Made by a program: the position numbers and the translations under genes
Notes under the pieces: generated by a model
What the model saw: the letters and a program-made list of their open reading frames with translations, nothing else
Database searches by the model: none
What the model was told of the DNA's origin: nothing
Shown here: positions 1-64,000 of the stretch, piece by piece
Layout: every line of letters begins with the position of its first letter
Numbering within the stretch: the stretch's first letter is position 1
NCBI RefSeq assembly: GCF_028736925.1
Contig: NZ_JAQZAT010000003.1
Span: 62,001 to 126,000, forward strand
Direction of reading: 5' to 3'
From: Flavivirga sp. 57AJ16
Lineage (GTDB): Bacteria > Bacteroidota > Bacteroidia > Flavobacteriales > Flavobacteriaceae
DNA length: 64,000 nt

Positions 1-431
1 CCTTGTTTTTTGAATTGATGGGCCAACTTGCCAATAGTCGTTGTTTTACCTACTCCGTTAACGCCAACAACCATAATAACATAAGGCTTTTTATCCTGCG
101 GAATGGTAAAGTCCGTTTCCTCTCCCAAATTTGTTTCACTTAACAAGCCTGCTATTTCTTCACGAAGAATAGTATTAAGTTCTTCTGTTCCCAGGTATTT
201 ATCTCTTGAAACACGTTCTTCAATACGTTCTATAATTTTAAGCGTTGTGTTGACACCAACATCACTAGACACTAATATTTCTTCTAGGTCATCTAAAACG
301 GCATCGTCTACCTTAGATTTTCCTGCTACGGCTTTACTTAATTTACCAAAAAAACTGGATTTGGATTTTTCTAAGCCCTTATCCAGGGTTTCTTTTTTTT
401 CTGAAGAAAATATTTTTTTAAATAAACTCAT
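1..431 (-). CDS. ftsY: Signal recognition particle receptor FtsY (partial, N-terminal 143 residues)
   Basis: FtsY is the membrane-associated SRP-receptor GTPase that receives ribosome-SRP complexes for co-translational membrane insertion. The start codon lies at 429-431 and the gene runs off the left edge, so most of the NG GTPase domain is outside the window. What is visible is a short basic N-terminus (MSLFKKIFSS), a helical N domain with the typical ILVSSDVGV stretch (residues 52-60), and the G1 loop GVNGVGKT at residues 123-130. The short N-terminal extension is normal for Bacteroidota. The gene is separated from the ribosomal protein genes upstream by a terminator and about 320 bp, so it should have its own promoter, which I could not identify. 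Confidence 0.95.
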   Translation of the reverse strand, partial: MSLFKKIFSSEKKETLDKGLEKSKSSFFGKLSKAVAGKSKVDDAVLDDLEEILVSSDVGVNTTLKIIERIEERVSRDKYLGTEELNTILREEIAGLLSETNLGEETDFTIPQDKKPYVIMVVGVNGVGKTTTIGKLAHQFKKQ

Positions 432-750
432 ATTATTGTTTACTGTTTTGTTGAGTTGTTTAGCTCTATTCTATATTGTTTTGTATTAAAGGTTACAATT
501 TCCTCCTTTTTATATTGGTATTGTTTTAACAAAAAGTTAAATAATAAAGTCAAGATGAATTTCTATTATAAATTATTAATCACGAATAAAAAATATTTCT
601 AGTTGTAACGTTCAAACTGTTCATGTCAAATTTCGCACCATAAATTTTTACTGCAATTATGGCAGTAGATCACCATTTTATTCATTGTTATAAAATAAAA
701 CAATGAATTCACAAATCTTAGGAATTTATTTACAAATCAAATATAAACAT
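432..750. other. Intergenic region upstream of ftsY, no gene seen
   Basis: About 320 bp of AT-rich sequence between ftsY and the terminator of the ribosomal protein operon. I see no plausible reading frame, tRNA or clear hairpin. It presumably contains the ftsY promoter, but no unambiguous TTG/TAnnTTTG pair could be picked. Confidence 0.4.
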
Positions 751-782
751 AAAAAAGCTGCTTTCTAAAAAGAAAGCAGCTT
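751..782 (-). terminator. Rho-independent terminator of the rpmB-rpmG-DUF4295 operon
   Basis: A perfect 12-bp inverted repeat (755-766 with 771-782) with a 4-base loop. On the minus strand the hairpin is followed by a run of U (751-754). It lies 29 bp beyond the stop codon of the DUF4295 gene. Confidence 0.85.
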
Positions 783-810
783 ATAATATCTATCTTGAAA
801 CGTAACTGTT

Positions 811-963
811 TTAGCTTTTACTAAAAAAGTCATTAACTTGTTCTGGATTCATAATGGATTCTACAAACATGTAAGCTCCTGTTTTTGGAGACTTCACCAT
901 TTTGATAGCTTTTGTTAATCTTTTAGATCCTGTTTGTAATGATGCTACTGATTTCTTTGCCAT
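811..963 (-). CDS. DUF4295 family small protein (50 aa)
   Basis: A 50-residue basic protein beginning MAKKSVASLQTGSKRLTKA and ending DFFSKS. DUF4295 proteins are found in Bacteroidota immediately downstream of rpmB and rpmG, as here, and are probably ribosome-associated, although that role is inferred from gene context. The start is 6 bp after the rpmG stop and the three genes are followed by a strong terminator, so they form one operon. The gene is intact and of normal length for the family. Confidence 0.9.
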   Translation of the reverse strand: MAKKSVASLQTGSKRLTKAIKMVKSPKTGAYMFVESIMNPEQVNDFFSKS

Positions 964-969
964 GACTTA

Positions 970-1152
970 TTATTTTATCTCTTTGTGAACGGTCATACGT
1001 TTAAGAATAGGATTAAATTTTTTAATCTCCATTCTATCTGGCGTATTTTTTTTATTCTTAGTAGTAATGTATCTTGAAGTTCCTGGTTGACCAGACTCTT
1101 TATGCTCTGTACATTCTAAAATCACTTGTATTCTGTTGCCTTTCTTTGCCAT
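970..1152 (-). CDS. rpmG: 50S ribosomal protein L33
   Basis: A 60-residue protein beginning [18 protein letters not shown] and containing [20 protein letters not shown], the conserved core of bacterial L33. L33 sits near the E site of the large subunit. The Cys pairs of zinc-binding L33 forms are absent (only one Cys), so this is the Zn-independent form. It lies between rpmB (30 bp upstream) and the DUF4295 gene (6 bp downstream). Confidence 0.95.
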
Positions 1153-1182
1153 TGTAAATATATTTTTATCCTAATACGGCTA

Positions 1183-1419
1183 TTATTTTAAAAACCCTTT
1201 AGATTTTGCATCCTTAATTGCCGCAGATATACCTATCTTGTTAATCGTTTTTAAAGCAGACGCTGAAACTTTTAAAGTTATCCAACTGTCTTCTTCTGGA
1301 ATATAAAAACGTTTCTTTAACAAATTCGCATTAAATTTACGTTTTGTTCTATTTAATGCATGAGAAACATTGTTTCCAACCATTGCCTTCTTTCCTGTAA
1401 GTTCACAAACTCTTGACAT
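1183..1419 (-). CDS. rpmB: 50S ribosomal protein L28
   Basis: A 78-residue protein beginning [20 protein letters not shown], the L28 signature, with the [20 protein letters not shown] segment typical of Bacteroidota. It is the first gene of the rpmB-rpmG-DUF4295 operon, and a good flavobacterial promoter lies directly upstream at 1461-1490. Length and sequence are typical and I see nothing unusual. Confidence 0.96.
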
Positions 1420-1460
1420 GATATATAACTTTAATTTTTTTGTTGCTTAAAATCGAGGTG

Positions 1461-1490
1461 CAAATATACAAATTCTTTAATTTACAACAA
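1461..1490 (-). promoter_or_regulatory. Flavobacterial sigma-A promoter of rpmB operon
   Basis: On the minus strand a TTGTTG element (1485-1490) is followed after 16 bases by TATATTTG (1461-1468), matching the Bacteroidota -33 TTG / -7 TAnnTTTG consensus. It lies about 42 bp upstream of the rpmB start, in the short gap after cinA. Confidence 0.7.
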
Positions 1491-1501
1491 CCTAATTCTA
1501 A

Positions 1502-2752
1502 TCAATTTTTAAAAATTTCTTTTAGCAACATTTCCAATGCTTTATTTACTGCTCTATTTATCACTTTTACGCGATGATTTCCAAAGTTAAACTTCTCGGA
1601 ATAAACACCATTCTTTGTAGCTATCCCTATAAAAACGGTTCCTACTTCTGCATCTGAATCCCCTTTTGTTGGGCCTGCATTTCCTGTGGTTGCTACTGCA
1701 AAATCCGATTGGAATAAGCGTAAGGCATTTTGTGCCATAGATTCTGCCACTTGAGAGCTAACCACTGAATATAATTTAATGTCCTCTTTTGAAACACCCA
1801 ACACATTTTCCTTAGATGCTGTGGAATATGTTACGACGCCTCCATTAAAGTAAGCCGAAGCCCCAGAATTTGCAGTAAAGCGTTCTGCGATTGTTCCACC
1901 AGTACAACTTTCGGCAATAGACAATGTTTTTCCAATTTTAGTTAGGTATTTGGCAATAGTTAATTCTTCCGAACCTTCCTCTTCTTCAAAACCAAAAAAC
2001 TCATCTTTAATTAAAGGTAATACTTTATCGATTTCTTTTTGAACATCCACTTTAACCTGTTGTTCATCAAACCCTTTTGCAGATAAACGGAGTCTCATTT
2101 TACCCAAACTTGGTAAATATGCCAGTCTAATATATTTGGGCAAAGCATCTTCCCAAGATTCAATTCTATCGGCCAAGGCACTTTCTCCTAGACCATACAC
2201 TAACAATGTTTTATGTAAAATAAAAGGGCAATTATATGTACTCTTTAATTTAGGAACGACCTGATGTTCTATCAATGCATTCATTTCGTAAGGGACACCA
2301 GGTAGCGAGATAAAAACTTTGCCCTCTTTTTCCAGCCACATGCCCGGAGCTGTACCTAATTTATTCATCAATATCTGTGCTTTTGATGGCACTAAGGCTT
2401 GATCTTTATTTGCTTGCAAAAGGGATCCTCCTACATAATGCCTCCAGAGATATTCAATATTTTTTAAAACAGATTCGTCTTTGACTAAAGTGTCATTAAA
2501 ATATTCGGCAATGGTCTTTTTGGTAATATCATCTTTTGTCGGACCTAGACCGCCTGTAAGAATAACAATATCTACATTGTTTTCGGCATCTCTTAAAGCT
2601 TTTAGAATATGTGGTTTATCATCTTGTACAGATGTTATTTGATAAACAGATATCCCTATTTTATTAAGTTGTCTTGCAATAAATGCCGAATTGGTATCTA
2701 TAACCTGACCTATGAGAAGCTCATCACCAATGGTAATTATTTCGGCCTGCAT
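1502..2752 (-). CDS. cinA: CinA family nicotinamide-nucleotide amidohydrolase
   Basis: A 416-residue two-domain CinA protein. Residues about 4-170 form a MoCF-type domain (start MQAEIITIGDELLIGQVIDT, then ILTGGLGPTKDD). Residues about 255-412 form the CinA C-terminal domain (SIAESCTGGTIAERF, ATTGNAGPTKGD), which in characterised members deamidates NMN to NaMN for NAD recycling; the N-terminal domain acts on ADP-ribose in some members. Full length. Its ATG overlaps the TAA of the upstream Hpt gene by one base (TAATG), so translation is probably coupled. It is last in a run of four same-strand genes starting with the exonuclease at 4600. Confidence 0.93.
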   Translation of the reverse strand: MQAEIITIGDELLIGQVIDTNSAFIARQLNKIGISVYQITSVQDDKPHILKALRDAENNVDIVILTGGLGPTKDDITKKTIAEYFNDTLVKDESVLKNIEYLWRHYVGGSLLQANKDQALVPSKAQILMNKLGTAPGMWLEKEGKVFISLPGVPYEMNALIEHQVVPKLKSTYNCPFILHKTLLVYGLGESALADRIESWEDALPKYIRLAYLPSLGKMRLRLSAKGFDEQQVKVDVQKEIDKVLPLIKDEFFGFEEEEGSEELTIAKYLTKIGKTLSIAESCTGGTIAERFTANSGASAYFNGGVVTYSTASKENVLGVSKEDIKLYSVVSSQVAESMAQNALRLFQSDFAVATTGNAGPTKGDSDAEVGTVFIGIATKNGVYSEKFNFGNHRVKVINRAVNKALEMLLKEIFKN

Positions 2753-3093
2753 TATAAATTAAAATCTGATCTTATTTCTGCAATAGCCAAATCTACTGCG
2801 TTTATAACAGTTTCTAATTGAGAGGTGATATCTAAATCCCGTTTTTCGAATTTACCCCAATCCTGAACTTCAATTAAGATATCGAGTATACCTAATTCGA
2901 ATAGATCGACTGTGGGTTTCATTTTATGGGCCGCTTGATAAGCATTATGATAATCTCCTTCTGCTACTGCCTTTTTTAATCGCTCTGCATCTACTGGTAC
3001 TTCTTCTAAAAAAGTCTCGGCCAAAGTTTTAATAAATTCCTCGTCATTATCTGCTAACTCCCGTACTCTAAATAATTTGTAATATTGCTCCAT
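2752..3093 (-). CDS. Hpt domain protein (histidine phosphotransfer)
   Basis: A 113-residue all-helical protein with the Hpt signature AAHKMKP, giving a phospho-acceptor His at residue 56, preceded by a helix (AERLKKAVAEGDYHNAYQ) typical of the four-helix bundle. Hpt proteins relay phosphoryl groups between hybrid kinase receiver domains and response regulators. No kinase or intact response regulator lies beside it, so its partners must be encoded elsewhere. It sits 1 bp after the FAH-family gene and overlaps cinA by 1 bp, a compact operon arrangement with no obvious functional link. Confidence 0.85.
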   Translation of the reverse strand: MEQYYKLFRVRELADNDEEFIKTLAETFLEEVPVDAERLKKAVAEGDYHNAYQAAHKMKPTVDLFELGILDILIEVQDWGKFEKRDLDITSQLETVINAVDLAIAEIRSDFNL

Positions 3094-3094
3094 A

Positions 3095-3718
3095 TTATTT
3101 TACTGTTATTGAAAACATTTCTTTATCTTCTATAAAACCTTTTAGTTTATCGTTGGCAGATACTTTGCCAACTCCTGCTGGTGTGCCCGTAAAGATAATA
3201 TCTCCTATCTTTAAAGTAAAATATTTTGACGTATATTCTATTAATTCGTCAATTTTCCATAACATGAAGCTGGTATGACCGTTCTGAACCACATCTCCAT
3301 TTTTTTGTAATGAAAAATTAATATTATTAATATCCTCAAAATCATCTACTTTCAGCCATTTACCTATCACTGCTGCGCCATCAAAAGCTTTAGCTTTTTC
3401 CCAAGGCAAGCCTTTTGCTTTTAACCGACTTTGCAAATCGCGAGCTGTGAAATCGATTCCTAAACTAATTTCCTTATAATATTTATGTGCGAATTTTCTA
3501 TCTATATGCTTTCCTACCCTATTGATCTTTACCAAAACCTCAACTTCATGGTGCACATCATCTGAAAAATCTGGAATAAAAAAAGGCTGCTTTTTCAATA
3601 AAATGGCAGTATCGGGCTTCAAAAAAACCACTGGGTCCGTTGGTTTTTCGTTTTTTAATTCTTGAATGTGTTCGGTGTAATTTCTACCGATGCAAATAAG
3701 TTTCATGTTTTCTGTCAC
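3095..3718 (-). CDS. Fumarylacetoacetate hydrolase family protein
   Basis: A 207-residue single-domain FAH-family enzyme. It starts MKLICIGRNYTEHIQELK after a short MTEN leader, and carries EVEVLVKI (metal-ligand Glu pair), GIDFTARDLQ and GDIIFTGTPAGVGKV, all hallmarks of the family. Members act as 2-oxo acid hydrolases, isomerases or oxaloacetate decarboxylases with Mg2+; the substrate cannot be read from the sequence. The internal ATG at residue 5 (MKL) is an equally likely start. It lies directly upstream of the Hpt gene. Confidence 0.88.
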   Translation of the reverse strand: MTENMKLICIGRNYTEHIQELKNEKPTDPVVFLKPDTAILLKKQPFFIPDFSDDVHHEVEVLVKINRVGKHIDRKFAHKYYKEISLGIDFTARDLQSRLKAKGLPWEKAKAFDGAAVIGKWLKVDDFEDINNINFSLQKNGDVVQNGHTSFMLWKIDELIEYTSKYFTLKIGDIIFTGTPAGVGKVSANDKLKGFIEDKEMFSITVK

Positions 3719-3823
3719 ATTCCTGCAAAGACAGGAATCTATTTAATTATTGAGTTTTGACTTTAAAAGTGGGGTCTCACCATAGTTTATCTTGAGCAAA
3801 GACGAAAGGCAGGCATGGCAAGA

Positions 3824-4600
3824 TTATCCCAACTTATTATTGAAGCTTCTAAGTTTAATGCCTGTTAGTACTTTTTTTGTATATAAAGGGAAATCTGCAT
3901 TTAGCAACCATCCAAAATATCCCGGCTCTTTTTCCAATACCTCAGTAACTAACTTACCTTTATGCTTCCCAAAAGAAAAACACTCAACACCTTCCTTATT
4001 ATACGCTATAAAACCTGCAAAGTCTGCAAACTTTTTTCTTGAACTAAACTCGGCCAAAAACTTAACATTATTTTCCACCTCTTCATATTTAGCAATTTGC
4101 GCTTTTAAAACCTCATAAGTAGCATTAGTATCTGCTTCTGCACTATGTGCTCCGTCAAGATTTTTATCACAATAAAATTTGTATGCGGCACTCAAAGTAC
4201 GTTGTTCCATTTTATGAAAAATAGTTTGTACATCGACAGCCAAACAGTTTTTCATATCGAAATCAATATCCGCTCGCAACATTTCCTCTGCCAATAAAGG
4301 AATATCAAACCTATTAGAATTAAATCCTCCCAGATCCGAATCCTTGATCATATTATAAATCTCTTTGGAAAGTTCTTTAAATGTTGGTTCATTTGCAACT
4401 TTTTCATTGTCAATACCATGAATTTCAACAACCTCTTTTGGAATAGTCATTTCTGGATTTACCAGCCATGTTTTGCTTTCTTCTGTTCCGTTAGGGAATA
4501 CTTTAAGAATAGAAATTTCAACGATACGATCTTTTGATATATTAACTCCCGTAGTCTCAAGATCAAAAAAACAAATAGGTTTAGTTAGATTTAACTGCAT
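3824..4600 (-). CDS. DnaQ-like 3'-5' exonuclease
   Basis: A 258-residue DEDDh-type exonuclease related to the epsilon subunit of DNA polymerase III. The Exo I motif FFDLETTG is near residue 11, Exo II is in GGFNSNRFDIPLLAEE, and the Exo III His/Asp are in GAHSAEADTNATYEVL. The roughly 80 residues after the exonuclease fold carry a CFSFGKHKGK motif and GYFGWLLNADFP, the small C-terminal extension often seen in Bacteroidota homologues. It probably trims DNA or RNA 3' ends in repair or proofreading. It heads the run of minus-strand genes ending at cinA. Confidence 0.88.
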   Translation of the reverse strand: MQLNLTKPICFFDLETTGVNISKDRIVEISILKVFPNGTEESKTWLVNPEMTIPKEVVEIHGIDNEKVANEPTFKELSKEIYNMIKDSDLGGFNSNRFDIPLLAEEMLRADIDFDMKNCLAVDVQTIFHKMEQRTLSAAYKFYCDKNLDGAHSAEADTNATYEVLKAQIAKYEEVENNVKFLAEFSSRKKFADFAGFIAYNKEGVECFSFGKHKGKLVTEVLEKEPGYFGWLLNADFPLYTKKVLTGIKLRSFNNKLG

Positions 4601-4652
4601 TTGAGTAATTATTAAGTCGCAAAGATACTAAATTGCTAAGGTGTAGAAGCAA

Positions 4653-4811
4653 AAGAGACCGTCTAAAAAATATTAGAAACTAAAAGTTGCGCATCAAGCA
4701 CTTCGGCTCCACTCAGTATAAACTAAAACTGAAGGTTCTTAAAAATCAAGATATTAAAAAGTTTTCGACTACATCGGAACAGATATCTAAGTGCTTTTCA
4801 GACAACCTCTT
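4653..4811. repeat. Dispersed inverted-repeat element, copy 1 (AAGAGgctGTCTgAAAA ends)
   Basis: The 234-bp gap between the exonuclease and E2 genes holds a 159-bp element with imperfect terminal inverted repeats (AAGAGACCGTCTAAAAA at the left; TTTTCAGACAACCTCTT at the right). Its right-hand 70 bp is clearly related, on the opposite strand, to 26197-26275 in this window (GTCTGAAAAGCACTT.. followed by ATCTGTTC..). It has no coding capacity. Confidence 0.6.
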
Positions 4812-4834
4812 AAATATATTTATTTCTTAAAAAA

Positions 4835-6160
4835 TCATATTTCCCTATGGCTATCCCAAGCTTCCAGGTAATCTTTTACTGCTTTTACAAATTGTCCTCC
4901 AAGTGCACCATTAACAACGCGATGGTCGTATGAATGTGACAAGAACATTTTATAACGAATCCCTATAAAATCGCCTTCTGGGGTTTCGATAACCGCGGGC
5001 ACTTTTCTAATAGCTCCAAGTGCCAAAATACCAACTTGTGGCTGATTGATTATTGGTGTTCCCATAATACTACCAAAGGTTCCTACATTGGTTACGGTAT
5101 AAGTACCGTCTTGAATATCGTCTGGTTTTAATTTATTCAATCGTGCCCTGTTTGCCAAATCATTAACCTGCTTCGTCATTCCAACTAAATTAAGTTGGTC
5201 TGCATTTTTTATAACTGGCACTATTAAATTACCATCAGGTAAAGCTGCTGCCATACCTAAATTGATATTTTTCTTTTTAACAATAGTATCGCCTTGAAGC
5301 GAGATATTCATCATCGAGAAATCACGAAGCGCTTTAGCAATGGCTTCCATAAAAATGGGTGTAAAGGTTAGATTCTCCCCTTCGCGTTTCATAAATCCAT
5401 CTTTAACTTTCTTTCTCCAATTCCATATGGCAGTAACATCGGCTTCAATAAAACTTTGCACATGTGCAGATGTCTGTACAGACTCGACCATATGATGTGC
5501 AATAATTTTGCCCATCCTGGTCATTTCCATAATTTCATCTTCTCCATTAGAAACTACTGGAGCTGTCGTTGCTTTTGGTCTCTCTACAGATTTAGATGGA
5601 GCAACAGGGGTTTCGATATTTTGTACAACGGGTTCCTGTGTAGCACCGCCCCTACCTTCTATATAACCTAGAATATCATTTTTAGTAACGCGTCCATCTT
5701 TTCCGCTACCAGAAATCGCCTCTAATTCCTGTTGGCTAACACCTTCTTGTTTTGCTATATTTTTAACAAGTGGTGAATAAAAACGCTCTCCATTCGAAAC
5801 TATGGGGGCAACCGTTTCTTTAGTTACTGCAATGGTTTCCATCACTTGTTCAGCAACCTCTTCTTGGTCCTGCCCTTCCGCTTCTTCACTAGAAGAAACA
5901 GATTCTGATTCATCATCGCCTTCTATTTCAATAACAGCAATAACCTGACCTACTTGAACAACATCATCTACATTAAAAAACTTCTCAACTAAAACACCAT
6001 CTACCTCACTTGGCACCTCACTATCTACTTTATCTGTTGCTATTTCTAAAACAGGTTCATCCATTTCAATAGTATCACCAACTTCCTTTAACCAAGATGT
6101 TATGGTTGCCTCTGCAACACTTTCGCCCATTTTCGGTAATTTAAGCTCGAACTTTGCCAT
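4835..6160 (-). CDS. 2-oxo acid dehydrogenase complex E2 (dihydrolipoamide acyltransferase)
   Basis: A 441-residue E2 subunit. Residues 1-78 are a lipoyl domain with the modified Lys at 44 (ATDKVDSEV). A Glu/Ser-rich linker follows, then a peripheral subunit-binding domain near residues 127-168 (FYSPLVKNIAKQEGVS), a Pro/Ala linker, and the acyltransferase core ending in YDHRVVNGALGG. E2 passes the acyl group from lipoyl-lysine to CoA in the pyruvate, 2-oxoglutarate or branched-chain complexes. E1 and E3 are not adjacent, so the substrate is uncertain; the branched-chain type is the usual assignment for this architecture. The usual HxxxDG triad appears as HRVVNG (His413, Asn417). Confidence 0.9.
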   Translation of the reverse strand: MAKFELKLPKMGESVAEATITSWLKEVGDTIEMDEPVLEIATDKVDSEVPSEVDGVLVEKFFNVDDVVQVGQVIAVIEIEGDDESESVSSSEEAEGQDQEEVAEQVMETIAVTKETVAPIVSNGERFYSPLVKNIAKQEGVSQQELEAISGSGKDGRVTKNDILGYIEGRGGATQEPVVQNIETPVAPSKSVERPKATTAPVVSNGEDEIMEMTRMGKIIAHHMVESVQTSAHVQSFIEADVTAIWNWRKKVKDGFMKREGENLTFTPIFMEAIAKALRDFSMMNISLQGDTIVKKKNINLGMAAALPDGNLIVPVIKNADQLNLVGMTKQVNDLANRARLNKLKPDDIQDGTYTVTNVGTFGSIMGTPIINQPQVGILALGAIRKVPAVIETPEGDFIGIRYKMFLSHSYDHRVVNGALGGQFVKAVKDYLEAWDSHREI

Positions 6161-6247
6161 ATTAATAATGTAATGCTTATTTTTTAAATTTCGTTTGCAA
6201 AATTAATAAAAAATCATTAATTTTTTTAAATTATTTACAACAAACTA

Positions 6248-7342
6248 CTATAGACTGATCACCTCTCCTCTAGATATTGCATCATCACTTCCCAATACAA
6301 AATTAGAATTTTTAGGCAATATTTTAAAAGTAATCGCTTGGTCTTTATTATCCTCGATCATTTTGATAATGCTTTTGTAGCTATAACTATTCGCATCAAA
6401 AATAATTTCAGCTTTTTTTTCAACGCTATCCAATTTCTGCTTGAAAATGACCGTCTTTGGTAAAATTGTTTTCAATTTTTCATTGGCTACATCAGAAATA
6501 AAAATATACTGACTGGTTTTTTTCTGCCGTTTGACCGGTATTTCCCGAAAGACATATACCAAACGAATACCCAACCAAACCAACATATCAAATAATATAT
6601 TTTTCGTAAAATGCTTCTTATAAAAAATCTGCATAGCGCCATAAAAACGGCGTGCATAAAACTTATCTTTTAATGTACTCTCTCCTTTAAAATGGATAAT
6701 ACTGGACGCTCCATAATAATAATTATTATAACCAGCTTTTAAAACTCTATAAGATAAATCGATGTCTTCGCCATACATGAAGTAGTCTTCATCAAACCCT
6801 CCAATAGCATTATAAACGTCGCGCTTTAAAAGCATGAAGGCGCCAACTAAAATGTCTACCTTTCCCAACGCATTCGCTTGCAGGTCATTTGCATAATAAT
6901 CTTTAGAGTTTCCATAAATCTTTTTAACAGCTACTTTCACGTAAGGAATATTACGCTTACTTTCAGGCAAAAACACACCTGCCCCATTAATTAATTTGCA
7001 GCCAACAATACCTAATTTTTCTTTTTTTTCTGAAAAATTTAAAAGTTTGGAAAATGTGTCTTCAGCAACAACCGTATCTGGATTTAGAATACAAATGTAC
7101 TCCCCTTTAGCTTGTAAAACGCCCATATTATTACCTTTAGAAAAACCAAAATTTGTTTTATTTTCTATAAGTTTAATACCCGGAAACAATGTTCTTACCA
7201 TTTGGCAACTATCATCTTCTGAATTATTATCAACCACAATAATTTCCGCATCGATCTCTAAGGTAGCTGCTTGTACGCTTTTTAAACAGAGCTCTAAAAA
7301 GTAACGAACATTATAATTTAATATAACAATTGAGAGTTTCAA
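6248..7342 (-). CDS. Glycosyltransferase family 2
   Basis: A 364-residue GT2 enzyme with a GT-A fold. The N-terminus MKLSIVILNYNVRYFLELCL and DAEIIVVDNNSEDDS form the nucleotide-binding part. GEYICILNPDTVV supplies the DxD-like NPD motif, and FDEDYFMYGEDIDLSYRVLKAGY is the acceptor-side motif of rhamnosyl- and related transferases. The region around residues 235-265 (ILFDMLVWLGIRLVYVF) may be a membrane-associated helix. It probably adds a sugar to a cell-surface glycan; the donor is unknown. It lies 7 bp downstream of recR on the same strand, so the two may be co-transcribed. Confidence 0.88.
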   Translation of the reverse strand: MKLSIVILNYNVRYFLELCLKSVQAATLEIDAEIIVVDNNSEDDSCQMVRTLFPGIKLIENKTNFGFSKGNNMGVLQAKGEYICILNPDTVVAEDTFSKLLNFSEKKEKLGIVGCKLINGAGVFLPESKRNIPYVKVAVKKIYGNSKDYYANDLQANALGKVDILVGAFMLLKRDVYNAIGGFDEDYFMYGEDIDLSYRVLKAGYNNYYYGASSIIHFKGESTLKDKFYARRFYGAMQIFYKKHFTKNILFDMLVWLGIRLVYVFREIPVKRQKKTSQYIFISDVANEKLKTILPKTVIFKQKLDSVEKKAEIIFDANSYSYKSIIKMIEDNKDQAITFKILPKNSNFVLGSDDAISRGEVISL

Positions 7343-7349
7343 ATACCTA

Positions 7350-7967
7350 TCATAACTTTAATGAACTTTCAAATGGAATTCTATTTACAATACTTCTTCC
7401 CAAAGTAATTTCATCTGCATATTCCAATTCATCACCAACAGAGATCCCTCTAGCGATGGTGGATGTGAAAATTTGATATTCTTGAATTTGTTTATAAATA
7501 TAAAAATTAGTGGTGTCCCCCTCCATAGTTGAGCTTAACGCAAAAATAAGTTCGCTTATTGTGCCTTCTTTAACTTTTTTTACTAAAGACTCGATATTCA
7601 AGTCATGAGGGCCAATACCATCCATAGGAGAAATTTTACCTCCCAAAACATGATATAACCCTTTAAATGAGCTTGTATTCTCTATCGCCATAACATCTTT
7701 AATATCCTCGACAATACAAATAATACTTTCATTTCTATTAGGATTGGCACATATTTCACAGAGATCCTGGTCGCTTATGTTATGGCACGATTTACAGAAC
7801 TTAACTTCGTTACGCATAGCCAATAAAGCCTCAGAAAGCATTATGGTCTGCTCTTTTGGCTGTCTTAGCATATGTAATACCAAGCGTAAAGCTGTCCGTT
7901 TACCAATACCTGGCAACTGAGACATCTCGTTTACCGCACGCTCTAAAAGTTTCGAAGAAAATTCCAT
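7350..7967 (-). CDS. recR: Recombination protein RecR
   Basis: A 205-residue RecR, the ring-forming partner of RecO/RecF in loading RecA at gaps. In order: helix-hairpin-helix [17 protein letters not shown] (residues about 18-35), the C4 zinc finger ([16 protein letters not shown], about 57-72), and the Toprim domain starting [15 protein letters not shown]. The C-terminus ends with [16 protein letters not shown]. Normal length, all motifs intact. Confidence 0.96.
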
Positions 7968-8089
7968 TTGCGCGAATTTACTATTTAGACCTGAAATTCG
8001 CTAATTTTCAACGACTCTTTTAAATTACATACACTTCATTTGGAATTTGAGTTTTAATATTTGTAATTTCAACACTTAAAATTTATTCA

Positions 8090-9553
8090 ATGTCTGCAAC
8101 ACAAATCATGCTACTTATAGCAGCTTATTTTGGAGTACTTATCCTTATATCGTATTTAACTGGCAAAGAAGATTCTAATGAAACCTTCTTTAAGGCCAAA
8201 AGGCAATCCCCTTGGTTTGTTGTTGCTTTTGGAATGATAGGTGCGTCACTTTCTGGCGTCACATTTATTTCTGTTCCAGGTTGGGTTGAAGCTTCTCAAT
8301 TTAGTTATATGCAGGTTGTTTTTGGATATTTAGCCGGCTATTTTGTTATAGCCTATGTATTGCTTCCTATATATTACAAACTCAACGTTACTTCAATATA
8401 TCAATATTTAGAAAATCGCTTTGGCCTGGTTAGTTATAAAACAGGTGCTTTTTTCTTTTTTATATCAAGAGTTCTAGGAGCTTCTTTTCGATTATATCTG
8501 GTCGCTATTGTATTGCAAAAGTTTGTTTTTGATGCCTATGGGTTTCCATTTTGGGGGACTGTAACCATTTCAATCTTATTAATATGGTTATATACTTATA
8601 AAGGCGGTATTAAAACTATTGTTTGGACAGACACCTTACAAACCCTGTTCATGCTCATTGCCGTGATTATAGCCATCATTTTAATCACCGATAAATTAGG
8701 TTGGAGTTTTTCAGATTTTTTGGCTTCCGATGCATTGAATACCTATAATAAAACTTTTTTCACAGAGTCCTTTTTAGTAAAAAGCCATCTTGTAAAGTCC
8801 TTTCTTGGAGGGATGTTTATCGCTATTTGTATGACAGGTTTAGATCAGGATATGATGCAAAAGAACTTAACCTGTAAAACACTTAAAGACGCACAAAAAA
8901 ACATGGTTTCTTTTAGTTTGGTCTTAGTTGTTGTTAATTTTATTTTCTTGCTACTTGGAGCCCTTCTATTTATTTATGCAGATAAATTTAATATAGCAAC
9001 CCCTATGCTAGACGGTAAGATAAAAACGGATTTACTGTTCCCGGAAATAGCATTGAATGGGGGCTTGAGCACCTCGTTGGCAGTGGTATTTTTATTAGGT
9101 CTAATTGCAGCTGCTTACAGTAGTGCCGATAGCGCCTTAACATCATTAACAACATCTTTTTGTGTAGATTTTTTAGGAATAGAAAAAATTGATGAATCGA
9201 AACAAAAAGGATTACGAAAGCGCATCCATATTTTGATGAGTATCATTCTTATTTTTGTTATCGTAGCTTTTAAATACATTTTAGACAGCAACGTTATTGA
9301 TAATCTTTTAAAGGTTGCAGGTTATACCTATGGCCCCTTACTTGGGTTATTTGCTTTTGGGATTTTTACCAAATTTAAAATTATCGATAAATACGTTTGG
9401 CTTGTAACATTAATATCCGTAATACTGTCCTATTTAATTGGAAAAATTCCTGCGGAACAAATTGGAGGCTATGTTATTGGTTACGAACTTCTCATAATTA
9501 ATGGGTTGATCACGTTTCTGGGACTAATATTGATTCGTAGCAAGCAAAACTAA
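8090..9553 (+). CDS. Sodium:solute symporter family protein
   Basis: A 487-residue integral membrane protein of the SSS family with about 13 hydrophobic segments. Recognisable parts are [20 protein letters not shown] in the first helices, [19 protein letters not shown], and [20 protein letters not shown], the latter containing the conserved Na+-site region. Solutes of the family include sugars, amino acids and vitamins, and the substrate here is not evident. It is divergently oriented from recR and its 3' end overlaps the convergent CoA-binding gene by 30 bp. Confidence 0.9.
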
Positions 9554-9886
9554 GGTGCAAGCTGCTTCAAAAGGGATCTTGTTTTCTTTTAAAATTTTAT
9601 AAAACTCAGGATTTTCGGTTCCCGGATTAAAAATAACACGTTTCGGTTTTAACAACACCACATAATCGTAATAATCTTCCTGTCTCTTAGGGCTCAGATA
9701 TAATGTGACTGTATGCAAATTTCTATATGGTAGCAACTCATTATCAATCTCTATACCCGAAATGGTCCCTTTTTTCAGACCAAAAGCAACCACCTCAAGC
9801 CCATTGGCAACCAATCTTTGTATGGCATAATTGGAATACCTATTTTGTTTTAAAGATGCGCCAAGCACTAGTGTTTTCTTTTTCAT
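9524..9886 (-). CDS. CoA-binding domain protein
   Basis: A 120-residue single-domain protein with a Rossmann-like CoA-binding fold: [20 protein letters not shown] at the N-terminus and [17 protein letters not shown] near the C-terminus. Small proteins of this family bind CoA or a nucleotide, but a reaction is not established. Its 3' end overlaps the convergent symporter gene by 30 bp. The start [10 protein letters not shown] fits the beginning of the domain. Confidence 0.85.
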
Positions 9887-10027
9887 ATGTTAAAAAAATG
9901 TTAAGATAAAAAAATATAGTAACAGAAATCGAACAAAGGCGTCTACTTATTAAATAGCCTGAGTTCTATTTAAAATAAATTCATTTTAAGGATAAACTCA
10001 CTAATATTGTTGCTTGCCACCTTGTAC

Positions 10028-10063
10028 CTTTCGACTTTAGTTTATCCTGAACGAAGTCGAAAG
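10028..10063. repeat. Dispersed CTTTCGACTT hairpin repeat
   Basis: CTTTCGACTT (10028-10037) and its exact inverse AAGTCGAAAG (10054-10063) flank a TTTATCCTGAACG core. Related, more diverged pieces occur at 3784-3812, 4697-4736, 18200-18316 and 44041-44110. It is a short non-coding dispersed repeat in the 283-bp gap upstream of the receptor gene. No other feature was recognised in that gap. Confidence 0.6.
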
Positions 10064-10169
10064 ACCCAACCTGACATTACAACATAACATGACGGTTTTT
10101 ATATAAATACAATCATTATCAAATCGAACCCAGGTTAAATATATCATCAATCAAAAAATCAAATTAACA

Positions 10170-12653
10170 ATGTACAAACTATTTTTAGTTTGTGTTTTAT
10201 TGTGTACAATATCAACACAAGCACATACAACGGATCCTGAAAAAAATGCCGATAAAACCGGCACCATATCCGGAAAAGTATTAGACGCTAAATTAAACCA
10301 ACCCTTACCTTACGTCAACATCATTATTAAAAATACCAAAGGTAAAATCTTAACTGGAGGCATCTCTTTAGATGATGGTACTTTTAAAATTGAAAAAGTA
10401 ACGGAAGGAGATGTCGTTATAAGTATTCAATATATAGGATACAAAACATATAACAAAGAAATTACTATAGGTAAAGGCAACTACAGAGTAAACTTAGGAA
10501 ACATCTTGCTAGAAGAGGAAACAGAAGGCTTAGATGCTGTTACCGTTATAGCAGAAGTATCTTCTATTCAACAAAAGGTAGACAGGAAAGTAATAACTAT
10601 TGGAAAAGATTTGGCTGCCACAGGAACTGCATCAGAGTTAATGGTTGGCATTCCATCTGTAAGTGTGGATGCTCAAACTGGAGATGTCAGTCTTAGGGGA
10701 AACCAAAACGTAAGAGTTATGGTAGATGGTAAATTATCTAATATCCCAACCTCCCAATTATTAAAACAAATTCCCTCAACGGCCATAAAATCCATAGAAT
10801 TAATTACAAACCCTTCTGCAAAGTATAATCCTGAGGGCATGAGCGGTATTATTAATATTATTTTACACAAAAACACGATGGTAGGCTTTAATGGCGATAT
10901 AAGTACGACACTATCTCATGAAGAAGAAGCAAAATTTAATAGCGCAATCAATTTAAATTATCGCACGGGCAAGTTTAATATATATACTAATTATAGTAAT
11001 AACATTGCCAAAGGTATTAATAACGGCCATGTATTTAGGCCTGAGAACGATTCAGAGCAATTTTTTGAGTTCTTAACAAATAATAAATCACATTTATTTA
11101 AAGTCGGTATAGATATTTATATCAATGATAAAAACACGATTTCTTTATTCACTAATCAAAATGTTGCCAAGAACATTACCACAAGTAGTACTCAGGCCAT
11201 TTTTAATAACAATAATGCCTTTAACCAAAGCCAAAGACTTATCGGTGATGACAAGAATAACACCTCTCAATATAATTTAGATTATAAGTTAGATTTTAAA
11301 AAAGAAGGGCATAATATCGAGCTAGAAGTCGATCATAATATCTATGATGGGAAAAACCCCATTGATTACATGGTCTTTTTAGGAAATCAACCTGATTACC
11401 AAGACTTCAATGAAACAGATAGAATAAGTACGACTGTTAATTTGGATTATGTAAATCCTTTATCTGATACTTCAAAATTGGAACTTGGGCTTCAAGCCAG
11501 ATTATTCAACACGGATATTGATTTTGCTTCAACCGGGGAATCATATAATAATTCTGGTACCTTGGAGCCAACACCCAGTACAGTATTTGATTACACAAGA
11601 GATATTTATTCTGCCTATGCCACTTTTAGCAAAAAATTTGATAAATGGACTTACCAAGTAGGGGTACGTGCAGAAAGCGTTAATGTGGATGCCTTAGCTT
11701 TACAAACAGATGTAACCTCTAGTACCACAACACCTATTGCCTTTAATAATGATTATTTTGAAGTGTACCCTTCTGCCTTCCTTACTTATACGCCTTCAGA
11801 AAAAAATTCTTATCAGCTAAGTTATAGTCGTCGTGTAGATCGTCCAGGCATTGGTCAAGTAAACCCTATAAAAGAATGGAGCACGCCCCTTATTTCTTCA
11901 TTTGGTAACCAATCCTTAGAGCCTCAGTTTACAAATTCTTTAGAATTAAATTACACAAGAAATTTAAAAGATCGTAAAGGGAGCATTACTGCAGGTGTAT
12001 TTTATCGTGCTATTTCTGATGAAATCAATAGAGCTTTGTTTATTGACAGAAGTGATGTTAGTTCTGGTAGAATTATTTTAACTCACGATAACTTTGACGA
12101 TACTTCTGCCTACGGTATAGAAGTGTCATCAAACTATCGTCCTACAAAATGGTGGAATATTAATGGTAGTTTTGATTTCTATTCCCAAACTCAAAAAGGT
12201 ATTGCAGAGAGCCTGAATGCACCTATTGAAACAGCAACTGTAGATAACATTGTAACAGATATCGATGAAGTTGATAATGTCGCTTGGAACTTGAAAATGT
12301 TCAATAGCTTTAAAGCTAGTAAAAAAATAAGCTTAACGGCATTTGCTTTTTACAAAGGGCAGAATCAAAATATACAATTTAATATAGACCCCATGTTTTT
12401 TATCAACCTTGGTGCCAGAGTAAGCTTTGCTCAAGGAAAAGGTTCATTTAACTTAAATTTTAACGATGTATTTAATACCATGCATTTCTCTGGAGAAGGC
12501 TCCAAGCCTTATCAACAAGAGATTTTCTTTAACTGGGAAAGCCATACAGTTTCTGCCGGTTTATCCTATCGATTTGGTGGTGGAAAACACCGTGCAAAAT
12601 CTCGTAAACGTCGCGATAAAAATGAAAAATCCGGAAGTGGAGGTTTCCTTTAA
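10170..12653 (+). CDS. TonB-dependent-receptor-like outer membrane beta-barrel protein
   Basis: An 827-residue outer membrane protein with an N-terminal signal peptide (MYKLFLVCVLLCTISTQA). A CarboxypepD_reg-like domain spans residues about 30-115 (GTISGKVLDAKLNQPLPYVNI). A plug-like domain follows, with VSLRGNQNVRVMVDGKLSNI and PSAKYNPEGMSGIINIIL. The rest is a beta-barrel of the OMP_b-brl_3 type. The C-terminus is basic (KHRAKSRKRRDKNEK), which is unusual for a barrel end. The family is common in Bacteroidota with mostly unknown ligands. There is no SusD partner. It is a single-gene unit closed by the terminator at 12718. Confidence 0.88.
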   Translation: MYKLFLVCVLLCTISTQAHTTDPEKNADKTGTISGKVLDAKLNQPLPYVNIIIKNTKGKILTGGISLDDGTFKIEKVTEGDVVISIQYIGYKTYNKEITIGKGNYRVNLGNILLEEETEGLDAVTVIAEVSSIQQKVDRKVITIGKDLAATGTASELMVGIPSVSVDAQTGDVSLRGNQNVRVMVDGKLSNIPTSQLLKQIPSTAIKSIELITNPSAKYNPEGMSGIINIILHKNTMVGFNGDISTTLSHEEEAKFNSAINLNYRTGKFNIYTNYSNNIAKGINNGHVFRPENDSEQFFEFLTNNKSHLFKVGIDIYINDKNTISLFTNQNVAKNITTSSTQAIFNNNNAFNQSQRLIGDDKNNTSQYNLDYKLDFKKEGHNIELEVDHNIYDGKNPIDYMVFLGNQPDYQDFNETDRISTTVNLDYVNPLSDTSKLELGLQARLFNTDIDFASTGESYNNSGTLEPTPSTVFDYTRDIYSAYATFSKKFDKWTYQVGVRAESVNVDALALQTDVTSSTTTPIAFNNDYFEVYPSAFLTYTPSEKNSYQLSYSRRVDRPGIGQVNPIKEWSTPLISSFGNQSLEPQFTNSLELNYTRNLKDRKGSITAGVFYRAISDEINRALFIDRSDVSSGRIILTHDNFDDTSAYGIEVSSNYRPTKWWNINGSFDFYSQTQKGIAESLNAPIETATVDNIVTDIDEVDNVAWNLKMFNSFKASKKISLTAFAFYKGQNQNIQFNIDPMFFINLGARVSFAQGKGSFNLNFNDVFNTMHFSGEGSKPYQQEIFFNWESHTVSAGLSYRFGGGKHRAKSRKRRDKNEKSGSGGFL

Positions 12654-12717
12654 AAACATTTAATTGTCTTGCACTATAGTTGATGGTTAATATGTATGCA
12701 AGATTATTAAATAAGAA

Positions 12718-12750
12718 CTCCCAAAGCAAATGCTTTGGGGGTTTGTTTTT
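12718..12750 (+). terminator. Rho-independent terminator after the outer membrane receptor gene
   Basis: The stem CCCAAAGCA / TGCTTTGGG (12720-12728 with 12731-12739, extendable by two pairs) is followed by TTTGTTTTT. It lies 65 bp beyond the receptor stop codon. Confidence 0.85.
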
Positions 12751-13514
12751 CAATACTTTTCTTTTTTGTTTTTATTATCCCGATGTACAAAAAGTTTTTT
12801 TATAAAAAAAGCCAAGATGGGCTTTAGGTCTTTACTTTTCTACGGTTTTATAGCTACTAAGTCGAAATAAAATGGCATAGAATATTTAGAAATAAAAAAT
12901 TGAAGTTCAAGGTAAAAAACGCAGGCATAGCTTAGTTACGGCGAGTATTTTTAACGAAGAAATTCGGTTTTTTACATTGATTTAGCTATACTATAGCCGC
13001 ATCTGAAATTTCAACACGTTTTTGATTAAAAACTAAAAGTCGAGACGGGTTCAAATTCTACAAAAAAATATTTTTTAATAAATATTAATTTTTTATACAA
13101 TAAATAAAAAAAACCAACGTTAGACGTATTATACAATCTAGCCAACAACGAAGAATATAATTATTTAGAGTTAGTCGTCTATTTACACAAAAAATTCGTG
13201 ACAAAAGATTTGTATTATTAAAAAACTCGTAATTTTTATTTCGAGTTTTTTCTTTAAAATGGTTTAAACTTTTACAACTTGGCTAAAAAATGGTTGTTTT
13301 GTTCCCCGTATTTTAATTTCATCTTTTTTATTGTCCCTAGCCCTTGCTATGCGACTCAAAAAAGCTTTCATCTGGGCACAAATCCATCAATTTTCGTTTC
13401 TATCCAATACGTTAAAAAATGTTAAATATTAAAAACCCACACAATATTATAAGACTTTATCCGTCTAATACATATGATTCTTCACATTAGTGTTAGAGGT
13501 TGATTAATAGCTAG
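12751..13514. other. Gene-free region with degenerate repeats
   Basis: About 760 bp without a convincing reading frame. At 12910-13010 there is a foldback block with the motif GCATAGCTTAGTTACG (12925-12940), which recurs in variant form at 40466-40482 and 43108-43123. At 13285-13405 there is a repeat shared with 25588-25699. A GGGTTCAAATTC string near 13047 recalls a tRNA T-arm, but no tRNA can be folded around it. Confidence 0.5.
13285..13405. repeat. Diverged ~115-bp repeat, copy A
   Basis: This stretch aligns by eye with 25588-25699: shared blocks are AAAAATGGTTnTTTTG, CTATGC, a TTCATCTGGGCACAAA / TTCAATCGGGCACAAA block, then ATTTTCG. The order and spacing of the blocks are conserved. It is non-coding in both places. 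In copy A the gap between the fabH terminator and this repeat is AT-rich with nothing else recognised. Confidence 0.55.
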
Positions 13515-13547
13515 AAAAACCCGAAACTATTTAGGTTTCGGGTTTTT
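13515..13547. terminator. Bidirectional-looking terminator downstream of fabH
   Basis: A 13-bp perfect stem (AAAAACCCGAAAC 13515-13527 with its inverse at 13535-13547) has A and T runs on both sides. It lies 39 bp beyond the fabH stop on the minus strand and most likely ends that transcript. Confidence 0.85.
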
Positions 13548-13585
13548 CGTACTTATGCTTTATTCATCCAAGAGCTCCAGATAAG

Positions 13586-14590
13586 TTACCATTTAATAAT
13601 AGCACTAGCCCAGGTAAATCCGCTTCCAAAAGCAGCTAGCACGACGTGATCTCCAGCCTTTATTTTTCCTTCTTCCCAAGCTTCGGTCAAAGCGATAATA
13701 ACGGATGCCGCTGTCGTATTACCATATTTCATAATATTATTAAATACCTGATCGTCTCTTAAAGCAAACTTCTTCTGGATAAATTGAGCTATTCGTAAAT
13801 TGGCCTGATGCGGAATGAGCAAATCTATATCTTCCTTTTGTAAACCATTTTTCAAGAGGCCTTCCATGATCACTTCACTAAAGCGTACAACGGCATGCTT
13901 AAAAACAAAAGTGCCATCCATGTACGGAAAATAAGATATATCTTCCTCTTTAGACGCTAAAATCTCAGGTACCCAGTGCGCAATACTTGGTGAGGTAACC
14001 GTTAATTTATCGGCATATTTTCCTTCGCTATGTAAATGGGTAGACAAAATGCCTTTAGTATTATCTTCTTCTCTGGATAACAAACAAGCGCCTGCGCCAT
14101 CACCAAAAATAACCGACACGCCTCGTCCTCTAGTAGTTTTATCTAACCCGTTACTATGATACTCTGCTCCTATAACAAGAATATTTTTGTACATACCAGT
14201 TTTAATAAATTGATCGGCAACAGATATGGCATATACAAATCCAGAACATTGATTTCTTACATCCAAGGCTCCCACGGTAGGCATGTCCAACATATCTTGT
14301 ATTTGTACCCCACAACCAGGAAAATAATAATCTGGGCTTAAAGTGGCAAATACAATAAAATCAATGTCATCCTTTGTTAGCCCCGAACGTTCAATAGCAA
14401 TTCTGGCTGCCTTTGCACCCATAATTGCAGAGGTGTCCTCTGTCCCTTTTTTAATCCACCTACGTTCCTTTATCCCTGTACGTTCTTGAATCCATGCATC
14501 ATTAGTATCCATCAATTTAGACAAATCATCATTCGTCACGATGTTATCTGGAAGGTACTTTCCCAAACCTATTATTTTCGAATTATACAT
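13586..14590 (-). CDS. fabH: 3-oxoacyl-ACP synthase III (KAS III)
   Basis: A 334-residue condensing enzyme that starts fatty acid synthesis by joining acetyl-CoA or a branched acyl-CoA to malonyl-ACP. The Cys-His-Asn triad is visible: Cys115 in DVRNQCSGF, His261 in IPHQANLRI and Asn291 in MKYGNTTAAS. I place the start at 14590 (MYNSKIIGLGKYLPDN). An in-frame ATG 42 bp upstream would add a hydrophobic leader (MVVVVLCIALRKDI) that is not part of the fold. Isolated on its strand with its own terminator. The gap between fabH and htpG (291 bp) shows no gene. Confidence 0.93.
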   Translation of the reverse strand: MYNSKIIGLGKYLPDNIVTNDDLSKLMDTNDAWIQERTGIKERRWIKKGTEDTSAIMGAKAARIAIERSGLTKDDIDFIVFATLSPDYYFPGCGVQIQDMLDMPTVGALDVRNQCSGFVYAISVADQFIKTGMYKNILVIGAEYHSNGLDKTTRGRGVSVIFGDGAGACLLSREEDNTKGILSTHLHSEGKYADKLTVTSPSIAHWVPEILASKEEDISYFPYMDGTFVFKHAVVRFSEVIMEGLLKNGLQKEDIDLLIPHQANLRIAQFIQKKFALRDDQVFNNIMKYGNTTAASVIIALTEAWEEGKIKAGDHVVLAAFGSGFTWASAIIKW

Positions 14591-14881
14591 AATATCTTTT
14601 CTTAAAGCAATACAAAGTACAACAACTACCACTAAATTTCAAATCTCAAATCACATATTCCAAAATGCCAGAATAAATAAAAATTCCAAATTTAAAAAGT
14701 TAACCTAATTATTAGGGACTGTCGGTCTCAGTTTTTGGGTTTTGAAAATTCCTTTTTAGAAAAAGTTGTGTCAGTTTGTCACATTTTAAGTCTTGGTACT
14801 TTTTTTGACTAATGCATAAAGACATTAAATAAATATAAACAGTTTTCCGCCTACACGGAAAAGAAAAAATAACAATTCATT

Positions 14882-16792
14882 ATGACAAAAGGAAATATTA
14901 ATGTTTCGGTAGAGAATATCTTTCCTCTCATTAAAAAATTCTTGTACAGTGATCACGAAATCTTTTTACGTGAGCTAATTAGCAATGCTACAGATGCCAC
15001 TCTAAAACTAAAGCATTTAACAAATGTTGGCGACGCTAAGGTTGAATATGGTAACCCACAAATTGAAGTTAAGATCGATAAAGATGGTAAAAAACTTCAC
15101 ATTATAGATCAAGGTTTAGGGATGACCGCTGATGAAGTTGAAAAATATATCAACCAGGTAGCATTTTCCGGTGCCGAAGAGTTTTTAGACAAATACAAGG
15201 ATTCTGCTAAGGATTCTGGAATTATCGGGCATTTTGGTCTTGGTTTCTATTCTGCTTTTATGGTTGCTGAAAAAGTTGAGATTATCACAAAGTCTTATCA
15301 AGATGCTCCTGCAGCACATTGGACATGTGATGGCAGTCCAGAATTTACCCTTGAAGCTTCAGACAAAACAGATAGAGGTACAGAAATCATTCTACATATT
15401 GCAGAGGATTCTACAGAGTTTTTAGAAGAAGGACGTATTAAAGGCCTTCTTGAAAAGTACAACAAGTTTATGCCTATTCCAATTAAATTTGGAACTAAAG
15501 AGGTAAACGATCCAGACTTTACACCTAAAACCACAAAAGATAAAGACGGTAAAGAAACAACCGAACCCCATAAAAAAATAACTGTTGACAACATCATCAA
15601 CAATCCTAACCCAGCATGGACCAAACAGCCAGCAGATTTAGAGGATCAAGATTATAAGGACTTTTACCGTGAATTGTATCCTATGCAATTTGAAGAGCCT
15701 TTATTCAACATTCACCTAAATGTAGATTATCCGTTCAATTTAACGGGAATTTTATACTTCCCCAAAATGTCTAACGACATGCAAATCCAGAAGGATAAAA
15801 TTCAATTATATCAAAATCAGGTTTTTGTAACCGATAATGTTGAAGGTATTGTTCCTGAGTTTTTAACAATGCTTCGTGGTGTTATTGATTCTCCGGACAT
15901 CCCGTTAAATGTATCGCGTTCTTATTTACAGGCCGATGGTGCTGTAAAAAAGATTTCGTCTTACATCACCAGAAAAGTAGCCGATAAGTTAAAATCACTG
16001 TTTAACAATAGTCGTGAAGATTTTGAAACGAAATGGGACGATATTAAAATCGTGATTGAATACGGTATGCTTTCCGAAGAAAAATTCTTTGAAAAAGCAG
16101 ATGCTTTTGCATTGTATCCAACCGTTGATGGTACTTATTATACCTACGAAGAGCTATTCAATAAAATTAAAGCAAAACAAACCGATAAAGACGATAAATT
16201 AGTGATTCTTTACGCTTCAGATAAAGATGCACAGCACAGTTATATTGAATCTGCAAAAGCGAAAGGTTACGAAGTATTGTTGTTAGACTCTCCTATCGTA
16301 TCGCATTTAATACAAAAACTGGAATCTACCAAAGAAAACATCACGTTTGCACGTGTTGATGGGGACCATATTGATAATTTAATCAAGAAAGAAGAAACCA
16401 CCATTTCTAAATTAGATGAGGATCAGAAAAAGACTTTAGATGAGTTGTTAAAAGAAGTAATTCCTTCTGAAAAATTTATGGTACAACTAGAAGCTATGGA
16501 TAGCGATGCCTCGCCGTTTATTATTACGCAACCGGAATTTATGCGTCGCATGAAAGAAATGCAAGCTACAGGTGGCGGTGGTATGTTTGGTATGGGTAAC
16601 ATGCCAGAAATGTACAATTTGATAGTTAACACCAACTCTGCATTGGTTGGCGAGATTTTAAACACCAAAACCAAAAAGAAACAAGAGCGTTTAATCAATC
16701 AAAGTTTAGATTTGGCACGTTTATCCCAAGGGCTTTTAAAAGGGGAAGCGTTAACGAACTTCATTAAGCGTAGTTACGAGATGATAAAATAA
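14882..16792 (+). CDS. htpG: Molecular chaperone HtpG (Hsp90)
   Basis: A 636-residue bacterial Hsp90. The N-terminal GHKL ATPase is clear: FLRELISNATDATLKL, IIDQGLGMTADEV, and the lid region GHFGLGFYSAFMV. The middle domain has NVSRSYLQAD (Arg-containing gamma-phosphate sensor region), and the C-terminal dimerisation domain follows. As in other Bacteroidota, an insertion of acidic and basic residues lies near residues 205-235. Upstream at about 14770 is TGTCAGTTTGTCACA, an imperfect repeat that may be a stress-response control site, but this is a guess. A terminator follows at 16888. Confidence 0.95.
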   Translation: MTKGNINVSVENIFPLIKKFLYSDHEIFLRELISNATDATLKLKHLTNVGDAKVEYGNPQIEVKIDKDGKKLHIIDQGLGMTADEVEKYINQVAFSGAEEFLDKYKDSAKDSGIIGHFGLGFYSAFMVAEKVEIITKSYQDAPAAHWTCDGSPEFTLEASDKTDRGTEIILHIAEDSTEFLEEGRIKGLLEKYNKFMPIPIKFGTKEVNDPDFTPKTTKDKDGKETTEPHKKITVDNIINNPNPAWTKQPADLEDQDYKDFYRELYPMQFEEPLFNIHLNVDYPFNLTGILYFPKMSNDMQIQKDKIQLYQNQVFVTDNVEGIVPEFLTMLRGVIDSPDIPLNVSRSYLQADGAVKKISSYITRKVADKLKSLFNNSREDFETKWDDIKIVIEYGMLSEEKFFEKADAFALYPTVDGTYYTYEELFNKIKAKQTDKDDKLVILYASDKDAQHSYIESAKAKGYEVLLLDSPIVSHLIQKLESTKENITFARVDGDHIDNLIKKEETTISKLDEDQKKTLDELLKEVIPSEKFMVQLEAMDSDASPFIITQPEFMRRMKEMQATGGGGMFGMGNMPEMYNLIVNTNSALVGEILNTKTKKKQERLINQSLDLARLSQGLLKGEALTNFIKRSYEMIK

Positions 16793-16887
16793 ATTCCTGC
16801 GACCTGTGCTGAACTCGTTTCAGTAAGGCAGGAATTTCATGAGGTTATCTTAATCTCATAAAATTACTTTAAATTAATATAGATTTT

Positions 16888-16919
16888 AAAACCACTTTGT
16901 GAAAGCAGGGTGGTTTTTT
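16888..16919 (+). terminator. Terminator downstream of htpG
   Basis: AAAACCAC (16888-16895) pairs with GTGGTTTT (16910-16917), followed by further T residues. A second, longer-loop hairpin (ATTCCTGC 16793-16800 with GCAGGAAT 16828-16835) lies directly after the htpG stop. Confidence 0.75.
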
Positions 16920-16959
16920 GTTTAACACACATGTTAACTTTATAAAAATTCTCAAACCC

Positions 16960-17553
16960 GATCGCGCGGATTTGCACCTAAAATCCGTGCCCACTCCCCG
17001 ATAGCGCGGATTTGCAATCCGTGCCCACTCACCACTTACCCCTAACCCCCCCGATAGCGCGGATTTGCAACGTGTCCACTTACCCCTAAAAAATATGCAA
17101 CATAACAACATCAAGTTCACTATCTAAACTAGCATAATTCCTTGCTGAGCTAAAAACATAATCCTCTCGATCGCGCGGATTTGCAATCCGTGCCCACTCC
17201 CCTTAAAAAATATGCAACATAACAACATCTAGTTCACTATCTAAACTAGCATAATTCCTTGCTGAGCTAAAAACATAATCTTCCAGACCCGATCGCGCGG
17301 ATTTGCAATCCGTGCCCACTCCCCCTTAAAAAATATGCAACATAACAACATCAAGTTCACTATCTAAACTAGCATAATTCCTTGCTGAGCTAAAAACATA
17401 ATCCTCTCGATCGCGCGGATTTGCAATCCGTGCCCACTCCCTTAAAAAATATGCAACATAACAACATCAAGTTCACTATCTAAACTAGCATAATTCCTTG
17501 CTGAGCTAAAAACATAATCCTCTCGATCGCGCGGATTTGCAATCCGTGCCCAC
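16960..17553. repeat. REP / RAYT-tail tandem array
   Basis: Seven copies of a ~30-bp REP-like palindrome (core GCGCGGATTTGCAATCCGTGC, itself an inverted repeat) begin at 16960, 17000, 17053, 17169, 17291, 17409 and 17525. From the third copy onward they alternate with four near-identical ~80-bp segments (starting about 17086, 17202, 17325 and 17441) that are copies of the 3' end of the adjacent transposase gene, including its stop codon. The period is 116-122 bp. An eighth REP lies inverted on the far side of the gene at 18160-18195. The first three REPs are degenerate or lack the gene-tail spacer. Confidence 0.9.
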
Positions 17554-17559
17554 CCCCCC

Positions 17560-18114
17560 TTAAAAAATATGCAACATAACAACATCTAGTTCACTATCTA
17601 AACTGGCATAATTTCTTGCTGAGCTAAAAACATAATCTTCCGGATTCGAAACAATCTTATCCTTTACAGGATTGTTATGAATATAATCCAACTTCTGTTT
17701 TATAAATTTATTTGACGAGCATATTTCTGCATGGTAGCCATCTTGCCAGACCTTAAATTGCTGACTTCGCTTTAAATGTTCGCATGCCTTTTTGAAGTAA
17801 TCCAACATCCATTCCCTTCTACTTTCTGGGTAATTGGCAATGGTGTCTACGATTTTTTTGGAAGTGAATTTCTTAAAATCCCGCATAATATTCGATAGCA
17901 AGAAACCTTCCTTTGCTTTGCAAAGCATATGGATATGGCTGGGCATTATACAATAGGCATAGAGTTCCAGACCTTTATACTTTTGGCAATACCTAATAGC
18001 ATCTGTAATAACAAATTTTTGTTTTAATCTGGTAAACACATCTACCCAACCTACTGTAGTTATGGTTATAAAATAACCTGTGTCGGTCATTGTTGCTTTG
18101 TACTTTGTAGACAT
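17560..18114 (-). CDS. REP-associated tyrosine transposase (RAYT, Y1_Tnp family)
   Basis: A 184-residue single-strand transposase of the IS200-like HUH superfamily. The HUH motif is His60-x-His62 in CIMPSHIHML, and the catalytic Tyr is Tyr144 in KLDYIHNNPVKDKI. RAYTs act on REP palindromes by nicking single-stranded DNA and forming a 5'-phosphotyrosine link. The gene is intact. It is flanked by REPs pointing inwards from both sides (17525-17553 and 18160-18195), the expected arrangement for a REPtron-like unit. The last 26 codons are repeated four times downstream. The stop codon overlaps the boundary of the array. Confidence 0.93.
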   Translation of the reverse strand: MSTKYKATMTDTGYFITITTVGWVDVFTRLKQKFVITDAIRYCQKYKGLELYAYCIMPSHIHMLCKAKEGFLLSNIMRDFKKFTSKKIVDTIANYPESRREWMLDYFKKACEHLKRSQQFKVWQDGYHAEICSSNKFIKQKLDYIHNNPVKDKIVSNPEDYVFSSARNYASLDSELDVVMLHIF

Positions 18115-18159
18115 TCTCTGTTTTTTCTACAAAGTATAAAATTGTGAGCACATATAGTA

Positions 18160-18195
18160 GGGCACGGATTACAACCTTAAATCCGCGCTATCGGG
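18160..18195 (-). repeat. Inverted REP copy upstream of the RAYT gene
   Basis: GGGCACGGATT...AATCCGCGCTATCGGG is the reverse complement of the REP units at 16960-17553, with the variant spacer (ACAACCTTA) also seen in the first REP of the array. It marks the 5' side of the RAYT unit. Confidence 0.85.
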
Positions 18196-18459
18196 TCTGC
18201 GCTCAGCATAAACTAAAGTCGAAATGCTAATAAAAACTAGAACTCCAATTGGTCTTCGACTTTAGCCTGTCTTGAGCGCCCGCCTGCCGGACGGGCAGAA
18301 AGACGAAAGGCTCTGACTGACATTACGGCCTTAACTTAATGATATTGACCTAGTGTGAGCAATAAAAAACCTTCTTTCATACCCAAAAATCCAGTGTAAA
18401 AATCACTCGATTATAAAATGGAATTAATAATTTAGTTTTTTATACAAAACCTGTTATTC
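18196..18459. other. Repeat-rich spacer without a gene
   Basis: This stretch contains CTTTCGACT/AAGTCGAAAG-type dispersed repeat pieces (about 18200-18316) and a GCCCG..CGGGC hairpin near 18278-18297. No reading frame, RNA gene or promoter was recognised. Confidence 0.4.
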
Positions 18460-18855
18460 ATGGAAGAACTCACCTTAACAACTCCCGCTCTATTATTTTC
18501 GGCAATATCTTTAATCATGCTAGCTTACACCAATAGGTTTTTAGCTTATGCAGCTATAATACGGAACTTGCACGATAAATATCAAAAGGAAAAAGATTCT
18601 GTTTTAATAGCACAAATTAAAAATATAAAACACCGCTTATATTTAACCCGCTCTATGCAAATTTTTGGTATTACCAGTTTGCTATTTTGTGTACTCACTA
18701 TGTTCTTAATTTACATACAACAGCATACTATTGCAGTTTGGGTATTTGGTTTAGCACTTATTTTATTAATACTTTCCTTAGCTTTTTTAATTTGGGAAAT
18801 TCAAATTTCAGTTAAAGCTTTAGAGCATCATATTAATGATATTGAAAATAAATAA
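18460..18855 (+). CDS. DUF2721 family membrane protein
   Basis: A 131-residue protein with an N-terminal hydrophobic helix (LLFSAISLIMLAYTNRFLAY), a charged loop rich in Lys, and two further helices (IFGITSLLFCVLTMFLIYI; VWVFGLALILLILSLAFLIW). The layout and the NRFLAYAAIIRNLH segment fit DUF2721, a family of small inner-membrane proteins of unknown function. It is a single gene, not obviously part of an operon. The function cannot be inferred. Confidence 0.75.
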   Translation: MEELTLTTPALLFSAISLIMLAYTNRFLAYAAIIRNLHDKYQKEKDSVLIAQIKNIKHRLYLTRSMQIFGITSLLFCVLTMFLIYIQQHTIAVWVFGLALILLILSLAFLIWEIQISVKALEHHINDIENK

Positions 18856-18937
18856 GCTAATTTTATTTACCCGCTAACATCCATCCATTTGGTGAAACAA
18901 TAAAAAGTAAGCATTAACGGTTTTAAAGCTAATCTTG

Positions 18938-19012
18938 GTTAAAGACACCATTTTTAAACCTGCCGAAAAAGTATTCGACGCAACCATCGAACCCGAAAAT
19001 TACTGGTTTTGA
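18938..19012 (+). pseudogene. Remnant of an SRPBCC/AHSA1-like domain gene
   Basis: A 24-codon open stretch reading VKDTIFKPAEKVFDATIEPE then NYWF and a stop resembles the first beta strand and helix of SRPBCC (START-like, AHSA1) proteins (pattern: KTTIFKPIEKVFDAIVNPE). No start codon and no continuation are present. The rest of the 326-bp gap between the DUF2721 and VOC genes holds no other recognisable gene. Confidence 0.4.
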
Positions 19013-19144
19013 AAATCAGTGAATCGAAACTTATTCCCTATATAAAATCGTATACAAACACACTAGACACACCCGCAAATCAACTCACAAAAAAATTTTT
19101 TTAAACAAAAAAACACCCCTGACACACTATGACACAACCCCGTA

Positions 19145-19152
19145 TAACTTTG
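19145..19152 (+). promoter_or_regulatory. -7 box of the VOC gene promoter
   Basis: TAACTTTG matches the Bacteroidota TAnnTTTG consensus and lies 29 bp before the VOC start codon. No TTG is found at the usual upstream distance. Instead there is a TGACACACTATGACAC direct repeat (about 19120-19135) that could bind a regulator. Confidence 0.45.
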
Positions 19153-19181
19153 CATATAAGTTTAACAATTAAATTAAAAAA

Positions 19182-19559
19182 ATGAAAAATGCAATTAACT
19201 GGTTTGAAATTCCAGTAAAAGATTATGAGAGAGCCAAACAGTTTTACGTTACTGTTATTGGGACAGAAATTATTGACCACCCTATGCCAGAAGACCATAT
19301 AAAGTATGGTGTCTTTGCTTACGATATGGAAAACAAAGGTGTTGGGGGTGCTATTATCCAGGGAAAAGGACAAAACCCAACAGCAGATGGTGCGACTATC
19401 TATTTAAATGGTGGAGACGACTTAAGTACGCCTCTTTCTAGAGTAGAGCCTAATGGTGGTAAAATACTCATGCCCAAAACAGATATCGACGAAAATGGGT
19501 TCATTGCTCAGTTCTTAGATACCGAAGGTAATCGAGTAGCATTACATTCTATGATGTAA
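19182..19559 (+). CDS. VOC family protein (glyoxalase/bleomycin-resistance fold)
   Basis: A 125-residue single VOC protein beginning MKNAINWFEIPVKDYERAK, the typical first beta-alpha unit. It continues with GGAIIQGKGQNPTADGATIY and ends with FIAQFLDTEGNRVALHSM, where the Glu and His are candidate metal ligands. Family members include metal-dependent lyases, dioxygenases and antibiotic-binding proteins; the substrate is unknown. Followed 186 bp later by a WYL regulator on the same strand. Confidence 0.88.
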   Translation: MKNAINWFEIPVKDYERAKQFYVTVIGTEIIDHPMPEDHIKYGVFAYDMENKGVGGAIIQGKGQNPTADGATIYLNGGDDLSTPLSRVEPNGGKILMPKTDIDENGFIAQFLDTEGNRVALHSMM

Positions 19560-19745
19560 TACTAAACAGATCGCGAAAGTGGTATAAAATTTATTCAATC
19601 TAAAACAAATGCTGGTTATTAATTGAATTTATCATACTTTTCTTTTTAAAATAGAAAGTAAAAAGAAACGTTTTATCATAATAAACTCAATTCGTAAATG
19701 GTGTAAAGATAGTGGATTGCCAAGCGGTTCACTATCTTTGTTATT

Positions 19746-20438
19746 ATGCCTCAATTATCAAGACTCATATCAATTCTAACCCTGTTAAAATCTAAACGCC
19801 TTTTAACAGCCAATGAACTTGCTAAAAAGTTTGAAGTGAGCGTAAGAACCATTTACAGAGACATTAGAAAACTGGAAGAAGCCGGTGTTCCAGTTACCAC
19901 TATTGAAGGCAGGGGCTATTCCTTAATGGACGGCTACTCTGTTGCCCCCGTACAATTTACCGAGAAACAAGCCAACGCTTTAATCACGGCAGAACAATTA
20001 ATAAATCAATCAAAAGACGCTTCATTTGTTGAAGATTTTAATGAAGCCCTGACCAAGATTAAATCTGTTTTCAGGACTTCTGTTCAGGAAAAAAGTGAAT
20101 TATTACAAAGTAAAATTCATATTTTCAACCCCACTTACGAGAATATTTCCAGCAATGCCCTATCAGAAATACAACTAGCTATTACTAATTTTAATTATAC
20201 GGAAATTAATTACTGTAAAGTAAACGAGACCCATGTTTCCTTTAGAAAAATAGAACCCTACGCCATATATTCTATCCAACACAAATGGATCCTTATTGCC
20301 TGGTGCCACTTACGACAAGATTATCGTGCTTTTAGGATAGACAGGATACAACATTTTAAAATTCTACAAGAAAAGTTTGAAGATCGAAAATTTGACCTTC
20401 AAGCTTATTTTCAGTCATGTCCCTACAATCAAAAATAA
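19746..20438 (+). CDS. YafY-type HTH / WYL domain transcriptional regulator
   Basis: A 230-residue regulator. Residues about 5-60 are a DeoR-like winged helix (LLTANELAKKFEVSVRTIYRDIRKLEEAGVPV) and the C-terminal half is a WYL domain (FRKIEPYAIYSIQHKWILIAW, then RAFRIDRI). WYL proteins sense small ligands or nucleic acids and often act as repressors. It follows the VOC gene and may control it; that is inference from position only. Confidence 0.9.
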   Translation: MPQLSRLISILTLLKSKRLLTANELAKKFEVSVRTIYRDIRKLEEAGVPVTTIEGRGYSLMDGYSVAPVQFTEKQANALITAEQLINQSKDASFVEDFNEALTKIKSVFRTSVQEKSELLQSKIHIFNPTYENISSNALSEIQLAITNFNYTEINYCKVNETHVSFRKIEPYAIYSIQHKWILIAWCHLRQDYRAFRIDRIQHFKILQEKFEDRKFDLQAYFQSCPYNQK

Positions 20439-20512
20439 AATGTATGTTTAATATAATACCAATTAACAAATAAAATAACTGAATGTCCGTAATCATGCAT
20501 AATGATATTTTG

Positions 20513-20577
20513 GTCATTCAGAACGAAGTGAAGAATCTGTTGATAATCAATGAGATCCCTCGTTGCCTCGGGATGAC
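20513..20577. repeat. Dispersed GTCAT...ATGAC hairpin repeat
   Basis: A 65-bp imperfect inverted repeat: GTCATTCAGAACGAAGTGAA at the left, and an end (CTCGTTGCCTCGGGATGAC) that is roughly its inverse. This type of sequence is scattered through many Bacteroidota genomes. It lies in the 247-bp gap before the MOSC gene. Confidence 0.6.
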
Positions 20578-20685
20578 AAAATCAATATGTTTTTAGGTTT
20601 ATGACATATTGCGGTCAATCAAAATATATAAAATAATCCTAATAATTCATTTTATGTTATTTTTACTTTAAAACAAAACACTTAC

Positions 20686-21321
20686 ATGAAAGTCCTTTCT
20701 ACCAACATCGCCAAACCAACGACCATTATTTGGAACGGAAAAGAGCAAATGACAGGTATCTATAAAAAGCCAATAAGCAAACCTATTTACTTAGGAAAAG
20801 AAGGCGTAAAAGATGATGAAGTATCAGATAAAAAAGTACATGGTGGCATATTTAAGGCATGTTATATATTCTCTGAAGCGCATTACGCTTATTGGAAAAA
20901 TCGGTATCCAAATTTAGATTGGGACTATGGCATGTTTGGAGAAAACCTCACTGTTTCGGGGTTAAACGAAAAAGAAATTTATATAGGCGATATTTATGAG
21001 GTCGGAGATGCTTTAGTACAAGTTACACAGCCCCGTGAACCTTGTTTTAAATTCGGTATTAAATTTGGAAACCAAAACGTGTTAAAAGAATTTATAGAAT
21101 ACGGTTTCCCAGGGACTTATGTGCGTGTTTTAAAAGAAGGATTCGTAAAAACCGGTGACACTTTTAAGCTTATTGAGCCAGCAAAAAATAGGGTAACCAC
21201 GTGGCAGCTTTTTGATTTATTATTTTCAAAAAACAAAAATGAAGCCTTAATTAAGTTAGCTATAGCCAATGAAGCTTTACCATTAAGAAAACGAGAGAAA
21301 ATAAAAAAACTCATAAAATAG
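20686..21321 (+). CDS. MOSC domain protein (YiiM-like)
   Basis: A 211-residue protein with a MOSC domain in the first 155 residues: KKVHGGIFKACYIFSEAHY, DYGMFGENLTVSGLNEKE, and the conserved Cys in PREPCFKFGIKFG. A C-terminal three-helix (3-alpha) domain follows. MOSC proteins handle molybdenum-cofactor-linked sulfur; YiiM relatives reduce N-hydroxylated substrates such as 6-hydroxylaminopurine. Intact, and 43 bp upstream of the DEAD-box helicase gene on the same strand. Confidence 0.9.
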   Translation: MKVLSTNIAKPTTIIWNGKEQMTGIYKKPISKPIYLGKEGVKDDEVSDKKVHGGIFKACYIFSEAHYAYWKNRYPNLDWDYGMFGENLTVSGLNEKEIYIGDIYEVGDALVQVTQPREPCFKFGIKFGNQNVLKEFIEYGFPGTYVRVLKEGFVKTGDTFKLIEPAKNRVTTWQLFDLLFSKNKNEALIKLAIANEALPLRKREKIKKLIK

Positions 21322-21364
21322 CAGCGTTGGATTTTGATGTATCTTTGTGGCATAAAATTTAAAC

Positions 21365-22606
21365 ATGTCATTTAAAGACTTACAATTAAACAAGCCTATT
21401 TTAAGAGCTATTGCAGAAACTGGTTATGAAGAACCAACGCTTGTTCAAGAAAAAACAATCCCTTTAGTTTTAGATAAAAAAGATATTATTGTCTCTGCTC
21501 AAACAGGCACAGGGAAAACGGCTTCTTTTGCTTTACCTATTTTACAGTTGTTGTTTGATAGGCAAGATGCCTCAAAAAAAGGAAAAAAAATCCGTGCTTT
21601 AATTATAAGCCCAACTCGCGAGTTAGCTATACAAATTGGAGAAAACTTTAAAAACTATAGTACTTATACTAATTTAAGAAGCACTGTAGTTTATGGAGGT
21701 ACTTCTATCGAACCTCAAATAGATATCCTTAAAAAAGGGGTAGATATATTAATTGCAACGCCTGGCCGTTTACTCGACTTACACAAACAAGACATTGCAA
21801 ATCTAGACTATGTAGAAACCTTAGTATTAGATGAAGCCGATTTAATGCTGGATATGGGTTTTATTGATGATGTAAAAAAAATTGAACGTCTTTGCACCAA
21901 AGAAAAACAAATTTTATTATTCTCTGCTACCATACCTTATAAAGTAGAACAATTAGCGAATACCATTTTAAAAGCACCAGAACGTATTGAAGTAGCTCCA
22001 AACGCTTCAACTTCAAAAAATGTTAATCAGGTTCTTTATTATGTACCAAAACGCAACAAAATTGAATTGTGTCTGCACTTGCTAAGAAACACTATAAAAG
22101 GGAGCATCCTTATTTTTAGACGGACGAAGTTTGGGGTTGAAAAATTAGAACAAACATTATTAAAAAATGGTTATAAGGTCGATAGCATTCACGGGGATAA
22201 AAATCAGAATTTAAGACAAGAAGCCTTAAAAAATTTCAAATCAAACAACGTTAATATTTTAATTGCGACCGATGTTGCTGCACGTGGTATTGACATTCAT
22301 AGTTTAGATGCTGTTATAAATTTCGATTTACCCAACATACCAGAAACCTATGTGCATAGAATAGGGCGAACAGCCAGGGCCGGAAATACAGGTACCTCTT
22401 ACTCATTTTGTTCTGCAGACGAGAAAAATTATGTAAAAACAATTCAGCAGCTTATTCAGGTTCAAATAGACGTTATTGAAGACCACCCCTACCCTTTAGA
22501 CCCAAAAGCAAAGCCAATTATCCACAAATCTAAAAAAACAGGTAGCAAGTATAAAAAGGGCCGTAAAAGCGAAGCTTCCAAAAAGAAAAAGAAACGTTGG
22601 TACTAA
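21365..22606 (+). CDS. DEAD-box ATP-dependent RNA helicase
   Basis: A 413-residue RhlE/DeaD-type helicase with every core motif: Q motif (EEPTLVQEKTIP), motif I AQTGTGKT, Ia PTRELAIQ, Ib TPGRLLDL, II DEAD, III SAT, IV/V (ATDVAARGIDIH) and VI HRIGRTARAG. A short basic tail ends the protein (KYKKGRKSEASKKKKKRWY), likely for RNA binding. It probably helps ribosome assembly or RNA turnover, especially in the cold. Confidence 0.95.
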   Translation: MSFKDLQLNKPILRAIAETGYEEPTLVQEKTIPLVLDKKDIIVSAQTGTGKTASFALPILQLLFDRQDASKKGKKIRALIISPTRELAIQIGENFKNYSTYTNLRSTVVYGGTSIEPQIDILKKGVDILIATPGRLLDLHKQDIANLDYVETLVLDEADLMLDMGFIDDVKKIERLCTKEKQILLFSATIPYKVEQLANTILKAPERIEVAPNASTSKNVNQVLYYVPKRNKIELCLHLLRNTIKGSILIFRRTKFGVEKLEQTLLKNGYKVDSIHGDKNQNLRQEALKNFKSNNVNILIATDVAARGIDIHSLDAVINFDLPNIPETYVHRIGRTARAGNTGTSYSFCSADEKNYVKTIQQLIQVQIDVIEDHPYPLDPKAKPIIHKSKKTGSKYKKGRKSEASKKKKKRWY

Positions 22607-22688
22607 TTTGTCTAAAATTCTGTTATATAATATATACCTTTCGCAAAAATAAGGTCAAAACAGTTCTGTTATAAAATGTGATATAAAG

Positions 22689-22854
22689 AACTCATTTAAA
22701 CTTTTAGAATTATAGCGGAAATCAGTCATTTTTCATATAGATAAAGTCTTTTTTCGCTACGGTATTCGAAAAAGGCGAAATATAGATGAAAAATGGGCGA
22801 TTCCTGCCTGACGGCGAGGCAGGTTTTAGCCAATTGATAAACTTTAAATGAGTT
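22689..22854. repeat. Foldback/MITE-like element with AACTCATTTAAA ends
   Basis: A 166-bp element bounded by the perfect 12-bp inverted repeats AACTCATTTAAA (22689-22700) and TTTAAATGAGTT (22843-22854). A second inverted pair lies inside (CATTTTTCATATAG 22727-22740 with ATAGATGAAAAATG 22782-22795), as does a CCTGCCTG..CAGG hairpin. A shortened relative lies at 41712-41784. The remaining gap to 23080 has no recognisable gene. Confidence 0.7.
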
Positions 22855-23031
22855 AAAAGATAGCTTGAATTAGTTTTTGCTAGTTCTAAGCATAAAAATC
22901 AATCATGCACAGCCATTGCCTATCATTTATACCAAAACCCTACCAGCTGGCAGGAAGCCGAGCACCTGTTTTATAATGCTGGGACAGTGAAGATAAATGA
23001 ATTATTATGTCATATTTTATAATAGAAATGG

Positions 23032-23049
23032 TATAAAGTTGACTTTATA
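23032..23049. promoter_or_regulatory. Perfect 18-bp palindrome upstream of the sterol desaturase gene
   Basis: TATAAAGT-TG-ACTTTATA is a perfect inverted repeat ending 31 bp before the start codon at 23081. The position suits an operator for a dimeric regulator or a hairpin in the leader. No matching second site was found nearby. Confidence 0.35.
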
Positions 23050-23080
23050 ATTTTATGAAGATATCTCTCAATTAAGATAA

Positions 23081-24040
23081 ATGAATTTTACAAACCCATT
23101 AGTTTACGGTATTCCTTGCTTTTTAGGGCTTATTTTAGTCGAACTTACCTATAGCAAAACACACAAGAAGCATCAAGATCTATACAAGTGGAAAGATTTG
23201 ATGTCGAGTCTAACCATGGGCATTGGATCCGTAGTTTTAGCGCCCCTAATCAAAACTGTTTCTGCTATTATAATTTTTAATTATTTATATGAATTGTGCA
23301 ACCCAATAATTGATGGTGTACGCACAAATATTATGGGTTGGCAATCTTTTGGCTACACCTGGCCCATTTGGTTGATTTGTCAATTTTTAGATGATTTCAC
23401 ATATTATTGGTTCCATAGACAAAATCATATGGTACGCTTTTTATGGGCTGCACATATAGTGCATCATTCTTCTGAAAATTTTAATCTGGGAACCGCTGTT
23501 CGTAATGGATGGTTTACCATCCTCTACAAACCCCTATTTTATATGTGGTTACCAGCTATTGGCTTCCCTCCAGAAATGGTCATCGTTTGCTTAGGGGTAG
23601 AAGCTCTTTGGCAATTTCAATTGCATACTGCATATATTCCAAAAATGGGGATTATCGAAAAAGTATTTAATACCCACACCATGCATCAAGTGCATCATGC
23701 CAAAAACTTAGAGTATATGGATAAAAATCATGGTGGGTTTTTAAATATATTTGATAAATTATTTGGTACATGGAAAGAATTAGATGATGATATTGATATC
23801 GCCTATGGCGTTACCAAACCACCAAATTCCCATAACCCTTTGATTATACTAACCCATGAATACAAAGATATTTGGAATGACATGAAAAAAACCTCCAATT
23901 TATATTATAAGTTTATGTATGCCTTTGGACCTCCAGGATGGAGTCATGATGGAAGTACATTAACAATCAAACAAATGAGAAAGCAACAAAAGCTGGAAAA
24001 GCAAGCTACAAAAAATGAACTAATTCCTTCTACGACTTAA
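23081..24040 (+). CDS. Sterol desaturase / fatty acid hydroxylase family protein
   Basis: A 319-residue membrane di-iron enzyme. The three histidine clusters are present: HRQNH (WFHRQNHMVRF), HIVHH (AAHIVHHSSENFN) and HQVHH (HTMHQVHHAKNL). About four membrane helices surround them. Members insert oxygen or double bonds into lipids, and the substrate in Bacteroidota is not settled. The cupin gene starts 3 bp after its stop, so the two form an operon. Confidence 0.9.
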   Translation: MNFTNPLVYGIPCFLGLILVELTYSKTHKKHQDLYKWKDLMSSLTMGIGSVVLAPLIKTVSAIIIFNYLYELCNPIIDGVRTNIMGWQSFGYTWPIWLICQFLDDFTYYWFHRQNHMVRFLWAAHIVHHSSENFNLGTAVRNGWFTILYKPLFYMWLPAIGFPPEMVIVCLGVEALWQFQLHTAYIPKMGIIEKVFNTHTMHQVHHAKNLEYMDKNHGGFLNIFDKLFGTWKELDDDIDIAYGVTKPPNSHNPLIILTHEYKDIWNDMKKTSNLYYKFMYAFGPPGWSHDGSTLTIKQMRKQQKLEKQATKNELIPSTT

Positions 24041-24043
24041 ATT

Positions 24044-24547
24044 ATGAGTACTATTCAAAAAATCATAGATCAGTTAGAATTACAAGCACACCCCGAAGGT
24101 GGTTATTTTAAAGAAGTTTATAGAAGCGAAGGGACTATTAACAAAGAAAACCTTGGGGAAGACTTTTCTGGACAACGAAACTACGCTACGTCCATTTACT
24201 TTCTTTTAACGTCTGAATCTTTTTCTGCGTTCCATAGAATCAAGCAAGATGAAATTTGGCATTTTTATAAAGGGGCCCCTATAAAACTTCATATAATTTC
24301 TAATGTCGGCATCTATTCTAATGTTATTATAGGAAATGATATAGAAAAAAAACAAAACCCCCAATTTGTAGTAAAAGCCAAAGATTGGTTCGCTGCAGAA
24401 GTTCTTGATAAAAACTCATATACTTTAGTAGGATGTACGGTCTCTCCCGGTTTCGATTTTAATGACTTTGAACTTCCTAAAAGAGACATGCTAATTTCGA
24501 AGTTTCCAGAACATAAAGATTTAATTACCGCTTTTACAAGATTTTAA
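24044..24547 (+). CDS. Cupin domain protein (DUF985)
   Basis: A 167-residue DUF985-type cupin: LQAHPEGGYFKEVYRSEG, SAFHRIKQDEIWHFYKGAP (first cupin motif with its His and Glu) and TLVGCTVSPGFDFNDFE at the C-terminal end. It probably binds a sugar nucleotide or metal-dependent ligand; no reaction can be assigned. Operon partner of the sterol desaturase. Its last 4 bases overlap the convergent membrane protein gene. Confidence 0.88.
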   Translation: MSTIQKIIDQLELQAHPEGGYFKEVYRSEGTINKENLGEDFSGQRNYATSIYFLLTSESFSAFHRIKQDEIWHFYKGAPIKLHIISNVGIYSNVIIGNDIEKKQNPQFVVKAKDWFAAEVLDKNSYTLVGCTVSPGFDFNDFELPKRDMLISKFPEHKDLITAFTRF

Positions 24548-24960
24548 TTCTGTAGTCTCCGGTTAAAATGATTCTTTAAAAAAAACACCTGTACACATAA
24601 CATCAACCCAAAAAGTACGATTGCATAAGTAAGCGTATTTGGTACCGAAAACCCTGATATTAAATTTACTACTTTATTATTAGATAACAAGCTCAAATCT
24701 AAAGAGCCAAACCAGCTTATTGATTTTTCCTGAATACCAAAAAACATGCATGCCATTAGAGTTAAAAATACTACCGAAATAACAACCCATCCTGTTTTAG
24801 ATATTAAAGGTTTATATACCGTCATACTACGATGCTCCTTAACTTGGGACATTACCGAAGCAGTAAAATTAAAAGACGGACTCTCTAAATGAGCATCTTT
24901 AATTACTTTTTTAGTTATGTTATCTAAATATTTATCTGCGTTCTCGTTCATAATGTCCAA
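24544..24960 (-). CDS. Two-helix membrane protein paired with ECF sigma factor
   Basis: A 138-residue protein with a cytosolic N-terminal part of about 55 residues and two membrane helices (GWVVISVVFLTLMACMFFGI; TLTYAIVLFGLMLCVQVFFL). Its gene overlaps the 3' end of an ECF sigma factor gene by 29 bp (20 bp if the Met at codon 4 is the start), so translation is coupled. That position suggests a role as an anti-sigma factor, but no ZAS motif or zinc-binding residues are visible, so this is inference. Confidence 0.7.
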   Translation of the reverse strand: MDIMNENADKYLDNITKKVIKDAHLESPSFNFTASVMSQVKEHRSMTVYKPLISKTGWVVISVVFLTLMACMFFGIQEKSISWFGSLDLSLLSNNKVVNLISGFSVPNTLTYAIVLFGLMLCVQVFFLKNHFNRRLQN

Positions 24961-25519
24961 TTATTTCTGGCCCTAATCGCTTTCTTAAAATAGTTGCCAA
25001 CTTTTTTCTACTTCTAAACAATTTAACTTTCACATTATTGGGTGTTAAGTCCATCGTTTTGGAAATCTCTTCTAAAGACTGATCTTCGTAATAATATAAA
25101 GTTAGCAAAAAACTATCATCATTTGGCAATAAAGTTATACATTCTTGAATAGATTGTTCTCGTTCTTTATGCTCTAAATGATCCAAAGCATCATCAATCA
25201 TTTTTACTTGATGCTCTGTAAACTCATCAATGGCTACATCATTAAAATATTTTTTGTTCTTTTTTAACCTATCCAAACTCGTATTATAGGCAATTTTATA
25301 AATCCAAGTCGAAAACTTAGAATCGCCTTTAAACTTATTTAACGATTTATATGCTTTTATAAAGGTATCCTGAGCTACTTCTTCGGCTTCTTCCCTATTC
25401 TTAAGCATACGCAGTGTTAAAGTAAATACCAAATTCTTGTAACGTTCCACCAATACTTCAAAAGCATTCGTGTCGCCATCAATAATTAGATTGATATAAT
25501 GTTGGTCGTTGGTGGTCAT
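24932..25519 (-). CDS. RNA polymerase ECF-type sigma factor
   Basis: A 195-residue sigma-70 family protein. Region 2 is DTNAFEVLVERYKNLVFTL with the core-binding RMLKNREEAEEVAQDTFIKAYK and DNA-melting FSTWIYKIAYNTSLDRL; region 4 is SFLLTLYYYEDQSLEEISKT and NVKVKLFRSRKKL. It is co-transcribed with the overlapping two-helix membrane protein. No recognisable own-promoter was found in the 296-bp upstream gap, which holds repeat copy B. Confidence 0.92.
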   Translation of the reverse strand: MTTNDQHYINLIIDGDTNAFEVLVERYKNLVFTLTLRMLKNREEAEEVAQDTFIKAYKSLNKFKGDSKFSTWIYKIAYNTSLDRLKKNKKYFNDVAIDEFTEHQVKMIDDALDHLEHKEREQSIQECITLLPNDDSFLLTLYYYEDQSLEEISKTMDLTPNNVKVKLFRSRKKLATILRKRLGPEIIGHYERERR

Positions 25520-25587
25520 TTTAAGGTAAGACGGCTATATACCTTTTAAGGTTACACTAGGCACCCATTTAAATTTTTATAATGGGC

Positions 25588-25699
25588 AAAAATGGTTCTT
25601 TTGCCCCCTCTTTTGTCTTTATATCAGTTCCGTGGCGATGCTATGCAATAAATAAAAACCTTCAATCGGGCACAAAATGTCTAATTTTCGCTATACCCC
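25588..25699. repeat. Diverged ~115-bp repeat, copy B
   Basis: The counterpart of 13285-13405. It begins with a hairpin GGGCAAAA..TTTTGCCC (25584-25606) and continues with blocks GATGCTATGCAA and CAATCGGGCACAAA in the same order as copy A. It lies between divergent genes for the sigma factor and the DUF6249 protein and may include their promoters. Confidence 0.55.
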
Positions 25700-25815
25700 T
25701 AAAAGTTTAAGCCCATTCCATAATAAAATATTTTTAAAAAAGTGTAACCCAAATTAAGAACACGTCGTCATAAGTTATGAACAGTTTAAAATTAATCAAT
25801 TAAAAACAAACAATT

Positions 25816-26169
25816 ATGGGATCAGAGTTAATTATAGTACCAATTATATTTGGTGCAATCTTCGGAGTATTTTATTTATATTTTTCGACACGTAACAAAG
25901 AGCGTTTAGCACTTATAGAAAAAGGAGCAGATGCTGCTATTTTTGTTAAAGGGAAAAGTAAAAGTTATACAGCCCCTATTTGGAAAGTATTAATATTAAA
26001 CCTATCCCTATTGTTAATGGGAATAGGCCTAGGGACATTCATTGCTTCTGTTCTAGAGCAATATACAACCATAGAAGAAGCCCCTTTATATGTAGGTAGT
26101 ATTTTCTTAATGGCCGGTACTGGTTTATTTTTAGGTTTTAATATGACAAAAAACCTGGATAAAGAATAG
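25816..26169 (+). CDS. DUF6249 family membrane protein
   Basis: A 117-residue protein with three hydrophobic segments (IIVPIIFGAIFGVFYLYF; VLILNLSLLLMGIGLGTFIA; LYVGSIFLMAGTGLFLGF) and the motif RNKERLALIEKGAD after the first helix, the hallmark of DUF6249. The function is unknown. It is divergent from the ECF sigma/membrane protein pair, so co-regulation is possible. Confidence 0.8.
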   Translation: MGSELIIVPIIFGAIFGVFYLYFSTRNKERLALIEKGADAAIFVKGKSKSYTAPIWKVLILNLSLLLMGIGLGTFIASVLEQYTTIEEAPLYVGSIFLMAGTGLFLGFNMTKNLDKE

Positions 26170-26196
26170 TATTATAAATTCATCAATCAAAAAATC

Positions 26197-26275
26197 AAGA
26201 GGCTATCTAAAAAGCACTTGAACATCTGTTCGAGCACAGTCGAGAACTTTTCAATACCTTTTTGGGCAGTCTCTT
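26197..26275. repeat. Dispersed inverted-repeat element, copy 2
   Basis: Begins AAGAGGCTATCTAAAAAG and ends CTTTTTGGGCAGTCTCTT, which is its imperfect inverse, so the whole 79 bp can fold. The left 65 bp match the inverted right part of 4653-4811. It lies between the convergent DUF6249 and dipeptidase genes and may also serve as their terminator. Confidence 0.6.
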
Positions 26276-26276
26276 T

Positions 26277-26942
26277 TTATTTAATGGGGAAATCAAAATA
26301 AGTCTTAGGATAAGGCTCTCCTCGTAATGTAAAATGCCACCATTCTTTAGGGTAGTTCCTAAAACCATGTTTAAGCATAATAGTTTGTAGTAATTGCCTA
26401 TTGGCCTTCTGTTTATTGGTAATCTTTTCATAATTGACCCAAGATTGCGGTCCAAAAAAATCGTAAGGACTTCCCATATCCAAGACTTTGCCCGTATTGG
26501 CATCAATGATGGTTAAATCTATTGTGCTCCCCCTACTATGCCCAGATCTAGAAGCTATATATTGTTCTTTAAACAAATATTTCTTTTTTATATCGGGGTA
26601 AAACAGGTGCTTAGTTATGGTATCGTTTAAATCTTTAGCCCAAATAATAAAATGATTTACAGCTCGTTGCGGCCTGTAGCCATCATAAACTTTTAAGCAC
26701 AAATTCTGTTCTTGCAACTCTTCATGTACCAATTTTAACCTATCTGCTGTTTCTTTTGTCAATATGAGTTTATTAGATTCGTAACCTTCAATTGGTTTTC
26801 CTACAAAATTATTTGAAGTATAATATCTCAATTCCACATCCAAATCTGGAATAATATCATGAACATATACAAACCCTTCTTCTAATTGCCCAAAAGAAAA
26901 AGCATAATAGAACATGATTAAAAGTGTAAAAAATCTTCTCAT
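26277..26942 (-). CDS. D-alanyl-D-alanine dipeptidase (M15D, VanX/DdpX-like)
   Basis: A 221-residue exported zinc dipeptidase. A signal peptide starts the protein (MRRFFTLLIMFYYAFSFG). The zinc site is in SGHSRGSTIDLTI (pattern SxHxxGxxxD) and in KEWWHFTLRGEP (catalytic Glu and third His ligand). KVYDGYRPQRAV supplies the conserved Arg. Relatives cleave D-Ala-D-Ala for cell-wall recycling or, in VanX, for vancomycin resistance; with no vanH/vanA here, a recycling role is more likely. Confidence 0.92.
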   Translation of the reverse strand: MRRFFTLLIMFYYAFSFGQLEEGFVYVHDIIPDLDVELRYYTSNNFVGKPIEGYESNKLILTKETADRLKLVHEELQEQNLCLKVYDGYRPQRAVNHFIIWAKDLNDTITKHLFYPDIKKKYLFKEQYIASRSGHSRGSTIDLTIIDANTGKVLDMGSPYDFFGPQSWVNYEKITNKQKANRQLLQTIMLKHGFRNYPKEWWHFTLRGEPYPKTYFDFPIK

Positions 26943-27000
26943 AATTTAAGCTATAAGCTAATGTAAATAAATTATCGATGTATTAAAAATTGAGCACAAA

Positions 27001-27028
27001 AAAACCGAGTTCCCTCAAACTCGGTTTT
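27001..27028. terminator. Orphan hairpin terminator 1
   Basis: AAAACCGAGT (27001-27010) pairs with ACTCGGTTTT (27019-27028) around a CCCTC-type loop. It is upstream of the dipeptidase gene, not downstream of any annotated gene, so the transcript it ends is not obvious. Confidence 0.65.
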
Positions 27029-27303
27029 CCTTCAATTTGCTTTTTTTATTATGAAGCTAGATTTAGGGTCTCTATATCATACCACATAATGCAAATATTA
27101 ATTAATTAATCCATTGAACTAAAAAGTGTGTTATTTAGTACACTTCAAAAGTAAAATTTATAATTCATTCCAAGCGACAAAACACTAATAAAATCGATTA
27201 AATGCACTAAATTTTAACATTTAAAGATGAAAATATTATAAATAACGACGAAATACACACCTTAATCTTCAAACATTAATATAAGAACAGGTCTTATGAA
27301 ATA
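27029..27303. other. ORF-free region bracketed by two terminators, candidate small RNA
   Basis: 275 bp of AT-rich sequence with no reading frame over 30 codons, lying between two terminator-like hairpins (27001-27028 and 27304-27333). Neither hairpin is downstream of an annotated gene. A small untranslated transcript on either strand would explain both. No clear promoter box was found. Confidence 0.35.
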
Positions 27304-27333
27304 AAAAAAGCATCCTAAAAAGGATGCTTTTTT
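27304..27333. terminator. Orphan hairpin terminator 2
   Basis: A 13-bp perfect stem (AAAAAAGCATCCT 27304-27316 with AGGATGCTTTTTT 27321-27333) has A and T tracts on both sides, so it could work in either direction. It is followed by a short CTAA tandem repeat (about 27335-27350). The next gene (27507) starts 170 bp later on the plus strand. Confidence 0.7.
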
Positions 27334-27506
27334 ACTAACTAACTAACTAACCAAAAATATGAATTACATTTGAAGTTTAAAGTAACCACTCAATAAACTT
27401 TTAATTAAATATAATTATTTCATATACATCAACATCCGTGCCAAACTCAAATAAATTCTTTTTAAATTTTAAATATATTGTATTTTTTTACTTTTAAACT
27501 TATTTT

Positions 27507-28775
27507 ATGGATAATCAACCTCTTTTTACCAATGACACCATTACTTTTGGATTACTAATGCTTATGCTAGCATTGGTTTTTTACACTTCTTCAATTAAAA
27601 AAGGGTTTTGGGCTAAATTTTATAACATAGTACCTGCACTCTTAATGTGCTATTTACTTCCAGCTGTTTTAAATTCACTAGGGCTCATTTCACCAAATGC
27701 ATCAAAAGTCTACAACATTTCCAAAGACTATTTATTACCAGCGGCATTGGTTTTAATGACACTAAGTTTAGACTTAAAATCTGTATTCAACTTAGGTCCC
27801 AAAGCATTAATAATGTTTATTACAGGAACTATAGGAATTGTTATTGGTGGGCCAATTGCTATACTTTTAGTGTCCATAGTAAGCCCTGAAACTGTTGGAG
27901 GTGCTGGCCCTGATGCTGTCTGGCGTGGACTTTCTACTTTAGCAGGAAGCTGGATTGGCGGTGGCGCAAATCAAACAGCCATGTATGAAATATTTAAATA
28001 TAATCCAGAAAAATATGGCGCTATGATTCTTGTGGATATTGTTGTAGCTCAAATATGGATGGCCGTTTTACTATTTGGGATAGGACAAAAAGATAAAATA
28101 GACAAATGGCTTAAAGCCGATAACACCGCTATTGAAAAACTGAAGCAAAAAGTTATTAGTTATGAAAAAAGCGTTTCCAAAACGCCTAATCTAACAGATT
28201 ATATGATTATGTTTGGAATTGCTTTTACTATAGTTGCAATAGCTCACTTTGGATCAAATAAAATTTCTACTTTCTTAACTACTAATTTTGAGGTTTTTAA
28301 TGATAAAACATCTGCCTTAGCTTCTTTTACCTCTACTTTCTTTTGGATGATTACCATTGCAACCGTTATAGGAATTATTTTATCGTTTACAAAAGCAAAA
28401 AAATACGAAGGAGCTGGAGCTAGCAAATTAGGAAGTGTCTTTATTTACGTTTTAGTTGCAAGTATTGGTATGAAAATGGATATAGGATCTATCTTTGAAA
28501 ACCCTGGATTACTAATAGTAGGACTTATTTGGATGGCCATACACGTACTTCTACTCATTATTATTGCAAAAATTATTAAAGCCCCCTATTTCTTTTTAGC
28601 TGTTGGCAGTAAAGCAAATGTCGGTGGAGCTGCATCTGCGCCCGTTGTTGCTGCGGCCTTTCATCCATCATTGGCAACAGTTGGGGTATTACTAGCTGTT
28701 GTGGGATATGCCATTGGTACATTTTCTGCCTTGCTCTGTGCGACTCTAATGGAATTAGCTTCAGTTGCTGGTTAG
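27507..28775 (+). CDS. DUF819 family integral membrane protein
   Basis: A 422-residue protein with about 11 hydrophobic helices and the DUF819 signatures GPDAVWRGLSTLAGSWIGGGANQTAM and a duplicated-looking C-terminal stretch (VGSKANVGGAASAPVVAAA). The family resembles transporters, with no proven substrate. A DUF4369 lipoprotein gene follows 47 bp downstream and may be co-transcribed. Confidence 0.88.
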   Translation: MDNQPLFTNDTITFGLLMLMLALVFYTSSIKKGFWAKFYNIVPALLMCYLLPAVLNSLGLISPNASKVYNISKDYLLPAALVLMTLSLDLKSVFNLGPKALIMFITGTIGIVIGGPIAILLVSIVSPETVGGAGPDAVWRGLSTLAGSWIGGGANQTAMYEIFKYNPEKYGAMILVDIVVAQIWMAVLLFGIGQKDKIDKWLKADNTAIEKLKQKVISYEKSVSKTPNLTDYMIMFGIAFTIVAIAHFGSNKISTFLTTNFEVFNDKTSALASFTSTFFWMITIATVIGIILSFTKAKKYEGAGASKLGSVFIYVLVASIGMKMDIGSIFENPGLLIVGLIWMAIHVLLLIIIAKIIKAPYFFLAVGSKANVGGAASAPVVAAAFHPSLATVGVLLAVVGYAIGTFSALLCATLMELASVAG

Positions 28776-28822
28776 TTTTAAATAATATTTTTAGATATTT
28801 GCGCTCTCAAATTAATTTTAAA

Positions 28823-29527
28823 ATGAAAAGATTCTCATTCTTAATTTTTGTTTTTTTAATAATCTCCTGTAATGAAAAACAGCATGATTTAACAGTTAAA
28901 GGAACTATTAAAGATTTAAAAAAAGGAACTATTTACCTTAAAAAAATTAAAGATACAGTTTTAGTAACTGTCGATTCTTTAGTTGTAAATGGTAATCCTC
29001 AATTCGAGTTGCATTCTAATTTAGAATCCCCAGAAATATTCTTTCTGGATCTAGACAAAAATAGTTTAGAGAAAGATAGAATTACTTTTTTTGCAGATAA
29101 AGGCATCACAGAGATCAATACCACGTTAAAAAACTTTGTTTTTGATGCAAAAATTAACGGTTCCGCTCAACAAAAAACGTTAGAAAAATACAAAGCTATG
29201 ATATCTAAAATGAACAATAGAAATTTGGATATCATAAAGGAGCATTTTGAAGCTCAAAAAAACAAAGACACAGCAAAAATCAACACGCTTAAAAAAGAGT
29301 CGGATAATGTATTAAAAAGAAAATACCTATATACCGTAAATTTTGCATTAAATAACAAGGATAGCGAAGTAGCTCCTTATCTTGCCCTTTCAGAAGTTTA
29401 TAACGCCAGAGTTCATTTATTAGATACTATAAATAATAGCTTAACACCAAAAGTTAAAAATTCTAAGTATGGCAAAGAACTACAATTGTTTATTGATAAA
29501 ATAAAAGCTTCTGGAAAACAAAATTGA
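28823..29527 (+). CDS. DUF4369 domain lipoprotein
   Basis: A 234-residue protein. I start it at MKRFSFLIFVFLIISCNEK, a lipoprotein signal with the acylated Cys at residue 16; an in-frame alternative start further upstream would disrupt that signal. Residues about 22-115 match DUF4369 (LTVKGTIKDLKKGTIYLKKI), often found at the N-terminus of thioredoxin-like AhpC/TSA proteins in Bacteroidota. Here no thioredoxin domain or CxxC follows, only a helical tail, so it is either a stand-alone form or has lost that domain. Confidence 0.82.
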   Translation: MKRFSFLIFVFLIISCNEKQHDLTVKGTIKDLKKGTIYLKKIKDTVLVTVDSLVVNGNPQFELHSNLESPEIFFLDLDKNSLEKDRITFFADKGITEINTTLKNFVFDAKINGSAQQKTLEKYKAMISKMNNRNLDIIKEHFEAQKNKDTAKINTLKKESDNVLKRKYLYTVNFALNNKDSEVAPYLALSEVYNARVHLLDTINNSLTPKVKNSKYGKELQLFIDKIKASGKQN

Positions 29528-29703
29528 AACAACTCAAATAAAGGTGTCAAACCTGAGATCCCGCTGAAAAAAAGGGGTTAGCCTGCCACGACTAAGATGT
29601 GCCCTACCATCTATTTTGAATACATGGCTTCGCAACTTTTCCCACGCAATAAGCGGGTACTAATAAAACACAGCCATTTTTCACATAGTCAAAAAATAAA
29701 ATA

Positions 29704-30648
29704 TTAGTTTTTGGTGAATATTAAGAACATAAAAATACCATAAGCTACCACTAAAAAGAACCCTTTTCTTCTACTTATTTGCAATTTCCTTGGCAAAAAG
29801 ATTATTGGTATTAAAATAAAGCTAAAGCCCAACATCCAAAAAATATCATGAGACAATATTTGAGGTTCGGTAATCCCAATAGGTTTTATCATGGCCGTTA
29901 AACCTAAAACCGATGTTATATTAAAAATGTTAGATCCTATTAAGTTTCCTAACGAAATGGCTTTTTCTTGCTTGGCAGCCGCAATAACAGATGCTGCTAA
30001 TTCTGGCACACTAGTACCTATGGCGATTAAAGATACCCCAATTACAGCTTCGCTAACCCCAACAGAACGAGCAATTTCTTTCGACCCTTCTACTAACCAT
30101 TCGCTTCCAAAATATAAAGCTACCGCTCCAATAGCTAACCAAATAAATATTTTAAAACTCGAAACGACCGCTAAAGCTTCATCGACCTCCTCTATATTTG
30201 TGTCTTTCCTTCCTTTTTTAATCAATATATATAAAAAGATAACAAGACCAATAAATAAAATGCCACCTTCTATAGCCGTAAGGACATGATCATTTTTAAG
30301 AAAATAATATAGAGCTATTGAGAAAATCATCATAACTGGCCAATTAAGCTTGTAAAATGACTTATCGACCACTATAACACCAATCATAGCAGTAACACCT
30401 AGCACCAAACCGATATTGGCAATATTAGAGCCTACTACATTATTAATGGCTATAGCTGGCGATCCTGATAATGCAGCTTGCAAACTTACTAATAGTTCTG
30501 GTGCTGAAGTAGCAAAAGATACTACCGTCATACCAATGACCATTTTAGAGATACTAAACTTAAATGATAATGCGACCGACGAACGTACTAGAAACTCACC
30601 TCCTATTACCAACAATGCAAAACCAAGGACCACCCAAAGTATACTCAT
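29704..30648 (-). CDS. Calcium/sodium antiporter
   Basis: A 314-residue YrbG-type exchanger built from two homologous halves of five helices. The alpha repeats are VSFATSAPELLVSLQAAL (N-half, residues about 42-59) and IAIGTSVPELAASVIAAA (C-half, about 207-224), both with the ion-binding Glu after SxP. Each half also has a GGEFLVRSS / GSEWLVEGS element. The N-terminus MSILWVVLGFALLVIGG is normal. The 176-bp gap on its 3' side holds no gene. Confidence 0.93.
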   Translation of the reverse strand: MSILWVVLGFALLVIGGEFLVRSSVALSFKFSISKMVIGMTVVSFATSAPELLVSLQAALSGSPAIAINNVVGSNIANIGLVLGVTAMIGVIVVDKSFYKLNWPVMMIFSIALYYFLKNDHVLTAIEGGILFIGLVIFLYILIKKGRKDTNIEEVDEALAVVSSFKIFIWLAIGAVALYFGSEWLVEGSKEIARSVGVSEAVIGVSLIAIGTSVPELAASVIAAAKQEKAISLGNLIGSNIFNITSVLGLTAMIKPIGITEPQILSHDIFWMLGFSFILIPIIFLPRKLQISRRKGFFLVVAYGIFMFLIFTKN

Positions 30649-30738
30649 AAAAATATTTTTTTGCGAAGATAGTATAAATGAAAAGTTGAAAGGATAAAAG
30701 TGATTTTTTTTAGTTGAAAACTTAAAATTTAGTTAAAT

Positions 30739-30783
30739 AACTATATTTTTAGTTTTATAACTATAAAAATAGTTGTATGTTTG
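30739..30783 (+). promoter_or_regulatory. Probable BlaI-type operator overlapping the promoter
   Basis: An inverted repeat AACTATATTTTTAG (30739-30752) and CTATAAAAATAGTT (30761-30774) directly abuts TATGTTTG (30776-30783), a TAnnTTTG -7 box. A repressor bound to the palindrome would cover the -33 region. It lies about 140 bp upstream of the BlaI-like gene, which is expected to autoregulate. Confidence 0.55.
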
Positions 30784-30920
30784 TAATGTGGTTAGGATAA
30801 AATATTTTGTTCAAACTCTTTTAACCTGTTGAAAATTTCTGTGCATGAAAATCAGGTTGCCAAAGCCCAATACCTATAAAACGTAGTGTAACAACAAAAA
30901 ATGGAAAAAACTAGTCAGTA

Positions 30921-31280
30921 ATGGAAAAATTAACAAACAAAGAAGAGGAGATCATGCATATTTTATGGAAGCTAGAAAAGGCTTTTGTTAAAGATGTATT
31001 AGCTGAAATTAAAGATGACAAACCACATTATAACACACTTTCTACTATTATTAGGAATTTAGAGGATAAAGGTTATGTTGCTTATAACGCCTATGGCAAG
31101 ACCCACCAATACTATCCTGTTGTTAGCAAAGAGGATTACAAGAAAAAATTTATGAGTGCGGCCATAGGCCATTATTTTAATAATTCTTATAAAAATATGG
31201 TGTCCTTTTTTGCCAAGGAAGAAAAAATTAGTGTAGAGGAGCTTAAAGAGATTATAGCTCTCATTGAAAAAAACAACTAG
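30921..31280 (+). CDS. BlaI/MecI/CopY family transcriptional repressor
   Basis: A 119-residue winged-helix repressor: MEKLTNKEEEIMHILWKLEK, then KPHYNTLSTIIRNLEDKGYV (recognition helix and wing), and a C-terminal dimerisation helix. In the known systems the repressor is released when an M56 membrane peptidase senses its signal. The M56 gene starts 2 bp after this stop codon, so the pair is a two-gene operon. Confidence 0.93.
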   Translation: MEKLTNKEEEIMHILWKLEKAFVKDVLAEIKDDKPHYNTLSTIIRNLEDKGYVAYNAYGKTHQYYPVVSKEDYKKKFMSAAIGHYFNNSYKNMVSFFAKEEKISVEELKEIIALIEKNN

Positions 31281-31282
31281 CC

Positions 31283-33601
31283 ATGGAATATTTATTAAAG
31301 GCCAGTGCCGTATCCATTATTTTTTATTTTACCTACAAAGTTTTTTTGCAACGTGACACCTTTTTCGGGTTTAACAGAGGGTTCCTTTTGTTGGGTTTAA
31401 TAACTTCTTTTATTATTCCTTTTTTAGTAATTCCCATATATATCGAATACACGCCTACTTTACTAACAAATTATAATTTTAGCGAGGGTATTGCACTCGA
31501 AAGCACAGAAGCACCTTTTAGTGCTATAGACTATCTTCCTTTAGTCTATGTAACAGGTGTTCTTTTCTTTTCCTGCCGTTTTATTATGCAATTGGTCTCA
31601 TTAGCTAAATTAATTTTTAAAAATAAAAGTGAAAAGAAAAATGGTTTTTCATTTATAAAAATCGATACTAATATTTCGCCATTTTCATTTTTTAATTGGG
31701 TTGTTTATAATCCGAACCAATTTAACAAAACTGAGTTAGATCAGATTATTGCACACGAAAAAGTACATGTACATCAATACCATTCTATAGATATCCTATT
31801 AACACAGCTTACTTGTATTGTGCTATGGTTTAATCCACTTATCTGGTTCTACATCAAAAATGTAAAACAAAATTTAGAGTTTATAGCAGATCAAAAAGCA
31901 CAACATAAATTTAACTGCAAAAAAAGTTATCAAACCACATTGCTAAAAACAAGTATGCCTTCTCATCAAATGGCATTAACCAATAATTTTTACAATTCAT
32001 TAATCAAAAAACGAATCGTTATGTTACACAAATCAAAATCAAAAAAATGCAACCTGTTTAAATATGCTTTAGTACTGCCCTTGCTTGCTGTGTTCCTGAT
32101 GGGTTTTAATACTAAGGAAATTTATGTGGCCAAAACAGAAGATAAGACCGAAAACCGTCATAAAATATTACAAACGTTAATAATCAATAAAAATTTTACA
32201 GAAAACAATTTTGAAGAACTAAAAAAACAATTGAAGTTAAACAACGTCTCTTTACTAATTGACAATGTTGCAAGAAACAGTAATAACGTAATAATTAAGT
32301 TGACTATAAAAGTAGAAAATGAACAAGGAAGTGCTGGTGCAACATGGGAAAATGAAAACAAACCTATTCCTGATATTGAAGTGGGAAAAAATAAAAACGG
32401 AAAAGTATTTGCAAGAACGGTTTTTAGCTCTGTTGACAAAAAGTCCCCACTTTTAAAAAACCTGAAATTACCCCACTTAAATCCTAAAAATAAAGTAAAA
32501 CAAATACCTACAAAACTTAACACAGATATCCAAGAAATAGTAACATTTAAAGTGTTAATAACCAAAGATTTTACAGATGCCGATTTTAAAAGCACAATTA
32601 AACAAGCTAAGGATAATGGTACAACTTTAAAGTTCAATAAAATAAAACGTAACTCAAATGGTGAGATTACCAGTATCGCTGCTTCTTTTAAAAACAGTAA
32701 AGGCTCAGGGAATTTTAATTTAAACGGTAACACACCCATAAAAACATTTGCATATTACCAAAACGATGAAGGTTTTGGTTTCGGTACCGAAATAGAAAAT
32801 AAGGTTGTAAAAGGAAGGCTTCTATCTAACACAAAGGCGGTTATTGACCGCGAAAACAATAAAAACAAAAAATCAAGTGTTTTTTTAGTTAAAGAAGATA
32901 CCTTGTATATAATTAACAATTCAAAAGCTCATTCAATTTCAAAAAGCATTTCCCCAAAATTCCACCAAGGCAACAAAACTATTTCGGCAGATAGTATTTA
33001 TTTTGGTATAAAGAAATCAAATTTAGAATCTACTTCTAGCACATATACAGATTCTACCAAAACTATAAAAAGTAAATTTGTTACTGGTTATGGCAATAAC
33101 GAAAATGCCAACCCTCTTTATATCTTAGATGGCAAACAGATTTCTAAAGAAGACATGAAAGTTATTAATCCAAACAATATCCATTCTTTATCAGTTTTAA
33201 AAGATAAATCCAGCACCGCTTTATATGGAGATAAGGCTAAAGACGGGGTGGTAATCATAACAACTAAAAATGATTTGAAAACTGAATTTAAAGTCGGAAC
33301 ACCTTTAAATTCAAATAAGACCTACACCTTTGAAATGAATAATGCGAACAAGAGAACCGAGGGGTCCATCGATGAAAAAACTGGGAGCATCACCTTGAAT
33401 GGACACGCTAAACTTAACATTAAAGAAAGTGATATCGGGTTAATATTTGTTGACGGAAAAAAATCTACTTTAAAAAAAGTAGAAAAACTTCCTGCCGAAC
33501 ACATAGAAAGCATAATTGTTTTAAAAGGTGAAAAAGCAATAGAAAAATATAGAGACAAAGGAAAAAATGGCGTTGTAGAAATTACGACTAAAAAAGAGTA
33601 A
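31283..33601 (+). CDS. M56 (BlaR1-like) peptidase with C-terminal plug-like repeats
   Basis: A 772-residue protein. Residues 1-275 are a BlaR1-type membrane metallopeptidase with helices near 5-20, 35-55, 83-110 and 260-275 and the zinc motif HEKVH at 158-162. The periplasmic part does not carry a penicillin-binding sensor. Instead it has two copies of a module at 297-356 and 421-480 (NFTENNFEELKKQLK / DFTDADFKSTIKQAK), then two modules at 609-662 and 718-771 resembling the TonB-receptor plug (ILDGKQIS...VLK..A.YG..GVVIITTK). The signal sensed is therefore not a beta-lactam. Partner of the BlaI-like repressor. Confidence 0.88.
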   Translation: MEYLLKASAVSIIFYFTYKVFLQRDTFFGFNRGFLLLGLITSFIIPFLVIPIYIEYTPTLLTNYNFSEGIALESTEAPFSAIDYLPLVYVTGVLFFSCRFIMQLVSLAKLIFKNKSEKKNGFSFIKIDTNISPFSFFNWVVYNPNQFNKTELDQIIAHEKVHVHQYHSIDILLTQLTCIVLWFNPLIWFYIKNVKQNLEFIADQKAQHKFNCKKSYQTTLLKTSMPSHQMALTNNFYNSLIKKRIVMLHKSKSKKCNLFKYALVLPLLAVFLMGFNTKEIYVAKTEDKTENRHKILQTLIINKNFTENNFEELKKQLKLNNVSLLIDNVARNSNNVIIKLTIKVENEQGSAGATWENENKPIPDIEVGKNKNGKVFARTVFSSVDKKSPLLKNLKLPHLNPKNKVKQIPTKLNTDIQEIVTFKVLITKDFTDADFKSTIKQAKDNGTTLKFNKIKRNSNGEITSIAASFKNSKGSGNFNLNGNTPIKTFAYYQNDEGFGFGTEIENKVVKGRLLSNTKAVIDRENNKNKKSSVFLVKEDTLYIINNSKAHSISKSISPKFHQGNKTISADSIYFGIKKSNLESTSSTYTDSTKTIKSKFVTGYGNNENANPLYILDGKQISKEDMKVINPNNIHSLSVLKDKSSTALYGDKAKDGVVIITTKNDLKTEFKVGTPLNSNKTYTFEMNNANKRTEGSIDEKTGSITLNGHAKLNIKESDIGLIFVDGKKSTLKKVEKLPAEHIESIIVLKGEKAIEKYRDKGKNGVVEITTKKE

Positions 33602-33628
33602 AAAACGATACCAAACTATGGAAATTTA

Positions 33629-33657
33629 AGACACTCAATACTGGGTGTCTTTTTTTG
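33629..33657 (+). terminator. Terminator after the BlaI-M56 operon
   Basis: AGACACTC (33629-33636) pairs with GGGTGTCT (33643-33650) followed by seven T residues. It lies 28 bp beyond the M56 stop. Confidence 0.8.
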
Positions 33658-33977
33658 TTCTTTAATATTTTAAAAAGATGAAACTGGCAAAAAGTATCTT
33701 TTTTTAAATAAATAGCCCCTTGGTAATAAAAAAAGCACCCAAAATACCTCTACAATTATTTCATTTAAAAACAAAAAACCACATTTTTAATTACAAAATA
33801 AAACTTTATTAAAGAAAGTCACTCAAAAACAGCAATCAATTACATTTTTTCACTTACAATTTCGTATTCAATTTCATCAATTTTCATAAAAACGTTTGGT
33901 AAACATATTGGTAAATATATATCTTCAAAAAACATTGATATAATAAACCTATTTAATAACCTTTAAAACCTAAAAAT
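33658..33977. other. AT-rich region, no gene seen
   Basis: 320 bp with very low GC content. No coding region, RNA gene or convincing hairpin was recognised. The promoter for the small genes that follow should lie here. Confidence 0.35.
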
Positions 33978-34037
33978 ATGATAACACTTGCCAAACTTAT
34001 AATTGATGTTGTACTAATTATCATCTCAATTATATAA
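33978..34037 (+). CDS. Possible 19-residue hydrophobic peptide
   Basis: An ATG-started frame coding for 19 residues (MITLAKLIIDVVLIIISII) that would form one membrane helix. It lies 52 bp before a 50-residue conserved-looking gene. The ATG follows an A-rich stretch but there is no Shine-Dalgarno sequence, which is normal in Bacteroidota. It could be a small membrane peptide or a chance frame in AT-rich DNA. Confidence 0.3.
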   Translation: MITLAKLIIDVVLIIISII

Positions 34038-34089
34038 ATTTCACTAAATGTAAAACTTAGTCTAGAATAAGTTTTACTATTTTTATAAA

Positions 34090-34242
34090 ATGCAAAAGCA
34101 AGTATTTAAATTTTTAGCGAAGGTTAATAAAATAATTTTACCCAGTTATTCTAAACAACGATTGGATTTAGCAAAAGCAAATAAGCTACAAATGGCCATT
34201 ATTGGTTGGAGATGGTTTGTTACTAAAAATGCTTTAGATTGA
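34090..34242 (+). CDS. Small conserved flavobacterial protein (50 aa)
   Basis: A 50-residue basic protein, MQKQVFKFLAKVNKIILPSY at the start and KLQMAIIGWRWFVTKNALD at the end. I recognise the pattern (FLAKxNKxxLPSYxKxxLDLAKAxKLQxAIIGWRxxVTxxAL) as a small protein family seen in many Flavobacteriaceae, sometimes given misleading names in databases. Function unknown. The amphipathic middle part could associate with membranes or nucleic acid. Codon use looks genuine. Confidence 0.65.
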   Translation: MQKQVFKFLAKVNKIILPSYSKQRLDLAKANKLQMAIIGWRWFVTKNALD

Positions 34243-34368
34243 TTTCATTTATGGATTGGTTTATATGGAAGTGGCTTAAACTTTTTTTAATTGATCTTCT
34301 TTTTGCCTCTTGTAATAATAAAGTATAGCCATTAGCTCCTTTTATTTTCTTTATTAAAAATCAACACC

Positions 34369-35004
34369 TTATCCTCCAAGTACACTATTATTGTTATGCA
34401 CTTCAATCGTTCTAAAGGTTAAATTTATTCTGGGCATATCTATTAATCTGGTTGGAGGCAATCGGTGCAACCAATGAATTTGCGTGGTATCTTTCATGAC
34501 CAATAAACTACCATGCTCTAATATTAAGCTTACTTTTTCTTTGCTTTTTTTATGCTTAAAAGCAAATTTTCTTTCTGCCCCTAAACTCAAAGATGCGATA
34601 GCACCGTGCTTTTTTAAATCCTTTTCACCATCACTATGCCAGGCCATCCCTTCGCCTCCATGATGATAAAGATTTAGCAAACAAGAGTTAAAGGTTTCTC
34701 CTGTTCTGCATTCAACCATGGTTTTTAAATCCCGCAATGCCTTGGTCCAATTCAATGCAAGCTTCGTGGTTTTGGAATAGGTATATTCAAAAGGTTTTTC
34801 GCCATACCAAGCCACTTTGCGCTTGGTTATTATTTTTTTACCAAAGATAATGGCTTCATCATGTTTCCATTCAATAGTATTTAGCAACGTATTAAAAAAA
34901 TAAGTTGCTTCCTGCTCTTCTAATAATTTACCATAATAATTTACTGTTCCATCCTTAGGAAGCAGATTTTTTGTTGCGTCTATTTCCATATCAAACAACG
35001 TCAT
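34369..35004 (-). CDS. AlkB-type 2-oxoglutarate dioxygenase (alkylated DNA repair)
   Basis: A 211-residue AlkB homologue of the ALKBH2/3-like bacterial type. The iron ligands are in AWHSDGEKD (His and Asp) and QIHWLHRLPPT (His), and the 2-oxoglutarate Arg is in RINLTFRTI. NLYHHGGEGMAWHSDGE and LSLGAERKFAFKH are classic. It removes methyl groups from 1-methyladenine and 3-methylcytosine by oxidation. Last gene of the ada operon; its start overlaps the Ada-domain gene by 14 bp. Confidence 0.93.
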   Translation of the reverse strand: MTLFDMEIDATKNLLPKDGTVNYYGKLLEEQEATYFFNTLLNTIEWKHDEAIIFGKKIITKRKVAWYGEKPFEYTYSKTTKLALNWTKALRDLKTMVECRTGETFNSCLLNLYHHGGEGMAWHSDGEKDLKKHGAIASLSLGAERKFAFKHKKSKEKVSLILEHGSLLVMKDTTQIHWLHRLPPTRLIDMPRINLTFRTIEVHNNNSVLGG

Positions 35005-35236
35005 TTTTCCATTTTTTATATGCCGCCTTCATACAATGTCCACAGGGACGAAAATTATTTTTTAATGCCTCTTCTTCAGTCGAAAAGAACACACGGTTCT
35101 CTCGTTTCATTCGCTTGCCCGATTTACAATTCAAATGGCCATAAATCTTCAAATGCTTATGGCCTCCAAAAAGAATTTGCTTCGTTTTTATTTTTGCTCT
35201 TAAAACGGTGTCCAAAATATCTTTATGCTTTATCAT
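34991..35236 (-). CDS. Stand-alone Ada metal-binding domain protein (81 aa)
   Basis: An 81-residue protein matching the N-terminal zinc domain of Ada (PF02805), which in E. coli Ada takes a methyl group from DNA phosphotriesters and turns Ada into an activator. Here the domain is a gene of its own: FGGHKHLKIYGHLNCKSGKR, and NNFRPCGHCMKAAYKKW. Three of the four expected Cys are visible (Cys55, and the RPCGHC pair); the fourth, at C-x3-C, is a Lys (CKSGK). It overlaps alkB by 14 bp and sits 2 bp after the 2OG oxygenase gene. Confidence 0.82.
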   Translation of the reverse strand: MIKHKDILDTVLRAKIKTKQILFGGHKHLKIYGHLNCKSGKRMKRENRVFFSTEEEALKNNFRPCGHCMKAAYKKWKNDVV

Positions 35237-35238
35237 TA

Positions 35239-35952
35239 CTAACTTATGGCATCGTGAAAAATAATGCCTATAGTATGTCTTTCTCCACTATGTAATTCGC
35301 TTACACCATGCTTCATATTGACCCTGTAATAACCTTTTGCACCTTTTACCGGTCTAAAATTGGTAGTAAAAATAAGCATATCCCCTTTTTTTGGTTGCAG
35401 TACAGTAACTTTAGATTGCGCCCTTGGTATTTGTTGCGTAAGCACAAATTCCCCGCCCTTAAAATCGACATCTGGCTCATTCAAAAACAAAACCGTTTGA
35501 AGCGGAAAATAAACATCCCCATATAAATCCTGGTGCAAGGTATTAAAACCTCCTTTTCCATATTTTAAGATCAGGGCGGTTGGTTTTAGTTGGTTATTAT
35601 CGCGGCATTGTTGCTGTAACTCGTTAAATGCTATTGGAAATTGTTTGTCAATTTTTAAAGCTTTCATCCATAGGTTGGCTATTGGCACTAACTTAGGATA
35701 AATATGTTCCCGTAAAGTTTGAATTGTTCTCGGTAGTGGGTAATCAAAATATTTATATTCGCCCAAACCAAAACGATAACGTTCCATCACAACTGTTTTT
35801 CGATAGCCCTTTGGGTTTTTATACAAGTTTTTCAACACTTCACATAAAATACCCGAAAGGAATTTTGGAACCACAGCATATCCTTTTTCGTGCATATCTG
35901 CATCTATTTTATTCCAATCAATGGCTTCTATATTTGAAACTAAACCTTCCAT
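35239..35952 (-). CDS. 2OG-Fe(II) oxygenase in the ada operon
   Basis: A 237-residue dioxygenase. I choose the start MEGLVSNIEAIDWNKIDADM at 35952, 1 bp after the ada stop; a longer frame would overlap ada. The facial triad is in NTLHQDLYGDVYFPLQ (HxD) and VNMKHGVSEL (His), with Arg in ERHTIGIIF. The N-terminal part resembles prolyl-hydroxylase-type enzymes. Homologues are recurrent in ada operons of Bacteroidota, so a role in alkylation damage, perhaps on DNA or RNA bases, is plausible but not proven. Confidence 0.82.
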   Translation of the reverse strand: MEGLVSNIEAIDWNKIDADMHEKGYAVVPKFLSGILCEVLKNLYKNPKGYRKTVVMERYRFGLGEYKYFDYPLPRTIQTLREHIYPKLVPIANLWMKALKIDKQFPIAFNELQQQCRDNNQLKPTALILKYGKGGFNTLHQDLYGDVYFPLQTVLFLNEPDVDFKGGEFVLTQQIPRAQSKVTVLQPKKGDMLIFTTNFRPVKGAKGYYRVNMKHGVSELHSGERHTIGIIFHDAIS

Positions 35953-35953
35953 A

Positions 35954-36796
35954 CTATATGTCCATTTTAGCAGCTTCCCAACCAATGATCGCAGATTTTC
36001 GAGTATTTCCCCACATATAACCTCCAATACCCCCTGTTGACCTAATAACACGGTGGCAAGGAATTATAAAGGCTACGGGATTGCTTCCAATGGCCGTCCC
36101 TATAGCTCTTGAAGCTTTGGGCTTATCGATCATTTTTGCAATGGAGCCATACGTAGATAGATTTCCCATTGGAATTTTTAAAAGTGCCTCCCATACTTTT
36201 AATTGAAACGGTGTTCCATTTAAATGTAATTTTATTTGATTGAGTTTACTCCAATCGTTTTGAAAGATAAACAACGCATTTTGTTGCGCAATATCAACAA
36301 CCTGATTGTAATTAGCATTTGGGAAACGGCTATTTAACCTTGACAATGCTTCCCTTTTATCTTCGAAGAAAGCCATATGACAAATACCTTTTGAAGTGGA
36401 TGCCACAATAATATGTCCAAAAGGGCTTTCGGCAAAACTATAGTTTATATCAAGGTTTTCTCCTCCTTTTTTAAATTCACCAGGAGTCATCCCTTCAATA
36501 TTTATAAACAGATCATGCAAACGACTTGTTCCAGAAAAACCAGTTTGGTGGGCGGTATCAGATAATGTGGCCTGCTTGTCCTTTAATAATTGCTTGGCAT
36601 ATTCAATACTAATATACTGCATAAACTTTTTCGGACTCACGCCTGCCCAATCTGTAAACAAACGTTGGAAATGGTGCGGGCTTAAATGTACACTTTCCGC
36701 AATATTGTTTAAAGAAGGTTGTTCTTTAAAGTTTTTTCTAATGTAATCAATTGCTTTAGCAATTCGATTATAATTAATTTTTTCTTGATCTGCCAT
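35954..36796 (-). CDS. ada: AraC-type HTH fused to methylguanine-DNA methyltransferase (Ada without zinc domain)
   Basis: A 280-residue fusion. Residues about 10-110 are an AraC-type double helix-turn-helix (AIDYIRKNFKEQPSLNNIAE, LHDLFINIEGMTPGEF). The C-terminal part is an O6-methylguanine-DNA methyltransferase with the acceptor Cys247 in FIIPCHRVI, plus KVWEALLKIPMGNLSTYG. The usual N-terminal Ada zinc domain is absent; that domain is encoded separately at 34991-35236 in the same operon. First gene of the operon ada - 2OG oxygenase - Ada domain - alkB. Probably both repair enzyme and regulator. Confidence 0.92.
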   Translation of the reverse strand: MADQEKINYNRIAKAIDYIRKNFKEQPSLNNIAESVHLSPHHFQRLFTDWAGVSPKKFMQYISIEYAKQLLKDKQATLSDTAHQTGFSGTSRLHDLFINIEGMTPGEFKKGGENLDINYSFAESPFGHIIVASTSKGICHMAFFEDKREALSRLNSRFPNANYNQVVDIAQQNALFIFQNDWSKLNQIKLHLNGTPFQLKVWEALLKIPMGNLSTYGSIAKMIDKPKASRAIGTAIGSNPVAFIIPCHRVIRSTGGIGGYMWGNTRKSAIIGWEAAKMDI

Positions 36797-36949
36797 TTCC
36801 TTGAATTTTATGGTACAAAAGTACCCCTCTTTAAAAGACTATAAAACCCGATTCTTGCTAAACACTCGGCCATTTGTATTCTCTTATTGAACTCATTTAT
36901 AGAAAATCGGTTATGATTTTAAACAGCCTAATAAAATTACCTATCGTTA

Positions 36950-37672
36950 TTACATGATGTAATTTTTAATCTTGAATTGTTCTTCAAACCCCAGTTTAAG
37001 ATATAAATTCTTTCCCATATTTGATGCTTGTAGGGTTATATATTCACTATTCATTTTAATTGATTCATTTATTAAAAGTTTCATGATATCTTCTGCATAA
37101 CCCTGTCTTCTTTGTTCTGGTATGACACCAACAGAATGAATTCCCGAAACCTTGTTTGTGTTAAACAAAACCCCCGTTCCTACAGCTTCATTATAGTGAT
37201 AGGCTATATAATAATGAATGTACTGATATGATGCGTTCAATAATTTGGGGTTAATGAAATACCCAAAAGACTTTTCGAATAAAACAGACCATAATTCAAA
37301 CGCTTTCTTAGTAGTGATTTTTATCAATTTTAAGTTTCCCAATTCAGCAAATACCTTATCTGCTTTTAATGACATCCCTATTTGTTCAAATTTAAGATGA
37401 AAGCCATTTTCCTCAAGTAGTTTGAACGAATCGCTATGATAAATATCCCAATAAGGCAGCACTAAACCAGAAGCCAAAAAATTCAATTTATCTTTTGCAT
37501 CAGCTACCTGATCTTGGTCTATTTCTTCATTAAACCATAATCTATTGGGCCATTCGGAATTTTCAACGAAGCTATATTCGAAATCTTTTTCCTTGAAATA
37601 AGCATGAAACGGCTCACTTACGGTCTGCCAAAGTGAAGTTAAGTTCTCTATATTTGATTTTATACTGTTCAT
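36950..37672 (-). CDS. GNAT family N-acetyltransferase
   Basis: A 240-residue protein whose C-terminal half is a GNAT fold: GTGVLFNTNKVSGIHSVGVI, then PEQRRQGYAEDIMKLLIN (acetyl-CoA loop RRQGYA) and YLKLGFEEQFKIKNYIM. The N-terminal half is a degenerate second acyltransferase-like domain (residues about 1-130). The substrate is unknown. The gene overlaps the upstream DMT-family gene by 4 bp, so they are co-translated. Confidence 0.85.
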   Translation of the reverse strand: MNSIKSNIENLTSLWQTVSEPFHAYFKEKDFEYSFVENSEWPNRLWFNEEIDQDQVADAKDKLNFLASGLVLPYWDIYHSDSFKLLEENGFHLKFEQIGMSLKADKVFAELGNLKLIKITTKKAFELWSVLFEKSFGYFINPKLLNASYQYIHYYIAYHYNEAVGTGVLFNTNKVSGIHSVGVIPEQRRQGYAEDIMKLLINESIKMNSEYITLQASNMGKNLYLKLGFEEQFKIKNYIM

Positions 37673-38118
37673 TTAAAATTAATTAACGTGATTCCCAAAA
37701 CCATTGACAGCATCCCTAAAATTCTTTTTACTGTTATTGGTTCTATAGGCAAATTTAACCAACCATAATTACCTGCAATTACTGCAAAAATCAATTGTCC
37801 GCAAAGACCAAGGGAGATCATGGTTGAAATTCCTAGCTTAGGAATGGTATAGTAGTATAGACTGATACCCAGTACGCTAAAAAATCCACCTAAAAACCAT
37901 AAATAAAACGGTACTTCCTTTATTTGCAGTGCTGTAGGCAACGATTTAAGATTGATTACAAAAAAGAACAGTGCAAAAATGGCGCTACTTAAAAAAGCAA
38001 TCAGGCTCGCTAATAAAGGATTTTTTAATAAAACGCCTAATTGAGCGTTCAGACCACCTTGCACGGCTAAAAAGACACCGCCAATAAATGCCAAAAATAA
38101 TACAATATAGTTATTCAT
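37669..38118 (-). CDS. DMT family transporter (YdcZ/DUF606)
   Basis: A 149-residue membrane protein with five helices and the duplicated EamA-like pattern of DUF606: MNNYIVLFLAFIGGVFLAVQ, GGLNAQLG, FFSVLGISLYYYTIPKLG, and ILGMLSMVLGITLI at the end. Small multidrug-type exporters belong here. Co-transcribed with the nitroreductase (33 bp upstream) and GNAT gene (4-bp overlap). Confidence 0.87.
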   Translation of the reverse strand: MNNYIVLFLAFIGGVFLAVQGGLNAQLGVLLKNPLLASLIAFLSSAIFALFFFVINLKSLPTALQIKEVPFYLWFLGGFFSVLGISLYYYTIPKLGISTMISLGLCGQLIFAVIAGNYGWLNLPIEPITVKRILGMLSMVLGITLINFK

Positions 38119-38150
38119 ATTTCTATTAAAAATGCTTGTTTTATATTTTT

Positions 38151-38774
38151 TTATGCAAATAACCTTTCAATAGATTTCCTAACTTTTTTCTTGTATTGCG
38201 TATAGTCTTCTTCCGAACGGTAACCTATGGCGGCAATTACAGAGGCATTCAATCCTTGCTCTTTAAGATTTAATATCTCATTATACTTATCCACTTCAAA
38301 ACCTTCCATTGGGCAAGCATCTATTTTTAGTTCTGCACAAGCATTCAATAAGTTTCCTAAAGCGATATAGGTCTGGTTCGAAGTCCACTTGTCCCTTTCT
38401 ATATCAGATCTGTTCATAACATCTGCTTTAATAAAATCTGAATATCCCTGTAAAGCAGAGATGTCCGTTCCCTCCATTTGGGATTTTAAGGTGAAGTACG
38501 CATCTATATCTGCTTCTGTTACTGTTGTATAATTACAAAAAACAACTAAATAAGCAGCTTCAGTTATCTGTTTTTGTCCGTAGGAAACTAATCGTAATTG
38601 TTCTCTTAACCCATTATCTTCAATTATTAATACTTTGTATAATTGAAGTCCATACGAAGAAGCGGATAGTTGAATTGCGGTCTTTATTTCTTTCAGGTCT
38701 TCCGAAGAAATTTTTTTAGTGGCATCAAACTTTTTAGTGGCATACCGCCACTTTAAATTATCTATTAAACCCAT
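38151..38774 (-). CDS. NAD(P)H-dependent oxidoreductase, nitroreductase family
   Basis: A 207-residue flavin enzyme of the NfsB type: MGLIDNLKWRYATKKFDATK with the FMN-binding Arg-Tyr-Ala-Thr, IQLSASSYGLQLYKVLII, and QTYIALGNLLNACAELKIDACPMEGF near the C-terminus. It reduces quinones or nitroaromatics. It lies between the Crp/Fnr regulator and the DMT gene on the same strand. Confidence 0.92.
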   Translation of the reverse strand: MGLIDNLKWRYATKKFDATKKISSEDLKEIKTAIQLSASSYGLQLYKVLIIEDNGLREQLRLVSYGQKQITEAAYLVVFCNYTTVTEADIDAYFTLKSQMEGTDISALQGYSDFIKADVMNRSDIERDKWTSNQTYIALGNLLNACAELKIDACPMEGFEVDKYNEILNLKEQGLNASVIAAIGYRSEEDYTQYKKKVRKSIERLFA

Positions 38775-38845
38775 TTTATTTTTTATTTTGATTTATGATG
38801 CAAACATAAAATGAGCGGTAAAGCTGTGCCTTTACATATGTTGAT

Positions 38846-39445
38846 TTAAGTATTTTTCTTTATATTTTTTCGTATCCTGCTTAATTGCGTAGGTGTAATT
38901 CCTAAATGAGAAGCAATATGTAGTTTTTGTATTCTTTTGTCAATATCTGGATGTTTATCAAGCAACTTAATGTACCTATCGGTAGCATTTTCCATGACCA
39001 AGGAAACTTCTCTTTGCTCTTTGTCAATAACCCAGTTTCTTTCCAAATAGGCAATATAGAAATTTTTTAAATCAATATTGTTTTCAATAAGTTCCCTATA
39101 TTTCTTGTAGTTAATACTAATAAGCAGGGTTTGCTCCAGAGCTTCCAAAGCAAAGTCTGATGGTTTAGTTAAAAGGCATGAAACCGTAGAGCCTGCAAAA
39201 TCATTTTCAAGAAAAATATTTTTGGTATAAATGTTTCCATCATAATCAGTAACATAAGCCCTTAGCACACCTTTACAAACATAGTACACGTTTTTTGCTA
39301 TCTGCCCATTTCTTAACAATATGTCACCTGCTTCCAAGGCTTTAAAAGTTATTATAGATCTAATCAAAGACCAAGATTTATCTGAAATCGGAAAATAACT
39401 TTCAATTTTTAATCTTAATTCTGAAATGTGCAGCTCTTCTATCAA
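38846..39445 (-). CDS. Crp/Fnr family transcriptional regulator
   Basis: A 199-residue regulator with a cyclic-nucleotide-binding-like N-terminal domain (ALEAGDILLRNGQIAKNVYY, KGVLRAYVTDYDGNIYTKNI) and a C-terminal helix-turn-helix (LHIASHLGITPTQLSRIRKNI). The domain lacks the cAMP-binding RTA motif and the Fnr cysteines, so the signal is unknown. It is first in the row regulator - nitroreductase - DMT - GNAT, and may control the others. Confidence 0.9.
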   Translation of the reverse strand: MIEELHISELRLKIESYFPISDKSWSLIRSIITFKALEAGDILLRNGQIAKNVYYVCKGVLRAYVTDYDGNIYTKNIFLENDFAGSTVSCLLTKPSDFALEALEQTLLISINYKKYRELIENNIDLKNFYIAYLERNWVIDKEQREVSLVMENATDRYIKLLDKHPDIDKRIQKLHIASHLGITPTQLSRIRKNIKKNT

Positions 39446-39911
39446 TTATAGGTTTTTATTAGAGTTTATACTTACTTGACTTTGAACAAAAGTAGAAAAA
39501 AGGAAATTATTTTGAATAAGCTCCTTCCTATGTTTAGTTTTTATCGCTAAGCGATACTATTTCTCATTTCCATAGTCCAACATTCTGGAAACCAAAGTTT
39601 CCTTTCCCATTTGCTTTGGTGATATTAAAAATATGTTGCATAATCAGCATGTCTCTTTTAGATGCGTCCATCATCATTTTATCAACCATTAAACCTAAAA
39701 ATGGTTTTAGAGGGCAAACAGGGACAAGGGTTATACGGATTAAGATTTGTAATAGGTACAAATTGTTAAAAGAAAATCATTCAGCGAAGTGAAAATGAGG
39801 AGAGGTATAGCTACAGTTTCATTTTATATTACAGTAATTCAAATTGTAAATAGTTAAAACAATTAGAGCATTTTTAACGATTACATAAAGTATTTTTTTA
39901 ATTTAAACCTG
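39446..39911. other. Gap with no intact gene
   Basis: About 470 bp between the Crp gene and the response-regulator remnant. A 65-codon frame at 39564-39761 (minus strand) contains PFLGLMVDKMMMDASKRDML, which looks like a broken coding sequence, but I could not identify its family. Nothing else was recognised. Confidence 0.3.
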
Positions 39912-40336
39912 TTATAATCTATGACCAACAAAATAACTATCCTGTATGTCTTGAAGTGCTGTGTCATTTAAAGGTTTACTTATAAGACCTTTGACTTCGG
40001 GAATCCTATTTGCCTTTTCTTTATCTTCAGGAGTCAATGACGTTGTTAGCATGATCACGACTGTTTCATCTTGTCCTTCTTTGTTGAATTGTAAATAAGC
40101 TTCGATAAATTCCCAACCATCCATAATAGGTATATTTACGTCCAGCAAGATAAGTTCTGGTTGCGGAAACGCCCCATTTTCTCTGGACCTCAAATATTTT
40201 AACACTTCTTTTCCTCTTTCTAGGGCAACACATTTTTATACACATCCAGATTTTTTAATTATAATCTGATTGATATAATTAGTAGGCATATCATCATCTA
40301 TGAGTAGAGTAGAATACAATTTAATTTTCGATTCAT
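39912..40336 (-). pseudogene. Response regulator receiver domain, frameshifted
   Basis: The C-terminal two thirds read in one frame (39912-40205): PELILLDVNIPIMDGWEFIE contains the phospho-acceptor Asp, TVVIMLTTSL the conserved Thr/Ser, and GLISKPLN the conserved Lys-Pro. The N-terminal part, with the acidic pocket LLIDDDMPTNYINQIII (about 40260-40320), lies in other frames, with at least two frameshifts before VALERGKEVLKYLRS. It was a single-domain response regulator of the type common in Flavobacteriaceae. Confidence 0.78.
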
Positions 40337-40392
40337 ATATTCTTAGTTTTTTATAATTTGACTTTGATCATGTAAAGCGAAACGTACTTCTT

Positions 40393-40555
40393 ATACCAAT
40401 TATGAATTAAAATGAGCTACAGAAAACGACATTGCTTATTTGTTTTTGCCTGCTGCGTGTTATTTGCATAGCCTAAGCTATGGAAATGACGAGTAAAGTG
40501 ATAAAACAAATTAATGAATGAGTTTGAATAGCGTATTTTAATTCATAATTGGTAT
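40393..40555. mobile_element. MITE-like element, 163 bp with 21-bp perfect terminal inverted repeats
   Basis: Left end ATACCAATTATGAATTAAAAT (40393-40413) and right end its exact reverse complement (40535-40555). The interior contains GCATAGCCTAAGCTATG (40466-40482), a motif also found at 12925-12940 and 43108-43123. There is no coding capacity. It is inserted between the remnants of the kinase and response regulator genes. Confidence 0.75.
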
Positions 40556-40566
40556 TATTATTGGTT

Positions 40567-41087
40567 TTAGACCTTATCCATAATGATACATGATGTAAAT
40601 AAATTATTTTTAAACAATGAGCAATATCTAGCTTGTATATTCATGCTAAAGATGTAAGTGCTTAAAAATTGTAAATATTTTTTTGAGGTTGTAAGTTCTA
40701 CTCCCATCTCATTATCTTGAAATGAAAACTCCCAATGATTAGTCATCTCCCGGATAGAAATCATCATTTATGGATCATAGTCTTTACTACTAAACTTAAT
40801 AACATTGTATTTACAAACACTAACACCCTCATTCGAACAACTGCTTTAGAAATAAGATAAAGACTCTTGTTAATGTGTGTATTAAGTCGACCTTTACATT
40901 TCTGGTTAAGTAGTCCTGAAAAATCAATTAAGGTTTGAAGTCGCTCTAGTAAATAAAGCCCTTTGCTTTGCTTTTTCCATTGTGAGATATAAAAAACCAT
41001 CTTACCACAAAGGGCATGGTGTCTTGTAGAAGTACAGATCACTACCCGAACAGCTATAATAGAAATAGTGCTATTCCCAAACACCAA
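40567..41087 (-). pseudogene. Histidine kinase remnant
   Basis: Two overlapping frames resemble parts of a histidine kinase in the right order. The upstream one (40764-41087) contains LQTLIDFSGLLNQKCKGRL and AVVRMRVL, like the HisKA dimerisation helices after the phospho-His (pattern FSxLL...L..ha..YL.....V.RM..LI..LL). The downstream one (40567-40767) contains HWEFSFQDNEMGVEL, like the ATP-binding DNGIGI motif with D to D, G to E changes. Catalytic residues are lost. Together with the receiver remnant downstream it is a decayed two-component pair. Confidence 0.55.
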
Positions 41088-41370
41088 TTTAATACATGAT
41101 TTTTAATCATAACATGTAAAATCTGATAACACAATCAAATAAAAAAAATCCTATAACTTATCAAATGTTAATTCCTGACAATAAAAAAAATTCTTATCTA
41201 CCTCTCAAAAACCTCATATGCAAGTCAATTATATCTTGTGCAAACAACAATATAACTAACCCATTGCAATTCTTTGTAAAAATAAAAGACTCTAAAGCCA
41301 CTTTGAAAATAAGTTTTGCTCTACATTATGACTAGAAATAAATTATTATCTTAGTGATTAATTACTTTTA

Positions 41371-41670
41371 AAAGGCATACCCATTAAACATATATTACTT
41401 ATAGGAAATGTAGATGGAAACTCAGTCTCTTTACTACGATATGTATCTAAATTATGTCGAGATCTAAACCTACGTTTGCATATACTAAAGGTTGAACCCA
41501 AAAAGCAAGAATCTTCTAATATTTACCCAAATTATAACTGTCTGGTATTAACTACTCATAAAAGATTTTTTTTGCAAAAATTAATTGATCCCAGCACTAT
41601 ACTAGGTTTTTTAAATAAAATAGAAACACCTACTTTAGTATTTAAATACACTTCAGATAAAGTGAATTAA
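41371..41670 (+). pseudogene. Universal stress protein remnant without start codon
   Basis: One continuous frame starting after a stop at 41359 reads IPIKHILLIGNVDGNSVSLL, RYVSKLCRDLNLRLHILKVE, and ends LTTHKRFFLQKLIDPSTILG then FLNKIETPTLVFK. This matches the first beta strand/helix and the last strand of UspA-type domains, but the middle third is missing and no ATG, GTG or TTG start precedes the first strand. It could only be translated from a rare start or from an internal ATG that removes the first strand. Confidence 0.5.
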
Positions 41671-41711
41671 ATATTTAAAGTAATATGAAAGAAAGGTTTC
41701 TTAATTAAAGG

Positions 41712-41784
41712 AACTCATTTAAAGTTTTAGAACGATAGTGAAAATCAGTCTTTTTTAGCCAATTGAAAAACCTCTAATAAGTTC
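41712..41784. repeat. Shortened relative of the AACTCATTTAAA foldback element
   Basis: It starts AACTCATTTAAAGTTTTAGAA with ATAGTGAAAATCAGTC, then TTTTTTAGCCAATTGA and a degenerate right end. It matches the two ends of 22689-22854 with the middle ~95 bp deleted. Located upstream of corA. Confidence 0.6.
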
Positions 41785-41853
41785 AAAGAATAAATATAAA
41801 CCCAACTATCATTACTTATAAAAAAAAAAATCGACTACTAAAAAGCAAGTATC

Positions 41854-42909
41854 ATGAGTAAACTAAAGAAAAAAATAGGGCTTGCACCCGGGTCAATAGT
41901 ATTTACTGGAAACAGAAAGGTTGATAAAGTACTTATACACCACGTACAATATGATAGCAATAATCTAACAGAAAGGGTTTTAAGCAACCATTCAAAATCA
42001 ACATTAATCAAATCTGATGAGCTTTTAATTGATTGGTATGATGTAAGAGGGATGCATGATACAGAACTGATCGGTTTTTTTGGCAGTACTTTTGATATCC
42101 ATCCCTTAATTTTAGAAGCAGTCGTTGATATCAATCAAAGACCCAAGTTTGAGGAATATGCTAAAGGGAATTTTATACTGCTTCGCTCATTAGTGTTCGA
42201 TCCAGTAAAATTAGAATTAAAAAAAGAACATATTGCCATATATTTCAACGATCAATTTATAGCAACATTCCAAGAAGACGAAAGTGATTTGTTCGAATCT
42301 GTTAGAAAACGCATAAATGTAGATAGATCCCGAATAAGAACCCGCGGTGCAGATTATCTCGCCTATGCCTTGATAGATGAAACTGTTGACAACTATTATA
42401 ATGCTTTAGAGAATATTGAACTACAAATTGAAACTTTAGAAGAGACTATGATAGAAAATGTAGACCATAGTACTAAAAATAAAATTCACCGTTTAAAAAA
42501 GGAGTTATTGTCCCTACGAAAGTCTATATTACCACTTAGGGAAGCCATAGCTAATTTTTATAAAACAGAAAGTAGCTTTGTTCATGATGACAGCCGTATT
42601 TTTATAAGGAACTTGTATGAGAATACCGTTCAGATTATGGACACATTAGAATCCTATCGGGATATATTGAATGGCTTACAAGATCTCTTTATTTCAGAAG
42701 TTAGCTTTAAAATGAATAAAGTAATGCAGCTGCTTACAATTATTTCGGTCATATTTATTCCATTGACTTTTCTTGCAGGTATTTATGGAATGAATTTTGA
42801 AAATATACCTGAACTCAAATATAAATATTCATACTTTATCCTATGGGGTATTATGGTGGTCATTTTTGTTTGTATGATTTACTTTTTTAAAAAAAGAAAG
42901 TGGCTATAG
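41854..42909 (+). CDS. corA: Magnesium/cobalt transporter CorA
   Basis: A 351-residue CorA-type channel. The large N-terminal cytosolic domain ends in a long helix (about residues 180-285). Two C-terminal membrane helices follow: LLTIISVIFIPLTFLAGIYG leading to the selectivity signature GMN (YGMNFENIPEL), and YFILWGIMVVIFVCMIYFF before a basic tail (KKRKWL). The family's normal length and order are intact. It stands alone in a decayed region. Confidence 0.95.
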   Translation: MSKLKKKIGLAPGSIVFTGNRKVDKVLIHHVQYDSNNLTERVLSNHSKSTLIKSDELLIDWYDVRGMHDTELIGFFGSTFDIHPLILEAVVDINQRPKFEEYAKGNFILLRSLVFDPVKLELKKEHIAIYFNDQFIATFQEDESDLFESVRKRINVDRSRIRTRGADYLAYALIDETVDNYYNALENIELQIETLEETMIENVDHSTKNKIHRLKKELLSLRKSILPLREAIANFYKTESSFVHDDSRIFIRNLYENTVQIMDTLESYRDILNGLQDLFISEVSFKMNKVMQLLTIISVIFIPLTFLAGIYGMNFENIPELKYKYSYFILWGIMVVIFVCMIYFFKKRKWL

Positions 42910-42975
42910 ATTGCTGTAAAATGCGACTTCCTTACCTCCTTAATCGAAAAGAATTCCTCGACGCTCTAAATCGGA

Positions 42976-43872
42976 CCTGCCGGCAAAGGCTACGGTGTAC
43001 CCACATCTTTTTTCAATATAAAGAACAAAAGCTTATACCAAATGAATTTAAAAATGATTGGTAATAAATTTGAATTATATTTTCTTTAGAGGTGATAAAA
43101 AACATATGCATAGCCTAGTTATGTTTTTTATTGAAATTTAAAGGAAATTGTAATCGAAGATTCTTGAACTCCTTTTATAAAAATAAATGATAGTGAGCTA
43201 AACGGATTTAACCTGTTATTTTGAAATTTATTTGGTATTATTTCCCTTTTTATTTACTTTTAGCTCACTGATCTTATTTGATAAATAGGTGTTCGTGAAT
43301 CTTCGATTTCTTTGCTCGTCCAAAGAAAAGTAACAAAAGAAAAGACGCCCTTTCGTGAGGGATTCCTTCTCACGCTCTCGCTTGAGAAGAACCAAGCCCA
43401 AAACTTCGCGTCGCCCCACCGCAATGTCCAACGCCAATGCTCCTGTGCTCCGAAGCTTTTGCGCTTTATCCTTCCGAAAGGTCGGGGACAGCCCAATGGC
43501 TTTTTCCCGACAATGGGCAGAGGGACCTGACCGCACTAAAAAAGAACGGTCACGGGGCTGGTACAGCGGCCTATCCAGGGTTCTGTTAAAAATCAAGGGG
43601 TCAGCGTAAAGGCCTTGAGATAAAAAGCTGTTTGAGCCAGGCATTGGATCATTGGTGGTCCTGCATTTATGGCAAACAAAAGGGCTAGCAAATAAACAAA
43701 GGCCACATGGCGAGTTCTTTTTATCTGTGGCTGGGGCCTCCGTAGCATTTTCTACAGAATCCTGGTAAGCCTAGACCTTTTTGGGTCTTTTTGCGGCAAT
43801 GGCAAAAAGATCATAATAATTATTTTGTTTATTTATTTGTGGGTACTCCGTAGCCGGCAAAGGCAGGATTGT
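42976..43872. other. GC-rich block with imperfect inverted flanks, nature unknown
   Basis: The left flank at 42976-43005 (CCTGCC...GGCTACGGTGTACCCACA) and the right flank at 43838-43867 (TGTGGGTACTCCGTAGCC...GGCAGG) are imperfect inverses. Between them, 43300-43760 is clearly richer in GC than anything else nearby. It opens in several frames on both strands, yet none gives a recognisable protein. TTTGCTCGTCCAAAGAAAAG followed by TAACAAAAGAAAAG is a string I associate with repeats scattered in Bacteroidota. The GCATAGCCTAGTTATG motif lies at 43108-43123. Probably a non-autonomous or decayed mobile element. Confidence 0.4.
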
Positions 43873-43912
43873 CATTCCCATGAAATCGTAAGATTCATCA
43901 ATTCATTAATAT

Positions 43913-44196
43913 AACGTGAGTTCGATGTAAGTATGATATTATTGAGCTGACTATCAATAAATTAATATTGACTGTCAGGTTGAGTACTTCGGTAAACTCA
44001 GCACAGGCTCTGTCGAAACCCATTTAAATAGCAGGTTTTAATGACCTTTCGACTTTTGTTTATGCTGAGCCTTTCGACTTCAAGATAAACTATAGTCGAA
44101 GTACTCAAGGCGACAAATCGCTTTATTAGTGATTTTATTGTTAAAAACGCCCTTGCCTGCCTAATCGGCAGACAGGTTTTAAATCGAACTCACGTT
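43913..44196. mobile_element. MITE-like element bounded by AACGTGAGTTCGAT inverted repeats
   Basis: AACGTGAGTTCGAT (43913-43926) and its exact inverse ATCGAACTCACGTT (44183-44196) bound 284 bp. The interior carries CTTTCGACTT-type dispersed repeat pieces (44041-44110) and a CCTGCCTAATCGGCAGACAGG hairpin. No coding capacity. The gap from here to the sigma factor gene (320 bp) has no intact gene. Confidence 0.6.
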
Positions 44197-44516
44197 AATA
44201 TAGAATGAATAACTAAAATAGTTAGGCTTTATATTTAAAAAAGAGGTTTAATAATTAAAATAATCATTTAAACTTTCACTTAATATTGTCCTTAGCATCC
44301 AACCATAAAAACAAGTGTTTTCCTACAAAAAATCAGAAGGTAGTAAACGAGAAACTGACATTGGTTTAGCTAAAATTAGCATTTTTTTATATAGTAAACG
44401 GTTTATTATAGGTTCTATTGGTTGAGTTGTTGATAAATGAATTCAATAATTTCTTTGTATTTGGATTCATCTACCAAGTTTGACAGGTTATTTTAAATAA
44501 TTCAACCAACACACTT

Positions 44517-45083
44517 TTATTTAAAGATACCAATAAAAAGATTGATATATTTAGAGTCATATAATTTTTTCCTTATAGTTTTAAGAGCTTTACCGATTTG
44601 ACCTTCTACAGTATAGATCGAAATCCCTAAAGCTTTTGCTATTTCTATATACTTTAATCCATCATATTTACTTAACAAAAATATTTCTTTACATCTGGGA
44701 GGCAAATCGTCTATAGCTTTTCTTAGAGCTATAAGTCGTTGCTCACTTATTTGATTGTCTTCTTCATGAATATCATTTAACGTATTGTACCGTAAAGCTT
44801 CTAATCTTTCATTTATTCTCTTCTCCTTTCTAATGGAATCCAAGAATTTATAATAAACCGATTTAAAAAGATAACTTTTTAATGAAGTATGTATTTTAGT
44901 TTGGTTTCTGTCTTCCCATAACTTTAACAAAATATTTTGCACGATATCTTCTGCCGATTGACTATCAGTATAGTTTCGGATGTAAATACAAAGTTCGTTG
45001 TAGTAAGTAATATAAATGAACTTATATACTTCTCTATTTCCTTTTTTTAGCCCTTTTAAAAGCTGTTTTTCTGTATACTTCAA
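44517..45083 (-). CDS. RNA polymerase ECF-type sigma factor (FecI-like)
   Basis: A 188-residue sigma factor with region 2 (NREVYKFIYITYYNELCIYI, SAEDIVQNILLKLWEDR, SLKSYLFKSVYYKFLDSI) and region 4 (LPPRCKEIFLLSKYDGLKYI, EIAKALGISIYTVEGQIGKA). It belongs to the Bacteroidota family of sigma factors paired with FecR anti-sigma factors. It is divergent from the fecR-susC-susD genes it probably controls, with 149 bp between them holding both promoters. Confidence 0.93.
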   Translation of the reverse strand: MKYTEKQLLKGLKKGNREVYKFIYITYYNELCIYIRNYTDSQSAEDIVQNILLKLWEDRNQTKIHTSLKSYLFKSVYYKFLDSIRKEKRINERLEALRYNTLNDIHEEDNQISEQRLIALRKAIDDLPPRCKEIFLLSKYDGLKYIEIAKALGISIYTVEGQIGKALKTIRKKLYDSKYINLFIGIFK

Positions 45084-45232
45084 GTACCATAGAATTTTTA
45101 TATTATTTACTTAAACAAATAAATAACAAATTTACCAAACCAAAAAAATAAATTTAATAATGGTGGTTTTTATAAATCTAAACGACATTACATTGTAGAG
45201 TAGTTGAATTTACGAAAAAATAATTAGGAAAC

Positions 45233-46384
45233 ATGACGCAAAAAAGTTTAGAACATATCATTATTAAATATTTAAACAATGAGTCTTCAGAATCAGAATT
45301 GAACGATTTGGTACTATGGCTAGAGAACAAAGAAAACCTAAACACTTTTAAAGAATACTTAGAAATAAACTACACTTTAAATAAAGATTTGATTTTTGAC
45401 TCCCTTAAAGCATATAACAGCACACTAAAGACTCCAACAAAAGTTAAAGCAATTCCATTTTACAAAAGAAACATTTTTAAATATGCTGTAGCTGCATCTG
45501 TTGTTCTCCTAATTTCTTTGACATTTATTTTTAATAAAGATGATACAAAAGTTATTGAGCCCATAATAGTAAATAACAACATAAAAATTGGTACTGATAA
45601 AGCAAAATTGACCTTAGGAGATGGTACTGTCATCACTTTAGAAAAAGGGCAAGAATATATTGCAGATAATTTAGAAAGTAATGGTAAAGAAATAATATAT
45701 AAGGCTTCGGCTTCAGCAAAACCAGAAATTGAATATAACTACCTAACCGTTCCAAGAGGAGGTCAATATTTTGTTAAGTTATCCGATGGCACTCAAGTGT
45801 GGCTAAACTCTGAATCACAATTAAAATATCCTGTAGCTTTTGTAGAAGGTAAAACGCGAGAAGTTGAGCTTGTTTATGGTGAAGCCTACTTTGAAGTGAC
45901 CAACAGCACAGAACACAAAGGCTCACATTTTAAAGTTTATAGTAACAATCAGGAGGTTGAAGTATTAGGTACTGAGTTCAATATCAAGGCCTATAAAAAC
46001 GAAACCCATGTTTACACCACCTTGGCTGAAGGAAAAGTAACTGTCAATCATCAAGGCAAAACACAAACACTCGTACCAGGGCAACAATCAAATTTAGACA
46101 TCAGTACCAATAACTTAACTGTGCACTCTGTGGATGTAAATATGGAGGTTTCATGGAAAGATAGTATTTTCATTTTTAGAGGTAAAGCATTGAAAAAAAT
46201 TATGGCAGTATTGTCAAGATGGTATGATATGGATGTTATTTATGAAAACCCAGATCTTGAAAATATTCCATTTAAAGGCGTGTTAGGCAAAAATCAAGCC
46301 ATCGAGAACATTCTTTCGGCCATAAAAGGCACTGGGGTTATTAACAATTATGAAATACACGATAAGACAATTGTACTAAAATAA
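45233..46384 (+). CDS. FecR family anti-sigma factor
   Basis: A 383-residue membrane-spanning regulator. A cytosolic N-terminal part of about 75 residues (MTQKSLEHIIIKYLNNESSE) holds the sigma factor. One membrane helix follows (FKYAVAASVVLLISLTFIF, residues about 81-99). The periplasmic FecR domain contains YNYLTVPRGGQYFVKLSDGT, VWLNSESQLKYPVAFVEGKT and REVELVYGEAYFEV. The C-terminal DUF4974 domain (VSWKDSIFIFRGKALKKIMA) is typical of Bacteroidota. It relays the signal from the SusC STN domain to the divergent sigma factor. Confidence 0.93.
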   Translation: MTQKSLEHIIIKYLNNESSESELNDLVLWLENKENLNTFKEYLEINYTLNKDLIFDSLKAYNSTLKTPTKVKAIPFYKRNIFKYAVAASVVLLISLTFIFNKDDTKVIEPIIVNNNIKIGTDKAKLTLGDGTVITLEKGQEYIADNLESNGKEIIYKASASAKPEIEYNYLTVPRGGQYFVKLSDGTQVWLNSESQLKYPVAFVEGKTREVELVYGEAYFEVTNSTEHKGSHFKVYSNNQEVEVLGTEFNIKAYKNETHVYTTLAEGKVTVNHQGKTQTLVPGQQSNLDISTNNLTVHSVDVNMEVSWKDSIFIFRGKALKKIMAVLSRWYDMDVIYENPDLENIPFKGVLGKNQAIENILSAIKGTGVINNYEIHDKTIVLK

Positions 46385-46549
46385 ATTAAATCAGATAATA
46401 ATAATAATAATCAATAACAATCCGCCTATGATAAATAAATAACAAAGCAAAGGGAGTAAAGTTTAAACCTTCGAAAGCATAAAACTCTATCCCCCTTTTC
46501 AATTACCAATTAATTAAAATATTTTAACTAACTAATAACACTCAAATTT

Positions 46550-49500
46550 ATGGAAATTAAATTAACTAACGTCGATTTTTTCTTTAGAAAGCGACATTTA
46601 ATAATCTTTATGAGGACATTCATTTTGTTATACTGTGTATCGCTATTTAGCTTAACGCCAAGCAATATCGTGTCTCAAAATTCTAAAATTAAAATAAAAG
46701 CAGATAACACGCTAACTGTAGATGAGGTGTTCGATTTAATCATGCAACAAACCGATTTTAAATTTATTTACCCTGAAGGTATCTTTAAAAATTTTTCAGA
46801 AGTGCATGTGAAAAAAGGCATTATTAGTACTAATAAATTATTGCAACAAAGTATTTCTAATGGCAATCTAAACATAATTCTTACTACTGATAATACTATT
46901 TTAGTAAAAGAAGCCAAAACCATACAGCAAATAAATGTCTCGGGTAAAGTAATTGACGACAAAGGGATACCCATACCTGGGGCAACAGTCTTAATAAAAG
47001 GAACCGCAAAAGGTACATCTACTGATTTTGACGGTAGCTATAGTATCACAGTTCCCAACCCAGAAAATATTTTGGTGTTTTCTGCTTTGGGATTTGTTAC
47101 ACAAGAGATTGTAGTTAGGGATCAAACTGTAATTAATTTAATCTTTAAAGAAAACCTTAGTGAATTGGATGAAGTTATAGTTGTAGGTTACGGTACTACT
47201 AAAAAAAAGGATTTAACAGGATCTGTATCCTCTGTGGATTCCAAGCAAATCCAGGAAGTAAAAAGTCAGACTGTTGATGGTGCTCTTATAGGACAAATGC
47301 CTGGGGTTTTTGTCAATGCGCAAGCTGGCGGACCGGGAAGTGGTGCTATTGTAAATATACGTGGACTCAGTCAGATTATAGGTGATAACCAGCCCTTATA
47401 TGTGGTTGATGGTGTTCCTATTACCATAAATCCCAGATTTTCGGATGCAGCGAGCCTAGGGGTTAGTGGTAACAGGGAAAATCCGTTATTATCCATCAAT
47501 CCTGCCGATATAGAACGTGTGGACGTTTTAAAGGATGCCTCGGCAGCTGCTATATATGGCTCCCGTGCGGCAAGCGGCGTTGTTGTAATCACTACAAAAC
47601 GAGGAAAACGAAATCAAACTCCCCGGTTAAATTTTTCTTATAATACCACTATACAAAATACATTGAATAGATATGATCTTTTAAATGCGCAGCAATTTGA
47701 AGATTTTTTAATAGACCAAGGGCTTGCCAGTGGTGTAACGTTTGGAAATGCGGATACAGATTGGCAAGATGAGACCACCAATAAGAATGCCATTTGGAAC
47801 GAGTATTATCTGGGAGTATCCGGAGGTTCGAGCAAGGTTAACTATTTGGTCTCAGCGCGTGCAAGTGATCAGGAAGGATTGATGGCAGGGAATAAATTCC
47901 ATAGATACAATTTTTCTTCCAGTGTTGAAGCCGACATATCTGAAAGGTTTAAAATTGGTACAAACATAACATATAATTATTCAGTTAATAGACAATCTGC
48001 TCTTACAAACTTATCCCGAGGTGGGTTTTTTAGGCCCGATCAACCCGTTTATAACGAGGATGGCTCTTTTACAAGTATTTCTACACGTTACGGTTTCCCG
48101 CAATACAATCCATTAGGCGATGCAGCAAAGGTAAGGGATAAGGCTATTTCAAAAAATTTGCTAGGCTCGATTTATGGAGAATACGAACTTTTTAAAGGAC
48201 TAAAGTTTCGTTCTCAGTTAAGCCTGAATCTGAATGATAATAAAAGTACTGTATTCTTACCATCTTATACCTTTGATTCCCAATTTAGTGAATTAGCTTA
48301 TGGAACGACCGGAGCACTTTTAACCGTGCAAAATACAACAGGGATAAGTTCATCCTGGTCAAATACACTAAATTACAAGAATACATTCGCTCAAAAGCAT
48401 ACGTTTGATGTGGTTGCCGGTATCTCATACGATTATTCTAATCTTGAGCTGGACGCACAATATTATAGTGGTTTCCCAGATGATGATATTCTTACAGATA
48501 TAGGCTCTTCACAAGGTGTATACAATTATAGAAGTGACTATAATGAAAATGCTCTAAACTCAATTTTTGGAAGGGTTAATTATAATTATGATAATAGATA
48601 TTTGGCCACATTCACTGCTCGTTATGATGGTTCCATTAAATTTGGACCAGATAACAAATATGGTTTTTTCCCATCAGCTGCACTCGCATGGAATGTTCAT
48701 AACGAAGATTTTTTTAAAGACAATAACCTTTTTAGTCAACTTAAATTACGTGCCAGTCTTGGTCGCACAGGCTCCGATAATTTACCTGCATACTCTTATT
48801 TGTCATATTATGGTGCCCTGCCCCTAGGGGAATCCAATTACGATGGCATCAATGGTATCGTAGTGGAAGGCGTACCTAATACAGAAATTCGTTGGGAAAA
48901 AACAGACCAACTGGATTTAGGAGTTGAATTCGGATTTTTCAGTAATAGATTACAAGGCGAAATCGTATATTTTGAAAAGAAAACAAGTGATATCATACTC
49001 CTTGTACCTCTATCGGCAGAAACCGGTGCATCTGTTTGGAATGCTAATATAGCCGACGTAACAAACAAAGGATGGGAATTCTTGATAGGAGCCGATATTA
49101 TTCAATCAAAGCATTTTAATTGGAATTCATCATTCAATATTTCGTTCATAGATAATAATGTGGATGCTTTAAATGGAGGTAACACGTCGGCCTCCGGAAG
49201 TATTGGTATTATGGAGGGGCAACCTATTGGATTTATTTATGGTTATCAGGTAGATAAAATTGCACAGACCCAAGAAGAGATCGATGCGCTGAACACAGCT
49301 GCTCCAGATGGAAATTATTTTAGTTCATTGCGCGAACCAGGCGATTATATATTCCGTGATTTAAATGGTGATGGTGAAATTACGGCCGATGACCAAGAAC
49401 CTCTAGGTGATATTAATCCCGATTACTTTGGGGGATGGAATAATTTGTTATCCTATAAAAATTGGGATTTTTCACTAAACTTTAACTTTGTTAAAGGTGT

Positions 49501-49918
49501 TGACCGGCAATGGCGACGGGCAGATGATGAATTTTCGACAGTCAATGCAGATATGAATAAAACTACAAATATTTACAATACCTGGACACCGGACAATACA
49601 GATGCCTATTATGCGAGAATGGGTTCAGGAACTCATGTCACAACATCCCGCATTGTTGAAGATGCATCTTACATAAAACTGCGTTCCGCTTCAATTAGCT
49701 ATAATGTAAACCCAATCTGGCTTGATTCTTCAGGAATATCAAACGTTAAGTTGTCTTTAACCGGGAATAATCTATTTGTTATTACTAATTATCCGGGGAT
49801 TGATCCGGAGAGTGTTAGTGGTCAGAGAGCCGGACTTACTACCGATGCTATCACGGATAGCGGTGTGTCTTATCCACAAGCCAGAACTATTACTTTTGGA
49901 GTGAATATCAGCTTTTAA
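46550..49918 (+). CDS. SusC/RagA family TonB-linked outer membrane protein with STN domain
   Basis: A 1122-residue transporter. After the signal peptide (hydrophobic stretch around residues 20-40) comes an STN signalling domain (residues about 48-125, ADNTLTVDEVFDLIMQQTDF). A CarboxypepD_reg domain (about 127-210, VSGKVIDDKGIPIPGATVLI) follows, then the plug with the SusC signatures VVGYGTTKKKDLTGSVSSVD, GSGAIVNIRGLSQI and ASGVVVITTKRGK. The rest is the 22-strand barrel, ending TFGVNISF. The STN domain means that substrate binding is signalled to FecR and the ECF sigma factor. Operon with the SusD gene 18 bp downstream. Confidence 0.95.
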   Translation: MEIKLTNVDFFFRKRHLIIFMRTFILLYCVSLFSLTPSNIVSQNSKIKIKADNTLTVDEVFDLIMQQTDFKFIYPEGIFKNFSEVHVKKGIISTNKLLQQSISNGNLNIILTTDNTILVKEAKTIQQINVSGKVIDDKGIPIPGATVLIKGTAKGTSTDFDGSYSITVPNPENILVFSALGFVTQEIVVRDQTVINLIFKENLSELDEVIVVGYGTTKKKDLTGSVSSVDSKQIQEVKSQTVDGALIGQMPGVFVNAQAGGPGSGAIVNIRGLSQIIGDNQPLYVVDGVPITINPRFSDAASLGVSGNRENPLLSINPADIERVDVLKDASAAAIYGSRAASGVVVITTKRGKRNQTPRLNFSYNTTIQNTLNRYDLLNAQQFEDFLIDQGLASGVTFGNADTDWQDETTNKNAIWNEYYLGVSGGSSKVNYLVSARASDQEGLMAGNKFHRYNFSSSVEADISERFKIGTNITYNYSVNRQSALTNLSRGGFFRPDQPVYNEDGSFTSISTRYGFPQYNPLGDAAKVRDKAISKNLLGSIYGEYELFKGLKFRSQLSLNLNDNKSTVFLPSYTFDSQFSELAYGTTGALLTVQNTTGISSSWSNTLNYKNTFAQKHTFDVVAGISYDYSNLELDAQYYSGFPDDDILTDIGSSQGVYNYRSDYNENALNSIFGRVNYNYDNRYLATFTARYDGSIKFGPDNKYGFFPSAALAWNVHNEDFFKDNNLFSQLKLRASLGRTGSDNLPAYSYLSYYGALPLGESNYDGINGIVVEGVPNTEIRWEKTDQLDLGVEFGFFSNRLQGEIVYFEKKTSDIILLVPLSAETGASVWNANIADVTNKGWEFLIGADIIQSKHFNWNSSFNISFIDNNVDALNGGNTSASGSIGIMEGQPIGFIYGYQVDKIAQTQEEIDALNTAAPDGNYFSSLREPGDYIFRDLNGDGEITADDQEPLGDINPDYFGGWNNLLSYKNWDFSLNFNFVKGVDRQWRRADDEFSTVNADMNKTTNIYNTWTPDNTDAYYARMGSGTHVTTSRIVEDASYIKLRSASISYNVNPIWLDSSGISNVKLSLTGNNLFVITNYPGIDPESVSGQRAGLTTDAITDSGVSYPQARTITFGVNISF

Positions 49919-49936
49919 TTATTTAAATCTATTTCT

Positions 49937-51427
49937 ATGAAATTTATAAAATATATCTATTTAGGAATTATATACCAGATCGTACTTTTCAATATATACT
50001 CATGTCAAATTGCAGAGGAATTGGAAGATAGAACCCCAAAATACGCACTGGATGCAGATAAAGCCATTGTGGACGAAGTAACTGCAGAACTAGCATTAAT
50101 AGGGGTTTATTCAGGTTTTAGACAAAGGGGAAGTGTTGAGGGCATGCCGCAAATATTTCTCTTACCATCCATATTAAGTGGTACAGGAACACCTAACCTC
50201 ATTTTTAACGATACTCCGGAAATGGACTCTTATGTTATTAATAATCCTATTTCTACGGATGCAACATACAATGTTGCTTCCTATGCCAGAATGTATGAAA
50301 TTATTAATCGTTGCAATTGGTTGATTGAGAAAGTTAATCTTTTGAGCGGTGAAGATTTCATGAATCCCACTCGTAAAACTGAAATTTTAGGAGAAGCAAA
50401 AGCCATCAGAGCCACTTGTCATTTTTATCTTTTACGCTTATGGGGTCAATTCTATGATCTTAATTCTGAATATGGCATTGTTTTAAGAACAGAACCTGTG
50501 AGATCAGACAAAGCTTTGCCAAGAAACACCGTTGCTGAAACCTATGATCTTATTATCGCTGATCTTGATGAAGCCATAGCAAATGCACCAACCTTTAAAG
50601 CCAGATATTATGCTAACAAGACCTACTCTAAAGGATTAAAGGCTAAAGTTCTTTTATACAAAGGCGATTATCCAAATGCTGCACTTTTAGCGAAGGATGT
50701 TATTGAAAATTCCGGTTCTAATTTTATGCTTGCCGCTAATTATATGGATCAGTTTGACAATACAAGCACCTCAGTCTTTGATAACCCAGAAGTGCTTTTT
50801 GGTTCAAAAGGCGATAAGAGTGAATCTATTCTGGGTATAGGTAATTTTACTGGTTTTTGGATGTCTGTCACCGGAGCACTGAACCAGGTTGCTAATGATT
50901 TTACTACCATTAATGGTCAAAATATTACACATGATGGGGACCGGATAGCTTCAACCATTTATGATGCCGGAGCTGCCTTTGGATTAGATACCAACAAATA
51001 CATTACCAGAGGTTCTGCAGATTTATACGAAATGGTTTATCATTTAAAAATGGACGAAGTATATTTAATCTATGCCGAAGCGGCAGCACGGTCCGCCGAA
51101 AATGTAACACCGGAAGCTCTGGATGCATTGAATGCCATTCGTGAAAGAGCCGGAGCCACAAGTACCGGAGGCGATGGCTTTGAAACCTATCCGGAATCTA
51201 TTAGTTTTAGTGAGTTTCTTGAAGCGGTACGTATTGAGAAATATATTGAGCTGGCTATAGAAAATGGCGAAGAATGGTTTGACCTGGTACGATATCATTT
51301 TGTGGATGGTTTCGATGTAACCACTGTGAAACCCACAGCTACAAATCCGGATAAATATATCTTACCCATAGAAACCAATTCCATACAAGTAGGAGGCAAT
51401 GTGGTTGATCAGAATCCATCCTATTAA
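49937..51427 (+). CDS. RagB/SusD family nutrient-binding outer membrane lipoprotein
   Basis: A 496-residue lipoprotein with Cys23 as the lipid site (LFNIYSC). TPR-like helices of the SusD fold follow (ARMYEIINRCNWLIEKVNLL, ILGEAKAIRATCHFYLLRLW), and the conserved C-terminal region has YLIYAEAAARSAENVTPEAL, LDALNAIRERAG and FSEFLEAVRIEKYIELAIEN. It forms the lid of the SusC channel and gives substrate specificity. The ligand cannot be read from sequence. Confidence 0.94.
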   Translation: MKFIKYIYLGIIYQIVLFNIYSCQIAEELEDRTPKYALDADKAIVDEVTAELALIGVYSGFRQRGSVEGMPQIFLLPSILSGTGTPNLIFNDTPEMDSYVINNPISTDATYNVASYARMYEIINRCNWLIEKVNLLSGEDFMNPTRKTEILGEAKAIRATCHFYLLRLWGQFYDLNSEYGIVLRTEPVRSDKALPRNTVAETYDLIIADLDEAIANAPTFKARYYANKTYSKGLKAKVLLYKGDYPNAALLAKDVIENSGSNFMLAANYMDQFDNTSTSVFDNPEVLFGSKGDKSESILGIGNFTGFWMSVTGALNQVANDFTTINGQNITHDGDRIASTIYDAGAAFGLDTNKYITRGSADLYEMVYHLKMDEVYLIYAEAAARSAENVTPEALDALNAIRERAGATSTGGDGFETYPESISFSEFLEAVRIEKYIELAIENGEEWFDLVRYHFVDGFDVTTVKPTATNPDKYILPIETNSIQVGGNVVDQNPSY

Positions 51428-51449
51428 ACTACACGATTGTTAAAGAGAT

Positions 51450-51474
51450 GCCGGTCAAATCTTGACCGGCTTTC
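51450..51474 (+). terminator. Hairpin between susD and the M16 peptidase gene
   Basis: A perfect 9-bp GC-rich stem, GCCGGTCAA (51450-51458) with TTGACCGGC (51462-51470), and a 3-base loop, followed by TTTCT. It is a moderate terminator or attenuator that would lower expression of the peptidase relative to susCD. Confidence 0.65.
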
Positions 51475-51508
51475 TAACATTTAACAATCACCAAATCAAA
51501 ATTTAATT

Positions 51509-54385
51509 ATGAAAACATTAATTTATAAACCATTGCTCATGCTGTGGGTTATGATTCCTTTTCTTGTTACCGGTCAAACCGATGAAAAGGTCACAAATAC
51601 CATGGTGCCCAACTTATCAATAGATTACGAATACTATGAATTGGATAACGGTTTAAAAGTGGTCCTTCATATAGATAAGTCAGATCCTATAGTAGCAGTG
51701 GCCATTCAATATGGCGTGGGTTCCAGTAGGGAAGTTTTGGGCAAAACAGGCTTTGCACATTTATTTGAGCACATGCTTTTTCAGGAATCTGAACATGTTC
51801 CTCAAGATCAATTCTTTAAAACCATTCAGGATGCCGGTGGAAGCTTAAATGGTGGCACCGTACAGGATGGCACCATATATTATGAAACAGTTCCGAAGAA
51901 CGCCTTGGAAACCGTCCTTTGGATGGAAAGCGACCGTATGGGATATTTTATTAATACGGTAACGCAGTCCAGCTTTGTTAACCAACAAGAGGTTGTTCAA
52001 AATGAAAAGCGCATGGGGGTAGACAATACACCCTATGGGCATACAAGCTATGTAATAGCCAAAAATATCTTTCCCGAAGGACATCCTTATAGTTGGCCGG
52101 TATTGGGAGAACTGGAAGATCTTAAGAAAGCCACCTTAAAAGATGTAAAGGAGTTCTACAATAAATTTTATGGACCAAACAATGCCACCCTTGTGATTGC
52201 CGGAGATTTTGATGTCTCACAAGTTAAGGTTATGATTGAGAAATATTTTGGTGAAATAAAAAAACATGGTACCAATAAGCGTCTTAAACCTCAAAATGTA
52301 ACTATTAATAAGGTTAAAAGACTTTATCACGAAGATAATTTCGCGACAGCGCCACAGCTTAATATGGTTTGGCCCACTGTAGAGCAGTATTCAAAAGACT
52401 CCTATGCACTTGATTTTCTTTCAGAGATACTTTCTAATGGAAAAAAATCCCCTTTATATCAGATTTTGGTCAAAAACCGCAAGCTTACTTCGGCTATAGG
52501 TGCGCAAAGTAATTCAGGCCAGATAGCGGGAACGTTCGGGATAAAAATTACAGCGAATGACGGCGTCGATCTCGATCGTGTTGAGGTGGCTATTACAGAT
52601 GCATTAAAGGTGTTTGAGGAAACCGGTATAACAGATGCTGCAGTTGAGGGGATTAAAGCCCGTCTTGAAACGGCGTTTTATGCCGGTTACATGGGTGTTA
52701 TGGGTAAAGCCTATGCATTGGCCCGGTATACGGATTATACCGGAGATCCCGGGTTTTTCAAGAAAGATCTAGAACATACCATGGCCATAACTAAGGAAGA
52801 CGTTATGGCAGCTTATAATAAGTATGTAAAGGACAAACCTTACGTTGTAACGAGTTTTGTCCCAAAAGGTAAACTGGAACTTGCTGTTTCAGGTTCACAA
52901 AAAGCGGCTATAGTTGAAGAAGAAATTACTGAAAATGTTCAGACGGCTATAATGGATAGTGCCAATGAGGTTAAAAAGACCCCCTCTAAGATTGACCGGA
53001 GTAACGCTCCTGAAATAGGTGAAGCTCCCCCATTGAAGATGCCTGAAATTTGGGCAGCGGGCCTAGATAATGGGATGAAGGTTTATGGTATAGAAAAAGA
53101 CGAACTTCCAATCGTGAATTTTAGTATTGTTCTGGATGGAGGTCACTTATTTGATCCAGAGGACAAGAATGGTATGGCAAATCTTTTTAGTAATATGATG
53201 ATGCAAGGTACCGCCAATAAAACCCCTGAGGAACTTGAGAAAGAAATAGAGCATTTAGGTGCAAGTATTACGATGAACACCCACGACGAATCTATTTTGA
53301 TGATGGTAAGCACCTTGAAAAGAAACTTCTCAAAGACTATGGCGCTCGTACAGGAGGTTTTGATGGAGCCACGATGGGATCGGGAAGCATTTAACAGGAT
53401 TGCTACACGTATTAAAAACAGTATAAAACAATCGGGTTCTAAACCGGATGTTATTGCAAACAGCGTTTATAAGAAAGTACTTTATGGCAAAGATCATCCG
53501 TTTGCACGTCCTATCAATGGTACTGAAGAAACTATAGATAACATCACTCTGGCTGATCTTAAGGAATTTTACAATAAAAATCTATCACCTTCGGAGGCAA
53601 GACTTCATATCGTGGGAGCAGTTTCGCAATCAGAAGTGTTTTCAGCTCTTGATGGATTTGTAGCGTGGAAGATGAAAGAAGTTGATATTCCCTCTTTTAA
53701 TACGAAAAACACCAGAGACAAATCTACATTGTATTTTGTTGATGTACCCAATGCAAAACAATCTGTAATAAAGATAGGCTATGTAGCAATGTCAAGAACC
53801 AGTGCCGATTTTTATCCTGCTGAAGTTATGAATTATAATCTTGGCGGTAACTTTTCCAGTCGTGTTAATTTAATCCTTCGCGAGGAAAAGGGTTACGCTT
53901 ATTACGCTGAAACCGGATTCAGCAAAAGCAGGATGCCCGGAACTTTTACGGCTTCAACGAGTGTAAGAACGAATACCACTAAGGAATCCGTTGAAATTCT
54001 CAGAGATCAAATTTCCCGGTATAAAGATGGTATTTCTCAGGAAGCACTAATCTTTACTAAAAATGCTTTAATAAATTCAAATGCAAGAAGGTTTGAGACT
54101 AATTATGCGCTGCTTCGCATGCTACAGGAAATTAGCACTTATAATCTTGATTTTAAATATATTGAACGTGAAGAATCCATCACAAACCAGATGACGCTTA
54201 AGCGTCATAAAGAACTTATAAACAAATATCTTGACACGTCTACAATGGCTTATCTTGTTGTGGGCGATGCTAATACGCAGTTTCAGCAATTTAAGCACAT
54301 GGGCTTTGATGACGTTAAACTTTTGGACAAAAAAGGAAATGAAATAATTCTGAAAGAAGTGACAAAATCTTCCACCAATAAATGA
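51509..54385 (+). CDS. Secreted M16 family zinc metallopeptidase (two-domain, pitrilysin-like)
   Basis: A 958-residue exported peptidase. A signal peptide comes first (MKTLIYKPLLMLWVMIPFLV). The first M16 domain has the inverted zinc motif HLFEH at residues 84-88 and the downstream Glu ligand in QQEVVQNEKRMG (about 159-170). The second half begins near residue 510 (PEIWAAGLDNGMKVYGIEKD) and has no HxxEH, so it is the inactive partner domain that closes the chamber; a conserved RxxxY-type region follows (GGNFSSRVNLILREEKGYAY). Such enzymes degrade peptides too long for uptake. Being next to susCD suggests it acts on the imported or surface-bound substrate. Confidence 0.94.
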   Translation: MKTLIYKPLLMLWVMIPFLVTGQTDEKVTNTMVPNLSIDYEYYELDNGLKVVLHIDKSDPIVAVAIQYGVGSSREVLGKTGFAHLFEHMLFQESEHVPQDQFFKTIQDAGGSLNGGTVQDGTIYYETVPKNALETVLWMESDRMGYFINTVTQSSFVNQQEVVQNEKRMGVDNTPYGHTSYVIAKNIFPEGHPYSWPVLGELEDLKKATLKDVKEFYNKFYGPNNATLVIAGDFDVSQVKVMIEKYFGEIKKHGTNKRLKPQNVTINKVKRLYHEDNFATAPQLNMVWPTVEQYSKDSYALDFLSEILSNGKKSPLYQILVKNRKLTSAIGAQSNSGQIAGTFGIKITANDGVDLDRVEVAITDALKVFEETGITDAAVEGIKARLETAFYAGYMGVMGKAYALARYTDYTGDPGFFKKDLEHTMAITKEDVMAAYNKYVKDKPYVVTSFVPKGKLELAVSGSQKAAIVEEEITENVQTAIMDSANEVKKTPSKIDRSNAPEIGEAPPLKMPEIWAAGLDNGMKVYGIEKDELPIVNFSIVLDGGHLFDPEDKNGMANLFSNMMMQGTANKTPEELEKEIEHLGASITMNTHDESILMMVSTLKRNFSKTMALVQEVLMEPRWDREAFNRIATRIKNSIKQSGSKPDVIANSVYKKVLYGKDHPFARPINGTEETIDNITLADLKEFYNKNLSPSEARLHIVGAVSQSEVFSALDGFVAWKMKEVDIPSFNTKNTRDKSTLYFVDVPNAKQSVIKIGYVAMSRTSADFYPAEVMNYNLGGNFSSRVNLILREEKGYAYYAETGFSKSRMPGTFTASTSVRTNTTKESVEILRDQISRYKDGISQEALIFTKNALINSNARRFETNYALLRMLQEISTYNLDFKYIEREESITNQMTLKRHKELINKYLDTSTMAYLVVGDANTQFQQFKHMGFDDVKLLDKKGNEIILKEVTKSSTNK

Positions 54386-54430
54386 CATTTTCAGATGTCG
54401 GAAATAATATTAAAAAGGCAAATTTAATAG

Positions 54431-54908
54431 AGCGTTATTAAGATTAAAAAAGGGTGTAAACGAATTGCCCATTTTACCAGCAACCAATCATTTGAAATTT
54501 ACAAAAACCGTTTTGCTGGATACAAACAATCTTTGTTGGATAATGGATATAAATTTGATGAAAGTTTAACAATTAAAGTTAGAGGTAACGTTGAATCTGG
54601 TAAAATTGCCATAAGAAAGTTGTTGGCTTTAAAAAACCCACCTGATGCCCTACAAGTGATTGGAGTGCATTAGGTGCTGTTCAAGAATAAAACATCAAGG
54701 AATAAAAATTCCTGAAGAATTCTGTGGTGTTGGTTTTAGTAACGAGCCTTATACCCTGTTTATGGAACTTTCAATTTCTTCTATTGCCAATTTCCTTTGG
54801 AAATGGGCAAACAAACTGTAATACCAAAATAGAAAAAAAGATAGTGCTAAAGCCAAAATTGTATATTAGGCATGCCTCATTGAGAAGGGAATCTTTAAAA
54901 AAGAAATG
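54431..54908 (+). pseudogene. LacI-family transcriptional regulator, decayed C-terminal part
   Basis: Pieces of a LacI/PurR-type effector domain can be followed in successive frames: IKKGCKRIAHFTSNQSFEIY and KNRFAGYKQSLLDNGYKFDE (54443 on), ...LLALKNPPDALQ, then after a frameshift GIKIPEEFCGVGFSNEPYTL and FMELSISSI (about 54697-54780), and finally IRHASLRRESLKK. The DNA-binding domain is gone and stops interrupt every frame. It is convergent with uxaA, and such regulators usually control hexuronate genes. Confidence 0.75.
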
Positions 54909-54915
54909 AGGACTA

Positions 54916-56526
54916 TTAAAGGGAAACTCCACGTTTCCAAGGTATAAAATCGTTTTGGTTGAGAAGATTGGCTTTGGTTTTTACCTTACCGCTTGCCACA
55001 TCAATAATCAATTCCAAAAGCTCTTCAGCCATTTCCTCAATTGATTTTTCACCACGAATTATTGGTCCTGTTTCAAAATCAATAATATCGGGCATCTTTT
55101 TAGCCAATTCCGTATTTGAAGACACTTTAATTACTGGGGCCACTGGATTTCCTGTTGGTGTTCCCAAACCTGTTGTAAATAAAACAACATTAGCTCCAGC
55201 TCCGACCAACGCCGTAGTGCTTTCTACGTCATTTCCGGGAGTACACAACAAATTAAGTCCATTCTCTGATAGATATTCTCCATAGTCCAACACATCAACA
55301 ACTGGTGAAGTGCCTCCTTTTTTAGCGGCTCCGGCCGATTTCATGGCGTCAGTAATTAAACCGTCTTTTATATTACCTGGTGATGGATTCATATCAAAAC
55401 CAGAACCTGCATCGACCACAGATTTTTCGTAAGCTTTCATCAATTCCAAAAACTTATTGGCTTTGTTATCATCTACACATCTATTGACTAATTCTTGCTC
55501 AACACCACATAATTCTGGAAACTCTGCCAAAACCGCTGTTCCTTTAAGAGCAACAATTAAATCAGAAACATGCCCCAAAGTTGGGTTAGCAGATATACCA
55601 GAAAACCCATCGGAACCTCCACACTCTAAACCAATTTTTAGTTTAGATAAAGGTGCAGGTTTTCGTTCTATATTATTAGCTGTTTTAATACCTTCATAAG
55701 ATTCTTTAATAATGATATTTAGCATCTCATCAACGGTTCCAATTTGCTGTTGCTCATAAATCAGAACTGGCTTCTTCAATTTGGGATTAATTGTTTTTAA
55801 TGCCTCCTTAAAAATATCGATTTGAAGGTTTTGGCAACCCAAACTCAATACGGTTGCTCCAGCTACATTTGGGTTGTTTACATAACCGGCCAATAATTTA
55901 GCTAAACTTTCAGAATCCTGTCTAATACCTCCACAGCCTCCTGGATGTGTTATGAATTTTACATCAACATTGTTAAAAACATTCTCTGAAATTGCTGGCT
56001 TTACTTCTCCTTCTCCTTCTCCTTTAACTAAAGAACGCAACAATACGCGATATGGATTTTCTTTTTGTTTTAAAAGTTCTTTTTCAAAAATTTCCTTTAA
56101 AACTTCAATATTTCTGTTTTCACAAAACACTAATGGAAAAAACAGCCAGACGTTTTCTGTCCCTACTTGTCCATCTTCTCTATGGTACCCTAAAAAGGTG
56201 CTATCTTTCCATTTACCAACATTAGGTGGTGTCCAACTAAAAGAAGCTGTTTTACCAAACACTTTTTCACTTTGGTGCCTTACCTTTCCAGTGGTTAACA
56301 CACTTCCTTTTTTAATGACGCCATTGGCAGTTCCTACCAAAACACCATACATGATAATTCTATCGCCAGATTCAAATCTTTGCAAAGCTATTTTATGTTT
56401 TGATTTAGTATCTGATAAGATGCTAATATCCTCCCCTTCAAAAGAGACTATATCTCCTGCGTTCAAATTAACTAAAGCAACAGCAATGTTATCTGATGAA
56501 TTTACTTTTATAATTTTATTTTGCAT
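54916..56526 (-). CDS. uxaA: Altronate dehydratase UxaA
   Basis: A 536-residue altronate dehydratase that converts D-altronate to 2-keto-3-deoxy-D-gluconate. An N-terminal SAF domain (residues about 1-95, NIAVALVNLNAGDIVSFEGE) is followed by the GD_AH catalytic part, with THPGGCGGIRQDSESLAKLL, GLECGGSDGFSGISANPTLG and TGLGTPTGNPVAPVIKVSSN; conserved Cys residues in CGG bind the metal. Its start lies 32 bp after the uxaB stop, so the two form an operon for galacturonate breakdown. Confidence 0.93.
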   Translation of the reverse strand: MQNKIIKVNSSDNIAVALVNLNAGDIVSFEGEDISILSDTKSKHKIALQRFESGDRIIMYGVLVGTANGVIKKGSVLTTGKVRHQSEKVFGKTASFSWTPPNVGKWKDSTFLGYHREDGQVGTENVWLFFPLVFCENRNIEVLKEIFEKELLKQKENPYRVLLRSLVKGEGEGEVKPAISENVFNNVDVKFITHPGGCGGIRQDSESLAKLLAGYVNNPNVAGATVLSLGCQNLQIDIFKEALKTINPKLKKPVLIYEQQQIGTVDEMLNIIIKESYEGIKTANNIERKPAPLSKLKIGLECGGSDGFSGISANPTLGHVSDLIVALKGTAVLAEFPELCGVEQELVNRCVDDNKANKFLELMKAYEKSVVDAGSGFDMNPSPGNIKDGLITDAMKSAGAAKKGGTSPVVDVLDYGEYLSENGLNLLCTPGNDVESTTALVGAGANVVLFTTGLGTPTGNPVAPVIKVSSNTELAKKMPDIIDFETGPIIRGEKSIEEMAEELLELIIDVASGKVKTKANLLNQNDFIPWKRGVSL

Positions 56527-56558
56527 CCTCGTAATCTGTTTTGTTATATCATCAAAAC

Positions 56559-58004
56559 TTAATAAGTTTTGCTAAAATTTTCAAACCCTTCTTCAACGCC
56601 ATATGCATCTATTTCTCTTAATGCTAGGACTACAGCGTTTGTTAAATTTTCGATTTTAGTTAAATCTTCTTCCCAATAGTCTTCATTACTTAAAACCTCG
56701 TTGGTTATTTGATGGTAATCATTTGACTTCCAGATCTCATTGAAGTTGACAACAATGTCTTCACTGTCATTTACAGGCAGCTTTTCGCCTTTCCAAGTAC
56801 CTTTATAAAAACGAATCAAACATGCAAAAGCAAATGTTAAATGGGTTGGTACTTTTTTATGAATCTTTACATATTCCAATAAACTTGGTAATACCCTTAC
56901 TTTAAATTTTGATATTGAATTTAATGCAATGCTTGATAAGTTATGGATGATAAAAGGATTTCTGAAACGGTCTAAAACCTCTTCAGCAAAACCAATAAGT
57001 TCATCTTTATCCATATCTAATGTGTCAATAATTTCATTAAAAATAGCTTTATTTATAAAATCCCCTGTAAAGTTGCCATCAACCGATTGTTTTACGGTTT
57101 TATTGCCATAAAGGATAGAAAACGGCACCATGGTTGTGTGTGAACCATTCAATATACGTACTTTCCTGGTTCTATAAGGTTGCATATCATCTACAATCTT
57201 AACATCCAAATTTGTTTTATCAAATGGTAATTTTGCTTTTAACTCGTCCCCACCTTCAATAACCCATAATAAAAATGCTTCTGCTGCAACTATTAAATTA
57301 TCTGAATAATCTAGTTGTGCGCTATAAGCTTCAATGTTATCCTTTGGATATCCTGGTACAATTCTATCCACTAATGTGCTGTGGAACGAGTTGCTTTCTA
57401 ATATCCAAGTTTTGAAATCGTCTCCTAAATTCCAATCTGAAACGTATTTTAAAATGATTTCTTTTAAAGTTTCTGAATTATGGTTAATAAGCTCACAAGG
57501 GATAATAGTTAACCCTTTTGAAGTATCACCTTTAAAATGCTTAAACCTTTCGTATAATAATACCGTTAACTTCCCAGGAAACGAACTAGGAGGTTGCATT
57601 TCAAATTTATCTGACTCTAGATAAGTAATACCGGCTTCAGTAGTGTTGGAAATTACAAACTCTAAAGAATCTTCTTTAGCTAAACTTAAATAATCGTTAA
57701 AATCCGTATACGGATTTATACCTTTTACAAGGTTTGAAATAAGCTCAATATCTTGAATTTCCTTTCCTTTTTTTATGCCTTTCATAAATAATGTGTACAA
57801 ACCATCTTGTTCATTCAGTATGTTAACCAAACCTCTATCAATGGGTTGTATTACAACTATCCCTGCATTAAAATCTACAGCTTTATTCAGTTCTTGAAAA
57901 GCATAATCAACAAAGGCCCTTAAAAAATTGCCTTCTCCAAACTGTACAACCTTGATTGGCAGTTTTTCTTTTAACCTAATATTAGTTCTATTTAACTTTT
58001 TCAT
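56559..58004 (-). CDS. uxaB: Tagaturonate reductase (altronate oxidoreductase) UxaB
   Basis: A 481-residue enzyme of the mannitol dehydrogenase family that reduces D-tagaturonate to D-altronate with NADH. The N-terminal Rossmann part is VVQFGEGNFLRAFVDYAFQE. The catalytic Lys/Asn region is TRKVRILNGSHTTMVPFSIL (pattern KxxxxNxxH). The C-terminal domain has FMKGIKKGKEIQ upstream and ALNSISKFKVRVLPSLLEY. Full length, and first gene of the uxaB-uxaA operon. The isomerase UxaC is not in the window. Confidence 0.93.
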   Translation of the reverse strand: MKKLNRTNIRLKEKLPIKVVQFGEGNFLRAFVDYAFQELNKAVDFNAGIVVIQPIDRGLVNILNEQDGLYTLFMKGIKKGKEIQDIELISNLVKGINPYTDFNDYLSLAKEDSLEFVISNTTEAGITYLESDKFEMQPPSSFPGKLTVLLYERFKHFKGDTSKGLTIIPCELINHNSETLKEIILKYVSDWNLGDDFKTWILESNSFHSTLVDRIVPGYPKDNIEAYSAQLDYSDNLIVAAEAFLLWVIEGGDELKAKLPFDKTNLDVKIVDDMQPYRTRKVRILNGSHTTMVPFSILYGNKTVKQSVDGNFTGDFINKAIFNEIIDTLDMDKDELIGFAEEVLDRFRNPFIIHNLSSIALNSISKFKVRVLPSLLEYVKIHKKVPTHLTFAFACLIRFYKGTWKGEKLPVNDSEDIVVNFNEIWKSNDYHQITNEVLSNEDYWEEDLTKIENLTNAVVLALREIDAYGVEEGFENFSKTY

Positions 58005-58092
58005 TCTGAGTTTATAAAAGTATTAAAAACAAAGGTTAATTTTTCACTGGTTTTAAATTTTCATCTAATGGAATCATTTTGAGCATTGACAA

Positions 58093-58362
58093 GTGTACCA
58101 ATCCAAGAATGATTTGGCTCAAAAAAAGAAATTCCAAAACCTGGTTTTTCCTTCCGGAATAAGTTACGATAAGCTAAATGGCAAAGTTCAAACCAATAGG
58201 GTCCATTCTATTTTCTCTTCAACCCCTTTGATTTCAATAAATTTATGTAAAATAAAAAACGGAGAACCTATTGATATCAATAAATTCTCCGCTAGAGTGA
58301 CCTTCCCAGTACGATTTTCGAATCATTTTTTGGAGGATTTGAAGCTGTTAAGTAGTTTTTAA
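58093..58362 (+). pseudogene. C-terminal remnant of a serine site-specific recombinase
   Basis: An 89-codon frame reading LAQKKKFQNLVFPSGISYDK followed by a VHSIFSSTPLISI stretch. It matches the C-terminal end of large serine recombinases of Bacteroidota mobile elements (pattern LAxKxxLQxLLFPEGIxYxK...R..RVNxLFxxIPL). The catalytic Ser domain and the recombinase domain are missing; an in-frame stop lies just upstream. It sits exactly between uxaB and the Wadjet-type cluster. The rest of the 404-bp gap holds no other gene. Confidence 0.6.
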
Positions 58363-58408
58363 TGCTTAGTATAATCCCATTAACTAAGAGGATAAAACAA
58401 TAGGTAAA

Positions 58409-59317
58409 TTATATTTTAAGCATATCAATTAAATTATTTGACTCTTCAATGATCCATTGATTATTTTTAATTAACCCTTTTAATACATTTAGTTGAGTAA
58501 AAGTTAATAGAGAATCTATATTCCTATCTTTAATAGCCCATTTACTACTATGTTCAGTTTCTTCAATTCCTCTTGGCTCACCATTTGGGGTAAGAAGTTG
58601 AATCGTTGGTATTTTTTCTTTTACCAATGGGTAAATGATAAACAAACCATCGTAATCCCAATCACACGAATAATAAATAGGCAGGCCTCTTGTATCAGTA
58701 AAATCTAATTTATTTATGTTTTTGCCCCCAGCATACCAAAGTTCTATACCATGCTGACGAGGTTTGTTAGGTTTAGTAAGAAAATCAAGATTTTCACAAA
58801 GAATAATTGTCTTTGGCTTATAGCATTCTAGTTTATAAATATACTGCTGGTCTTTTTCATTTGCAAAATGTTCAACCTCTAAAATTTGCTTTAGAGCATT
58901 AACTAGAGAAGCTTTATTATCCAGATATTTTTCATTTTTAAAAAACATCAAAGAAACACCACGTAAAGACTCATCTGAAGCAATAATTTGGTTTCTTAAT
59001 TCCTCCAACGTTCCTTCTTTTTTCCATGCTTGGATATTCATTAAAATCTTAATATCATTCTCTTCAAAGCGAAGTTGAGGTTTTAACAGTTGGTTTTCTG
59101 ATAAGAAAATTTCATAACTTTTATATGTTTTCAAATAATCTTTTTCATATGTTTCTGTAAAGCCTTCTAAAGTAGATAGCTTATTATATGACTTTTCAAG
59201 TTTTCTTAGCGAGTTGATTAGATAATTAATTTCGCCACTTTTGTCTAAAGTATCATTCAACTTTGTCTCTCCATTAATATATAGACTATTTAATGCTTTT
59301 AATTCAATCCAATTCAT
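58409..59317 (-). CDS. Wadjet-type JetD/MksG-like Toprim nuclease subunit
   Basis: A 302-residue protein whose C-terminal half resembles the Toprim (topoisomerase VI A-like) domain of JetD/MksG: TIILCENLDFL supplies the Glu (175) and IYYSCDWDYDGLFIIYPL the acidic triplet (Asp219, 221, 223). The N-terminal half is helical and probably contacts the condensin. In characterised Wadjet systems this subunit cuts circular plasmid DNA once the SMC complex has extruded it. It is somewhat shorter than the usual ~380-400 residues. Its start overlaps the SMC gene by 4 bp; last gene of the operon. Confidence 0.8.
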   Translation of the reverse strand: MNWIELKALNSLYINGETKLNDTLDKSGEINYLINSLRKLEKSYNKLSTLEGFTETYEKDYLKTYKSYEIFLSENQLLKPQLRFEENDIKILMNIQAWKKEGTLEELRNQIIASDESLRGVSLMFFKNEKYLDNKASLVNALKQILEVEHFANEKDQQYIYKLECYKPKTIILCENLDFLTKPNKPRQHGIELWYAGGKNINKLDFTDTRGLPIYYSCDWDYDGLFIIYPLVKEKIPTIQLLTPNGEPRGIEETEHSSKWAIKDRNIDSLLTFTQLNVLKGLIKNNQWIIEESNNLIDMLKI

Positions 59318-62300
59318 TTTGAAATTCTGTTTATATAAATATTTAGATCTTCATTATTGTTCTTTGTTTTAAAATATGATGCAGAAGGGCAATAATTGAT
59401 ATTATCATCTTCTTTTCCTTTAATCAGGTGATGCGCATACCATTCATCAGACAATCCAATGTTGAACGTGTGTGGAGCCATAGTTACAATCTGGTATTGA
59501 AACTCCTCTGCAATGGCAGGAAATGTATTAAAGTTAGTATTATCAAGACTTCCCAATTCCTCCAAGATAATAAATCTTAGACCATTACGCTTTTCTTTTT
59601 GTACTGCTGAAAGTCTTGCTACACCAAGGAGTGCGATAGCCGAATAGGTTTCTCCAGTACTACCAGGAACTTCTGCTCCAAATTGATCCGTTAGCTTAGC
59701 TGATAACTCAAAATATGTTTTAGGGTTCAATAATTTATCAATTGGAACTTTGTTTTTAATCTTCGCTTGCTTTTTGAAAAAACCTTCAATAAAATCTACT
59801 ATGGATTGTCCAAATTGTAATTCTCCTTTTGTAGCCGTATTACGAACCTCATAAGCGATTTGTTTGATATAATCAATCTTTATTTCCTTACTGCCATCGA
59901 ATTCTAGTTTGAAATAAAACTTATTACTAATTTTTCGGTCAACAAAGAATGCATTTATTCTTTTTATCTGTTCATTATACTTTTCATAGCGTTCCGTAGT
60001 TTTACTGAATATCTTAATCATGTTATCCCTTATACCATCAGCTATAGTCGTTCGGGTTTGATTGGCTTCCTGTAAGGCTGTGGCAATATCATCTGTAGAT
60101 TTGATTTTGTTCCCCAATAACGCCTCTTCCAAAACCCGGAATGAAAAACTCTGGTCTTTAATCGCTAATTGCACACCAAGGTTTTTTTCATTACTCGTTT
60201 CTTCAAATAAATTGGAAATACCAATAAATGCTGTTTTATATTCTTCCCACAACTCATTGTAGGCATGCTCCAATTCCTCAGTGTTTCCATGTGTTAATGG
60301 AAAGTCAGTTATGTTCTCTTGGAAATGCTGGTAATAAGCACTATTGAGCGTGGTGAACTCTGTTTGCTTCTTAGTCAGATTACCAATGATTATCAGCAAG
60401 TCTTGTTTATCATCTTTTATTTTACTTTCCAGAGATTTGAACTTACTTTGGTTAGCTCCTTTTTCTTCATAAAACTTATCTTTCTTATCGCTCCATTCTT
60501 TACGAATCTCCAACAATTCCTTTTTTACGACTTCCGGCTCATCATATTCAATCTTAAACCGGTTTTTGATTTCCAATAATTCTTCTTCTTCTCTTGCCTT
60601 TTGCGATTGCAGTAGAGAAATCTTTTCATCAATTTGTAAAATGCAAGCTACTGCATTTTTTAATTTTTCAATATTGTTAAAAACAGCAATAGAAATATCA
60701 AAGGAATAATCAAATAGACTAACATTGTAAGGCTTTGCATCTGTGATATTCTCTAATGCTTCTAGCTTGGTATTTATCGAACTGATTTCGATATTCAATT
60801 TTTGAATTAACTGTTGTACAGATTGTTCCAGATTTGCTTTGTCTCCCAATAGCTTTGCATCTGGATTAAATTGTATAAATTGGTGTAATGCGCCCAATTT
60901 TAGCCAGATACCATCTTTAGATGGATTAGCTTCAAAATTTTTGATTAGTTCATCAGGATTGATATATTGAGATGAATTGTTAGGATTAGAAATTTCAGAA
61001 ATAGGTTTGGTTGCGTAATACAAAACCGTCTGTAATTGTTCATTATCTAACGAGGGTAGATTTTTAATATACCAGTGTAAAAGTCCACTTTCATCATTAT
61101 CCTGCAATAATGCTAATAGTTTTTCTTTGATTGCTTTATCATTTTTTAATGATGATTTTAATTCATCCAAAATCTCTAATTGTTCTTTTCGGGTTTGGAT
61201 AATTTTTTCAAGTGTTTTGTACTTTTCCAAATAAGGTTTTGCAAAAGTGATTTCTTTTTTAATACCTTCATTGTTTCTATTTAAAATATCAATTCTTTGT
61301 ATCTCATTTGCCCAGCTATCATCTACTTTAGGACGAATAAACATTTTAAGTTCATCAACTTCTTTACCCAACTTTTCTATGCTATTAGATAAGTCTTGAT
61401 AACGGTTGAACATATTAAAATTTTCATCTGCTTCCTCGTAACTCTTTTTAATTATTTCTTCTTCCGCTGGAAGATTTTCGATAGCTGTTTTTAGTTCAGT
61501 AAATTCAGTTTCTTGGATTGTTATCAGTCTCTTTCCTTCTGATTCTCTTTGTTCTAATTGCTTTAATTCTATGTAGGCATTTTGTAATTCAGCTTCTTTA
61601 AACGATTTAAATTTCACTTTGTGAGACTGTTCCAACTCTCGTAAATTGGTTAACCTTTTTTGCTTGTTGGACAGATTTTGAATGTCTTTATTTAGGCTTT
61701 CATATTCTCTCAATATCTTTTCTAGTTCGGATTGCTCTTTTTGAAAATTGGTAAGAATATCTTCATCGGATTCTTCAAAGAGAAATTCTTTTAAGTTTCT
61801 AGAAGCCTGGTTACCGCTTAAATTTAGCGTTTTAGCTTTTGAAAAGGATTGTATAACCTTAGCAAAAGCTTTTAGATTTTTGTCCTGGCTGAGGTTCAGA
61901 GGCATTATGTTTTTATCATAAAGGAACTTATAATAAGTGCTGACATTTTCATTATTACTGAAAAAGTTTAGTCGAAGTCTTTTTTTTTCGTAAAGGAGTA
62001 TTGCTAAATCCTGTATATCCACTATTTCTTTCTTTCCAGCTTCTTTTTCCTTTAATAAATCTTTGGCGAAAATAAGCTCTTCTTTTTCAAGAGATAGTTC
62101 ATTTATTTTCAGGTTTATATCTGCCTGTTTCGTAATAACAAAAGGGGTGATACGTTTTCCCTTTTGGCTATTTATCTGTATTCCGATACTAATAAACCTA
62201 CCAGTATTTACCTCAATATTCAAGAAACAATAAGCACATTTAGTTTTATAAGGAAGGGTATTGATTTGTCTTTCCTCTTTTTTTACCCCATCAGTACCGA

Positions 62301-62475
62301 ATTTGATAAGGTCTTTATCATACACAAAAATCATTTGGAGTAAATCCGCAATAATGGATTTTCCCACACCGTTAGATCCAACAAAATCGGTTCGTGTGGG
62401 ATGGAAAAGGTAATCATGAATATAATGTTTCAAAATGCCCACTGTAGATAAGGAGTAAATTCTTGGATACCTCAT
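59314..62475 (-). CDS. Wadjet-type JetC/MksB-like SMC ATPase
   Basis: A 1053-residue SMC-like ATPase. The Walker A loop is GSNGVGKS (residues 33-40). Two long coiled-coil stretches (about 230-470 and 550-700) flank a hinge-like middle. The ABC signature region GSTGETYSAIALLGVARL and Walker B RFIILEELGSLDN lie near the C-terminus, followed by the His-containing switch region TMAPHTF. It is the motor that extrudes DNA loops. Overlaps jetB-like and jetD-like genes by 4 bp on each side, so the four genes are co-translated. Confidence 0.88.
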   Translation of the reverse strand: MRYPRIYSLSTVGILKHYIHDYLFHPTRTDFVGSNGVGKSIIADLLQMIFVYDKDLIKFGTDGVKKEERQINTLPYKTKCAYCFLNIEVNTGRFISIGIQINSQKGKRITPFVITKQADINLKINELSLEKEELIFAKDLLKEKEAGKKEIVDIQDLAILLYEKKRLRLNFFSNNENVSTYYKFLYDKNIMPLNLSQDKNLKAFAKVIQSFSKAKTLNLSGNQASRNLKEFLFEESDEDILTNFQKEQSELEKILREYESLNKDIQNLSNKQKRLTNLRELEQSHKVKFKSFKEAELQNAYIELKQLEQRESEGKRLITIQETEFTELKTAIENLPAEEEIIKKSYEEADENFNMFNRYQDLSNSIEKLGKEVDELKMFIRPKVDDSWANEIQRIDILNRNNEGIKKEITFAKPYLEKYKTLEKIIQTRKEQLEILDELKSSLKNDKAIKEKLLALLQDNDESGLLHWYIKNLPSLDNEQLQTVLYYATKPISEISNPNNSSQYINPDELIKNFEANPSKDGIWLKLGALHQFIQFNPDAKLLGDKANLEQSVQQLIQKLNIEISSINTKLEALENITDAKPYNVSLFDYSFDISIAVFNNIEKLKNAVACILQIDEKISLLQSQKAREEEELLEIKNRFKIEYDEPEVVKKELLEIRKEWSDKKDKFYEEKGANQSKFKSLESKIKDDKQDLLIIIGNLTKKQTEFTTLNSAYYQHFQENITDFPLTHGNTEELEHAYNELWEEYKTAFIGISNLFEETSNEKNLGVQLAIKDQSFSFRVLEEALLGNKIKSTDDIATALQEANQTRTTIADGIRDNMIKIFSKTTERYEKYNEQIKRINAFFVDRKISNKFYFKLEFDGSKEIKIDYIKQIAYEVRNTATKGELQFGQSIVDFIEGFFKKQAKIKNKVPIDKLLNPKTYFELSAKLTDQFGAEVPGSTGETYSAIALLGVARLSAVQKEKRNGLRFIILEELGSLDNTNFNTFPAIAEEFQYQIVTMAPHTFNIGLSDEWYAHHLIKGKEDDNINYCPSASYFKTKNNNEDLNIYINRISK

Positions 62476-63146
62476 ACCGTTTCATCATTTTTAAGTTGCT
62501 TGCTAAATGACTCAAAATTCTGAAGCTCTTCATTATACAGCTTAGCTAAACGATGAATTGCTGGTCTTATTTCAAATAACAATTCTTCATTCCTTCCTGA
62601 TTGTTTTTCTACCCAGCCTAAACGGTCAAAATTATCTATCGTTTTGCCAAATTTTGTATGTACTTCGCTCCATTCCTTTTCGTCATAAGAATCCCTTATA
62701 TCATTGAACAAAATCCGTTTGTAGGCTTCTTGATGATCACTCTCTAATATTTGTGTTTTTATGTCGTTCCAGTAAATGACCTTCTCTTCATCAAAATATT
62801 TTTGATAATACATATCCAAAAGAGTCAATCCAATTAGCGTTTGTAATTCAGTAAGCTCTTTATTACGGCTTACATCGCTTAATTTTCCTTTTCCGTTCTC
62901 CGTAAAGCCGAGGTAATAATAACGGCTTCCATCAAATATATCGTCAACTAGATTAAGCTTATATAGATTCTGGTAAAAAAATTTCCACTGTGATTCATAG
63001 CTTTCCAACACTGTATATTCAGAGTAATATTTATGGTCAATATGTTTACCTGACAATAATAAAATATTGATGTTTGCGAAATGTTGTTCTACACTTTCCT
63101 CTAATAGAAAAGTATAATCGTTTACTTCATAATTTTCGTTTTCCAT
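62472..63146 (-). CDS. Wadjet-type JetB/MksE-like subunit
   Basis: A 224-residue mostly helical protein with winged-helix character (ELTELQTLIGLTLLDMYYQK, then DNFDRLGWVEKQSGRNEELL near the C-terminus), matching the position and size of JetB/MksE (KITE-type) subunits, usually about 200-230 residues. It bridges the kleisin (JetA) and the SMC heads. Sequence motifs are weak and the assignment rests mainly on operon position. Start overlaps the upstream kleisin-like gene by 25 bp. Confidence 0.72.
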   Translation of the reverse strand: MENENYEVNDYTFLLEESVEQHFANINILLLSGKHIDHKYYSEYTVLESYESQWKFFYQNLYKLNLVDDIFDGSRYYYLGFTENGKGKLSDVSRNKELTELQTLIGLTLLDMYYQKYFDEEKVIYWNDIKTQILESDHQEAYKRILFNDIRDSYDEKEWSEVHTKFGKTIDNFDRLGWVEKQSGRNEELLFEIRPAIHRLAKLYNEELQNFESFSKQLKNDETV

Positions 63147-64000
63147 AGGGATAGATTTTGTTGTGATAAGGAAATGATTTTTTGTTCAACATCAATGAAT
63201 ACATTGTTATTCTCCGAAGTATAAGCCGTCATCCCAGATGCTACTTGATAAGCGATGGATAGGTCTTTTTCTTCATCTACAATACTATTCATGAGTTCTT
63301 CTAAAGATAATTGTCCTTTACTCTCTAAAATATCTTTGGCTTTGTCAACCCATTGATTTATTCTTTGCTGACGGTTGATTTCCTTTGCTATTTTCTGTTT
63401 TTCATTACGTTCATATGCTTCATCAACCTTGATGTTTACAATAATATTAGGTTTTGGAAGTTCAAACTCATAATATTTTGGATATAACATTCGAACAGGC
63501 TCATATACCAATTGTTTTAGGGGGAAATTATTACTAAACCTAATCCCTTCGGTGGTATATGCCGAACTTTCCAAAACTGTTCTATGTAATTTTTTTATTT
63601 GTATCCTAAAGAAAGCTCTAGAAGAAAATTGCTCTTGTAATTCCGTTAATTTCTCGCTAGCATGGTTGATTTGCCTGCGGATAATGCTTACTTTTTGGTC
63701 TACTGAATTGAAAAATTCTCTAATATCTGTATATATTTCTTGAGCTTTTTCCCAATGAATCTTACTTTCCTTTACATTTTCTATATTGAATTTTCCATCG
63801 TCTTCCATCTTTCTGTAAAAATGATCCACCACATTTACCAAGTCACCAAGAAATTTGTCTTTGGAAATTATGGCTTCTGTTATATCTTCAGCTCTTTCTC
63901 CAAACTTCCTAAAAACAACGGTAAACTCTCTGACCAAATAAGTTGCACTTTGTTCGTCTTCTTTGCGAAGAATCTCGTTTAGCTCTTTGTAAGCTTCCCG
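63122..64000 (-). CDS. Wadjet-type JetA/MksF-like kleisin subunit (partial)
   Basis: At least 292 residues; the reading frame is open to the last base of the window, so the N-terminus is missing. Long helices dominate (AYKELNEILRKEDEQSA at the edge; KVSIIRRQINHASEKLTELQ), with a C-terminal winged-helix-like part (ILESKGQLSLEELMNSIVDE). That fits the C-terminal portion of JetA/MksF kleisins, which link the SMC heads. Assignment comes from gene order (kleisin - KITE - SMC - Toprim nuclease). Confidence 0.7.
   Translation of the reverse strand, partial: REAYKELNEILRKEDEQSATYLVREFTVVFRKFGERAEDITEAIISKDKFLGDLVNVVDHFYRKMEDDGKFNIENVKESKIHWEKAQEIYTDIREFFNSVDQKVSIIRRQINHASEKLTELQEQFSSRAFFRIQIKKLHRTVLESSAYTTEGIRFSNNFPLKQLVYEPVRMLYPKYYEFELPKPNIIVNIKVDEAYERNEKQKIAKEINRQQRINQWVDKAKDILESKGQLSLEELMNSIVDEEKDLSIAYQVASGMTAYTSENNNVFIDVEQKIISLSQQNLSLWKTKIMK

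Follow-up and report, generated by a model that had tools for sequence, protein, structure and literature searches.

Tandem copies of a RAYT gene end between REPs in Flavivirga sp. 57AJ16 and a possible origin in one-sided, REP-anchored duplication

The stretch of 64,000 nucleotides from Flavivirga sp. 57AJ16 analysed in this study, hereafter the window, contains a gene for a REP-associated tyrosine transposase (RAYT) whose 3' end recurs downstream of the intact gene in regular alternation with REPs. This arrangement raises the question of how such copies are made and of whether the gene tail is itself a functional part of the copied unit. REPs are thought to be mobilised by RAYTs, and the genomic products of this activity are difficult to resolve in genomes with hundreds of REPs. 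At low counts of REP cores, which range from 9 to 22 in the four flavobacterial genomes that were counted, the breakpoints of tandem products at related loci can often be read to the base. The comparison with related genomes suggests that the outer edge of the REP hairpin would be the fixed point of copying and that the gene tail may be a mere passenger. The features of the locus are listed below in the direction of transcription of the RAYT gene.

18160-18195, plus strand: REP on the 5' side of the gene, in opposite orientation to those downstream, 5' foot with GTAG
17560-18114, minus strand: RAYT gene, 184 aa, HIH and YIHNNP motifs in its translation
17520-17559, minus strand: REP directly after the RAYT stop, core 17530-17548, 3' edge GATCGAGAG
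17442-17519, minus strand: tail unit 1, 25 codons and stop, with AGG, GCT and CTT
17404-17441, minus strand: REP, core 17414-17432
17326-17403, minus strand: tail unit 2, identical to unit 1
17281-17325, minus strand: REP, core 17296-17314, edge GATCGGGTCTG followed by GAA
17203-17280, minus strand: tail unit 3, with the CTA of the gene and an initial GAA codon retained
17164-17202, minus strand: REP, core 17174-17192
17086-17163, minus strand: tail unit 4, stop codon TAG
17050-17085 (also given to 17086), minus strand: variant REP past the last tail unit
16997-17026, minus strand: REP without a tail, core 17005-17023
16957-16992 (also given to 16993), minus strand: terminal REP with a loop insertion

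The encoded protein matches the Pfam family Y1_Tnp and scores 109.2 bits against NF047646 (NCBIfam 'REP-associated tyrosine transposase', cutoff 80), which places it in this family, and it reaches 31 bits with the IS200 model NF033573, under the cutoff of 55. It shows a weak match to the TnpA_REP structure 4er8 (E=0.0014), to which its HIH and YIHNNP sequences align as the HUH motif and tyrosine motif; the catalytic tyrosine is presumably the one assigned in the literature. REPs in inverted orientation are found on both sides of the gene, with one upstream and seven, five of them with exact cores and two variant, following downstream in a single orientation. Compared to the GTAG/GTGG of the family, the 5' foot of the upstream REP reads GTAGGGCACGG and that of the array REPs mostly GAGTGGGCACGG. 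Directly outside the 5' REP, positions 18199-18223 and 18255-18279 form a 25-nt inverted repeat with 80% complementarity. On the far side of the array lies a plus-strand gene (14882-16792) that we read as a probable htpG from its translation, and just past it, at about 16793-16842, there is a short dispersed repeat with many matches of about 43 bp in Flavivirga genomes. Both in the window genome and in F. jejuensis (loci L045 and L364, C6), the RAYT gene is located between the htpG-like gene and a gene that matches window positions 19076-19486, in opposite orientations relative to these neighbours, as if the REP-flanked segment had flipped.

The array itself is as proposed in the preliminary description: the last 26 codons of the gene are present in four copies, which alternate with REPs of the same orientation at a period of 116-122 bp and occupy the four gaps between the first five downstream REPs. 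The first three spacings are 116, 118 and 122, the fourth, which leads to the variant REP, is again 116, and TRF assigns a period of 116 with 5.0 copies. Ahead of each 25-codon copy, a Glu codon completes the 26; three units have it as GAG, at the junction with the REP, and one has GAA. With 94-100% identity of the array pieces to the query unit, chance is not an issue for the repeat itself. The genome is a draft of 4.92 Mb in 52 contigs, in which the array is found inside a contig of 319 kb, and its units differ in sequence from one another, which bears on the question of an assembly artefact. Searches on the protein and DNA level revealed no further tail copy elsewhere in the window genome. 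The whole genome contains 9 REP cores at up to one mismatch, a count that misses more diverged REPs, compared to the more than 100 copies per genome of classical REP families (PMC2817692). Since the array REPs share one orientation, they also lack the alternation of BIMEs, and the dispersed unit of two inverted REPs that is characteristic of REPINs and MITEs is absent from the window array and present in F. aquimarina (C59 and C64).

The differences between the units and the gene are, as initially described, all synonymous. They comprise AGA/AGG and GCC/GCT in all four units and CTA/CTT and GAA/GAG in three of the four, besides a change of the stop from TAA to TAG in one. From this pattern it had been proposed that the tails were copied from functional alleles under selection. 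Random changes in the window tail are expected to be synonymous in 19-28% of cases and, by our own arithmetic, three to four independent synonymous changes would occur with p of about 0.1-2%, but the number of events is tiny, as the differing sites are common to several units. The three inner sites read AGA, GCT and CTT in both Flavivirga sister genes, and thus only the change from AGA to AGG has clearly arisen in the units. The GCC would be a change on the side of the gene or a homoplasy, as it is also found in the gene of a Seonamhaeicola MAG, which carries TTA at the respective leucine site, and unit 3 has its CTA in common with the gene. Selection cannot be demonstrated from as few as one to three changes in the copies. 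The opposite pattern is found in the 25 tail copies at 12 other loci (counted from the 13 given, with the copy at L124 outside the filter), which together show 25 synonymous and 43 non-synonymous substitutions and three gaps, tail copies that share a locus not being independent. Their synonymous fraction of 0.37, which includes changes on the side of the gene, compares to a neutral expectation of 0.19-0.28 for the window tail. Non-synonymous changes, which had been named beforehand as the observation that would speak against selection, are thus common, and the sister-gene alignment in conjunction with the tail copies at other loci has led us to reject selection on the tails.

The recurrence of gene ends is not confined to the window. 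A self-comparison of 98 RAYT loci, of which 80 (out of 162) originate from one search and 18 from other searches, revealed partial 3'-end copies of at least 20 nt at 16 loci, with head copies, whole-gene copies or combinations of head and tail copies at some of the 98. A tail with its REP in the absence of the gene, an arrangement whose existence had been suggested for examination, was found on C23 of F. jejuensis, where the solo tail contains several amino-acid changes. In light of this solo unit and of the recurrence at 16 of 98 loci, the tail copies plausibly record RAYT activity. Their composition varies. They begin at many different points of the gene and extend to about 60 codons in another genome. 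In F. segetis (L105), 11 REPs and 10 extra tail units with several different starts follow the gene, and the REP-side edge is always CGG or CGGG. Other units carry the end of a 278-codon open frame (L112) or of another open frame (L134) ahead of the tail and REP, and those of a second F. segetis array (L169), located about 300 kb away from the single RAYT detected in this genome, consist of about 124 bp of host DNA and a REP, with nothing matching the RAYT gene. The mirror image of the tail pattern, on the side of the gene head, is found at L119 and in F. jejuensis. The idea that the right end requires the tail was rejected in view of these variable starts and tail-less units. Thus, of the initial proposal that units of tail and REP are a substrate or by-product of the RAYT, the recurrence of 3'-end copies at RAYT loci has held, and the tail as an essential part has not.

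Besides these tandem products, F. aquimarina contains two elements of 216 bp, 96% identical and 1.7 kb apart in different flanks, with the order inverted REP, head, tail, REP, and a third element with a different internal deletion, and such two-ended elements suggest that the two REPs can move as the ends of one unit. The derivative on C64 retains only few tail codons. The search for exact tandem-REP patterns across the family, with 0 and 1 of 397 genomes, was uninformative as this REP core seldom occurs in genomes that are drawn evenly, and among 22 chosen genomes the pattern was found in four, with 10 of the 11 matches located at already known RAYT loci. Several loci have a more intricate organization. 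At L045 of F. jejuensis (about 1377-2513), the RAYT gene contains an internal stop and shares an altered stretch with a tandem upstream copy of REP and head that also contains stops. A second tandem REP cluster (L168; G000:C5:102108-102693), about 6 kb from another RAYT, has periods of 153, 153 and 261 and a more complex unit that contains another inverted repeat. In F. aquimarina (G005), the end of C83 and the start of C114 (L048 and L046) break inside a RAYT gene and overlap exactly over 140 bp, which is the expected outcome where a repeat, possibly a tandem head copy, has stopped the assembly.

To describe the breakpoints without recourse to REPs, two-copy tandem duplications (period 35-519, identity at least 85%) were called by a procedure that assumes no REP sequence. 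It detected 34 duplications in 594 kb from 115 loci (set 1) and 24 in 390 kb from 90 loci of Flavobacterium (set 2, which in part re-fetched genomes of set 1 and from which events already seen were dropped), compared to one in the 400 kb of 20 random regions of 20 kb. The corresponding rates per 100 kb are 5.7 and 6.2 versus 0.25 (p=4e-7 and 6e-7). Tandem duplications thus occur more than 20 times as often at the RAYT loci of Flavobacterium and relatives as in random regions (58 versus 1), an excess that rests on a single control event and that, with control regions drawn from a subset of the same genomes and unmatched for intergenic or REP content, mixes effects of RAYT and REP; it could originate from REP hairpins rather than the enzyme. 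In Chryseobacterium, four events in 317 kb of 70 loci correspond to a rate of 1.3, which is not significantly above the control (p=0.12).

A pronounced feature of these duplications concerns the position of one of their ends. This end is no more than 2 nt away from a CGGG (right end) or a CCCG (left end) in 13 of 34 cases in set 1 (0.56 expected, Poisson p 5e-14) and in 8 of 24 in set 2 (0.51 expected, Poisson p 7e-8), hence in 21 of 58 compared to 1.1 expected, with the remaining 37 found off this strict edge. The one control event is not at the edge (0.01 expected), nor are the four from Chryseobacterium (0.06 expected), where among these few events the edge rule was not confirmed, and where one event (L294) stops at ACATCG, the REP position that corresponds to the edge. 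The window-type REP core, at up to three mismatches, is contained in 8 of the 21 strict units, and the remaining 13 terminate in different sequences that share the CGGG edge. The overlap at the junction does not exceed 2 nt in 19 of the 21 anchored events, with 7 nt at L002 and 6 nt at L128, and re-priming driven by microhomology, which was our first model, was dropped since most anchored junctions show little overlap. The window junctions have drifted and are not clean, with GAGAG and GGGTCTGGAA variants, and the window is thus not among the 21 strict cases.

The duplications also show a polarity. In 71 terminal pairs, which are the last two REPs of a cluster, obtained from 291 loci, only the 5' flank is duplicated in 24 cases, only the 3' flank in 5, both in 7 and neither in 35. 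Homology stops 6-9 nt past the core in 17 of the 24 pairs with 5' duplication only, and in tandem pairs of this kind the repeat often ends about 8 nt beyond the 19-nt core, at ..CTATCGGG. Several of the pairs that share the 3' flank have, in our own reading, long compound REPs with a CGGG-like edge further out. Folding of four REP stretches gave the expected hairpin in two, with the edge 7 nt outside of its base, and no simple hairpin in the other two, and the folded stretches are not much more stable than shuffled sequences (z -0.4 to -1.5).

We thus consider it just about probable that the array has originated from a one-sided tandem duplication that is anchored at the REP and initiated by RAYT cutting. 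The copied unit would comprise a REP plus whatever adjoins it on the 5' side, with the other breakpoint varying between RAYT tail, RAYT head and host DNA. In this scheme, the RAYT would act as a single-strand nuclease of the HUH-Y type similar to that of IS200/IS605 elements. The REP hairpin with its 3' foot of 8 nt would serve as the right end, with cutting at a single exact position, following ..CTATCGGG, and a second cut would be made on the 5' side of the REP, with its position only loosely defined. The excised single-stranded piece would then be inserted beside its own REP edge or onto the sister strand, thus leaving an extra copy of 5' flank and REP after the existing one. Since a REP is located just behind the RAYT stop, the 5' flank would usually be the end of this gene, and where a REP is found next to another sequence, that sequence would be copied instead. 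Unequal crossing-over could later expand the units. The RAYT is the obvious candidate for the nuclease, as it adjoins the array and as members of its family have been shown to cut single strands of REPs (PMC8266576), and we infer from the related loci that it makes the cuts, in the order described, and that the window array arose likewise.

The main rival to cutting by RAYT is slippage triggered by the hairpin, where a nascent REP folds, the polymerase pauses and the 3' end re-anneals upstream so that tail and REP are copied again, with no involvement of the RAYT. We consider this mechanism unlikely, although it would account for the fixed edge on the REP side, the variable start, the direct tandem copies and the presence of any 5' flank, and a REP array distant from a RAYT gene does exist (L169). 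The recurrent 3' edge of the REP, the little microhomology in 19 of 21 anchored junctions and the presence of the same edge in the 13 of 21 units without a window-type core, whose own hairpins were not folded, are better described by an enzyme that cuts at a set site than by a polymerase that slips at a hairpin, and an edge 7 nt past the base of a hairpin that, where it forms, is little more stable than shuffled sequences speaks against the latter. As the origin of the array, an ordinary tandem duplication with a coincidental REP edge, later subjected to unequal crossing-over or gene conversion, appears quite improbable, as it leaves unexplained why 21 of 58 breakpoints are at CGGG or CCCG with 1.1 expected and why one-sided duplications of the 5' flank outnumber those of the 3' flank by 24 to 5. 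Such recombination is nevertheless likely to have contributed to later expansion, since units 1 and 2 are identical and unit 4 differs from both in its stop only, and slippage and recombination probably both add to changes in copy number.

The possibility that the RAYT acts on the tail and REP as its actual substrate, the tail being kept by copying from selected functional alleles or by a requirement in cis, we regard as highly improbable. The synonymous nature of all differences in the window and the solo unit in F. jejuensis would be in line with it, but of the 68 substitutions counted in other tail copies 43 change the amino acid, the tails start at variable positions with lengths of up to about 60 codons, and neither the tail-less units of host DNA nor the C64 derivative of F. 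aquimarina with its few tail codons would be expected.

The capture of rayt 3' ends between REPs was already known from gammaproteobacteria, where Nunvar et al. (2010) have described such ends inside BIMEs in four cases beside rayt genes and have proposed a RAYT-driven growth of these BIMEs (PMC2817692). As in the window, the segment between REPs consists of the rayt 3' end and the sequence up to the downstream REP, whereas the gammaproteobacterial REPs alternate in genomes that are usually REP-rich, in contrast to the few REPs of one orientation found here (PMC2817692). The units of the related loci end at the 3' edge of the REP, a rule that the accessible text of that report does not state (PMC2817692). 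Tandem REPs reiterated with flanking DNA of variable length, resembling those described here, were reported by Di Nocera et al. (2013), the accessible part of whose account gives neither one-sidedness nor the position of breakpoints nor copied RAYT tails (PMC3733652), and tandem REP arrays are also known from Pseudomonas (Bertels and Rainey, 2011; PMC3116915). In Bacteroidetes, Quentin et al. (2018) have defined the TnpA_Y1 subclass 2.6 with atypical structures (PMC6006769). As far as described there, this subclass shares with the window RAYT its phylum, its size (about 179 aa), the WQ and YIH[QN]NP motifs and flanking secondary structures with copies in the genome, and it differs in the HUH motif, which is NH[LIV]H compared to SHIH, the likeness being one of description and not of phylogeny (PMC6006769). 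Within the part of the open-licence literature on RAYTs and REPs that was covered, a one-sided rule with a fixed edge was not found, and the open-licence literature yielded no work on RAYTs in Flavobacterium.

The family of IS200/IS605 elements combines an HUH-Y enzyme with subterminal hairpins and non-autonomous derivatives. The internally deleted copies of F. aquimarina, which retain both ends, resemble the latter, whereas the low copy number and the frequent tandem products with a single REP as end distinguish the system described here. As a broader and rather doubtful proposal, RAYTs of Flavobacteriaceae may act as local DNA amplifiers that cut after CGGG and at a loose upstream site, perhaps following GA, and re-insert the single-stranded piece in tandem. 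If true, such RAYTs would duplicate the ends of their own genes and also whatever host sequence happens to be located 5' of a REP, which points to a source of small local duplications that include the ends of host genes. The proposal makes testable predictions on the position of cleavage (after CGGG), on polarity (5' flank only) and perhaps on the second site (after GA).

This second site is reflected in the sequences that precede the variable unit start. An A at position -1 of the donor site had been predicted and is found in 10 of 21 strict events, which is not significant (p=0.13), and the dinucleotide GA is found in 7 of 21 (p=7e-5 with a background of 5.3%). A start after GA or AA was noted on set 1 before set 2 was fetched, and GA alone was stressed after the listing of set 2 had been seen. 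In set 1, GA or AA precedes 4 of 13 strict events (p=0.22), and in set 2 it precedes 5 of 8 (p=0.008), with GA alone in 4 of 8 (p=5e-4); the Chryseobacterium loci (set 3) provide zero strict events. GA as a second cut site is thus a lead only, and the unsupportive count in set 1, together with the hairpin obtained in only half of the folded stretches, slightly lowers our confidence in the duplication by RAYT cutting. At three loci (L079, L096 and L210), the variable end is found at nearly one place inside the REP, between CCGC and GCTATC in two cases and between GCGC and TATC in one, and short compound REP feet are the result.
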